From a virus: a stretch of DNA of 40,532 nt. Below are positions 1-40,532 of this stretch, in pieces. How positions within the stretch are numbered: the first letter of the stretch is position 1; each line of letters starts with the position of its first letter. Where the stretch lies: positions 1-40,532 of the IMG/VR virus record IMGVR_UViG_3300028114_000035. One strand, 5' to 3'. The notes beneath the pieces are model-generated. The model was not told the DNA's origin, did no database searches, and worked only from the letters and a program-made list of their open reading frames with translations. A program made the position numbers and the translations under genes.

Positions 1-1924
1 CAGCTCTTTGTAGTGTTTGCTCAATTGTAAGGAACAAACGACGAACGTTAATTCTATCAAATGCAGATGCATATCCAAGAGCAGTCTTGTCTCCAAAAAG
101 AAGAGTTCCAACTCCAGGTTGAGTTATAATTGAATTGATTCTTTGTGGGTAAAGTTGGTCTCTTTGTGCCTTATTTGGATTATATGCAAGTTTAACTACA
201 TTATTTAAAATTCCTCTTTGCTGACCTGCAGGAGAGAACCAAGGATATGCAACAATATTTGTGCGAGTCATTAGACCGGCAATATCAGCATTACAAGGAA
301 TGTAACGGAACTGATTGTTGAACCTATCATAGGTATACTTGTATCCACTATCAAAGATTGCATAAGAAGATGATTGAAGTGAACTGAAGTATTGAATCAG
401 ATTTGTTGTTTGAGTCGTAGTATTTGTTTGTCCCACCAAGTTTGCTCTGTGTGGACCGATACAAGCAACAGCATCTCCTCTTGAACCTGCAAGAGAAATC
501 AAATAATTTGCCTTTGCCTGTGAATCAACTTCGTTTGTAAGACCTGGACCCATGATGAGATAATCCACTTGAATCTCATCTTTATTACTAAAGAGTTGAT
601 ATGAATCAATTAAATCTCCAAGAGATGCCTGCATTCCTCCATTAGCAGAATAATCAACACCCCCTGCAAGAGTGTATGATACATTTCCAATTGAAGAGAA
701 GGTAATTCCCTGTGCATTCTGTCCCCAGAGACCTTGTGAGGTTGTGTATGGAGTAAATGATGTACTGAACCCTACTGCTCTTGGAGCAGTTCCGTGATAT
801 GAATCAACAGCACTGGAAGGATTGCTTCCTGCATACACTTGAGAAGAGAAATCGGCAAGAAACTGTTCGTACCAAATCTTTTGAGGAGAATTTACCGCAG
901 AAATTGAATCAAATGCCTTGGAAAGACCTACGAATTTTTCAATAATTGTTCCCGAATTTCCTGTGATTGTTCCTCGGTCATCAACAACTGCAATGTTGAG
1001 AGCATCGTTTTTACCAGCTCTATCAAGTGAATATTGATTTGTAACTGGTTTTGGTGCAATTGATTTCCAGTAAATTGTGGAATTTGTGAGACCAAGAGTT
1101 TGTTGTCCGTACCAATCAACAACTGTAGAAGGAGTAATCGGAGAAGATGCTGATGTTCCGGTATTGATTCCAGAATTATTAACGAAACGAAGAGAACTTG
1201 AAGTAGAATATGATGCAGTAGAAGAACTTTCTGCATAATCAATTAAAGTTTCTGTATTACCAGATGAAACTCTAGAAACAATTCTTACATCAATCGTACT
1301 GTTTCCACCCGTAGCATCAGTCGTAACACCAGTAATGATACCCTTCAAATAACCATTAAAGAGTGATGTTGTTCCTGATCCAGCAAGAGCAATATTTGTG
1401 AGTGCAGTCGTAACACCAAAACCAATAGTTGCTCCAGCATTTGAGGGGTTGGTTGTGGCAATACCAATTGTCTGATCTGCTAAATTATCAATAAAACAAA
1501 CTTTTAAATTATTTGCCCAGGTTCCTGGATTCTTTGCTGCATAAGTGAAATTATTTCCGTCTGAATGATTATTTGTATAATCATCATAATTTTCAATTTT
1601 TAATGTTGTAGTAGAGGCAATTGAAACTCCGGCATTTGCATTATTCAAAGTTGATCCATCGGTTCTTACAACCTTAAGAACACCACCGTAAGAAAGGTAT
1701 GAGGAAGCACTCATCCAATATTCGTACTGGGAATCTGTTGAGAGTGGTTTTCCAAATACGTTGATTAAATCTTGTTCTGTTGAAATATCAATTGGATAAT
1801 CTACTGGTCCAATTGGAAAGGGTCCTGCAATTGCACCAATATTATCAAGTACATTATCAGCTCTTCCTACCGTTAAATCAACCTCTCTGACGAGTACGCC
1901 TGGAGATAATTGAGGAGTCGCCAT
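1..1924 (-). CDS. 18: Tail sheath protein gp18 (3' end cut by window edge)
   Basis: Contractile tail sheath subunit. Translating the minus strand from ATG 1922-1924 gives MATPQLSPGVLVREVDLT, a start typical of T4-like cyanophage sheath proteins, and then an open frame of about 641 codons to the window edge. Downstream stretches include YLSYGGVLKVVR and, near the left edge, YPWFSPAGQQRGI and FDRINVRRLFLTIEQTLQRA, the latter typical of the conserved sheath C-terminal domain. The start is supported by GGAG eight bases upstream and by a GATAAATA late-promoter-like box at 1960-1967. It follows the large terminase gene, as 18 follows 17 in T4. The remaining C-terminus lies outside the window. No frameshift was seen. 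Identification is from recalled family sequence and gene order. Confidence 0.93.
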   Translation of the reverse strand, partial: MATPQLSPGVLVREVDLTVGRADNVLDNIGAIAGPFPIGPVDYPIDISTEQDLINVFGKPLSTDSQYEYWMSASSYLSYGGVLKVVRTDGSTLNNANAGVSIASTTTLKIENYDDYTNNHSDGNNFTYAAKNPGTWANNLKVCFIDNLADQTIGIATTNPSNAGATIGFGVTTALTNIALAGSGTTSLFNGYLKGIITGVTTDATGGNSTIDVRIVSRVSSGNTETLIDYAESSSTASYSTSSSLRFVNNSGINTGTSASSPITPSTVVDWYGQQTLGLTNSTIYWKSIAPKPVTNQYSLDRAGKNDALNIAVVDDRGTITGNSGTIIEKFVGLSKAFDSISAVNSPQKIWYEQFLADFSSQVYAGSNPSSAVDSYHGTAPRAVGFSTSFTPYTTSQGLWGQNAQGITFSSIGNVSYTLAGGVDYSANGGMQASLGDLIDSYQLFSNKDEIQVDYLIMGPGLTNEVDSQAKANYLISLAGSRGDAVACIGPHRANLVGQTNTTTQTTNLIQYFSSLQSSSYAIFDSGYKYTYDRFNNQFRYIPCNADIAGLMTRTNIVAYPWFSPAGQQRGILNNVVKLAYNPNKAQRDQLYPQRINSIITQPGVGTLLFGDKTALGYASAFDRINVRRLFLTIEQTLQRA

Positions 1925-1959
1925 TTTTTTCTCCGTAAATTCTCAGTTTATCTAAGAAA

Positions 1960-1967
1960 TATTTATC
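1960..1967 (-). promoter_or_regulatory. Late promoter-like box GATAAATA before gene 18
   Basis: On the minus strand the gap between the terminase stop and the sheath start reads GATAAATA, one base from the T4 late consensus TATAAATA. It lies about 36 bp before the sheath ATG, leaving room for a short leader with the GGAG ribosome site. Inferred by similarity only. Confidence 0.5.
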
Positions 1968-1978
1968 AAATCTTTTAT

Positions 1979-3142
1979 TTACATATAATTCCACATAAAA
2001 GACCGATCACCATACTCATCAGTAAACCAACGATCACCATCAACATCAGTGAAACTTGTTTCATCTAGTCCATCAGAAACAAAACCAAATGGAGCCATAT
2101 CCTGTTCTATTTGATTTTTTTGCTCCTCATAAAGTCTTTTTCTTACATCTTGATCTGTGAGTTCTTTAAAATAATCTTGTGCTACTAACCAGGCATATAT
2201 GACCAGACACATTGCTAGATCGTCGTTACATCCTTCTTCTGCCTCAAACGAATTGTGTTTTTGAATAAATGTGGTAAGTTCACTCATAATCTCATAATCA
2301 TTAAAGTTCAACTTATCCTCTTCAATCATAGTTTTGAGATTTAAGCACCCGATTTTTTTAACAGTCTTGGACATTTTTACTCCAAGTTGAGTTTTCTTTC
2401 CAGAAAATCCCTGTCCTACAATTTGACCTGCTCTTCCTCTCATAGAGCACATCAACAAATTACTATACTCCAAATCATACTGAAGAATACTTGCAACCTG
2501 ATCTCCGACATCATTAACTTCACATAATATAAATGCATTATTATAATTTTTTGCTACCTCATAAATGATATTTGGAAACATCATCGGTTTAATTTCGTTG
2601 TTTCGGTATTTTGCAACAACTTTATGAGGAAACTGTGTAATATCAACAACTACAAATGCCGAATAATCAATCCCTACCCCTCTAGCAACGTCTACAGTGA
2701 TGACGTAATCACATTCCTCATTCGCATCCACATAAACATCTAAACCAGCATTACGGGTCTTAGGATGCTCATAGACGAGTGATCTGAGTTTGCTTGGTGC
2801 AATCAAAGTATCAACTGAACCCAGAAACTCACAGTTATGTGATATTATACTGTTTGAATAATATAAATTATCTTCTCCAACATCCAATAAATCATAAAGA
2901 TATATTCCTTCCTCCACTATTTCATTATATACAACCCTCTTCCCTTGCAAAAAGTCATCTACTTTAATATTAGATGCTTTTATTTTTTCACTACCAAATG
3001 AATGATTTTCTGAACATTTTATTTCTGTTTCATCATCAAAAATTATCCAATGATAAAAAGGCTTATATACTTTTTGAATTCCAGAAAAAGTTTTGAATCC
3101 AGTAGGAGTTTTTATTAATGTATTTTTATTGAGTTTAAACAT
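1979..3142 (-). CDS. 17: Large terminase C-terminal part fused to split-intein C-fragment
   Basis: Residues 1-103 are a C-terminal split-intein fragment: a block-B-like SENHSF (His47), then block F/G ending ISHN. Residue 104 is Cys, the +1 nucleophile of the C-extein. Residues 104-387 are the nuclease half of the T4-like large terminase, starting CEFLGSVDTLI. Candidate RNase H-fold metal ligands are Asp151 (ITVDVARG), Glu208 (LCEVND) and Asp307/308 (CNDDLA). The protein would join by trans-splicing to the ATPase half encoded at 3745-4626, giving about 264+284=548 residues, near the usual cyanophage gp17 length. The start overlaps the end of the endonuclease gene by 8 bp and has a strong AAAGGAG site ten bases upstream, so the two are probably translationally coupled. 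Splicing itself is inferred. Confidence 0.95.
   Translation of the reverse strand: MFKLNKNTLIKTPTGFKTFSGIQKVYKPFYHWIIFDDETEIKCSENHSFGSEKIKASNIKVDDFLQGKRVVYNEIVEEGIYLYDLLDVGEDNLYYSNSIISHNCEFLGSVDTLIAPSKLRSLVYEHPKTRNAGLDVYVDANEECDYVITVDVARGVGIDYSAFVVVDITQFPHKVVAKYRNNEIKPMMFPNIIYEVAKNYNNAFILCEVNDVGDQVASILQYDLEYSNLLMCSMRGRAGQIVGQGFSGKKTQLGVKMSKTVKKIGCLNLKTMIEEDKLNFNDYEIMSELTTFIQKHNSFEAEEGCNDDLAMCLVIYAWLVAQDYFKELTDQDVRKRLYEEQKNQIEQDMAPFGFVSDGLDETSFTDVDGDRWFTDEYGDRSFMWNYM
2834..3142 (-). other. Split intein C-fragment (103 residues) of terminase
   Basis: This is the intein part of the downstream terminase gene. It begins MFKLNKNTLIKTPTGF and ends SIISHN directly before Cys codon 2831-2833. It is much longer than the ~35-45-residue C-fragments of canonical split inteins, because the split lies soon after block A. 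From memory, its length and sequence style (GIQKV, HIIFDD-like HWIIFDDETEIK, terminal SHN) match the AceL-TerL intein, whose C-fragment is about 104 residues. No endonuclease domain is present inside it. Confidence 0.92.
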
Positions 3143-3704
3143 TTTTCCAACACTCCTTTAATATTATTCTTTTTACTCCTTGTGGAGTTAAATTATATTT
3201 ACTAGCATATTCTTTACAAAATGCCTGAATATAAGACATTTCTCTACCATTTTTCATTATTAATCCAACATTCAATAAACTTGGTTTTTTTTCATATAAT
3301 AATCTAAGTTCTTTTATTTGATCGTCAGAAATTTTTCTAACAAAAACTCTACCCTTTCTAGTATTTTTCATTTTTTCTATTGTTTCTTGGGAGAAACAAT
3401 TTTTTACTCCCTTATTCCAAGGAATGTTTCCTTTGTTTACACCACCAATTCCCTTTCTATCATATTCATCAAAACCCTCTCCTCCTGGAGATTTGTTCCA
3501 TCCAGTTTTATATGTATTATATTTTTTTATATATTCAATTTCTAAATTTTTTGCATTCTCTGCAATATCAGTTTCTTCTATAATTTCAAAAATATGTTGT
3601 GGTTTTATTTTTTTATGATCTCGTTTTCTAGTAGTTGGATCTTTGGTTTGGCCAACATATTTAACATTGTCTTTTTCATCTCTAAGAAAGTAGATATAGT
3701 ACAT
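3135..3704 (-). CDS. GIY-YIG homing endonuclease inside fractured terminase gene
   Basis: A 189-residue nuclease, predicted to cut an inteinless terminase gene and so spread the insertion. The N-terminus MYYIYFLRDEKDNVKYVGQT carries the GIY-YIG pair in the variant form YIY...YVG (residues 3-5 and 16-18). A candidate catalytic Arg follows at 26 or 28, His30 lies close by, and the metal-binding Glu would be Glu55 or 57 in LEIEYIKKYNT. Residues about 83-118 (GIGGVNKGNIPWNKG, then SQETIEKMKNTRKGR) look like a NUMOD3 DNA-binding module; the C-terminal 60 residues may be a helix-turn-helix. It lies between the two intein halves and overlaps the second by 8 bp. Only an AGGA about 30 bases upstream could serve as ribosome site. 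Its target site is inferred from position. Confidence 0.92.
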   Translation of the reverse strand: MYYIYFLRDEKDNVKYVGQTKDPTTRKRDHKKIKPQHIFEIIEETDIAENAKNLEIEYIKKYNTYKTGWNKSPGGEGFDEYDRKGIGGVNKGNIPWNKGVKNCFSQETIEKMKNTRKGRVFVRKISDDQIKELRLLYEKKPSLLNVGLIMKNGREMSYIQAFCKEYASKYNLTPQGVKRIILKECWKNV

Positions 3705-3726
3705 TTTTATTTTTATTTTTATTTTT
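3703..3726. repeat. Hexanucleotide repeat ATTTTT x4 before the endonuclease start
   Basis: Four perfect ATTTTT units on the plus strand (AAAAAT on the coding strand) abut the start codon at 3702-3704. They fill the space between the late-promoter box and the ATG, where a ribosome site would be expected. Such a tract can change length by polymerase slippage. Confidence 0.85.
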
Positions 3727-3733
3727 ATTTATA
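3726..3733 (-). promoter_or_regulatory. Consensus late promoter TATAAATA for endonuclease and terminase C-part
   Basis: The minus strand reads exactly TATAAATA in the 40-bp gap between the stop of the upstream terminase part (3745) and the endonuclease start (3704). This is the T4 late consensus and the best late box I found in the window. It would let the endonuclease and the second terminase part be transcribed independently of the first part. Confidence 0.6.
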
Positions 3734-3744
3734 ATCCTACAAAC

Positions 3745-4626
3745 TTACATTCTATGATACAATTGACCTATAGTTATTTTTTTTATATTTTTAAATTCAT
3801 CTTTAATTACTATTTCAGTATCTCCACTTAAACACTCAAATTCAACTTTGAATTGTTGTTCACTTGTATTGTCAATGGTTTGTTTTTTCCAAACATCATC
3901 TCTTCCTGGAACCTCAGACCAGTGAACATCGGTTGGTATGTATTGATTTTTTCCTCTTTCTGCATCATGCCACATTCTATAGAAGTGGTTCATGCCATGA
4001 GGAGTAGAAACTATGATTACCTTTGTGTTTTGTCCAGATGAAATAGTAGGATAAACTGAAGCAAAGAATTGATCTGCAATATGATTTGGAATGAATGCAA
4101 ACTCATCAAGAAATATAATGTTATATGATCCACCACGAACAGCAGATGCAGATGTAGAAGCAGCTAATATTTTTGATCCATTTTCTAATTCCATGGAACC
4201 TTTGTTCCATGCTAAAATTCCTTGCTGCAACCATTTTGGTAAATTTTCATAAGCAATTTGCAATCTAGATAAAAGATCTCTTGCTGTAGATGCTTTATTA
4301 GCTAGAATTGCAATATTTACATTATCATTAAAAATTGCATAATGCAAAAGATAAGAAATTACAGTTGTACTCTTGCCAGTTTGCCTTGGCATTTTACATA
4401 TATTAAATCTATGACTATGAAAATTTTTAATTAATTTTTCTTGAAAATGATATGGTTTAAATGCTTCTAAACCATGATCTAGAGTAACAATTTGTACATG
4501 TTTTTTTGCAAAATATACTGGATCTTGTTTACACTTTACAAATTCAATAATTTGTTCTTGAGTGAATTCAATGTTGGTATTCGCTTTTTTTAAAAGAGGA
4601 TTACCTAGATAAATGTCAGCTCCCAT
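3745..4626 (-). CDS. 17: Large terminase N-terminal (ATPase) part with split-intein N-fragment
   Basis: The packaging motor ATPase half. Residues 1-264 are extein: Walker A MPRQTGKST (79-87), Walker B IIFLDEF (170-176, catalytic Asp174/Glu175) and the coupling motif STPHG (207-211). The extein ends FKVEFE. Cys265 then opens a 29-residue intein N-fragment, CLSGDTEIVIKDEF... ending LYHRM and a TAA stop. The missing nuclease half is encoded at 1979-3142. Precise joining would give VEFE-CEFLGS, the expected uninterrupted terminase sequence. The start follows the 564-residue Cys-rich protein by 3 bp, with at best a weak ribosome site. The two-part arrangement is not a simple frameshift, because an endonuclease gene and distinct intein ends lie between. 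Confidence 0.96.
   Translation of the reverse strand: MGADIYLGNPLLKKANTNIEFTQEQIIEFVKCKQDPVYFAKKHVQIVTLDHGLEAFKPYHFQEKLIKNFHSHRFNICKMPRQTGKSTTVISYLLHYAIFNDNVNIAILANKASTARDLLSRLQIAYENLPKWLQQGILAWNKGSMELENGSKILAASTSASAVRGGSYNIIFLDEFAFIPNHIADQFFASVYPTISSGQNTKVIIVSTPHGMNHFYRMWHDAERGKNQYIPTDVHWSEVPGRDDVWKKQTIDNTSEQQFKVEFECLSGDTEIVIKDEFKNIKKITIGQLYHRM
3748..3834 (-). other. Split intein N-fragment (29 residues)
   Basis: It begins at Cys codon 3832-3834 with block A, CLSGDTEIV, and stops after 29 residues. Canonical split inteins have N-fragments near 90-100 residues; this very short one is the AceL-TerL type (about 25 residues, recalled). The whole insertion into terminase, from the first intein codon to the last, spans 2834-3834, 1,001 bp. 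Confidence 0.92.
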
Positions 4627-4629
4627 AAA

Positions 4630-6324
4630 TTAACAATTCCATTTACGTAATGCTAATGCTTTTCTTGTTGGGCGTCCTTTTTCATCTTTCATAGGACCTT
4701 CTACTCCTCCCATTCTTGCGCAAAATGACTTTCTTCTTTTTGCTGGTTTGCTATCAGGATCAAGTTTTGATGGTTTTGTAGTTACTGCCATAGAAAGTTT
4801 TGAGCCTGGATTTTCTCTTCTATAGGATTCAATTCCCTTTCTATTCAATCCACCTTCAGGATTTTTACCTTCTTTCTTTTGCCATGCAGGGGATGATTCT
4901 GAAATAGATTTTTTTCTAGGTAAAGATTGATCTCCTTTGCTTCTATACCCTTCAGGATTTTTGAGTGCCAATTTCATCATATTTGATTGTCTTTCTAATT
5001 TTGCTTCCCTATCAACTCTACTTTTTTCTTTTACTTTACTAATTGGTTCCTTTTTACTGATTCTAGTATCTGATGGATTTCTTTGTGATAAAGTTCTGAC
5101 TCTATCCTTTTCTTGCATTTTGGATATCATCTTTTCTTTTGGAAGGGGTTTCCATTCTTCTGCTATCTGCATAAATTCAGAAAAAATTTTGTAGGTATCT
5201 TCATTTGCAGGAACACAATTTGGGACCTTTTTTTTGCCCTTCTTTTTCATTCCAACTTGCTTGTATCCTGACCAACATGCCTCATTTACATCTTCATCAC
5301 TTTGCATATATTCTGCTGCAGTATCAATAAAGTCTGCTGCTCTGGTAATCTTTGATTGAACCCAAGCAGGAATTTGTTGATCCCCTTTTTTAATATGCTT
5401 TCTTAAGATATTAACTGCTCTTTCAATTTGATCAAACTCAACCCTTGCCATATATCCTTCTTCGTCCTTTTTCTTACCAGAAGCAATCTCTTTGTGATCT
5501 TCGTAAATCTTTGATTCATTGGAAATATCAAATTTATTAATAGTATATTTGTCCCACATAGTTGGTCCCCAAGAACATTCTTCTCTGGTTTCGTTCTTTT
5601 TACAAAGAAGGCAATATTTTGTATCTTTTTTATATTGTTCTTCTGGAGTATTTTCTTCTGATTTTGTTCCCCAATTTTTAGCACCTGCTTTTCTGCATTT
5701 TACTAGTGCTCCAGAACCATATGCACTTGGCCAAACTTTGAATCTTGCTTTTACTTTATGGTAGCAAGCATCTTTTTTACCACTGCCTTTACCCTTAATA
5801 TCTGATTCTAGTACAAAATCTTCTTTGTTCATTTTTTTCTTTGAATCTGTTGAAACATAAGTTGGTTTTGCTGCACCTGTCTTCTGTTGTTGTCCAGGAT
5901 CCTGTTCTCTCTTTCTTCTTACTGCTGAAGAAATTTGACCTTTAGACATACTTGATAATTTTGAACTTGAAAAACATTTTGGAGTTTTAGTTTCTCCTGG
6001 TTCATTTGCACAAGGAGATCCATCTGATTGAACCCACCCTGGTTTTCCCCCCTTTGATTTAGATCCTTTAAACCACTGATGCAAACTTCCTTCTTTAATT
6101 TTTTCAACTTTTTTAAGTTTCGTATAGTAATCTGGGAGTTCATCAACATGTTGCAATGCAGTAATTCTTGCTCCACTTTTACTTGTGGTATGCTCACCTT
6201 CAATTTTAGTTCCAATCTTCACTTGATTCATAATTGCAGATAAAGGAACATTATGTTTTTTAGCAAGCTCCTCTGGAGATTTATATGCCTTTACAGGACC
6301 TTTTGGATCTTTCATCTGTGTCAT
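4630..6324 (-). CDS. Cys-rich basic protein of unknown function between terminase genes
   Basis: 564 residues, very rich in Lys, Ser and Gly, with no known enzyme motif. It contains several short Cys-bounded modules: DGSPCANEPGETKTPKCFSS (about 102-121), DACYHKVKARFKVWPSAYG...LVKCRK, a CLLC pair, ACWSGYKQVGMKKKGKK...PNC, and at the C-terminus SFCARMGGVEGPMKDEKG ending LRKWNC. I recall similar modules in uncharacterised proteins of T4-like cyanophages and other large aquatic viruses, often called structural. It overlaps the small terminase gene by ATGA (6321-6324) and lies 3 bp before the terminase ATPase gene, so co-expression is likely. A DNA-binding or packaged role is only a guess from charge and context. 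Confidence 0.8.
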   Translation of the reverse strand: MTQMKDPKGPVKAYKSPEELAKKHNVPLSAIMNQVKIGTKIEGEHTTSKSGARITALQHVDELPDYYTKLKKVEKIKEGSLHQWFKGSKSKGGKPGWVQSDGSPCANEPGETKTPKCFSSSKLSSMSKGQISSAVRRKREQDPGQQQKTGAAKPTYVSTDSKKKMNKEDFVLESDIKGKGSGKKDACYHKVKARFKVWPSAYGSGALVKCRKAGAKNWGTKSEENTPEEQYKKDTKYCLLCKKNETREECSWGPTMWDKYTINKFDISNESKIYEDHKEIASGKKKDEEGYMARVEFDQIERAVNILRKHIKKGDQQIPAWVQSKITRAADFIDTAAEYMQSDEDVNEACWSGYKQVGMKKKGKKKVPNCVPANEDTYKIFSEFMQIAEEWKPLPKEKMISKMQEKDRVRTLSQRNPSDTRISKKEPISKVKEKSRVDREAKLERQSNMMKLALKNPEGYRSKGDQSLPRKKSISESSPAWQKKEGKNPEGGLNRKGIESYRRENPGSKLSMAVTTKPSKLDPDSKPAKRRKSFCARMGGVEGPMKDEKGRPTRKALALRKWNC

Positions 6325-6731
6325 TGGTCTACATTATTTAGAAGTCCTTGTTTTATAAGTTTGGATAATTCTGCAGTAGACCCAACAAATAAAGAATTAT
6401 TAACTGTAGTAGGACCTTTCTGTGGAGAATCTAGATCTTTCATTTTCTTTTGAAGATCTAGTAGTTTATCACTAACATCACCTACTGATTTAATAAGTTG
6501 TCCTGCTACTTCATATGCTCTTGGGTGTCCAGATTCTTGAGCAAGTTCTAAAATTCCATTAATTGCTTCTTGCCCCTTTTCAATTAAACTATAAAGATTT
6601 CCTCTTGTATATTCATAATCTTTTTGTGGATCATCTGGAACTTCTATTTTTTTCATTAAATCAGAATCTATCTGAACAATTTCGGTTTTAATGTTCAGTG
6701 CTTGTTCTATTTTTTGATATTTTTCTGACAT
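6321..6731 (-). CDS. 16: Small terminase subunit gp16
   Basis: 136 residues. The middle is strongly helical (about residues 40-105: NLYSLIEKGQEAINGILELA..., VAGQLIKSVGDVSDKLLDLQKKMKDL), as in the coiled-coil oligomerisation core of T4-like small terminases, and the tail SLFVGSTAELSKLIKQGL resembles the cyanophage gp16 C-terminus. It would recognise DNA and stimulate the large terminase. Position between gene 15 and the large terminase gene matches T4 order, with the Cys-rich gene inserted after it. It lies 2 bp after gene 15 and overlaps the next gene by 4 bp. Confidence 0.85.
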   Translation of the reverse strand: MSEKYQKIEQALNIKTEIVQIDSDLMKKIEVPDDPQKDYEYTRGNLYSLIEKGQEAINGILELAQESGHPRAYEVAGQLIKSVGDVSDKLLDLQKKMKDLDSPQKGPTTVNNSLFVGSTAELSKLIKQGLLNNVDQ

Positions 6732-6733
6732 AA

Positions 6734-7588
6734 TTAAACATCCACATCTGTTCCTTGAGAAGTACTATAGGATTTAAAGTCTACAAAGTCTTCTATAGTA
6801 TCATTAAATCCAAAATCATCTCCAAATTCAATTAATGAATCATCAGTACTATCTATAATTCCATCATCATTATAATCCTCCAGTGCCTTTGGAGTTACTG
6901 TATATCGTACCTCTCTCTTAGCACTCTTAATTGCATTAGTTGCATAATCAACTTGAACCTTCTTAATAAGTCCTTGATCATCTTGGGGAATTGATCCAAA
7001 CAGATATGTTTTTGCAGTAAAGTTCAAAGTATATGTTATAAGTCTTCTTGTACTATAATCTCCTTCATAATCATCTCTAAATCCAATTCTATTGAGAACA
7101 ATTGGTATATCTCTTTTTTCTTCAATCTCTGGAATCATATTTACAGTAACATTAAATGATGGTTGAAAGTATGGTAAGATTTGCTCAATGATTTGAAGAA
7201 CATCATCTTGAATTTTTGCCATTATATTAAGTTCAAATCCAATATTGTATGGGACTGGCATATAAACTCTTCTAGATTCAGTTCCATCTGAAACTTTTGA
7301 TGTTTTAAATGTTTGAACTGCTGATGCCTTTCTAGATGCATCATAATCTATTGAGTTCATCTCAAAGGACATTCTTGGTAAAGTTAAAGCAATCTTTCTA
7401 TCTCCTGATGGATTTTGCTCTAACTTTGCTAAAAACTTTTGAGATGGTCCATATGCAAGAGGAACTTTTAAAACAGATAATGGTTGATCAGCATCATCAA
7501 AATGTCTTATTTGAATATTATTAAATAAAGTTCCAAAAGCAATTACTGTTTTACTAATTCCTTTATTATAAAAATAACTACCAAGCAT
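6734..7588 (-). CDS. 15: Tail sheath stabiliser/completion protein gp15
   Basis: 284 residues. The N-terminus MLGSYFYNKGISKTVIAFGTLFNNIQIRH and the stretch PLAYGPSQKFLAKLEQNPSG match the gp15 family of T4-like phages. It caps the finished tail and helps join it to the head. The last 40 residues are acidic (DYNDDGIIDSTDDSL, FGDDFGFNDT), a feature I do not recall in T4. The start is 2 bp from the stop of the collagen-like gene, so it is in the same operon. Good family match from memory; order relative to 13, 14 and 16 supports it. Confidence 0.93.
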   Translation of the reverse strand: MLGSYFYNKGISKTVIAFGTLFNNIQIRHFDDADQPLSVLKVPLAYGPSQKFLAKLEQNPSGDRKIALTLPRMSFEMNSIDYDASRKASAVQTFKTSKVSDGTESRRVYMPVPYNIGFELNIMAKIQDDVLQIIEQILPYFQPSFNVTVNMIPEIEEKRDIPIVLNRIGFRDDYEGDYSTRRLITYTLNFTAKTYLFGSIPQDDQGLIKKVQVDYATNAIKSAKREVRYTVTPKALEDYNDDGIIDSTDDSLIEFGDDFGFNDTIEDFVDFKSYSTSQGTDVDV

Positions 7589-7589
7589 T

Positions 7590-8840
7590 TTAAAGTTCCA
7601 ATTTGAGAATAGTTAAATCAACACTAATATCTGTAGAAACTCCAGATTGGTTGACTATTTTAGCGTATATATCTGTTGATGTTGGAGTGTCGTTATTGAA
7701 TCCTATTACACATGGACTTACTAATTGAATTTCTTGCCCAGTTGTAACTACATCTATAATTACCCCAGATCCAGGATTTGGAGTAACTCCTTGTAATCTA
7801 GAGGAGTCATTGTCTCTTGATGTTGAGTCAGTGTATAAAACTGTTCTAGATGCTGCTGAAGTTTGCACTTTAGTTAAAACATAAGTCTTATGTCCAGGAA
7901 ATGAAATATTAACTGTACTTCCAATTCCAACTGTTCCAGTTGATGTAGAAGTTGTTGACCTAGACTCAAGTGCTCCTCCAAATTGTCCTTGAAATCCTTG
8001 AGCACCAATAACACCTTGAGGTCCTTGAATTCCTTGAGGTCCTTGAATTCCTTGAGCACCAATAACACCTTGAGGTCCTTGAATTCCTTGAGGTCCTCTT
8101 ATTCCAGATAATCCCTGAAACCCAACTGAACCCTGTCTTCCTTGTGCACCTTGTGGTCCTTGTGCACCTTGTGGTCCTTGTGCACCTTGTGGTCCACCAG
8201 GTAATCCAGATGGACCTTGTGGACCTGCTCCTTGAGGTCCTTGGAATCCTTGGAATCCCTGAGAACCTTGAGATCCCTGAATTCCTTGAAATCCTTGAAA
8301 TCCTTGAACTCCTTGAGGTCCTTGTATACCTTGAGGTCCTCCAACTCCTTGAGCACCTTGAGCACCCTGAGGTCCTTGTGGTCCTCTAACCCCCTGAGCA
8401 CCTTGAATTCCCTGAGAACCAGAAACTCCTTGAGGTCCTCTAATGCCTTGATTACCTTGATCTCCTTGAGAACCTTGAGGTCCTATAAATCCTTGATTTC
8501 CTTGAACTCCTTGATTGCCTTGATTGCCTTGAGAACCTGTTAACCCTTGAGCACCTTGAGCACCACTATCTCCCTGAGCACCACTATTACCTTGAAATCC
8601 TTGAGGTCCTGTTAATCCTTGTGGTCCTTGTGCTCCTATTCCTTGTGGTCCTTGAAACCCCTGAGGTCCTGTTGATCCTTGTGCACCAGTAGCACCTTGA
8701 AATCCAGTGAGAGATATGCCATCTCCAAAAGTTGTATAAATTTCAGTAAAATTTTGATTAATTTTAGCTGCACCTTGGGACAGGTTATCTCCTGTCCCAT
8801 CATTTGGCACTGCTCCTGTGGATATTATTTGCCTTGACAT
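7590..8840 (-). CDS. Collagen-like fibre or decoration protein
   Basis: 416 residues in three parts. Residues 1-40 ([20 protein letters not shown], then INQNFTEIY) are a common N-terminal module of phage fibres. Residues about 45-288 are Gly-X-Y repeats rich in GPQG, GAQG and GFQG, with one visible interruption ([16 protein letters not shown]). Residues 290-416 form a globular C-terminal domain, probably trimerising. The expected product is a collagen-type triple helix on the virion surface. It is inserted between genes 14 and 15, where T4 has nothing comparable, so a neck- or tail-linked whisker is possible but unproven. Long open frames on both strands here are repeat artefacts. No proline hydroxylase gene is present in the window. 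Confidence 0.88.
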
Positions 8841-8859
8841 TATAAGACGCAGTTTATTT

Positions 8860-8867
8860 TATTTAGT
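8860..8867 (-). promoter_or_regulatory. Possible late box ACTAAATA before collagen-like gene
   Basis: The minus strand reads ACTAAATA, two bases from TATAAATA, overlapping the stop codon of gene 14 and about 20 bp before the collagen-like start. Weak by sequence alone, but it shares the 'box on the upstream stop codon' placement seen elsewhere in this window. Confidence 0.3.
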
Positions 8868-10246
8868 TAAACTTCCCCAAAGGGATTGATTTCTGTAAAA
8901 TCTATAATTTCATCTGCTTCTTCTTCTATATCATCATTATAATCATAAGATGGTTCTTCTAATTCATAAGTATTGTACCCACGTACAATATAAATTGCAC
9001 TACTTGCTGCTCCTACTATAGAATCTCCAATAACAAAATCAGTGCCCATTCCAGATACTTTAAGTTGTTTTGTTATTTCGTCCCAACTTTTAACTATTCC
9101 AATTGCACCAGAAAGTGATCCAGTTACACTTTCACCAAAAATATAATTTCCAGATGCAACAGTAGATCCTGCAGAAATATAAATTGTTGGAGCACTTGTG
9201 TAACCATAACCAGCATTTACTATTCTGATTGTGGAAATTCCCCCATTGACATTTAAGAAGGATTCTGCAATTGCAGTGGTTCCTCCAGCAACTGGAGATG
9301 AAAATGTTACTGCTGGTGCACTACTATATCCAGTTCCTGCATATGTGAGAGTTACAATTCCAATGCTTCCAGATGTGGCAATTCCAACTTTAACTGAGGC
9401 ATTATATCCACCTCCACCAAATATAGAAACTAATGGTGGAGATGTATATACATAACCCCTACCTGGATTTTCTATGTAAACTTTATGTAAACTTTTTGTG
9501 GAAGTTAATCCTCTAGAATTTGTCATAACTCCAACTGCAGTTCCTTTAATTCCAGACAGTGGAGAACTAATTATTAAAGTTGGATTAGATGAATATCTAT
9601 ATCCACCACTAATTACATCAATGTTTTGAATTCCACCTGTTACTATGCCAGTGTAAGCAGTTGCTGTGATTCCAAGTCCAGACAATGAAAGAATTGCTTC
9701 ATATCCAAGATTTGCTAAAGGAAGATCTACCTCAACTATACCAGTAGAAATTTGCTCATCTTCATATTCAAATAATTCACATCTCAATTCATAAACATAA
9801 TTTTTTTGAAGTTGAAAAAATGGTTTTCTATTTTCTACATATTTAATTTCCATCAAACTATCTGAGAGTGGAATGTAAATCAAATCTCCCTCATTTGGTT
9901 GAGTTGTATTTTTTACTCCACTAATTGTTTTCATCATTTCGCCAATGTACAAATCAAATCTTTCTTTAGATATGATAAGAGTCATTTCATCAGTTATTCT
10001 AACTCCAAATTTAGACATTAAGATACTATTATTGTCAAATCCCTCAAAATTTACTAGATAAGCTTCAATTGGAAATGCATTATTAAATTTAGAATAAATT
10101 ACATCTTTTATTATTTTTCCCTCAGAAATAATACTTCTAGGCATATAATAAACTTCTATGCCATACATTTTCAATTGTTCATTGATAAGATCTTGAATAA
10201 GACCTTGTTCTGTATTAGTTCCTTGAATAAAAAATGGATTTAACAT
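8867..10246 (-). CDS. 14: Neck protein gp14, enlarged by Gly-Tyr repeat module
   Basis: Head-completion/neck protein. Residues 1-185 (MLNPFFIQGTNTEQGLIQDLINEQLKMYGIEVYYMPR onward) match T4-like gp14. Residues about 190-395 hold at least four copies of a loose repeat of the form (N/G)xGxGYxxxPxVxI, for example VISGGYRYSSNPTLII, YAGTGYSSAPAVTF and VNAGYGYTSAPTIYI. The C-terminus is acidic (YNDDIEEEADEIIDF). T4 gp14 is about 256 residues, so the repeat block accounts for most of the extra length; the same repeat type occurs in the two large proteins at 19358-22456 and 22471-30804. It starts 1 bp after the gene 13 stop. The family call is firm; the repeat role is unknown. Confidence 0.9.
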   Translation of the reverse strand: MLNPFFIQGTNTEQGLIQDLINEQLKMYGIEVYYMPRSIISEGKIIKDVIYSKFNNAFPIEAYLVNFEGFDNNSILMSKFGVRITDEMTLIISKERFDLYIGEMMKTISGVKNTTQPNEGDLIYIPLSDSLMEIKYVENRKPFFQLQKNYVYELRCELFEYEDEQISTGIVEVDLPLANLGYEAILSLSGLGITATAYTGIVTGGIQNIDVISGGYRYSSNPTLIISSPLSGIKGTAVGVMTNSRGLTSTKSLHKVYIENPGRGYVYTSPPLVSIFGGGGYNASVKVGIATSGSIGIVTLTYAGTGYSSAPAVTFSSPVAGGTTAIAESFLNVNGGISTIRIVNAGYGYTSAPTIYISAGSTVASGNYIFGESVTGSLSGAIGIVKSWDEITKQLKVSGMGTDFVIGDSIVGAASSAIYIVRGYNTYELEEPSYDYNDDIEEEADEIIDFTEINPFGEV

Positions 10247-10247
10247 A

Positions 10248-11078
10248 TTATCCTATTAGATCCAATGGAGGTAGTTCATATTCAAGCATCATTGAATCTT
10301 TTATTTGCTGCAACTCTCTCACTGCATCATCATAAATTTGTCTTCCATTTAACTCAATTCCACCTGGAAGTTTAACTCCTTGGAATTTAATTAAATTTTG
10401 TCCCCATTGTTTTTTGATTAATGCTACTGTATATTTTTTTAGAAATGAGTCATTCCAAACATTAGTAGATTCTGCTGGATCTAAAATTCTATGACATTCT
10501 ATAATCAAATAATCATCTACATTTAAACTATCCCAACTAGTGTCAAGATATAATCTATTTTGCCTTTTGTTAAATCTTATTTGTCTTTCTGGTCTTACTA
10601 TCCAATCAATATCCTCTAGATATCTTTTGGTTACATAGTAATTCAACATTTCCGTTGAACTGAACCAATAAATGTCATTCAAAAATAGTTGATAATTTAC
10701 ATTAAATAAATTGGATGATATAGATCTATTATCTACTTTAAATATTCTTTCTATTCCAATTACTGAGTCTGGGACTGGGATATAGTTACTATTTTCTTCC
10801 CATTTAAAAGTTCCAATTCCTGTTGTTGATGTAGTAGTTACTATTCCTACACTAAGATTATTTCCTCTTGCTCTTCCTCTATCTAAGTCATTTTGAGTAA
10901 GTTTATATTTAAGAAACATTTTTTGAACTCCATCAAAATGTCTCTCTTGAAAATATTGCAAAGCTTCATCAACTCTATCATCAAGTTGCTCTTCTGCAAC
11001 GTTGATTTCTAAAACTGGAGCACCAAGTTCTCTTAGACAATAATCTATTAAATTTTGTTTTGATGCTGGTTTTGCCAT
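10248..11078 (-). CDS. 13: Neck protein gp13
   Basis: 276 residues, beginning MAKPASKQNLIDYCLRELGAPVLEINVAEEQLDDRVDEALQYF, the conserved N-terminus of the gp13 neck protein in T4-like phages. Further typical stretches are FDGVQKMFLKYKLT, the segment around WFSSTEMLNYYV, and KKYTVALIKKQWGQNLIKFQGVKLPGG. It forms the connector through which the tail joins the portal, together with gp14 encoded immediately downstream (1-bp gap). Length is close to that of T4 gp13 (about 309). Confidence 0.94.
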   Translation of the reverse strand: MAKPASKQNLIDYCLRELGAPVLEINVAEEQLDDRVDEALQYFQERHFDGVQKMFLKYKLTQNDLDRGRARGNNLSVGIVTTTSTTGIGTFKWEENSNYIPVPDSVIGIERIFKVDNRSISSNLFNVNYQLFLNDIYWFSSTEMLNYYVTKRYLEDIDWIVRPERQIRFNKRQNRLYLDTSWDSLNVDDYLIIECHRILDPAESTNVWNDSFLKKYTVALIKKQWGQNLIKFQGVKLPGGIELNGRQIYDDAVRELQQIKDSMMLEYELPPLDLIG

Positions 11079-11095
11079 TATTTCTACGCTTTTTA

Positions 11096-11341
11096 TTATT
11101 TAGATTCAACAGATCCTTTTAAAATGCTCTTTAGTAAAATTTTAATTTCATCAATTGAAGATTTTAGTTCCTCTATATCGGATTCTATATTATAAATTTT
11201 TTTTTGTTCTTCTTTTTTCCTGTCTCTTGTTTTTAGATATTGTTCTGATGCTTTTGAATCTGTATTGATAATTGCATTAGTAGAAAGATCCCTAATTAAA
11301 TTTGGATGCCCTTCTACTAATGCATATTTTATTTTTTTCAT
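11096..11341 (-). CDS. Small coiled-coil protein of unknown function
   Basis: 81 residues, MKKIKYALVEGHPNLIRDLSTNAIINTD..., with a charged linker (KTRDRKKEEQKK) and a C-terminal heptad-like helix (NIESDIEELKSSIDEIKILLKSIL). Similar short proteins with an 'N-L-x-R-D-x-x-T-x-A-I-x-N' start occur beside gene 13 in T4-like cyanophages (recalled). The ATG overlaps the stop of the 2147-residue gene by one base (TAATG), indicating translational coupling, and gene 13 follows after 17 bp. No function is proposed. Confidence 0.8.
   Translation of the reverse strand: MKKIKYALVEGHPNLIRDLSTNAIINTDSKASEQYLKTRDRKKEEQKKIYNIESDIEELKSSIDEIKILLKSILKGSVESK
11097..11104 (-). promoter_or_regulatory. Possible late box TCTAAATA before gene 13
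   Basis: One base from TATAAATA on the minus strand, overlapping the stop codon of the 81-residue gene and about 19 bp before the gene 13 ATG. Inferred from position and similarity. Confidence 0.35.
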
Positions 11342-14300
11342 TATGCTAATGCTATAGATCTTAATTGTCTAATTAATGGTGGAATTGCCTGATTTGTTGT
11401 TGTAGCAACTATTTTGATTGCAAAACCAGTAAATGTTGGTAAATTATCTACAGTAAATGAATATTCTTTAAATTCATTCTCAAAACTACTTGTTACATTT
11501 GTATCTGATCTTCCATCATTGTCATCAGAATCAATAACATTCCCATTTACATCAACATTTTGATATCCTGGAAAAAGTTCCCAAACTTGATCTTCATCAG
11601 TAACATCTGCTCTATAGATTTTATAAAGCATTCTAATGTCAGATGCAGACTCTCTATAGCATGAAATATATGATTTAATAGAAGTTGCACTTTGTGCTAA
11701 ATTAATTTTTCTACTTGTGTATGAGAAAGAGTGTGGATCATTTATATTTGAATTTGCTCCTGAATCAGTTGCATATGAACTTAATCCTACTGGTTGATTA
11801 ATTCTATATCCCTCTACATCAAGATAAATTTGATCAATATCAATAATTGGAGAAACTTTAGAGTTTAAAGATCCTAGAGTTAATTCTAGTGTTAATGACC
11901 TTTGTCCCTCAAATGCAGTAGAATTTAAGAATTCAACTTCATTTGTTTTTGAGAGAACTGTTCTGATAGTTTTAAAATTTGTTTTACCAGATGAATCAAT
12001 TGACTCATAACCTTGATCACTAAAAGCAGTTTCTGTTCCATCTATACTTCTTTCTGAAATAGTTCTAACTCTTGCAGAAACTGAAGTTTTATCTGGGGAT
12101 ATAATGAAGTTTTCATTTAAACTAACTGAACTAAAATTAATATTTCTTCCTGCATATACATTTAACCCTCCTCCAAACTTATCGATGGTAAAGGTACTTC
12201 CAGATCCAACTTGCACATAATAAGAATCTAAAGTTGGTTTTGGAGTTGTTTGAATTGTATGTGTTGTGTTAATTTTACCCAATGGAACTCCATTGAATTC
12301 ATACTTATAAACTAAAGAATCTATGGGTTGGAATATTGATACAGTTCCATCTTGTCCTCTAGTAATATCTGCAAGTTGTCCAGATAACACAGTTTGATAC
12401 TTAATTATTTCTCCATTTATTAAAGCATATCCTGGGTTAGAAACACCCACAGAAGAACCATCATATGTTCCAAATCCAGATGTGCTTGCAATACTAATGG
12501 ATGAAGTTTCTGTTGCTCCATAAGAAACAGTAAGTTTTGTTGGAATTGAATCTGGATTAACTCCAAGAATTTGTACTTTTTCTGCAGGTGAATGCATTCC
12601 ATGATTCTCATGATCAATTTTAATATATCTGCCATTATTATATGCAGATGCACTAGTTGAAATAGAATAAATTGGATTTTCTTTTAATTTATTTTCTGGT
12701 CTAATGACATTCTGAGAAGAATTAAATAATCTGACTGTTCCTCCAGATGTACTAAAATTTGCTCTCCTGATGGTAAACTTAATATCATCTTCCTGACTTG
12801 CCGTCCAAGTGCTTCCATTTTGAGCCTTAAACATAACTCCCATTGAAGGTTGTTTATTAATAATAACCTTGCCAATTTCTCTGTTTTGTGCAGTTGATAT
12901 TTCAACTTCACCCATTCTGGAATGCCACACAAAATAATTTGGAGAATCTGATACTAAAACTAATGCATATTCTCTACCACCCTCCAATCTTACCATCTTA
13001 TCAAATCTAAATGTAGTTGGTGAAGATGCATTTGTACTAGTACTAACTTGTGATGGCAATAAGACTTTCTGAAGACCTGGAATTACTTTATCTGGTCCTC
13101 CTGGATATCCATTAATTACTTCTCTAATTTGAAGTTCTACTGGAATTGCAGCATCTTTGTCTGCAAAAAATATATCAACAGAAGTTGGAACAATTCCAGT
13201 CTCATCATCAACAATAAAAGTTTGTGCTAAGGGATCATAATAAACAATATAATATGGTTGAATTATTGTTCCTTGAGAAGTAAAGATGTTGCTTGCCTCA
13301 CTGGTAAATTCTCCAGGAACTCCTAATGGAGATTTTTGTGTTGTTATTTGAGCAGTTGTAGTTCCTGTTTTAAATTGATCAGTTCCTGTCCACAAAGATC
13401 CAGAAACAGTTCCATTTTCATCAGTAATTAATCTGTTGTCTAAAACTTTAGCACTTGCCTTGCTAGTTAATCCATATACCCTATATCCAGTTGCAACATT
13501 TCCCCAAAATTCTCCTAAGTTTTGTGCTTCCAATGATTCTATGTCAATATTCAATATGGTGGACTGTGGTCCATAGAGAGATGAAATTCCAACTGTTGGG
13601 GAGTATGGATTAATATTATAAGTAAATGATGGATTTGTAATAGAACCATCTTTATGATTTGGATTGCAAATTCTAAATTGAGCAGTTAACTCTCCATTTG
13701 CAGCATATGCTCTAACTGTTTCTCCTGGTTGAAAAGAACCAACAACATCAGTAATTTCAAGTAATTTTGGAAATACAAAAGATCCTGGAGGAACAGCATC
13801 TGCACCACTAACAACTTTAGAATCAAAAAGATATTTAAACCTTGTGTTTGGTTTTAATCTAGTTGCAGTGAATTGAATATTTCTTGGTCTAATGTATGAT
13901 TCATATCCACCAGTATATTCACCCCATGTTACAAAATTACCTTGTCCAACAACTCTACCTGCCTCCACTGCTGGTCTTCTAACTGTCCAAGTATCAATTT
14001 TTGGACTTAATGCTAAATTCCCAACCCAAGTAACTATATCAAATGGATTAACGCTTACTATCCTACTTGCAAATGGTTGTTTGAAATACTCAACCTCAGT
14101 ATAATCTAAAGTAATTGTATCTCCAGTTCTAGTTACATTAGTTGAAGTTGTATCATCTAAATTAATTTGAGATTTGGATAGAGTAGAATCTGAACTAAAA
14201 AGACTTAAATCAACTCTAGCATTGAAAACTACAGGAGATAAAATTTCATTTTCAATAGTAGAATTAGCAATACTCTGTAAGTCTACTGAAGAAGTGTCTA

Positions 14301-17300
14301 CAAAATTATCAACAAAAAATCCAGATTTAAATCTATTAAGACCATTACTGTCTTCAATATTTAAATTTTCAGTTGATAGTTCAAGTAAACTTAATGAAGT
14401 ATAATATTCTAAGAATCCTATTCTATCTTCAAGATCTCTCAAATCAGACATAGTATATCTTTTATTGTCTGTAATAATAATTTTTACTTGTGCTGAATCT
14501 GTAATATTATAAACATATGGTGATGCTATGATAGTAGCAACATCTAAAACTTCAGATGAAATTTCTGGAGTAATAGGAATTTCACTTGGTTCTCCAAACA
14601 CTAATGTGAAATTACCTTCTCTATCTAAAGTTAATCTATCAGATCTTCCAAGATAAAACTCATAGTCAAATATAACATTTTCATCAGAGGCAAGAATTTG
14701 AGATGCATTGCCACCAGAAACTTCAAAAGATCTTGATGAAAAATCAAAAGGACTAATTCCACTTGCAGAAGTATATGACCCAACTCTAGGTCTTAAGTCA
14801 ATAATATCAGTATTTCTTATTCCATCATATGATGGAATTTTAGTTCCATATAGTGAAGATAAGTAACTATTAACTGTTATTAAATCTCCAGAATCATTAG
14901 CATCAAATGTAAAATTATCAAAGTAAATTTTTAATCTTCCTGTTGGTTCTTGTGCTGTTGCATTTCTAACTAATCTTCCATAATCATAATAATTCTTTCT
15001 TTGTCCATTATCTACTGTAAAATTGTTGACAATATTTCTATCTCCAGCATTTACTGTTCCAATGATTGCAGTATATCCACTTTCCAAAAATGTAATTTTT
15101 TCTGATACTTGAAAAGTTTGAGCAGTTTTATATACCAAATAAATTTGAGATGAGTTTTTTAATTGTACATAACTAGCAACTGCCCCAGTATCTTGACCAA
15201 CAACATTTTCGCCCAAAATTAAATCAGATGTATTTGAAGTTGGACTGGTCAAATCAGTAATAGCAATCCATGGAACTTGAGGATCTCCAGTCCCAGAAGA
15301 TTCATATACTGCATGGACTTCTACTATATCTGGATTATTTAAACTAATTTGATCATCATCAACTCTTGTTCCATATAAACTATCATATGTCAATCCAGCA
15401 TTTTTAGGAGTAGAATATTTTGTTTTATCTACTATAATATAATTTGATCTACTATATTGTTTTTTCTTAAAATTTACATTAGATTTAATTTGAGTAGTAA
15501 TTACTACGCAAGGACCAGATGTTGAAGATAATGAAGTAAATTCACCTTCTTTCCCCCCAGAAGTTAAAGTCAGTGTAGCATTTGATAAATTTTCTATAGA
15601 TCCATTTGCATTCAATATTAGGTATCTTTCTTCATCAAATGCTGCATACACATAATCAGTTCCAGATAAACTTGGTAATGTTAATGAAGTTACAGTTTTT
15701 GTAATCCCAGTATATTGTTTTTTAATTGTTACGCTGGAGTTTAATAACTCTACATTAGAAATATTAGTATGTGTTAATTTATTATATAAAGAAGAGTTTT
15801 CAATTTTAGTAATTGTAGGTCTAAGGATTTGTACTGATTGTAATGAATAAGTTCCTATTCCAACATCTCCAGTACAAACATTTTGAACAGTGGAAACTCC
15901 CACTAATGTTACATTAGTCCTTGAACTATTAAAGGAACTTACTCTAGCAAACACCGAAGAAGTAAATCCTGGAGCTTGATATGAAATGATATCATTTACT
16001 TTTATAGATGCCTCAAAGGCATTACCAGTCACTTTTGAGAATGTGACAATACCAGTTGGAGAATAAACAATGGCATTGAATGGGCCAATCAATGTGGATG
16101 AATTTGATAATAATGCATCTGCAACAAATCCCAATCCATCAGAAACTGATTTCACATCATTAAGTGAATAATCTGTTACTGTTCCAATATAAGCACTAGT
16201 GCTAGAAATTCCATTAATTACAAGAGTTTCATTCCTTATAAATTTTCCAGATACTTGATAAAGGGAAAAATTAGTATCTCCTGCAGTAATAAGTTTTACA
16301 TATCCAGAAGATCCACTACTAGAACCTTGAATATAAGAACCAATTGGAATGCCAGTAACTGGAATAGTTGTAAATAGATTTGTGAAAGTTTGAATGTCAA
16401 ATAATTTTAAATTAAACTGACTGGCAGGACTTTCATATGAAGTATTGTGATGTTCAAAGTCATAAACTCTAGCATATCCAATGGTAGTTGCAGGTGCAGT
16501 TTGATTTACTAATCTTTCAGCACTTAAAGATACAGTAGAATTGGTTGATATTCCTAGTTTAGGAGAAGATTTTACATTATTTACTCTTAGTAAGTCTCCA
16601 CCATAAAATACAATAGAAGATGATTCAACTCTTTTTGTTGTTCTTGGTTTTGGATAATCTAAGACAGTATCATAATTTACAACTTCATATCCTTTAACAT
16701 AAGATTTTCCTGGAGAAATTTGAATCAATCCAAGATCTTCAGATGGGATTCCTCCCTGATATGTGTTTTGAGTATTTAAATATACTCCACCATTTCCCAA
16801 TCTATTGTTTAAAGATTCTACTGCTTTAACATTATATGATTTTAAACTATAATTTCCAGATTCATCAAAAGTTCTTCTTGCTAGAACATCAGTAATAAAA
16901 GAACCAGTTGTTTCTTGTTTGATCTTTCTAATTATTCCATTTTCTACTCTAAACAATTCAATAAAATTATCATCATTAATATCATCTAATACTTTTTTAG
17001 ATAGTGTTAAAGTAATTGTAAATCTATCTGCTCCAGGAGCTGCATAATTTGAGAATCCTTGAGCATTATCATTTAAAGAAGAATCATCATCTGAATTAAT
17101 TATATCTTCTGATATTGCAAGACCAACTCTATATGATGGAATATTTCCATACTGATCTAAAATAAGTTCTTGTGTTTGAACCTCTACAAAATATCCTCTT
17201 ACAAAATAAACACCAGCTTCAATTTTAGCAGCAGATCCTACTGAAAATGGAGTTCTTCCAACTGGGTCTGCAATTTGAAGAATTGGTTCCCCTTCAAAAA

Positions 17301-17784
17301 TAAATCCTTGCCCTAAGGATACGTCAAAGTTTGAAGTTAATTCTTCACCTGCAGAAAATTCCTCTGTTTCAAAATCATTAGCAGATGAAAGATATTTTAC
17401 ATATATTGTAGTTCTACTTTTTTCAGAATCAGATACTGTTAGATAATTTACAACTTTAGCTGTTATTCCACTATCAACACCAGTTAAAACTTTCCCAATT
17501 AGATCACTAAGAAAATTTTCTACATTAATCCCTTTATAAATTGTTTCTACTTCAATTGCATTATATACTGGAATATAAGCGCAGTTTCCTGGTATAACTA
17601 CTCCACCATTATTGAAAAATTTACTTCCAAATCTTTCAATTTGATTTTGCAGAATAGACTGTAGGGTAGTAAGTTCCCTAGTTTGTACCGTTACTCCAGG
17701 TTTAAAAAGAACTTTATAAAAATTCTTTTCTGAGTTATAGTCATCATAATATGGAGTTTTGTTTAAATTTGTGCTTTGGGGCAT
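11341..17784 (-). CDS. Very large virion structural protein (2147 aa, DUF4815-like start)
   Basis: The N-terminus MPQSTNLNKTPYYDDYNSEKNFYKVLFKPGVTVQTRELTTLQS is characteristic of a large cyanophage structural protein family that I recall as DUF4815. A second recognisable region (NTDIIDLRPRVGSY, then LGRSDRLTLDREGNF) lies near residues 985-1070. The last third contains beta-rich stretches such as QTFIVDDETGIVPTSVDIFFADKD, common in these proteins. It occupies the position of T4 genes 9-12 (between 8 and 13), so it is probably a baseplate-peripheral or fibre-bearing protein; no clear match to T4 gp9, gp10, gp11 or gp12 was seen. No transmembrane segment or enzyme motif was recognised. It starts 4 bp after the gene 8 stop. 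Confidence 0.88.
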   Translation of the reverse strand: MPQSTNLNKTPYYDDYNSEKNFYKVLFKPGVTVQTRELTTLQSILQNQIERFGSKFFNNGGVVIPGNCAYIPVYNAIEVETIYKGINVENFLSDLIGKVLTGVDSGITAKVVNYLTVSDSEKSRTTIYVKYLSSANDFETEEFSAGEELTSNFDVSLGQGFIFEGEPILQIADPVGRTPFSVGSAAKIEAGVYFVRGYFVEVQTQELILDQYGNIPSYRVGLAISEDIINSDDDSSLNDNAQGFSNYAAPGADRFTITLTLSKKVLDDINDDNFIELFRVENGIIRKIKQETTGSFITDVLARRTFDESGNYSLKSYNVKAVESLNNRLGNGGVYLNTQNTYQGGIPSEDLGLIQISPGKSYVKGYEVVNYDTVLDYPKPRTTKRVESSSIVFYGGDLLRVNNVKSSPKLGISTNSTVSLSAERLVNQTAPATTIGYARVYDFEHHNTSYESPASQFNLKLFDIQTFTNLFTTIPVTGIPIGSYIQGSSSGSSGYVKLITAGDTNFSLYQVSGKFIRNETLVINGISSTSAYIGTVTDYSLNDVKSVSDGLGFVADALLSNSSTLIGPFNAIVYSPTGIVTFSKVTGNAFEASIKVNDIISYQAPGFTSSVFARVSSFNSSRTNVTLVGVSTVQNVCTGDVGIGTYSLQSVQILRPTITKIENSSLYNKLTHTNISNVELLNSSVTIKKQYTGITKTVTSLTLPSLSGTDYVYAAFDEERYLILNANGSIENLSNATLTLTSGGKEGEFTSLSSTSGPCVVITTQIKSNVNFKKKQYSRSNYIIVDKTKYSTPKNAGLTYDSLYGTRVDDDQISLNNPDIVEVHAVYESSGTGDPQVPWIAITDLTSPTSNTSDLILGENVVGQDTGAVASYVQLKNSSQIYLVYKTAQTFQVSEKITFLESGYTAIIGTVNAGDRNIVNNFTVDNGQRKNYYDYGRLVRNATAQEPTGRLKIYFDNFTFDANDSGDLITVNSYLSSLYGTKIPSYDGIRNTDIIDLRPRVGSYTSASGISPFDFSSRSFEVSGGNASQILASDENVIFDYEFYLGRSDRLTLDREGNFTLVFGEPSEIPITPEISSEVLDVATIIASPYVYNITDSAQVKIIITDNKRYTMSDLRDLEDRIGFLEYYTSLSLLELSTENLNIEDSNGLNRFKSGFFVDNFVDTSSVDLQSIANSTIENEILSPVVFNARVDLSLFSSDSTLSKSQINLDDTTSTNVTRTGDTITLDYTEVEYFKQPFASRIVSVNPFDIVTWVGNLALSPKIDTWTVRRPAVEAGRVVGQGNFVTWGEYTGGYESYIRPRNIQFTATRLKPNTRFKYLFDSKVVSGADAVPPGSFVFPKLLEITDVVGSFQPGETVRAYAANGELTAQFRICNPNHKDGSITNPSFTYNINPYSPTVGISSLYGPQSTILNIDIESLEAQNLGEFWGNVATGYRVYGLTSKASAKVLDNRLITDENGTVSGSLWTGTDQFKTGTTTAQITTQKSPLGVPGEFTSEASNIFTSQGTIIQPYYIVYYDPLAQTFIVDDETGIVPTSVDIFFADKDAAIPVELQIREVINGYPGGPDKVIPGLQKVLLPSQVSTSTNASSPTTFRFDKMVRLEGGREYALVLVSDSPNYFVWHSRMGEVEISTAQNREIGKVIINKQPSMGVMFKAQNGSTWTASQEDDIKFTIRRANFSTSGGTVRLFNSSQNVIRPENKLKENPIYSISTSASAYNNGRYIKIDHENHGMHSPAEKVQILGVNPDSIPTKLTVSYGATETSSISIASTSGFGTYDGSSVGVSNPGYALINGEIIKYQTVLSGQLADITRGQDGTVSIFQPIDSLVYKYEFNGVPLGKINTTHTIQTTPKPTLDSYYVQVGSGSTFTIDKFGGGLNVYAGRNINFSSVSLNENFIISPDKTSVSARVRTISERSIDGTETAFSDQGYESIDSSGKTNFKTIRTVLSKTNEVEFLNSTAFEGQRSLTLELTLGSLNSKVSPIIDIDQIYLDVEGYRINQPVGLSSYATDSGANSNINDPHSFSYTSRKINLAQSATSIKSYISCYRESASDIRMLYKIYRADVTDEDQVWELFPGYQNVDVNGNVIDSDDNDGRSDTNVTSSFENEFKEYSFTVDNLPTFTGFAIKIVATTTNQAIPPLIRQLRSIALA

Positions 17785-17788
17785 TTTC

Positions 17789-19330
17789 TTAGAATTCTAA
17801 AATAATTTTTATATCTTCTCTTTGTTGAGATGCTCTGGTAACTGACCCTCTATTGTCTACATAAAGCACTTCTCCACTCTTGTTATTTATGTCTGGACTA
17901 GATAACCCAGAATTAAAACTCTGCCCCAAATAATACTCTACTGATCCAACAGTAACTGTGGATCCATTGAATGATGTATCTATTGGATATGAGTTTGCTC
18001 CTATTACAAAATTAGTTGAAGTATCAAATTCATTTTGATCATAAACTGTTGCTGTTTGAATTCCACTTGAACTATTTGCATATTGATAATCAATAGTAAT
18101 TATATTTCCAACTGCATAAGTATCTAGATAATTAGTTCTTGGTTGTATATATTTTAATATTTGTGTGGTTGAATCAAAACTCACTAAAGTACCAACTCCA
18201 TTTGAAGATGTTTGAGTAATTTTAGAATCTACTGGATCTAAAATTACAGAAGTATTCATTTTTGCTGCATAAATTCCAGAACCACTACTTCCTGTAAAAT
18301 TACTATTTGATCCAAATGTTTTTATGTTTTTAACTAATCCAATTCTTGAAAATTGATTTCCAATTATAAAATCTGGATTAGTTGGATCATTTTCAATTCT
18401 ACTGTAGATTAAAACTCTAGTAGCTCCTAATTCAGTATATGGATTAGATCCGTGTCCACCAGGAGGAGGGATGATTACATTAAATATTGCTTTTTCTCCT
18501 GATAATGGTGGTAGTACAGAATCTAAATCTAAAGTTGCATATGTATACTCTAATCCACCAACAGTCACTTCAACAGATACTGGTTTGGATTCCTCATCAA
18601 AAATAACACTAGCTTCTCCACCAAAACCATCTCCTTTTATTGGAACACCAGATAATGTTCCAACATAATTATATTGAGCTTGTTTTTCTATCAAGATAGT
18701 TTGTATTTGTCCATTAAATGCATTAGACCTAATTCTAGTTATTTCTGCATTGGATGTAGTTGTCCAATCATTTGGAATTGCAATATAATTAGTAGAATCA
18801 AATTTTAAAACATCTGCTGGACTTAAAGTATACAAATATTTCCAAACATAACCATCACTTTCCTTTCTTGGGGAAATATCTGTATGTAATGGTTCTTGAG
18901 TTGATACAACTCCTTGATTTTGATTAGCAGGAGATGATCCATTATTAAGACAAATATAAACTCTATAATCTCTATTGATTATGTAATATTGAGAATCATA
19001 TAATCTAGTTGCAGATGCAACTGCAGAAAGATTATAAACGCTATAATCATGTCTATACATATCATATTTTCTTCCTGTTATCCATTGGAGTTTTGGAATT
19101 ACCCTTATGACATCAGAAGAGTTAACCTTCTTTACTCCCAAAATAGTGTCTCTATATGAATTTAAATATAGATCATTGTCTATAGGACTTGGTTGAGAGT
19201 TGTCCCAATCTGAGTCAAAATCAGTTGCATTTGGAAACCCAAGAAAAATATAATAAGAACCAGTAGAAATATCACTAATGAAATTACTACAATTCAATAA
19301 TCTTATTTTATCAGTAACTATCGCTGGCAT
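17789..19330 (-). CDS. 8: Baseplate wedge protein gp8
   Basis: 513 residues. Features shared with T4 gp8 (334 residues) are an early aromatic glycine motif (YYIFLGFPNATDFDSDWDN), YRVYICLNNG, DGYVWKYLYTLSPADVLKF with NYIAIP, and the C-terminus SGEVLYVDNRGSVTRASQQREDIKIILEF. The last compares with SGEMIYMENR...EEINILFTF in T4. It is longer because of about 180 extra residues in the middle, as is usual in cyanophages. Gp8 is a dimer in each of the six baseplate wedges and binds the proteins encoded around it. A late-promoter-like box lies about 22 bp upstream, and no strong ribosome site is visible. Confidence 0.88.
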   Translation of the reverse strand: MPAIVTDKIRLLNCSNFISDISTGSYYIFLGFPNATDFDSDWDNSQPSPIDNDLYLNSYRDTILGVKKVNSSDVIRVIPKLQWITGRKYDMYRHDYSVYNLSAVASATRLYDSQYYIINRDYRVYICLNNGSSPANQNQGVVSTQEPLHTDISPRKESDGYVWKYLYTLSPADVLKFDSTNYIAIPNDWTTTSNAEITRIRSNAFNGQIQTILIEKQAQYNYVGTLSGVPIKGDGFGGEASVIFDEESKPVSVEVTVGGLEYTYATLDLDSVLPPLSGEKAIFNVIIPPPGGHGSNPYTELGATRVLIYSRIENDPTNPDFIIGNQFSRIGLVKNIKTFGSNSNFTGSSGSGIYAAKMNTSVILDPVDSKITQTSSNGVGTLVSFDSTTQILKYIQPRTNYLDTYAVGNIITIDYQYANSSSGIQTATVYDQNEFDTSTNFVIGANSYPIDTSFNGSTVTVGSVEYYLGQSFNSGLSSPDINNKSGEVLYVDNRGSVTRASQQREDIKIILEF

Positions 19331-19351
19331 TTGTTTTTGTTACTTTATTGT

Positions 19352-19359
19352 TATTTATT
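19352..19359 (-). promoter_or_regulatory. Late promoter-like box AATAAATA before gene 8
   Basis: Minus-strand AATAAATA, one base from the T4 late consensus, overlapping the stop codon (19358-19360) of the preceding gene and 22 bp before the gene 8 ATG. Confidence 0.45.
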
Positions 19360-22300
19360 AGTTCTTTCTGTAGAAAGTGAGTGGGATAGTATTTATCCCA
19401 ATAGGAGATGATGAATATGAGGTTATTCCTAAGAAAAGATTTCCAGAAGATGTTGAAATTCCTAGTGATGGAGATCCTATATTAATAATACTAGATCCAA
19501 TTGATACAATAGTAACTCCAATTGATATGTAAGATGCTTCAATAAAATCACCAACTTGAATTAATGATCCTATACCAGCATTTGTATTGATTCCAATTAT
19601 GTTTGTACAGAACCCACTAAATGTTCCATTTGTGGTAGTAATACCAACTGTTTGAATTCCAGGATTAACATCATAATTAAAGGAAATTATAGAAATGCTA
19701 CTTATTCCTGAAGATAATTTTTCTCTACTTTTAGATACTATTTCTCCATAAATGATACTATCTGCTTTTTGTGGAGTCCATACTAGAGTCCTTCTTTGTG
19801 ATGAAGATGCAGACAATCCTCTGTTTGTATAAACCTCAGTTCTTAAAGTATCTGAACTAACAACTCTTAAAGCTGTTCTTTTTTTCTGTTCAACTGGTAT
19901 TGTCTCAAATATATCTCTTTGAATTAGTAATGAATCACCTTCTTTAACATCAGTTTGAGGTTGGAAAAATTCAGCATCCCCTTCATATCCAGTGTAAAAA
20001 TAAACTTTAACTGTACTTCCAAGAGGAGGTGCTTCTGTAAATTCTAATTGAGAACCTCCTAAAAATATGTATGACACATTTGGGATTTGAAGAACATCAT
20101 TGACAAAAATCAATAAATTGTATGATAAATCAATCCCAGAAGCAAGATCTGATTCTAAACTAGTTCTTCTAGTAACTAATCCTAATTCAGTATTTACTGT
20201 TTCAAATAATGTAAATATTCTTCTTCGTCCATTTACTTTATCTGTTAAGTCATTGAGTTTTCTTAATTGTCCAACATTCCATGCAGAAAAATCATCTTTT
20301 CCAACTTCTTCAACTGTAATTTTTAATTTATCATTATTTGTTTGAGTTGATAATCCTAAGGTTCCAGTGGGAGTTAATACTTCTGCAATTTTATAATTAT
20401 ATCCTCTATTTGTGAATGATAGATTTGAAATTTCTCCAAATTGGTCAATATCAAAACTAACAGAGGCTCCCACTCCTGCAACAGAACCAGTTAATGGCAC
20501 ATTGTCATATGTGGCAGGAGCATCAAATTTAACTATGTACTTATATTCATACTTGCTCACTGGAGTACTAGAAGTGTGTAAAGTGCCTATGGTGTCAAGT
20601 TGTCCTCTTATAGTTCCAGTGAGTGAACTAGTTGCATTATCTAATCCAGTATATTTTATTACTTCAGAATCTATAAGAACAAATCCAGGATTGTCAACAC
20701 TTACTAATTGTCCTCTAAAATATTCAAAATCAGATGTTGTTCCAACTCCTACTGGTGTTCCATTTGGATCTAGTTCATTTATTGTTGAACTTAAAGTGGT
20801 TGGTGTTATGTTATACTGATATCCAGATCCACCAGTCAATATACCAACTCCAGTTATAATTCCAACAGAATTTGGATATGCTATACCTTTAGCACCAGAC
20901 CCTGGAAGATCTGCATCTTCAATGTCAATATAATATGTGGTTATTCCAGTCCTATACCCAGATCCTTGATTTCCTATGTAAATATTTGATATTGTTCCTG
21001 CAGCAGAAACAATTGCAAATCCAGTTGCTGGTATTAGAGGTTGATACAAAGATCCACTACTAGTTCCATAGGAAACTATTATTCCACCTCTTGGGAGTCC
21101 TTTTACATTGACATCATAGGATTTAAAATCACCAGATCCTTTAAAATCAATAAAAGTTTGACCAGTTGATCCAACTCCAACTTGTCTATATTCAAAAGCT
21201 TCTTCTGATTCTGGATATTGAAATACATTATTAATCAAAACAATTCCATTATCTGAACTTATTCCTACAGTACTTATGCCTGAAGTTTTTAATTCAAAAG
21301 AACTAGTTATTCCAGTAAATTGTTCAGAAATATCATCAAATACATAATTGCCATCATAATTAGATCTTAAAAATACTCTTCCTTGAAAAGAACTATTTTC
21401 TGCTGGTATTATTAAAAATAATTGAAATGATGCAACTACAAACTCATTTCCACTATTTGTTGAAAAATCTATTGAAACATTATTAAATGAATTGAATAGG
21501 GTAGTGGCAAATTTAAATGTGTTATTAGAACTTCTAATTAAATAGTAAACAGTACCATTTACTAATTCTACTGGAGGATTTTCTGAATAGAAAACTGCCT
21601 GACTTCCAGTAATAATATTAAACTCATTACCAGTAAAATAAGTAAAACTATTTTGACTAAAATCAATATCAGATGTGGGAATAGTTAGATTTATTTTTTT
21701 TGATTCTAATGGAGCATCAGAAAAGTATATTACATCTTTAGATATATTATAAGTGCCACTTAAAAGTGTTGCTGGTGTTTGAGTTATTATTCCAGTAAAA
21801 TTAATTTGTGGAGTTCCCATCAATGCAACTCCTCTTGAAATGGATACATTTTTTGTAGTATAATTTATTGCTGATATTTTTACAATTTCGCTTTCGTTAT
21901 TTTGATAAATTTTCAAAAAAGATCCTAATCTAACATTTTGTAAAGTATCTAAAGTGGCTGATGTGTTTGTGAAAGTTACTATGCCTACTGTAGAACCAAC
22001 CGCAAGAGGTGATTGAATTATATTATTAATTGCAATTAAACACTTTGAATTTTGTTTCTCTGCCAATAGAGTATGAGCAGAACCAATTCCAGTAGTTGTT
22101 ATACCAACATAATTTCCAGATAAAGCTAAAGAAGATGCTAAAGCAACTCGTATAGTGTCTTTATCTAAAACAATTGGGTAAACTATATTTGGTAAATATG
22201 TACTAAAACCAATATTTCCTGGACTAGTTGTAGTTATTCCAATAGAAGATCCAGCCCCTGGACTGTAAATTAATTTTTCTCCAGTACTAAAAAAATGATC

Positions 22301-22456
22301 TTTAACTGTAATTTTATCAGAGGTTATTCCAACTATGTTTGGATTTGATCCATTAAAAGTTTTATAAAAAACTGGTTCTCGTTCATGTCTTATAGGAAAA
22401 GAAGTCCTTCCATAAATTGCAGGAGTATAAATTGCACCAACGTCAGAAACAGGCAT
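19358..22456 (-). CDS. Large baseplate-associated structural protein (1032 aa)
   Basis: Begins MPVSDVGAIYTPAIYGRTSFPIRHEREPVFYKTFNG. Most of it consists of beta-rich repeats with many GIT/VGI motifs and with Gly-Tyr repeats (NQGSGYRTGITTYYI, GGSGYQYNITPTTL, NRGYNYKIAEVL) like those in the 2777-residue protein and in gp14. Near residues 770-860 there is a recognisable segment, GRRRIFTLFETV followed by YNLLIFVNDVLQIPNVSYIFLGGSQLEFTEAPPLGSTVKVYFY, a beta motif common in cyanophage tail proteins. It lies where T4 gene 7 or its end would be (between 6 and 8), and T4 gp7 is also 1032 residues, but I see no clear sequence match to it. Probable wedge component; exact role unknown. Confidence 0.82.
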   Translation of the reverse strand: MPVSDVGAIYTPAIYGRTSFPIRHEREPVFYKTFNGSNPNIVGITSDKITVKDHFFSTGEKLIYSPGAGSSIGITTTSPGNIGFSTYLPNIVYPIVLDKDTIRVALASSLALSGNYVGITTTGIGSAHTLLAEKQNSKCLIAINNIIQSPLAVGSTVGIVTFTNTSATLDTLQNVRLGSFLKIYQNNESEIVKISAINYTTKNVSISRGVALMGTPQINFTGIITQTPATLLSGTYNISKDVIYFSDAPLESKKINLTIPTSDIDFSQNSFTYFTGNEFNIITGSQAVFYSENPPVELVNGTVYYLIRSSNNTFKFATTLFNSFNNVSIDFSTNSGNEFVVASFQLFLIIPAENSSFQGRVFLRSNYDGNYVFDDISEQFTGITSSFELKTSGISTVGISSDNGIVLINNVFQYPESEEAFEYRQVGVGSTGQTFIDFKGSGDFKSYDVNVKGLPRGGIIVSYGTSSGSLYQPLIPATGFAIVSAAGTISNIYIGNQGSGYRTGITTYYIDIEDADLPGSGAKGIAYPNSVGIITGVGILTGGSGYQYNITPTTLSSTINELDPNGTPVGVGTTSDFEYFRGQLVSVDNPGFVLIDSEVIKYTGLDNATSSLTGTIRGQLDTIGTLHTSSTPVSKYEYKYIVKFDAPATYDNVPLTGSVAGVGASVSFDIDQFGEISNLSFTNRGYNYKIAEVLTPTGTLGLSTQTNNDKLKITVEEVGKDDFSAWNVGQLRKLNDLTDKVNGRRRIFTLFETVNTELGLVTRRTSLESDLASGIDLSYNLLIFVNDVLQIPNVSYIFLGGSQLEFTEAPPLGSTVKVYFYTGYEGDAEFFQPQTDVKEGDSLLIQRDIFETIPVEQKKRTALRVVSSDTLRTEVYTNRGLSASSSQRRTLVWTPQKADSIIYGEIVSKSREKLSSGISSISIISFNYDVNPGIQTVGITTTNGTFSGFCTNIIGINTNAGIGSLIQVGDFIEASYISIGVTIVSIGSSIINIGSPSLGISTSSGNLFLGITSYSSSPIGINTIPLTFYRKN

Positions 22457-22464
22457 TTTTAAAA

Positions 22465-22472
22465 TATTTATT
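22465..22472 (-). promoter_or_regulatory. Late promoter-like box AATAAATA before the 1032-aa gene
   Basis: Minus-strand AATAAATA overlaps the stop codon (22471-22473) of the 2777-residue gene, only 9 bp before the next ATG. If active, the transcript would have almost no leader; no ribosome site is seen in the gap. Confidence 0.35.
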
Positions 22473-25400
22473 AGGTGTTTGGAGATAATATAGATTTTCT
22501 AACTATCTTAAAATTATAATTTGCAGATTCACTTGGAGTGAATGCAAGTAAATATTCTCCAGGAGAGGGATTATATATGGTTTCAATTGCAAATTCTTCA
22601 CTGTCCATGTCACCAGCAAATCCATAAACTGTATTGTTATTATAATCTTCAAAATGCACTGAATTTATTTGGAATATGGATCTTGATGTTGCTAATCCAA
22701 CTGTTTTTTCTGCTTCTATGATATATTTTGTTGAACAAAAATCACTTGAAACTGTTGATATAGAAACTTGAGAAGATCCATTATAAATGTATTTTTCACT
22801 AGTTAATACTGTAAGTTCATTTATAACTTGATTTGGAGAAACATTATTGGTATTTAATATTTGAAAATTAGTATGTACAGTGATTCCAATTCCAGAAACT
22901 GGAGTAAATTTAAATTGAACATCAGATCCACTAACGCCAATATCAAAAGATCCTAGTTCTAAAGTCTTTTGTTCAGCAAAGACATTGTAGTCAATATTAT
23001 TTCCAACATCTTTTATAAATGAAAACTCAAATGAATTTCTCACCTTTTTGGGAGAAGAAGAAACTCCTATAAATCCAATTCCAGAAGTTAAGTCAGACAA
23101 TGGATAACTGTAAATAATTTCTGCAGTAGGAGACATTGTTGATGGATATTGAACTGTTTTTTCAATATTACATACATATCCATATGATGTGGTTGCAATT
23201 CCAACTGATACTGGTGCACTATCTTTAATTGCTCTTATTGCATAACTATTAAAAATATTTCTAGGAACAAAATTGATAATTATGTTGTCTGTGTCAGTTG
23301 AATCAACTGTTGCTGAAATTTCTCCTGATGGAAAATTAATAGATCCAGATGCAGTATAAAAATCATAATAATATGCATATGATGTTAGATTAATAATATT
23401 GTCAGTTCTAGTAACCATCAAATCAAAAACTTGTGGTTTTTCAAAATCACCAAAAAATGATATTGTTGTTCCAACAAAGAAGAAATATTTCAATACAATT
23501 TCATTATTTGTATTTACTGTATCAATTGGAATTGTAACAAATGGAGAATTGTCAGTATCAAATAAATTAGAAATATCATCTATAGAAAGAACTCTATTAT
23601 TTCTAGATAAGAGATAATCTGAAAGTTTTTTGGTTCCAAATTTTAAATATTCTGAATATAATCCATCAGTATCATCTATATCTTCTTCAATGACCATATC
23701 AAAATTAGAGACTGATGTAACATCAGTTTCTGACACTAAAGCAACATTTACCAATGAAGTTGCATCAGAAGTAACAGTTAATGTTTTTGCAATTCCAACA
23801 GGAAGTTCAGATTCTACTAATAAATCTCCAAACTGTTTATATCCAGAAACATGAGCAACATCTGAAACTATTGCACCCCATTCATCAATAGATTTGTTGC
23901 TTTTTAAACTATATGCAAAATTTTGATAATAATCATTATCTTGTAATTTTTGTAAAATACTAGATAGATTTCCTCTAAAATCTCTCCAACCAATTTTTTC
24001 AGTTACACTAGAATTTACTTTCAAATCAGCATCAAAAATTTCTATTGATTGGACCTCTGCTTTACTTAATGATATTTTTCCTGATATTAAGTCTCCCTTT
24101 GATACATTAGAAGCAGAATCAAACTTAAGTACTTCTAAAATTGGTTCATTTTTATCGTTATCTATAATTTTATTTCCAGAAACTTCTTCGTTATTTGTAA
24201 ATGAAGACTTCTCTAAAGTTGCTGATACTTTAACTAAATCATCATATTTACAAACAATTGCATTATATGTTGATGAATTAAAAACTCCAGGAAATTCAGT
24301 TGTTTGATACCTTACTATAGCTGCATCTGGAGCACTAAAATTTGGATTAGTAAAGGTTACAGTAAATGTTTCATAATTATAGTCAGAACTATTAAATCCA
24401 GATCCTCCAGAAGAAATAATACTTTCAATAAAAATTTCATCTCCAATTTCAATTGGCAATGGATTTGAAGTTGAAAAACCAGATAATGGAGTTTGTAAGG
24501 TTAAATCTACATCATATGGACCAGCTCCACTAACAGAAGCACTAAGAATTTTAATTCCATTACTATTGTTAATTGATATAATAGTATTATCTGTTGATTT
24601 TAAATTTGAAGATGAATCTACAATAGTTACACTATCTATAGATTGTGATTTTAAAGTTACTGCAGCAGAAAATAGACTATCTATAGATCCAGTTACTTTA
24701 TTGAAGAGTATTAATGTTGGTGGATAAAGATACTTTCTTCCAGGTTCCAATATTTCTAGTTTTGAAACTTTATAATTATTTTTGGTTCTTATTGCAGTAA
24801 ATAAGGTTGATATTGGAGAAAGAGTTTTATCACTAGAATAAACACTTTCTTTGTTGACAATATCTATAGACTTAATTTTTCCTATGCTAGTTGTTTTAGG
24901 ATATAAATTAACTCCCTTCCCAGAATCAGTAATAATATTTTTTATTTCTGGTAGTTTTTGATAATTAGATCCACCATATAATAATCTTACTGAAGATATT
25001 GGACCTTTTATTCCAACATCTAAAACATTATAACTTAAATCAGATAATACACTAGTGTATGATGGTCTTTCTGGAAATGTGGGCAAATTATAAACAAAAG
25101 TAGTACTAGTAACTCCAATGACTTTACTTTGTAAATTATAAACACTATCTTCAATTTTTAATTGATTATTATTTTTAATAGTCAGGTCTTGATAAATTTC
25201 ATCATCAGTAGTAATGTTTGTTAAGTTGTAATATAATAATTTTGGTGTAAATTCTGTAATTTGTAGAGTTAATTCAGTTTCTGTTTTAATTACTTCTATT
25301 CCTTCTTCATTGCCAAAATATGGATTTCTGAAAATATCATCACTATACAGATTAAAATCCTTTCCTGATATGCTTGGGTCAGTAAGAGAAAATACTACAG

Positions 25401-28400
25401 ATTCATTTGCATAGGATCTAATTCTTGGATTAATTTGACCATCTATTAAAACTCTTTTTGATGATGCACCATATCCAACCACATAGGTTGTTGTTACACC
25501 TGAAGTTACATTAAATTCAATATTATTATCTACATCCAATCCATGACTAGATGCTGCAGATACATTTACATTAATTTGAGTCGCACTTCCAGTTACTATA
25601 TTTCTTTGTGTTTTAAATTTATGTAAATTTCCAGTTCCAACTGCATTGTATTTCAATAAAGCATCTTTATTTTTAACATCTTTAATATCCTGTACTAGTC
25701 CAACAATATCTGGAGATATTTTAACAATGTATAGACTTGGTAAATCAACTAAAGGACCAGCATTTGATACTATTGTAGAAGCATTAGTAGTATAGATTAC
25801 CTTTTCTCCATCTCTAAATGGATTGAAAGGTAAAAATATTCCACCATGCTCAATATACTTAGTAATTGAAACTCCATATCCTAATGGAGATACTGTTAGA
25901 GTATTTCCAACTCCAGCAGAACTGCTTATTCCAACAGAAACTGATTGTGAAGGATTGAAATAATAAGAGTCATCAAGTTCAGTTAAAGGTAATGATAATT
26001 TTGGATATGAGAATGTAAATTTAGTTACAAAATCAGAAACAGTTGAGCTAATTGCATATCCAGGAGATCCAGATTGTCTCAATACATTTAATCTATTATT
26101 TAACTTATCTACTCCAACAACAGTAAGAGTTTCTGTTCCTATTGTTAATTGATCATCAACTCTATATCCTAGAACAGGAGATTTTATTTTGATACTAGTA
26201 ACAATTCCAGTAGTTGCAACATTAGAGAGAGATTCAGTTAAGATAGTAGAAGGATACTCTACATTTATCCTTCTAAATCCCTCCAACTCAGAATAATCAG
26301 TTGTGGAAATTCCAGAAATGTTTATAAAGGTTTGTGATTTGAAATTATGTGCTGTAGTGGCTATTCCAAGAATACCAGACTCAATTGAGACAAATTTAAC
26401 ATCATTAAATGTTGTTATTCCTGCAGATATAGTTACAATTCCAACTCCAGAAATTTTAGATACTTCTGCTACAGCTCCCAGTCCACCAAGATCAGAATCA
26501 TAAAATTCAATTCTATCTCCAATTTCATAATCAGTTCCACCATCTACTACATCAATGGAATTAATTTTCCCAGTTGAAACTGATGTTACTATGGCATCAA
26601 TTCTATTTTCAGAAATTACATTTTCAAAATATTCATAGTAATGTTCTTTATCATCAACTCTGTATGGTTTAGTATATTTAACTATACCTAATTCATTAAA
26701 ATCTAAATCTTGATTTTGAGTTAATATAAAATTTGAACCCTCTGGAATGTAATTATAAGTATTTCCTATTACGTATGGAAAAACAGGATTTCCACTAGAA
26801 TCTATAGTGCAGTAATATGCATATATTCCTCTTGGATATTCTGGTGTTATTGCAAATCTTCCATTATTTTCATCTAATGTCCCAGAATTGGTAAATGTAT
26901 AATCTTCAATAGCATCTAAAGTAGGATGTGGACTGATTTTATTTCTAACATATCCACTTAGCATTCTAATAACATTTCCAGACCCATCTGTGTTTTCATA
27001 TGCATATGGTCCATAAATTGGACATCCATCATAAGCCCAACCTATAATTGGAGAATGTTTTGTTGAAATTATCCCAAAAGTATTAATTAAATTAGAATCT
27101 AAGAAAAATACACCAAAAGTGTTTCCAAATTTTGAATACTTAGATCCAAATAAATAACCATTAGATAAATTTGATGTACCCAATTTAGCAACTTCATTCA
27201 GTGTCCAAGAAGTTATCTCTGCACTAACTAAAAGATCTTTTCCCTTGTTTATGATTTGAATGGATGTATCAGAAGATGCGTATCCAACTCCACCATTAAT
27301 TATTTTAACATCTGTAATTTGCCCACTGTTTGTGACTGCAGTAATATTGGCTCCATATCCTTGTCCAGATATAATTAAATCAAAATCATTAAAATAATTT
27401 TCTCCTGCATTTTTAACTATAACTTTAGTTATTTTTCCATCTTCAACCTGAGGTTGAAATTCAGCATTTTCACCCTCTAAAACAGAAATTCTTGGTTTTT
27501 TCTGATAATTTACAATATTTTTTACACCAAGAGTCACTGTTGCTGGAGATGCCAATCCTCTTTGAACTTTTAGTGATTTTACATATCCATCAACTATAGG
27601 AATAATAGTTGCTCCATATCCAACAATACTGGATGAAGTTTTTTTGAATCTACCATTAACCTGAACTTCAATTGGTGGATACTGTATAAAATATGTTGTT
27701 GCAAAATCTAAGCTAATTATGTTTAGAATATTAGTTCTTTGAATATTAGTAGAAAGTCTAAAACTATTATTGTCTAATTTATCAATATAATATATTTGTC
27801 CTGGAGTTGCCCCATCAAGAGGAGTTCCAATTTGAGTTATTATAACTTCTTCTCCATTTTGATACCCATGATCATTAAAATAAAAAATATTATCATATAC
27901 ATTAATATCTTCTACTCCAAATGATAATTTTTTATACTTAAACCCACTTACAATACCAACAATATTAACTTTATCTATTACTTGAATTTTTTCTAAAGAT
28001 CTAAATTTTTGCACTCCTCCACCAGTAGTTCTGATATTAATTAAATTATTTTTAATTAAAGCATCATTTTTACTTAAAGCTAATCTGAAAGAAGTTCCTG
28101 CTCCAACTTCAGACACATAATAAACTGATTGATCTAATAAAGTACCATCAGAAACTATAGTGCCAATTCCAATTGGAAATGTATTATTTGTTTCATAAAC
28201 TACTGCTTCGCCTTCAGTAAACCCATGATTTTTTTCAAATCTAAAATCATTAGTTATTGTCCTAACAACTGAGGCTCTAGTGGTTGAATTGAATTCAATT
28301 TCATTATCAATATATTTCATTTTTACTCTGGTTGGAACATCCTTTACATTTCCCCCAGATACAGTTACTGTTGGTTCACTCTCATAATTATATCCTGGAT

Positions 28401-30804
28401 TTACTATTTTAAAACCAACCAAAGACCCTTCCATCTCTGGAATTAATATGGTTAAAGAATCTTGATCATTTGAAGCATTAAAAATTTCAAATCTTGGAGG
28501 ATTTATTAAACTATATCCTTCTCCTCCATTCAATATATCTACATTCTCTATTTTACCATAAAAAACTTTATCAAATGATTTATAACTTTGAATTTCTATT
28601 CCATTAGCAAAAATACCAACTGGTCCTGGTTGTGTTGATATTTTATCTTTTTCAAAAGTTGGGAATTTGGGAATCTTTTTAAATGTTTTAGTAGTTGAAA
28701 AATTATTCCCATAAATTGGAGAACTTTGTAGAACTATATCTACAAAATATCCAGAAACATTACCTACATTAGTTAATTCTAATAAATTAATATGTGTTCC
28801 ACCAACTCCAAGATTTTCTCTAGTCTCTGCTAATCTTAAGTTGGATGGTCCAATTCTATTGACATAATATGTGTTTCCAGTATTAAATCCAACTGCTTTT
28901 ATAAAATCATTCGTTAGAGTTCCACTAGTCCCATATCCAACTACTTTTACTGATTCTCCAGTATAAAAATTATGAGACCCTACCAAACTATAAGAATTGT
29001 CAATATTAGCATTTAATGTAAAATCCTTTACATATGGATTTACTTCATAATCAGGAAGTCCATTTGATGCTATGTAATTATAATTAGAATCTGCATATGC
29101 ATCTTGAATATTAGCTGTATATCTATTATTAATATTATTGAATAGTTTTGTAAATGGTGTTGCCTTTGTTTTTTTTAATCTTCTCTTAAAGATAATTTCT
29201 TTGCCTAATAGAGAAGTATCTTCTATTTGTTGAGTACTAAATTCCTTTGACAGAGAAGTGGTTACTTGTAAATTTGGAAGATATAATTGATATGTTCCTA
29301 AAAATTTTACATATAAGTCTACAATATCGCCATTTTTTAAATTATGTTCATATTTTGATAAAGAAAGACCATTACTAATTGCAAATCCCTGTTTTGAATA
29401 ATATCTAACTCCTGTTGTAATTGCAGTAACGCCAACTCCAGAATAGATGGATATTGGATGATTAAATTTTAATGATTTTACAAATATATTATTATCTACA
29501 TGTCCAACATTATCAACTTTAATAGGATCTCCCTCAAGAGCATATAATGAAGTTACAGATTCAAAAGAAGAAAGAACATTATTAATTCTAAAGGATACTT
29601 TTTTAGTATTATCACCATCTTCATATGAATAAACATAATTAGTTGAATATACTCTAGATCCTATTTCTATAGAATTATTAATTAGAGTAGAATTTTGAGT
29701 AGAAACATTTAGAAATTGATTAATTGTTTTATCTGTGTATGTGTAAATATTTTCTCCAATGTAAATTACACCAGATGTTGGAAATCCAACAGTAGAATCT
29801 ACAAAAATAGTATTTGATCCAGATTCAACATTCTCTACAACAAATGTTTTAAATGTTGGAATAAAAGATCCAAATATAGATCCCTTTGGATTTAAATTAT
29901 TTGAATACCCTGCAAAAATTCTTATTTTATATAAAGACCTATTATTCAACAAGTAAGAATCTACAGAATAAATTGATCCATTAGCAAATTCAATTTTGTC
30001 ATTATAAGGATCTGGATCTTGATATAGTGTTTGTCCAGATACTTTAAATGGATCTCCTTCAACTAAATCACATATAAAGGTTTCTGTTACTACCCACTTA
30101 TCATCAGATGGAGTAAAACAATATTCTCTTGGTTTTATAATTTGCACATTTTCATTATACAAAACCTTGAATAGAATTTTATATGATTCATCTGTACCTT
30201 TAGATTGATAAAAGGTCTTAGCATTACTTAAGAAGTTTTGAGGATTAATTTTTGAATCAAAATCTACTTCCTCAAATCCTGGAAAATATAATGATTTTTG
30301 TTTTTTAAAAAACTCAATTAAAAATAAATTACTTAAATTATTAACAACATCATCCGATGAATGTGCATTTGCTTCTGTGGATTTAAAAACTAAAAGTTCT
30401 GGATTAGATTCATCCCTTAAAGAATCTACTCCACTAAATCCCCTAATACAACCAGTAAATGAATTAGTTGTAATTCCAGTGTAAGTAATAATCTCATCAT
30501 TTATTTTTAATAACCCATATATTTCTGGCCATCCTTTGGTAGATTCCACATAAATTGTATCATCAAAAAAATCTATATCCTCAGATAAAGTTGTAGATGC
30601 AATTAAATTGGTAGAATCAAATGCAGAAAAGTTTTTATATGTAGTTAAATTTTCAGTAAGATTTACTACTCCACCTTGATATTCTTGAGAGTAATAATAT
30701 TGTTTAAAAAATTCTACTAGATTTTCATTGTCCTCTAAAACAAATTCTGGAATTTGATTTTGAACAATATCGCTAATTTTTACTAACTTTTGAATTTCTA
30801 GCAT
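22471..30804 (-). CDS. Giant baseplate-associated protein (2777 aa) with YHYH-like domain
   Basis: The longest gene in the window. Residues 1-120 (LVKISDIVQNQIPEFVLEDNENLVEFFKQYYY, then LIASTTLSEDIDFFDDTIYVESTKGWP) match the start of a large cyanophage tail protein family. Residues about 1250-1345 contain GWAYDGCPIYGPYAY, a following Gly-rich segment, and a region around YPRGIYAYYC, the signature of the YHYH domain. The body has many Gly-Tyr repeats (NGGEGYSL, NPGYNYESEPTVTV, NGGVGYASSDTSI, DGGTDYEIGD, EPGRKYLYPPTL). It lies between gene 6 and the 1032-residue gene, the place of T4 gene 7, so a gp7-like wedge scaffold is the likeliest role, inferred from order. It follows gene 6 after 1 bp. 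Confidence 0.85.
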   Translation of the reverse strand: MLEIQKLVKISDIVQNQIPEFVLEDNENLVEFFKQYYYSQEYQGGVVNLTENLTTYKNFSAFDSTNLIASTTLSEDIDFFDDTIYVESTKGWPEIYGLLKINDEIITYTGITTNSFTGCIRGFSGVDSLRDESNPELLVFKSTEANAHSSDDVVNNLSNLFLIEFFKKQKSLYFPGFEEVDFDSKINPQNFLSNAKTFYQSKGTDESYKILFKVLYNENVQIIKPREYCFTPSDDKWVVTETFICDLVEGDPFKVSGQTLYQDPDPYNDKIEFANGSIYSVDSYLLNNRSLYKIRIFAGYSNNLNPKGSIFGSFIPTFKTFVVENVESGSNTIFVDSTVGFPTSGVIYIGENIYTYTDKTINQFLNVSTQNSTLINNSIEIGSRVYSTNYVYSYEDGDNTKKVSFRINNVLSSFESVTSLYALEGDPIKVDNVGHVDNNIFVKSLKFNHPISIYSGVGVTAITTGVRYYSKQGFAISNGLSLSKYEHNLKNGDIVDLYVKFLGTYQLYLPNLQVTTSLSKEFSTQQIEDTSLLGKEIIFKRRLKKTKATPFTKLFNNINNRYTANIQDAYADSNYNYIASNGLPDYEVNPYVKDFTLNANIDNSYSLVGSHNFYTGESVKVVGYGTSGTLTNDFIKAVGFNTGNTYYVNRIGPSNLRLAETRENLGVGGTHINLLELTNVGNVSGYFVDIVLQSSPIYGNNFSTTKTFKKIPKFPTFEKDKISTQPGPVGIFANGIEIQSYKSFDKVFYGKIENVDILNGGEGYSLINPPRFEIFNASNDQDSLTILIPEMEGSLVGFKIVNPGYNYESEPTVTVSGGNVKDVPTRVKMKYIDNEIEFNSTTRASVVRTITNDFRFEKNHGFTEGEAVVYETNNTFPIGIGTIVSDGTLLDQSVYYVSEVGAGTSFRLALSKNDALIKNNLINIRTTGGGVQKFRSLEKIQVIDKVNIVGIVSGFKYKKLSFGVEDINVYDNIFYFNDHGYQNGEEVIITQIGTPLDGATPGQIYYIDKLDNNSFRLSTNIQRTNILNIISLDFATTYFIQYPPIEVQVNGRFKKTSSSIVGYGATIIPIVDGYVKSLKVQRGLASPATVTLGVKNIVNYQKKPRISVLEGENAEFQPQVEDGKITKVIVKNAGENYFNDFDLIISGQGYGANITAVTNSGQITDVKIINGGVGYASSDTSIQIINKGKDLLVSAEITSWTLNEVAKLGTSNLSNGYLFGSKYSKFGNTFGVFFLDSNLINTFGIISTKHSPIIGWAYDGCPIYGPYAYENTDGSGNVIRMLSGYVRNKISPHPTLDAIEDYTFTNSGTLDENNGRFAITPEYPRGIYAYYCTIDSSGNPVFPYVIGNTYNYIPEGSNFILTQNQDLDFNELGIVKYTKPYRVDDKEHYYEYFENVISENRIDAIVTSVSTGKINSIDVVDGGTDYEIGDRIEFYDSDLGGLGAVAEVSKISGVGIVTISAGITTFNDVKFVSIESGILGIATTAHNFKSQTFINISGISTTDYSELEGFRRINVEYPSTILTESLSNVATTGIVTSIKIKSPVLGYRVDDQLTIGTETLTVVGVDKLNNRLNVLRQSGSPGYAISSTVSDFVTKFTFSYPKLSLPLTELDDSYYFNPSQSVSVGISSSAGVGNTLTVSPLGYGVSITKYIEHGGIFLPFNPFRDGEKVIYTTNASTIVSNAGPLVDLPSLYIVKISPDIVGLVQDIKDVKNKDALLKYNAVGTGNLHKFKTQRNIVTGSATQINVNVSAASSHGLDVDNNIEFNVTSGVTTTYVVGYGASSKRVLIDGQINPRIRSYANESVVFSLTDPSISGKDFNLYSDDIFRNPYFGNEEGIEVIKTETELTLQITEFTPKLLYYNLTNITTDDEIYQDLTIKNNNQLKIEDSVYNLQSKVIGVTSTTFVYNLPTFPERPSYTSVLSDLSYNVLDVGIKGPISSVRLLYGGSNYQKLPEIKNIITDSGKGVNLYPKTTSIGKIKSIDIVNKESVYSSDKTLSPISTLFTAIRTKNNYKVSKLEILEPGRKYLYPPTLILFNKVTGSIDSLFSAAVTLKSQSIDSVTIVDSSSNLKSTDNTIISINNSNGIKILSASVSGAGPYDVDLTLQTPLSGFSTSNPLPIEIGDEIFIESIISSGGSGFNSSDYNYETFTVTFTNPNFSAPDAAIVRYQTTEFPGVFNSSTYNAIVCKYDDLVKVSATLEKSSFTNNEEVSGNKIIDNDKNEPILEVLKFDSASNVSKGDLISGKISLSKAEVQSIEIFDADLKVNSSVTEKIGWRDFRGNLSSILQKLQDNDYYQNFAYSLKSNKSIDEWGAIVSDVAHVSGYKQFGDLLVESELPVGIAKTLTVTSDATSLVNVALVSETDVTSVSNFDMVIEEDIDDTDGLYSEYLKFGTKKLSDYLLSRNNRVLSIDDISNLFDTDNSPFVTIPIDTVNTNNEIVLKYFFFVGTTISFFGDFEKPQVFDLMVTRTDNIINLTSYAYYYDFYTASGSINFPSGEISATVDSTDTDNIIINFVPRNIFNSYAIRAIKDSAPVSVGIATTSYGYVCNIEKTVQYPSTMSPTAEIIYSYPLSDLTSGIGFIGVSSSPKKVRNSFEFSFIKDVGNNIDYNVFAEQKTLELGSFDIGVSGSDVQFKFTPVSGIGITVHTNFQILNTNNVSPNQVINELTVLTSEKYIYNGSSQVSISTVSSDFCSTKYIIEAEKTVGLATSRSIFQINSVHFEDYNNNTVYGFAGDMDSEEFAIETIYNPSPGEYLLAFTPSESANYNFKIVRKSILSPNT

Positions 30805-30805
30805 C

Positions 30806-32689
30806 TTAACTTCTTATTTTGGTTCCAGTTGAATAACTTGATTCTGGATCAAATCTGCTTCCTGAAGCATTTTCGCCAGATGAAATAATATCCTTTACTA
30901 ATGTCAAATTACTTTTTCCAATATCTAATTTCAGGTAAATGGATTTTTTAGCAACAACATCATTTGAATATGGAGTTGCTTCTATCTCTATAGTATTATT
31001 GGGAAGTGATGTGGAGGATACATTTATATTATCTATATCAATTTCTCCAGTGGTATAATTTACAGTTCCAACATCTTGTTGTTCTGTAGATTCCTTTTCT
31101 CCATCAAATGAAACTAAGTATAATCTTCCAGTAGTTAAATTTGCATTTGGTATATCAGACAAATAAACTTGTCTAGATATTCCATTCACATAAAATCCAG
31201 TACTTCTAATATTGTACCCTGAGAGAGAAGCGAAAAATCTATTTTCGTAACAGATTAAATACTGAGTTGGTTCTCCAATGATAACGCCAACATTTCTTCT
31301 AATTCTAACTTTAGTTATATTTGAAGTAATTGCATTATTTGTGGTGTCAATTATTCTTACTGATTTACTATATTTAAATCTCCCACCAAACTTGTTTAGA
31401 TCAGTAGAATCTGCATAACTTTGAAGGGAGTTAGAGATTTGAGTTTTTAAGTCACTTGATGCTCCAATAAAATTAGAGTTATAGTAAATTGTGGAATCTA
31501 ATTCAACATATAGAACATTAATATCTACAAAACTTGGTTGAATTCCTGCTATACTATATTTCTTGAGATCTGATAAAAGTCTTTCCTTAGTTTGTTCTGA
31601 CAAATAATCAGAATTTTTTGGTTTTGCTGCTATAAAAACCTTACCATATTGAGGTGGAACTAATTCTTCGCCTCCATATGCAGTTACTGATTCAATATTA
31701 GAATAAATTGAAGGTAACAATGCCTCATAATCAGATGCAGTTACTGCTCTATATTGAGTAGAATACATTCTTGGAGCATAATATCTGATAGAATTTACAG
31801 TTTGTATGTCATCGCCATTGTTTGCTGGTTCATCAGTCAATACAATACCAACATTAGAGCCTAAATTTGACCCTGTATTTGAAACAACGGTTCCAGAGAA
31901 CACAAAATCTAAAGCTCCATTGCCTTGTTTGCCATTTGTAGTAATATATGTTGCTACTATTTCATTGTTATTACTTAATTTCTTACCAAATACTCCATCA
32001 CCAAAGAAAAGTTCATATTTTTCATCTGAAATTTCTTGAATTAGAAAAATATTTGAGTTAGAATTTATACTTAAGATGTTCTCTACTGCCACATGCTCAT
32101 TAGATGTAGTAGATTGAGATGTTTCCTTTACATTTACTCTAATTGTTGAGGTATCTATGAATGGATTTGGTAAAATATATTTTTGATTTGGTTGAGAAGT
32201 GTCTACTATAAAGGTTTTAGTTAGTAATGTTCCTTCATAAATTGTTACATCAGAAAAAGTACACTCTCCTTGACTAATTCCAATGGTAATATCTTCTGGA
32301 ATTGAAAAAATGTAACTAGTATTGTCTAAATTTCCAGTACAAACAATACCTTTTTTAAGAGTTGCAGTTTTAAAAGTAGAATTTATATTGGATACAGTAA
32401 AACTTATCTTTGCAGTTGCTGCTCTTCTGGATAATGGAACATATCCAATATTTTTTGCTAAAGATATTACATTCTCTCTGAGTGTTGCACTATCAATGAA
32501 TGACTCATTGACCACCATGTTGGTGTTGAATGCAGTCAAGTAAGTATTATATGCAAGTATATCAATTAAAATAGAAAAATTTGATCCTTCAAAATCAAAA
32601 TCACTGAAGTTTGAGTTTGATCTTAGATAATCTTTGATTGATGTTCTAATCTGATCAAAATCTAGATTAGTAAATTGGGTAAATGCCAT
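30806..32689 (-). CDS. 6: Baseplate wedge protein gp6
   Basis: 627 residues. The start MAFTQFTNLDFDQIRTSIKDYLRSNSNFSDFDFEGSNFSILIDILAYNTYLTAFNTNM is the conserved gp6/baseplate J-like N-terminus. The stretch YYAPRMYSTQYRAVTASDYEALLPSIYSNIESVTAYGGEE is the hallmark of the family core. T4 gp6 is 660 residues. Gp6 forms the ring that ties the six wedges together and interacts with gp25 and gp53; gene 25 lies 2 bp upstream. No gene resembling T4 53 was recognised in this window. Confidence 0.95.
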   Translation of the reverse strand: MAFTQFTNLDFDQIRTSIKDYLRSNSNFSDFDFEGSNFSILIDILAYNTYLTAFNTNMVVNESFIDSATLRENVISLAKNIGYVPLSRRAATAKISFTVSNINSTFKTATLKKGIVCTGNLDNTSYIFSIPEDITIGISQGECTFSDVTIYEGTLLTKTFIVDTSQPNQKYILPNPFIDTSTIRVNVKETSQSTTSNEHVAVENILSINSNSNIFLIQEISDEKYELFFGDGVFGKKLSNNNEIVATYITTNGKQGNGALDFVFSGTVVSNTGSNLGSNVGIVLTDEPANNGDDIQTVNSIRYYAPRMYSTQYRAVTASDYEALLPSIYSNIESVTAYGGEELVPPQYGKVFIAAKPKNSDYLSEQTKERLLSDLKKYSIAGIQPSFVDINVLYVELDSTIYYNSNFIGASSDLKTQISNSLQSYADSTDLNKFGGRFKYSKSVRIIDTTNNAITSNITKVRIRRNVGVIIGEPTQYLICYENRFFASLSGYNIRSTGFYVNGISRQVYLSDIPNANLTTGRLYLVSFDGEKESTEQQDVGTVNYTTGEIDIDNINVSSTSLPNNTIEIEATPYSNDVVAKKSIYLKLDIGKSNLTLVKDIISSGENASGSRFDPESSYSTGTKIRS

Positions 32690-32691
32690 TA

Positions 32692-33096
32692 TTAGTATCT
32701 GGTTGGTTGAAGTACAAAAGTTATTGCTTGTTGTGGGGCACTTAGTCCAACAATATCATATACAATACTTACATCCATGGCATTATCATCTAGTAAAAAT
32801 GCAACGCTCACATTTCTCAATCTAACTCTAGGTTCAAAATTATTAATAACTGTTTTAATTTCTTCCTTAAGTGGTTCTTCTACATCAATGCCTGCAAGTT
32901 CAAAAAAATAATTTTCTACCTTAGAACCTAAAAGAGGATTAAAGAATCTTTCGCCAACTCTAGTTCTCACCAGATTGATGACTGATCTTTTAATTGCATC
33001 CTCGTTTCTTAATGAAATAATATCATTAGTAACTGGATTTCTTTTAAAAGATAGACTGATATCTTTAAATCCTCTTGATACAGATTCTAAAGGCAC
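32692..33096 (-). CDS. 25: Baseplate wedge protein gp25
   Basis: 134 residues, MPLESVSRGFKDISLSFKRNPVTNDI onward, with the gp25 core motif VRTRVGERFFNPLLGSKVENYFFE. It is lysozyme-like only in name; it forms part of the wedge core next to gp6. The first codon is GTG at 33094-33096: an in-frame stop lies four codons upstream and no ATG precedes it. No clear ribosome site is visible. A late-promoter-like AATAAATA lies 24 bp upstream. Confidence 0.94.
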   Translation of the reverse strand: MPLESVSRGFKDISLSFKRNPVTNDIISLRNEDAIKRSVINLVRTRVGERFFNPLLGSKVENYFFELAGIDVEEPLKEEIKTVINNFEPRVRLRNVSVAFLLDDNAMDVSIVYDIVGLSAPQQAITFVLQPTRY

Positions 33097-33112
33097 TTTA
33101 TAGGGATATTAT

Positions 33113-33388
33113 TTACTTATATTTATTGTGGTTACAATTACAATATTGTGGTTTTCCATAAGTTGGTTCAGTTCCATACTCCCAATCATCATAATCATCA
33201 TCATTTCTAATTTTTTCATGAATTTCTGCTTGTTCTTTCAGAAAATGACTATTTTTTGGAATGTCATCATGCATAATTTCTTGAATTGTCTTTGGTTTTG
33301 GTAACTTTCCATAATCAGTTACGAGTTTTGTGGTTCCCCACATGTCATACATGTACTCTTTGTCTCTATCTACTGGTAAGTTTGACAT
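33113..33388 (-). CDS. Small acidic protein of unknown function next to gene 25
   Basis: 91 residues, MSNLPVDRDKEYMYDMWGTTKLVTDYGKLPKPKTIQEIMHDDIP..., with an acidic stretch (IRNDDDYDDWEYGTEP) and a C-terminal CNCNHNKYK that could bind a metal. Comparable short proteins beside gene 25 occur in T4-like cyanophages (recalled). It lies 16 bp before gene 25 and 50 bp after the 199-residue gene. No function is proposed. Confidence 0.75.
   Translation of the reverse strand: MSNLPVDRDKEYMYDMWGTTKLVTDYGKLPKPKTIQEIMHDDIPKNSHFLKEQAEIHEKIRNDDDYDDWEYGTEPTYGKPQYCNCNHNKYK
33120..33127 (-). promoter_or_regulatory. Late promoter-like box AATAAATA before gene 25
   Basis: Minus-strand AATAAATA inside the last codons of the 91-residue gene, 24 bp before the gene 25 GTG. 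One base from the T4 late consensus. Confidence 0.45.
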
Positions 33389-33438
33389 AAGTTTAGAATT
33401 CTAAGGTTAATTAGAACTTTTTAAGGGGTTCCTATCCC

Positions 33439-34038
33439 TTAATCAATATAAAATCCTTTTCTGTGATAATCTTCATCTAAAATATATGTATAATTTTGTT
33501 CATGTTCTGTAATTTTTTGATCCCAGACTGGTATAGCAACTGTATTTCCATATCTAAAGTCTGGATTTTGTCTAAAATGAACCTCTATTAACTTGTCTCC
33601 TATGAATTCACAATTAATCCAATCATAATTCCCCTTTAGATTGTCCAAAATTTCTGGAAATTTTATATTTTTTGATATTTTTTGCCACTTTTTCCATTTG
33701 TAGAGTGGATCTCTTTGATCCTTAATACCTTCTACTACTAGTAGAGATCTTTTTTGGTAAAAATCAACACTTAACTGTTGTCCATAGAAGATTTGAGACC
33801 AGAATTCAGATGGATGAAAATGTTCAGTAGAGTCCTTAATCCATTCTACTCTTGCATTTCTACCCATTCCAAGGAGGTTGAACATGGGTCTAACTATATA
33901 ATCTCCTTCATATGGAACAGGCACCCCTGTAGGTCCACAGAGATGCCCAAGTTTTATTGAAATTATTAGTTTATTGTATACCCAAAGATCATCAGGATGT
34001 ATAATTGCCCACTCATCTTTAGAGTCTAGACAATACAT
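33439..34038 (-). CDS. Conserved-looking protein, possibly ATP-grasp-like
   Basis: 199 residues, MYCLDSKDEWAIIHPDDLWVYNKLIISIKLGHLCGPTGVPVP, then YIVRPMFNLLGMG and near the C-terminus NCEFIGDKLIEVHFRQNPDF. The last two resemble the nucleotide-binding hairpin and the metal-binding 'E-x-H/N-x-R' strand of ATP-grasp enzymes, but the protein is shorter than a full ATP-grasp fold, so this is a tentative inference. I did not find a match to T4 gp53 despite the similar length and location. A GATAAATA box lies 23 bp upstream, suggesting late expression. Confidence 0.7.
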   Translation of the reverse strand: MYCLDSKDEWAIIHPDDLWVYNKLIISIKLGHLCGPTGVPVPYEGDYIVRPMFNLLGMGRNARVEWIKDSTEHFHPSEFWSQIFYGQQLSVDFYQKRSLLVVEGIKDQRDPLYKWKKWQKISKNIKFPEILDNLKGNYDWINCEFIGDKLIEVHFRQNPDFRYGNTVAIPVWDQKITEHEQNYTYILDEDYHRKGFYID

Positions 34039-34060
34039 TTAGGTCTTGAATAGATATTCC

Positions 34061-34068
34061 TATTTATC
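34061..34068 (-). promoter_or_regulatory. Late promoter-like box GATAAATA before the 199-aa gene
   Basis: Minus-strand GATAAATA overlaps the stop codon of the 46-residue gene and lies about 23 bp before the ATG at 34036-34038. Confidence 0.45.
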
Positions 34069-34204
34069 CTTGTCCTCTGTATCTCTTCTTAGGACCATTA
34101 CGAGAGGTTCTAGAGAGGATCGTTTGATTTGATCGTCCCTGTCTTGTCTTCTTTGGTTTATGTTCAATAATAACCTTATTGGTTAATGATGGACGATTTG
34201 CCAT
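34064..34204 (-). CDS. Small basic protein (46 aa)
   Basis: Read directly from the minus strand: MANRPSLTNKVIIEHKPKKT, then RQGRSNQTIL, ending KKRYRGQG. It is strongly basic (about 13 Lys/Arg) and lacks acidic residues except one Glu. I recall near-identical small basic proteins in many T4-like cyanophages. The charge suggests nucleic-acid binding, unproven. It lies 3 bp downstream of the 54-residue gene. Too short for length-filtered gene finding. Confidence 0.8.
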   Translation of the reverse strand: MANRPSLTNKVIIEHKPKKTRQGRSNQTILSRTSRNGPKKRYRGQG

Positions 34205-34207
34205 AAT

Positions 34208-34372
34208 TTAAATCTCCTGTGTTCTAATACATTCTACCATGAGGTCCCCTGGATTGGGAACTCCAGTTTCATAAAATTGTTCTGATAATTCATCTATAAT
34301 ATCAAACATCTCATCCTGGGAAATTTCATTATAAATGACTCTTCCATTACAAAGAATGCGATATGTTTCCAT
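34208..34372 (-). CDS. Small acidic protein (54 aa)
   Basis: Read from the minus strand: METYRILCNGRVIYNEISQDEMFDIIDEL, then SEQFYETGVPNPGDLMVECIR. A beta hairpin followed by a helix is plausible. The family resembles small conserved cyanophage proteins with a 'F-Y-E-T-G-x-P-x-P' motif (recalled). The ATG shares one base with the stop of the glycosyltransferase-like gene (TAATG), so it is probably translated by coupling. Confidence 0.75.
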   Translation of the reverse strand: METYRILCNGRVIYNEISQDEMFDIIDELSEQFYETGVPNPGDLMVECIRTQEI

Positions 34373-35124
34373 TAGATAACCCTAGTCTTCTCGTGTCCAA
34401 CTCTAATTTGTGGATGACACCAAATTTCAAATCCACATTTTCTTTTAGCATCCAGACAGAATGAAACATCCTCTCCACACATGTCCTGAACCTCTCCAGA
34501 GTCAAAGATTTGCATCTGTGGTGCAAACCATGGATACTTCATTTCTGGGTGCTCAAAGACTCCTTTCTTAATTAGCGTCCAACCAAATCCAGTATAATCT
34601 ACAGTAAATGGTTTTTTTCTATTTCCAATGGTATCTACCATTTCATGATTCATGACGCCACCATTGTTCTTGAAGTCCTGTTCATCTAACCAATGTGCCA
34701 CTGAGGTGGTTCTACCATCTTCTGTAGCATACCATCCACATGCAATATCCTTATCCATATCAAAGACTGCCCAGAAGGCATCCGTGTTGAATACAATGTC
34801 ACTATCAATCCAGAGTTGATAATCATATTGTAACTTACCCTGCCATGGTAATTGATCTGGTCCTGCAAGTACATTTGCTCCAAGGCATTTGCATCTTGCG
34901 AAGTTTACCATTGAACTATAATCTTGAGAAATTTGAATACTTGCTCCAGATTGAACAAGATCAAAACAAAGTTGTACGAAACTTTTTAAGAATGCATATG
35001 ATACACCACGTCCAGGCAAACAAAAAACAATTGTCTTACCTCTAATTCTTTCCTTACACCTTTCTATATTAAAAAGGGATTGTTGCTCTGGTTCTTTTGC
35101 TTTAACGGTAAATCCTTTTGCCAT
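34372..35124 (-). CDS. Glycosyltransferase-like protein (GT-A fold)
   Basis: 250 residues. Residues 29-58 (GKTIVFCLPGRGVSYAFLKSFVQL) resemble the nucleotide-binding start of family-2-type glycosyltransferases. WIDSDI gives the DxD-type metal site (Asp107/Asp109). CGEDVSFC, in the C-terminal third, is placed like the catalytic acid/base region, and HPQIRVGH is typical of the C-terminal His strand. It would transfer a sugar to a phage or host target, which is not visible here. A late-promoter-like box lies 54 bp upstream, so modification of virion proteins is more likely than of early host targets; this is inference. Confidence 0.78.
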   Translation of the reverse strand: MAKGFTVKAKEPEQQSLFNIERCKERIRGKTIVFCLPGRGVSYAFLKSFVQLCFDLVQSGASIQISQDYSSMVNFARCKCLGANVLAGPDQLPWQGKLQYDYQLWIDSDIVFNTDAFWAVFDMDKDIACGWYATEDGRTTSVAHWLDEQDFKNNGGVMNHEMVDTIGNRKKPFTVDYTGFGWTLIKKGVFEHPEMKYPWFAPQMQIFDSGEVQDMCGEDVSFCLDAKRKCGFEIWCHPQIRVGHEKTRVI

Positions 35125-35177
35125 AAAATTTATTCAGGTTGCAGACGACATATGTATCAATTCAAATGATACTGTAC

Positions 35178-35185
35178 TATTTATT
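35178..35185 (-). promoter_or_regulatory. Late promoter-like box AATAAATA before glycosyltransferase-like gene
   Basis: Minus-strand AATAAATA, overlapping the stop codon (35181-35183) of the 56-residue gene and 54 bp before the next start. The 56-bp gap between the two genes holds nothing else recognisable. Confidence 0.45.
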
Positions 35186-35351
35186 TCTTGTCAATCCACT
35201 TGTTTCCAAGTAAATACCAATTCATTATTCTATGAATGAGATTGGGTTTTTTTCGTTTCCACAAACAAAACTGATTTGGTTCTTCCTTACAATGATTTAT
35301 GCTCCAAAATCCTACAAATATACTTTGTTCTATTTCATCATGTGTATTCAT
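35181..35351 (-). CDS. Small basic protein (56 aa) of unknown function
   Basis: MNTHDEIEQSIFVGFWSINHCK...PNLIHRIMNWYLLGNKWIDKK. The ATG at 35349-35351 overlaps the stop of the preceding gene as ATGA, so I prefer it to an in-frame ATG five codons upstream. The Trp-rich basic C-terminus (HRIMNWYLLGNKWID) resembles other small cyanophage proteins. No function is proposed. Confidence 0.65.
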   Translation of the reverse strand: MNTHDEIEQSIFVGFWSINHCKEEPNQFCLWKRKKPNLIHRIMNWYLLGNKWIDKK

Positions 35352-35704
35352 TCTTCCTCCAACCAAGTTTTGAGATTTGCCATTACATCATCCATAGGTA
35401 TAACTTTTTCTTTACCAGTCTCAATGTCATCCACTATCTGCATCAAGTGCTCAAGAAACTCTTTAGAATAAACATCATCTTCTACAAGTGATGCCCAGAA
35501 CCAATCTAAACACTCTGCCTCTGGGTCATCTTCTTTGAGAAGTGCATAACCTTCATAGTTACTTCCCATCAAATCGGACCACATACGAAAGTTATGTCCA
35601 ATGGACTGCCAGCCTGTCATCCAACAGTGTCCAATATAATACTGCCACCAGTTCATTTTGGTTTGATTTGGAGATGTGGCAAGAATTGGTTTACTAAAAG
35701 TCAT
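35348..35704 (-). CDS. Trp-rich acidic protein (118 aa) of unknown function
   Basis: MTFSKPILATSPNQTKMNWWQYYIGHCWMTGWQSIGHNF..., with six Trp in the first 80 residues and an acidic helical C-terminal half (DDVYSKEFLEHLMQIVDDIETG, ending DDVMANLKTWLEEE). I chose the ATG at 35702-35704 because it overlaps the end of the upstream gene and has GGAA a few bases before it; the frame extends 13 codons further. The gene ends in an ATGA overlap with the next one. Confidence 0.65.
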   Translation of the reverse strand: MTFSKPILATSPNQTKMNWWQYYIGHCWMTGWQSIGHNFRMWSDLMGSNYEGYALLKEDDPEAECLDWFWASLVEDDVYSKEFLEHLMQIVDDIETGKEKVIPMDDVMANLKTWLEEE

Positions 35705-35885
35705 ATTGTTTCCATGTAGTTTTGTTTTCATTTGCATTAGCATTTGATATCATAAACTCATCTATTTCAAAATTAGTAGAAAATCCTGCATGAATCATTT
35801 TTGAAATACCAGTGAGTGTCTTTTGACATTCTGATAATGTGCCCTCACAAAACACTTTATCTCTTGCTATCAACTTATATGGCAT
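35694..35885 (-). CDS. Small protein (63 aa) of unknown function
   Basis: MPYKLIARDKVFCEGTLSECQKTLTGISKMIHAGFSTNFEIDEFMISN... The N-terminus looks like a short beta hairpin followed by a helix, typical of phage small modulators, but no family was recognised. It overlaps the 118-residue gene by 11 bp and lies 2 bp after the upstream small gene. Confidence 0.65.
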   Translation of the reverse strand: MPYKLIARDKVFCEGTLSECQKTLTGISKMIHAGFSTNFEIDEFMISNANANENKTTWKQYDF

Positions 35886-35887
35886 TT

Positions 35888-36118
35888 TTATCTGGGGAAA
35901 ATTTTTTTCTTATAATGGGACCCAAGTATATTTAATCCCTCCCACAAAGTAATTGTAATATAATAAAATTCATTCCAGGGACTTAGTGTAGTTCCATACA
36001 CATTATTATAAATCAACCTTATTGGTGTTTTTTTACCCCAAAAAATTTTTTGAATCACTTGATATCTCTCTCGCACTTTGTCACCTCTGTAGGTTAGGGG
36101 AGTCTTGTTTTTTCGCAT
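35888..36118 (-). CDS. Small basic protein (76 aa), first gene left of the candidate origin
   Basis: MRKNKTPLTYRGDKVRERYQVIQKIFWGKKTPIRLIYNNVYG..., ending YITITLWEGLNILGSHYKKKIFPR. It is basic and rich in aromatics, with no recognised motif. The ATG at 36116-36118 is preceded by GGGGGGTA, rather close for a ribosome site; a TTG start at 36148 is an alternative that adds ten residues. A strong sigma70-type promoter at 36164-36192 points at it, with a predicted start near 36157, which makes early expression likely. Confidence 0.55.
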   Translation of the reverse strand: MRKNKTPLTYRGDKVRERYQVIQKIFWGKKTPIRLIYNNVYGTTLSPWNEFYYITITLWEGLNILGSHYKKKIFPR

Positions 36119-36163
36119 TACCCCCCACAGGGTAACACAATCACACAAAATACCTGCTAATTC

Positions 36164-36192
36164 ACTATATCACAGGACTGCACATTTGTCAA
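36164..36192 (-). promoter_or_regulatory. Strong sigma70-type promoter, leftward
   Basis: Minus strand: TTGACA (36187-36192), 17 bp, TATAGT (36164-36169) preceded by TGA, an extended -10. The predicted start is near 36157, leading into the 76-residue gene. It shares the core TGTGATATA(A/G)TG with the rightward promoter at 36452-36480. Confidence 0.7.
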
Positions 36193-36197
36193 CTGTT

Positions 36198-36223
36198 ATT
36201 CACTGTCATTCACACATATTCAC
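36198..36223. repeat. Helically phased ATTCAC repeats
   Basis: ATTCAC occurs at 36198, 36208 and 36218, exactly 10 bp apart, followed by ATT at 36228. They lie between the leftward promoter and the first TTTTCCACA box. Single further copies occur at 36544-36549 and, in weaker form, near 36161. Confidence 0.7.
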
Positions 36224-36235
36224 AATCATTATTAA

Positions 36236-36261
36236 CCTGTGGAAAACTATTTTTCCACAGG
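36236..36261. repeat. Inverted pair of DnaA-type boxes (11-bp arms, 4-base loop)
   Basis: CCTGTGGAAAA and TTTTCCACAGG are perfect inverted copies separated by CTAT. They pair box one (minus) with the first iteron box (plus) and could extrude as a hairpin. A second inverted pair with 10-bp arms lies at 36579-36588 and 36601-36610. Confidence 0.85.
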
Positions 36262-36326
36262 TTATCACTTAGTTTTCCACAGGTTATCACTTAGTTTTCC
36301 ACAGGTTATCACTTAGTTTTCCACAG
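36251..36326 (+). repeat. Iteron-like tandem array, 22-bp period, 3 full units plus a partial
   Basis: Each unit is TTTTCCACAG followed by GTTATCACTTAG. Full units start at 36251, 36273 and 36295, and a 10-bp partial starts at 36317. The three full copies are identical. The 22-bp period keeps the boxes on one helix face, as in plasmid iterons. A detached TTATCACTTAG half-unit occurs at 36381-36391 next to another box. Confidence 0.92.
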
Positions 36327-36451
36327 GGTAAATATACTCATTGACACTGAGATCACTGATGCTCACTGTGTTTTCACTGTTTATCACTTAGTGCCTGTGG
36401 AAAACTATACTGTCAAGTACATGTGCCACCTCTGAGGGTGTCTGGGAGGTC

Positions 36452-36480
36452 TTGACATTTCAGAGGGTTTGTGATATAAT
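36452..36480 (+). promoter_or_regulatory. Perfect consensus sigma70 promoter, rightward, no gene downstream
   Basis: TTGACA (36452-36457), 17 bp, TATAAT (36475-36480) with TGA directly before the -10 (extended -10). The predicted start is near 36487. All genes in the window are on the other strand and no plus-strand gene follows, so the product would be a noncoding or antisense RNA, or an origin primer. TGTGCCA just upstream (36422-36428) also occurs in the early promoter cassettes. Confidence 0.75.
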
Positions 36481-36505
36481 GTGGGCCAAGATCACAATAA
36501 GATAC

Positions 36506-36542
36506 ACCATTTATAAACACATAATAAACCATTTATAAACAC
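36506..36542. repeat. Second 22-bp-spaced direct repeat
   Basis: ACCATTTATAAACAC occurs at 36506-36520 and 36528-36542, again 22 bp apart. It lies just downstream of the rightward promoter start in an AT-rich stretch, a plausible unwinding element. Confidence 0.85.
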
Positions 36543-36652
36543 TATTCACAGTAGCAAATAATACACAAATAACATACTTTTTCCACAGATATACACAAAC
36601 CTGTGGAAAACTCATATACATTTATTTTAACCTTTTTATTATCTCAATAACA

Positions 36653-36796
36653 TTATACGGAATTACTAACTAACCTTGCAGGTGACCCACAAGATAGATA
36701 AAAATCAACCATCCTTATTGCTTCACTTAGTGTAGCAAATGATTGAAACCTCCACTCACAATCATTGTAAGGAACTTGATACGTAATTTGATACAT
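36653..36796 (-). CDS. Small protein (47 aa), last gene of the early operon A
   Basis: Read from the minus strand: MYQITYQVPYNDCEWRFQSF, then ATLSEAIRMVDFYLSCGSPARLVSNSV. The pattern 'aromatic strand, W-x-F, helix L-x-E-A-I, Y-x-S-C-G-x-P-A-R' is familiar in small phage proteins that pass raw amino-acid input to a helix-strand fold, but no function is known to me. The ATG lies 2 bp after the stop of the 67-residue gene, with GGAG eleven bases upstream. The candidate origin starts directly after it. Confidence 0.65.
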   Translation of the reverse strand: MYQITYQVPYNDCEWRFQSFATLSEAIRMVDFYLSCGSPARLVSNSV

Positions 36797-36798
36797 AA

Positions 36799-37002
36799 TC
36801 ACTTCAACTCCTGACTATAAACTGAGGCAAATTGATTAGCAACTTCTACAGCAGAGAATGTTACAATCTCATCATCAAGTTTTGTTTGCTGAGTATCATC
36901 TACTGATGGAATCCATACAAACTTTTGAGTTTTGAGATCAGATGCAATGGTGAACATAAATTGAATTTGGTTTGAGTGATAGTTTGTGCTTAAGCAAGTC
37001 AT
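36799..37002 (-). CDS. Small protein (67 aa) of operon A, unknown function
   Basis: MTCLSTNYHSNQIQFMFTIASDLKTQKFVWIPSVDDTQQTKLDDEI..., ending with a helix AVEVANQFASVYSQELK. No motif recognised. The ATG directly abuts the stop codon of the 84-residue gene, so it belongs to the operon starting at 37524. Confidence 0.65.
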   Translation of the reverse strand: MTCLSTNYHSNQIQFMFTIASDLKTQKFVWIPSVDDTQQTKLDDEIVTFSAVEVANQFASVYSQELK

Positions 37003-37257
37003 TTAGACATCAAACACATCAGAGTTTAACTGTACTACATTCACTTTCGGAGAATTGAACTTAACGCCATCAGGAGTTTCATTCACTCCATACTCATCAT
37101 AAAGACACTTTACAAGAGTTTCATAATCACCACACTCTTGAGCAAGATGATATAAACCTTCTGCATTGTTAATCCAGAGAGAAACATTCCAGGTTTCATA
37201 ATTCTCCCAACCATTGTAGGAAATGTCCAAAGCATTGGATTGATAGGTTGTTGTCAT
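37003..37257 (-). CDS. Small NYETW-motif protein (84 aa) of operon A
   Basis: MTTTYQSNALDISYNGWENYETWNVSLWINNAEGLYHLAQEC..., ending KFNSPKVNVVQLNSDVFDV. The GWENYETWNVSLWINN motif is shared by a widespread group of small phage proteins of unknown function (recalled). The C-terminal 19 residues are nearly repeated in the 27-residue remnant at 37952-38035, which marks an old duplication. The start lies 21 bp after the first gene of the operon. Confidence 0.75.
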   Translation of the reverse strand: MTTTYQSNALDISYNGWENYETWNVSLWINNAEGLYHLAQECGDYETLVKCLYDEYGVNETPDGVKFNSPKVNVVQLNSDVFDV

Positions 37258-37278
37258 TTGTTTTGATCTAAGAATGAA

Positions 37279-37524
37279 TTAAGTGTAGGATAATATTGAA
37301 AATGATCCACAGAAGCTTCTAACCCAATTAAGTGTATCATAATGACTTCTGGGGTTAGACATTACCATGCTTGTATCCTTTTCTGGATTGTAAGCAACAG
37401 CAACATACTTGTTGTCACCTTCTGAATGTGGATTAAGACATTCAATCCACATTTGATTCACTTTACCTTCCTTCCAATCAGTGTGATAATGGAAGATTTC
37501 TGAACTGGTTTTTTGATTTTTCAT
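37279..37524 (-). CDS. First gene of early operon A (81 aa), probably leaderless
   Basis: MKNQKTSSEIFHYHTDWKEGKVNQMWIECLNPHSEGDNKYVAVAYNPEKD..., a small soluble protein without a recognised motif; the Trp/aromatic pattern recurs in the truncated copy at 38016-38069. Promoter cassette A places its -10 (37531-37536) so close that the ATG (37522-37524) falls at about +1. There is no ribosome site, so leaderless initiation is likely. The first codons (AAAAATCAAAAAAC) are identical to those of the other cassette-driven genes. Confidence 0.72.
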   Translation of the reverse strand: MKNQKTSSEIFHYHTDWKEGKVNQMWIECLNPHSEGDNKYVAVAYNPEKDTSMVMSNPRSHYDTLNWVRSFCGSFSILSYT

Positions 37525-37590
37525 ACATGTATGATAGCATGAATTTGGGGATTTCGCAAGGGGTCTTGTGCCACTTCCTCAACTGGCACA
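37521..37590 (-). promoter_or_regulatory. Early promoter cassette A (palindromic operator, inverted repeat)
   Basis: In transcription order: inverted repeat TGTGCCA...TGGCACA (37567-37590), -35 TTGCGA (37554-37559), 17 bp, -10 TATCAT (37531-37536) with TGC before it, and the 14-bp palindrome TCATACATGTATGA (37521-37534), which contains the start codon of the 81-residue gene. Confidence 0.75.
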
Positions 37591-37603
37591 CGATAGTTTT
37601 TCA

Positions 37604-37786
37604 TCAGTTAGCGTAATCAATCAACAGTTGTTCAAGTGTGTGAAGAGTCTTCACATTCCAGTTTTCATTATCACCAAATGGAGGATACAGTTTGCTATAC
37701 CAAACACCATAACGTTCTGGATTTAACTCTTGCAACTTCTCAAGAGTTTGTGCAATCAAAATGTTAATTTGTTCAGTATAAGTCAT
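37604..37786 (-). CDS. Small protein (60 aa) of operon B, unknown function
   Basis: MTYTEQINILIAQTLEKLQELNPERYGVWYSKLYPPFGDNENWNVKT LHTLEQLLIDYAN in outline: two helices around a central YGVWYSKLYPPFG. I chose the ATG at 37784-37786 because GGAG lies six bases upstream and it overlaps the stop of the membrane-protein gene; an adjacent ATG and a longer frame to 37873 exist but lack a ribosome site. Confidence 0.65.
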   Translation of the reverse strand: MTYTEQINILIAQTLEKLQELNPERYGVWYSKLYPPFGDNENWNVKTLHTLEQLLIDYAN

Positions 37787-37934
37787 CATTTTCTCCAACA
37801 ATAAAACCATCAATGAATCCAGAATCGTAAGAGTTAGTATCAGTAAAGAGTTTAATCTTGAGCAACTTTGCAATCAAAAAAGGAATAACGATTGCAAGGG
37901 CACCAGGAATAAGAATAGAAAGAAGAGAAGTCAT
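37773..37934 (-). CDS. Small single-pass membrane protein (53 aa) of operon B
   Basis: MTSLLSILIPGALAIVIPFLIAKLLKIKLFTDTNSYDSGFIDGF..., with one hydrophobic segment at residues 4-24 and an acidic tail ending GENDDLY. A GTG start at 37955 (overlapping the previous stop as GTGA) would add seven residues and is equally possible. The gene overlaps the 60-residue gene by 14 bp. Function unknown; membrane location predicted. Confidence 0.6.
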   Translation of the reverse strand: MTSLLSILIPGALAIVIPFLIAKLLKIKLFTDTNSYDSGFIDGFIVGENDDLY

Positions 37935-37951
37935 TTCGTTGTTAGTAACAG

Positions 37952-38035
37952 TCACAGGTCGAAGATGTTGGAGTTGAGTTGAACTATGTTGAGTTTTGGG
38001 TCAGTAAACTTTGCCTTACTTCCAGTTGTTGACAT
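37952..38035 (-). pseudogene. 27-codon remnant of the NYETW-protein C-terminus
   Basis: Open frame MSTTGSKAKFTDPKLNIVQL...IFDL. Its last 19 residues, KFTDPKLNIVQLNSNIFDL, align with KFNSPKVNVVQLNSDVFDV at the end of the 84-residue protein of operon A, while the rest of that protein is missing. It overlaps the truncated MKNQTT frame in another register. Most simply it is what remains after an internal deletion in a duplicated gene pair. It may still be translated as a short peptide. Confidence 0.65.
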
Positions 38036-38069
38036 AGTGGAAGACTTCAGAGGTGGTTTGATTTTTCAT
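38016..38069 (-). pseudogene. Truncated copy of the operon A first gene (17 codons)
   Basis: MKNQTTSEVFHYVNNWK followed by TAA. It aligns with MKNQKTSSEIFHYHTDWK, the start of the 81-residue protein at 37279-37524, and the next few bases still encode GKV in frame after the stop, as in the intact copy. Promoter cassette B lies directly in front with the same start-codon palindrome, so it may be translated as a leader peptide. Confidence 0.7.
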
Positions 38070-38134
38070 ACATGTATGATACCACAGATTTGGGCATTTC
38101 GGTAAATATAGCGACCACTTCTACAACTGGCACA
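38066..38134 (-). promoter_or_regulatory. Early promoter cassette B (partly decayed)
   Basis: The 14-bp palindrome TCATACATGTATGA (38066-38079) and -10 TATCAT (38076-38081) are intact. The aligned -35 is TACCGA (38099-38104, 17-bp spacer), weak, and one arm of the inverted repeat is changed (GCGACCA against TGTGCCA). It precedes the truncated MKNQTT frame and the membrane-protein operon. Confidence 0.65.
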
Positions 38135-38143
38135 TGCTAACAT

Positions 38144-38299
38144 TTAATCTGGAAATTGATTCAACTTAGCATCACTTAATGCTCCAATCATAGTCCAAAC
38201 TTTCTCTCCACTGAGAGTATATTCATTGCAAAGATATTCAACAATATCCTCAATGTTTTCCATAACTTCAATCGCTTGAGTTTCAATTTCAGCATTCAT
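38144..38299 (-). CDS. Small helical protein (51 aa), last gene of operon C
   Basis: Read from the minus strand: MNAEIETQAIEVMENIEDIV, then EYLCNEYTLSGEKVWTMIGALSDAKLNQFPD. The motif 'C-N-E-Y-T-L-S-G-E-x-V-W-T-M-I-x-A-L-x-x-A-K' is a familiar small cyanophage protein pattern; function unknown. Its ATG overlaps the stop of the 60-residue gene as ATGA, indicating coupling. Cassette B begins right after its stop. Confidence 0.75.
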   Translation of the reverse strand: MNAEIETQAIEVMENIEDIVEYLCNEYTLSGEKVWTMIGALSDAKLNQFPD

Positions 38300-38478
38300 A
38301 GGTGTTTTTCATTAAGGAAAGATTGAATACTTTTAAGTTGATCTACTGTCTGTTTTAGCGTTGAGGAGGAATATCCATAAGCATAAGGATAACCCTTGTT
38401 TGGATCATCAATCGCAATGTTGGATACACATATTGAGTTTTCAAGATCTTTAATGAGTTGATCAATCATTTGATTCAT
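38296..38478 (-). CDS. Small helical protein (60 aa) of operon C
   Basis: MNQMIDQLIKDLENSICVSNIAIDDPNKGYPYAYGYSSSTLKQTV DQLKSIQSFLNEKHL in outline: two amphipathic helices joined by a Tyr-rich loop. I take the ATG at 38476-38478, two bp after the preceding stop, rather than a non-ATG codon further up. It ends in an ATGA overlap with the 51-residue gene. No function is proposed. Confidence 0.68.
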   Translation of the reverse strand: MNQMIDQLIKDLENSICVSNIAIDDPNKGYPYAYGYSSSTLKQTVDQLKSIQSFLNEKHL

Positions 38479-38480
38479 AA

Positions 38481-38738
38481 TCAGCAAGAAGCAATGTGAT
38501 AGGTTTGAGCTACATTGGCGTTATCTCCAGTGATAAGATAGTCATGAAAGAGTCTATCTTGAATCTCATGTTGAGCATCATGATTGGTGCGCAACTTAGT
38601 GGAGATAGTATCAATACCCTTCCAAGTTAGAACTTGAAGCGTGAAACGAGTGGAATCAACTACAGGATAGAAACTAACAACCATTGTGCCATCCTTTGAT
38701 TGTAGTGTGGGAAACTGAGGTGTTTTTTGATTTTTCAT
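38481..38738 (-). CDS. First gene of early operon C (85 aa), probably leaderless
   Basis: MKNQKTPQFPTLQSKDGTMVVSFYPVVDSTRFTLQVLTWKGIDTISTKLR..., a small, probably beta-rich protein with a helical middle (HDAQHEIQDRLFHDYLITG). Apart from MKNQKT it is unrelated to the other cassette-driven genes. The ATG lies within the palindrome of cassette C at the predicted transcript start, with no ribosome site. Confidence 0.72.
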   Translation of the reverse strand: MKNQKTPQFPTLQSKDGTMVVSFYPVVDSTRFTLQVLTWKGIDTISTKLRTNHDAQHEIQDRLFHDYLITGDNANVAQTYHIASC

Positions 38739-38805
38739 ACATGTATGATAGCATGAATTTGGTTAAAAGTCAAGGGGGTCTTGTGCCACTTCCTCAACTG
38801 GCACA
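38735..38805 (-). promoter_or_regulatory. Early promoter cassette C
   Basis: Inverted repeat TGTGCCA...TGGCACA (38782-38805), -35 TTGACT (38768-38773), 17 bp, extended -10 TGC-TATCAT (-10 at 38745-38750), palindrome TCATACATGTATGA (38735-38748) containing the start codon. The inverted repeat lies inside the coding end of the 86-residue gene upstream, and the -35 directly adjoins that gene's stop region. Confidence 0.78.
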
Positions 38806-39023
38806 CTAAGATCATTCTCTTCTCTTAAGTAATATCTTGCCAAACCTTTCTTTTTTTCTATCTTTTCAAGAGCACGCCATATGATATGCTCAGGATTGCG
38901 TTCTTTAAGTTCTTTGGTAGTAGGGATTGCAGTATGAGAAGAATATGCTTGCTGCAATCTTAGAAAGAATGCAATGTTATCTGGTGATTCATTTGTTCCT
39001 TCTATCCATGAAACAGTAGGCAT
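38763..39023 (-). CDS. Small protein (86 aa) whose C-terminus is encoded by the promoter cassette
   Basis: MPTVSWIEGTNESPDNIAFFLRLQQAYSSHTAIPTTKELKERNPEHIIW RALEKIEKKKGLARYYL in outline, ending SVPVEEVAQDPLDF. The last 13 residues are the translation of the inverted repeat and -35 region of cassette C. I chose ATG 39021-39023 because a possible extended -10 promoter (TGCTATGCT, 39047-39055) would start transcription about 17 bases before it; the frame is open to 39104. Helical and basic; function unknown. Confidence 0.65.
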   Translation of the reverse strand: MPTVSWIEGTNESPDNIAFFLRLQQAYSSHTAIPTTKELKERNPEHIIWRALEKIEKKKGLARYYLREENDLSVPVEEVAQDPLDF

Positions 39024-39046
39024 TTTAATTCTCAAATTACTTTGTA

Positions 39047-39055
39047 AGCATAGCA
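39047..39055 (-). promoter_or_regulatory. Possible extended -10 promoter
   Basis: Minus-strand TGCTATGCT, like the TGCTATCAT of the cassettes, but without a good -35 at the right distance and without the palindrome. Predicted start near 39040 for the 86-residue gene. Confidence 0.4.
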
Positions 39056-39084
39056 CATTTAATAATGCTTTGGTAAATGTTATG

Positions 39085-39102
39085 GACACTTGCACAAGTG
39101 TC
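39085..39102. repeat. Inverted repeat upstream of the 86-aa gene
   Basis: GACACTT-GCAC-AAGTGTC forms a perfect hairpin with 7-bp arms in the gap after the membrane-protein gene. No T-tract follows on the minus strand, so an operator is as likely as a terminator. Confidence 0.6.
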
Positions 39103-39127
39103 ATATTGTATTATCTAAATTTTCTCT

Positions 39128-39436
39128 CTAATTCTTACCCAATTGAATGATTCCCCAAATACATGCGGAAATTCCAATGATTAAAAATATCCACTTCCAG
39201 GCATATAAAAGAAAGACAATAAGCAATAATAAAAGTATTCCTCCACCACTAAATGATCCTGAATTGTCATTATCAGAATCATCAGAATCATATGAATTAT
39301 CTAAGACTGCCATGATACATTTACCACCAGTTTGTGATTCAGCAAATGCAACTGCATCACTATGATTGTATGCTTCTACATGTACTGTTTGTAACCAATT
39401 AGATGGTGTTCTGATAGTACATTTCCATTCATTCAT
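39128..39436 (-). CDS. Small two-helix membrane protein (102 aa)
   Basis: MNEWKCTIRTPSNWLQTVHVEAYNHSDAVAFAESQTGGKCIMAV is a small soluble beta-alpha module. An acidic Ser/Asp linker follows (SYDSDDSDNDNSGSFSGGG), then two hydrophobic segments at about residues 67-82 and 83-98 (ILLLLLIVFLLYAWKWIFLIIGISACIWGII). It overlaps the nuclease gene by ATGA, so it is in operon D. The soluble module resembles small stand-alone phage proteins of unknown function; membrane location is predicted. Confidence 0.7.
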   Translation of the reverse strand: MNEWKCTIRTPSNWLQTVHVEAYNHSDAVAFAESQTGGKCIMAVLDNSYDSDDSDNDNSGSFSGGGILLLLLIVFLLYAWKWIFLIIGISACIWGIIQLGKN

Positions 39437-40110
39437 TTGTTATTGTACTCCTGAATGTATTGCTTGAGAGTGTCAACATAGTCAGCAGGGTTTCTAACAA
39501 AAACTTGTGTCTCACCTGAATGACAAGAAATCAAGGTAACAATTTGCTCTACTTTACGACCAGTCATTTCCTCATACATGAGTGCATAACCAGTTTCTTG
39601 AACAAAATAGTTTTGAATCTGATTCTCATACTTTGGTTTAGAAGAACTCTTGAAGTCAATGATTGATAATTTACCATTGTATTCTGCAATGCAATCTACA
39701 CGACCTGCAATGCCAAGTTCTTCTGAATATAGAGCAGATTCCTGATAGTGAATATTATCTACATCATCAAGAAGTGGTTGAAATTGATTAAACAATTTCA
39801 GAGCAACTTCATACTTCTCAGTATCATAATCTACATCAACATTGTTTACATAATCTTCCACAAGTTTATGAAACTTAGTACCATTAGTTGATGCAAACTG
39901 ACTGATCTTATTTGCTACATCTTCACCAACACGTTCTCTCCATTCTGCAATGGACTTGCGATTCTGATAGGAAGTAACAGTGGTAATAGATGGTAATAGT
40001 TTACCATTGACGCAATAACGACGTGAACCATCCACAGTTTCGGTGGGAATATCCTGAATAACATCAAGGTTGAGGTGATTGAACTGTTGTCTGGTTTTTT
40101 GATTTTTCAT
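39433..40110 (-). CDS. PD-(D/E)XK (RecB-type) nuclease, first gene of operon D
   Basis: 225 residues. Motifs: His81 in NGTKFHKLVEDY, Asp139 in GIAGRVDCIAEY, and Asp152/Lys154 in SIIDFKSSSKPK, the RecB/Cas4-like order H-D-DxK. Further Gln/Tyr residues follow in IQNYFVQETGYALMYEE. It is probably an exonuclease or endonuclease acting in recombination, DNA processing or host DNA breakdown; this family is common in T4-like cyanophages. I start at ATG 40108-40110 in the palindrome of cassette D, giving MKNQKT like the other cassette genes. The frame reads on upstream through the cassette (VTEVAQDPLDF), which I regard as untranslated. No Cys cluster for an iron-sulphur centre is seen. Confidence 0.88.
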   Translation of the reverse strand: MKNQKTRQQFNHLNLDVIQDIPTETVDGSRRYCVNGKLLPSITTVTSYQNRKSIAEWRERVGEDVANKISQFASTNGTKFHKLVEDYVNNVDVDYDTEKYEVALKLFNQFQPLLDDVDNIHYQESALYSEELGIAGRVDCIAEYNGKLSIIDFKSSSKPKYENQIQNYFVQETGYALMYEEMTGRKVEQIVTLISCHSGETQVFVRNPADYVDTLKQYIQEYNNK

Positions 40111-40177
40111 ACATGTATGATAGCATGGATTTGAGTAAAAGTCAAGGGGGTCTTGTGCCACTTCCGTAACTGGCACA
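40107..40177 (-). promoter_or_regulatory. Early promoter cassette D
   Basis: Inverted repeat TGTGCCA...TGGCACA (40154-40177), -35 TTGACT (40140-40145), 17 bp, extended -10 TGC-TATCAT (-10 at 40117-40122), palindrome TCATACATGTATGA (40107-40120) with the nuclease start codon. Confidence 0.78.
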
Positions 40178-40183
40178 CGGAGA

Positions 40184-40384
40184 TTACTCTATTTTACAAT
40201 CTGGATGCCATACTTTCAAAGAAGAGCAAACCTTTTCATGCGGAGTCAGAGTGTTTGAAACTCCCTGCCTTTGAAGTTTATCAAAGGAATCATACAGTTG
40301 TTGATCCCTTTGAGCAAGAAATACATTAAACCCCACCAATCCAATGATAGCAAGATAAATGTAAACAACTTGTGTGGATTTCAT
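40184..40384 (-). CDS. Small membrane-anchored protein (66 aa)
   Basis: MKSTQVVYIYLAIIGLVGFNVFLAQRDQQLYDSFDKLQ..., with one N-terminal hydrophobic segment at residues 7-24 and a soluble tail carrying two Cys (EKVCSSLKVWHPDCKIE). ATG 40382-40384 overlaps the preceding stop as ATGA and has AGAGG four bases upstream; the longer frame to 40432 is therefore not used. Cassette D begins 7 bp after its stop. Function unknown. Confidence 0.68.
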   Translation of the reverse strand: MKSTQVVYIYLAIIGLVGFNVFLAQRDQQLYDSFDKLQRQGVSNTLTPHEKVCSSLKVWHPDCKIE

Positions 40385-40532
40385 TTTACCTCTAGAAAGA
40401 ATTTGGCAAAGTTGTCTACTACAATTTGGCACATCTTATCATTTAATTCCTGATCATCACTATCAATGAGAGTGAGAAGATCCTGCTGAATTTGTTCTCT
40501 GGTTTGAAGTAAATATCCTTCCAGAAGTCTTT
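40381..40532 (-). CDS. C-terminal end of a gene cut by the window edge
   Basis: Open frame of 49 codons entering from the right edge, ending LTLIDSDDQELNDKMCQIV, then VDNFAKFFLEVK and TGA. It is helical and acidic; the end overlaps the next start as ATGA, typical of real neighbours here. The N-terminus is outside the window and the product is not identifiable. Confidence 0.65.
   Translation of the reverse strand, partial: RLLEGYLLQTREQIQQDLLTLIDSDDQELNDKMCQIVVDNFAKFFLEVK

Follow-up and report, generated by a model that had tools for sequence, protein, structure and literature searches.

To our knowledge, T4-type phages are taught as being independent of host DnaA. Replication at the T4 origins begins with a transcript that hybridises within an AT-rich element and serves as the primer for the leading strand (PMC3016281). 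One of these origins, oriE, needs an early promoter and contains evenly spaced 12-nt iterons, the role of which is not established (PMC3016281). Cyanobacterial DnaA binds paired TTTTCCACA boxes cooperatively, and domain IV of the Cyanothece protein binds pairs, but does not clearly bind a single box (PMC4674748). For cyanophage Syn9, a single theta origin has been predicted (Weigele 2007, cited in PMC2984593). This is an earlier origin proposal in the same family, and DnaA boxes go unmentioned in the review that cites it (PMC2984593). In the open-access papers that defined the scope of our literature search, T4-type cyanophages have not previously been described as having DnaA boxes, and no experimentally mapped origin of such a phage is apparent.

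The locus described here is, in our judgement from its sequence, a fairly probable early replication origin, in which a T4-like early origin transcript, an AT-rich unwinding element and a platform for host DnaA would be joined.

Setting of the locus

The window, i.e. the whole stretch of DNA that was analysed, is a 40,532-base IMG/VR viral contig with T4-type structural genes, among them genes for the terminase, the tail sheath stabilizer, head-closure proteins and proteins of the baseplate (such as gp6 and gp25). Among annotated DNA sequences, its closest relatives are phages of Synechococcus, such as S-SRM01, DSL-LC02 and S-SCSM1, and going by these relatives the host is presumably a picocyanobacterium. 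The gene for the baseplate wedge protein gp25 (32692..33096, minus strand), identified by tblastn against the annotated gp25 of isolates, serves as a syntenic anchor. The large terminase gene (1979-4626, minus strand) is split into two pieces (1979-3142 and 3745-4626), which are separated by a homing-endonuclease-like ORF with a GIY-YIG hit (3135-3704); the arrangement is that of a split gene or of an intron- or intein-type insertion.

The box array is located 3.1-3.5 kb upstream of gp25, in an intergenic gap of 650 bp (36149-36798). The gap marks the border between the structural (late) genes and small genes that mostly lack an assigned function. Among the ORFs flanking the array, a PHROGs search gave no Rep hit.

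Eight exact DnaA boxes

The sequence-only reading had reported eight exact 9-mers within 373 bp, four of them in 22-bp phase, together with two inverted pairs, and had taken the 9-mer for the cyanobacterial DnaA box. All of this is borne out, and the identification of the 9-mer agrees with published binding work (PMC4674748). The sequence TTTTCCACA occurs eight times at 36238-36610, five times on the plus and three times on the minus strand, and nowhere else in the 40.5 kb of the window. In 100 dinucleotide shuffles of the window, the 9-mer appears 1.14 times on average and at most 4 times. No enrichment in the whole window is seen for sites with at most one mismatch (24 versus 24.8 expected), and the signal therefore resides in the exact 9-mer.

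Box 1 (36238..36246, minus) is the divergent partner, at 13 bp, of box 2 (36251..36259, plus). Box 2 is the first of four boxes in 22-bp tandem phase, and is followed on the same strand by boxes 3 (36273..36281), 4 (36295..36303) and 5 (36317..36325), the last of which occupies nearly invariant alignment columns in the close clade. The four boxes belong to direct repeats TTTTCCACAGGTTATCACTTAG (36251..36325, plus; spacing 22, 22, 22), comprising three complete units and the beginning of a fourth. Box 6 (36396..36404, minus) is a lone reversed box located 47-59 bp before the promoter described below, and is kept in the close clade with a column identity of about 0.88. Boxes 7 (36579..36587, plus) and 8 (36602..36610, minus) form a convergent pair at 23 bp; relatives have a box at a similar place after the promoter as box 7, and the columns of box 8 have an identity of about 0.9 in the close clade. 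We refer to 36238-36325 plus the box at 36396 as cluster A, and to the pair 36579/36602 as cluster B. In the close-clade alignment, the core boxes are conserved at 0.88-0.99, versus about 0.5 for other columns.

Two sister contigs (L071 and L096), with 98% identity to the window in this region, have three tandem units to the window's four. The fourth unit is thus a copy-number change, and the tandem part is expandable.

Between the boxes (36151-36620), the short sequences CACTG, TTCAC and ATCACTTAG are found in 5, 6 and 4 copies, every one on the plus strand, at expected counts of about 0.5, 0.6 and 0. They are possibly weak sites for the same protein as the boxes, or for another one.

Antisense promoter and AT-rich elements

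Between clusters A and B lies a sigma-70 promoter (36452..36495, plus strand) of the form TTGACA-N17-TATAAT, with the start region GGCCAAGATCAC. Its -35 element (36452-36457) and extended -10 element (36475-36480) match the consensus in 12 of 12 positions, which makes it the best-scoring promoter at 33000-40532 of the window. It is directed opposite to all neighbouring genes. Side-by-side reading of relatives reveals a conserved GC..AGATCAC after the -10 element. Downstream of the promoter, the window contains no ORF of note for an antisense transcript, and a structured RNA at the locus is not indicated either by an Rfam match or by a consensus fold in RNAalifold. A palindrome around -10/+10 (TGTGAT...ATCACA) was considered and dropped, as its arms lack co-variation on inspection across promoter loci.

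The early transcribed stretch (36501..36579) is 76% AT, contains CATTTATAAACAC repeated at 22 bp, and includes a conserved CATTTA block. A second AT-rich element (36612..36660, 80% AT) directly adjoins box 8, ranks within the 3-4% of the window with the lowest duplex stability and contains the conserved ATTTATTAAnACATTTTTAA; it is a candidate DNA unwinding element. A promoter with AT-rich DNA downstream (36501-36579 and 36612-36660) is thus present, as in a T4-type transcript-primed origin. A MotA-type middle promoter of the oriF/oriG kind is not matched at the locus, where the -35 element is the full consensus TTGACA; the promoter resembles the early promoter reported for T4 oriE.

To the left of the array, a 40-bp flank CACCTCTGTAGGTTAGGGGAGT..TTCGCATTAC (36082..36121) is conserved and also found in phage P-TIM68 and in two IMG/VR contigs (L100 and L395). 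It forms a terminator-like hairpin on the plus strand.

Relatives in IMG/VR

The sequence-only reading had proposed a search of relatives for arrays at this locus; such arrays are found in abundance, both in IMG/VR and in isolates. Relatives retrieved by the gp25 protein alone have clustered boxes 2.3-4.4 kb upstream of gp25. In a box-independent test, IMG/VR was scanned with the promoter motif only, which yielded at least 115 distinct loci. In 60.5 kb around these anchors (-250 to +300 of the motif) there are 195 exact boxes (3.2 per kb), versus 33 in 875 kb elsewhere on the same contigs (0.038 per kb), a difference of about 85-fold. Permuted 9-mers near the promoter reach a mean of 0.76 and a maximum of 11. 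Wherever gp25 or gp6 is found among the matches listed, the promoter is antisense to it and 2.5-8.4 kb upstream. Conversely, 60 of the 120 listed IMG/VR loci with 22-bp direct box pairs have gp25, gp6 or a neighbouring glycosyltransferase-like gene, in most of the listed cases 2-7 kb from the boxes, and several 22-bp-pair loci that lack the strict promoter motif carry a variant of the same promoter.

Boxes are not a constant feature of the locus. Among the matches listed, many promoter loci have one or two boxes only, and 42 of the 95 with full flanks (about 40%) have no exact box at all. Degenerate boxes do not take their place, since near-boxes are not in excess at the box-less promoter loci. 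On a gp25 tree, box presence or absence changes at least 29 times, with 10 changes forced by well-supported branches; this is a quick tree from few columns, with sampling biased towards box-bearing loci. The extreme form of the array is seen in two more distant relatives (contigs L100 and L124), which have 12 TTTTCCACA each, mostly in tandem.

The geometry of the locus is regular. In the listed IMG/VR matches, boxes are located at about -210 to -45 and +70 to +260 relative to the -35 element, and none overlaps the promoter between about -45 and +70. Spacings between boxes of the same orientation are mostly 11-12, 20-22 and 42 bp, and those of convergent boxes 12-14, 23-25 and 33-34 bp. Same-orientation spacings are in helical phase, with a Rayleigh R of 0.84 (n=57) that is descriptive only because the sequences are related. 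Judged by sequence, spacings of this kind would be expected if protein protomers lined the same face of the helix, an arrangement for cooperative binding. Averaged over 71 listed loci, duplex stability dips at +150..+200, where AT content is about 75% versus about 62% and AT-rich sequence is conserved; the counterpart in the window is 36612-36660.

At least 35 anchors have a T4-type late promoter, TTATAAATA, which is directed towards gp25 and located 50-100 bp behind the early antisense promoter, so that many relatives have a divergent early/late promoter pair. Reading of the sequence finds no TTATAAATA motif at the window's locus.

Cultured isolates

The promoter motif occurs at most once per whole record. 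It is found in P-TIM68, S-CAM9, S-SM2, S-SSM7, Bellamy, DSL-LC02 and S-SCSM1, and is absent from the whole records of T4, P-SSM2, S-PM2, Syn9, S-T4, S-SRM01 and S-CRM01. Three isolates (P-TIM68, S-SM2 and DSL-LC02) have both the box cluster and the promoter, S-PM2 and Syn9 have the cluster without the promoter, Bellamy, S-CAM9 and S-SSM7 have the promoter without boxes, and P-SSM2, S-T4, S-SRM01 and S-CRM01 have neither. The 9-mer is not scattered without pattern, as there are only 0-8 exact boxes per whole isolate genome, and the sole close clusters (in P-TIM68, S-SM2, DSL-LC02, S-PM2 and Syn9) are all upstream of gp25. In Syn9, the cluster is a convergent pair at 52565/52589. T4 has no DnaA-box clusters, only three lone TTATCCACA, and this E. 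coli-type box, considered as a substitute in the box-less isolates and T4, does not form clusters there.

The switch in GC skew that the sequence-only reading would place at the locus is not clear in five isolates, in which the curves are dominated by the one-strand gene layout. After detrending, these isolates have no sharp switch at the locus and the global extremes lie elsewhere. In Syn9 and S-SM2 the maxima are at a distance of about 8-11 kb from the box pair, and in the remaining three at other places. In the absence of a sharp switch, GC and AT skew were dropped as origin markers. The CfrI antisense RNA of S-PM2 was also considered as a counterpart of the locus, but psbA is near 135 kb and the box cluster at 19.2 kb in this phage. 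As the two are far apart, CfrI belongs to a different locus.

Boxes in host genomes

In Cyanobium and Synechococcus, the region before dnaN contains degenerate boxes, such as TTTTCCCCA and TTTTCCACC. Four host genomes have 6-17 exact boxes per 2.2-3.3 Mb, with no dense cluster. Since the host boxes are degenerate and few, the phage array surpasses these host origins in both the number and the quality of its boxes. A match of the phage array to the host oriC layout was rejected, as the boxes beside dnaN are degenerate. In three genomes they include inverted pairs 21 bp apart, a likeness to the phage array that is suggestive but not conclusive. The degeneracy of the oriC boxes also means that the exact 9-mer may not be what the DnaA of the real host prefers. 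Among nine host genomes, the sole close direct pair of exact boxes is found in Synechococcus RCC307 (L567:1501-1542), about 474 kb from dnaN.

Comparison with known origins

Like T4 oriE, oriF and oriG, the cyanophage locus has a promoter followed by an AT-rich unwinding element. The sequence-only reading had drawn the contrast with T4 too sharply, given that iterons and the use of an early promoter are both features of oriE (PMC3016281). In the T4 annotation, oriF directly adjoins gene 25, and the cyanophage locus is also near gp25. However, oriF has a MotA middle promoter, 3' of gene 25 and in sense orientation, whereas the cyanophage locus has a sigma-70 promoter, 5' of gp25 and in antisense orientation. 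Homology to oriF by way of gene 25 was rejected in view of the opposite side and strand.

The locus shares with the cyanobacterial oriC of S. elongatus, Anabaena and Cyanothece an intergenic TTTTCCACA cluster, with paired boxes that are bound cooperatively in those origins (PMC4674748). It differs from them in belonging to a lytic-type phage, in not being beside dnaN or dnaA, in the antisense promoter, and in having perfect boxes in place of the degenerate ones of picocyanobacteria. The tandem repeats of about 22 bp, the DnaA boxes and the AT-rich region are reminiscent of iteron plasmid origins, but here the array repeats are themselves DnaA boxes, and no adjacent Rep gene is recognised. The new part is the combination of a DnaA-box origin and a T4 transcript origin at a conserved T4-type phage locus, as each of the two is already known by itself.

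Alternative roles of the boxes

DnaA could act at the locus as a transcription factor, with boxes that control the early antisense promoter (in marine relatives, TTATAAATA as well) and thereby set the timing of the early-late switch. A strong promoter flanked by boxes on both sides would suit this role, as would the late promoter that faces gp25 in at least 35 anchors, and the location at the border of the small genes and the late structural genes. However, the region from about -45 to +70, where repressors usually sit, is free of boxes, and the antisense transcript lacks an obvious target, be it an ORF of note, an Rfam hit or a conserved fold. Moreover, regulation would not need a conserved AT-rich element beside the boxes, and TTATAAATA is not seen at the window's locus on reading. 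We consider this role unlikely. It is more doubtful still that the array is a datA-like decoy, which would sequester host DnaA and so prevent the host chromosome from starting further rounds of replication. The boxes are perfect and denser than in four host genomes, whose oriC boxes are degenerate, and their copy number can expand, up to the 12 boxes of L100 and L124. Yet a decoy would need neither the fixed locus, nor the promoter, the AT-rich element and the helical phase, all of which are conserved, and many members have just one or two boxes. A datA-like site would have boxes without origin elements, whereas here the promoter and the AT-rich element are conserved among and beside the boxes.

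The inverted 9-mers might also be RNA hairpins or terminators of an antisense or leader transcript rather than protein sites. Convergent pairs can form stems of 9-12 bp, one of them terminator-like on the minus strand. This explanation is already largely refuted and has very little probability left, as many relatives have direct repeats only, which are unable to pair (L175, L285, L295 and L373), the stems lack a clear U-run on reading of the sequence, and RNAalifold gives no consensus fold.

Candidate early origin

An origin is the best explanation for phased boxes on both sides, a strong promoter of immediate-early type, an AT-rich element, a single copy, and a fixed locus and orientation. 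Right after infection, host sigma-70 RNA polymerase would make a short non-coding, antisense transcript from 36452-36480. Host DnaA on the phased consensus boxes to either side of the promoter would bend or strain the DNA between them, and the AT-rich element adjoining cluster B would open, helped by DnaA and by passing transcription. The transcript could remain annealed at this element as a primer, as in T4 oriF, before the helicase, loader and polymerase of the phage take over. The boxes, the promoter, the AT-rich element and the conserved layout, orientation and phasing are observed; DnaA binding, duplex opening, priming and a replication start at the locus would follow from them if the origin reading is right.

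T4-type phages encode their own replisome, which counts against the origin reading. The lack of a skew switch, the box-less promoter loci and isolates, the isolates with neither boxes nor promoter, and the degenerate oriC boxes of the hosts were also counted against it. Some relatives retain the promoter and the AT-rich part but have no boxes, so that DnaA probably boosts initiation in T4-type cyanophages and is not strictly needed. The many box-less promoter loci and the at least 29 box changes on the gp25 tree suggest that the boxes are possibly an add-on: the promoter and the AT-rich part may be the core, with the boxes added to it, or the boxes may serve timing or as a decoy. The origin proposed in the sequence-only reading is thus partly supported, by the box arrays conserved at a fixed locus, but that reading had missed the antisense promoter, the AT-rich element and the box-less relatives. 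We find the odds evenly balanced for the wider proposal that a fixed hybrid origin recruits host DnaA onto a T4-like early transcript and so can tie phage replication to the initiation control of the host, with arrays of up to 12 boxes being repeatedly gained and lost.

As the locus is conserved and single-copy in isolates with cultured hosts, it would allow the replication start of very abundant marine and freshwater viruses to be mapped. Mapping would show whether T4-type cyanophages couple to host replication control or interfere with it.

Clustered short motifs are also seen in other viruses. Microvirus mar31 (MZ089777.1, 2955-3080) has about 11 copies of TTTTCCACAGG in tandem, repeated every 11 bp, between its pilot gene and its capsid gene, and the 46-kb Klebsiella phage S16a (PV239575.1, 2965-3130) has an intergenic cluster of several TTATCCACA boxes.
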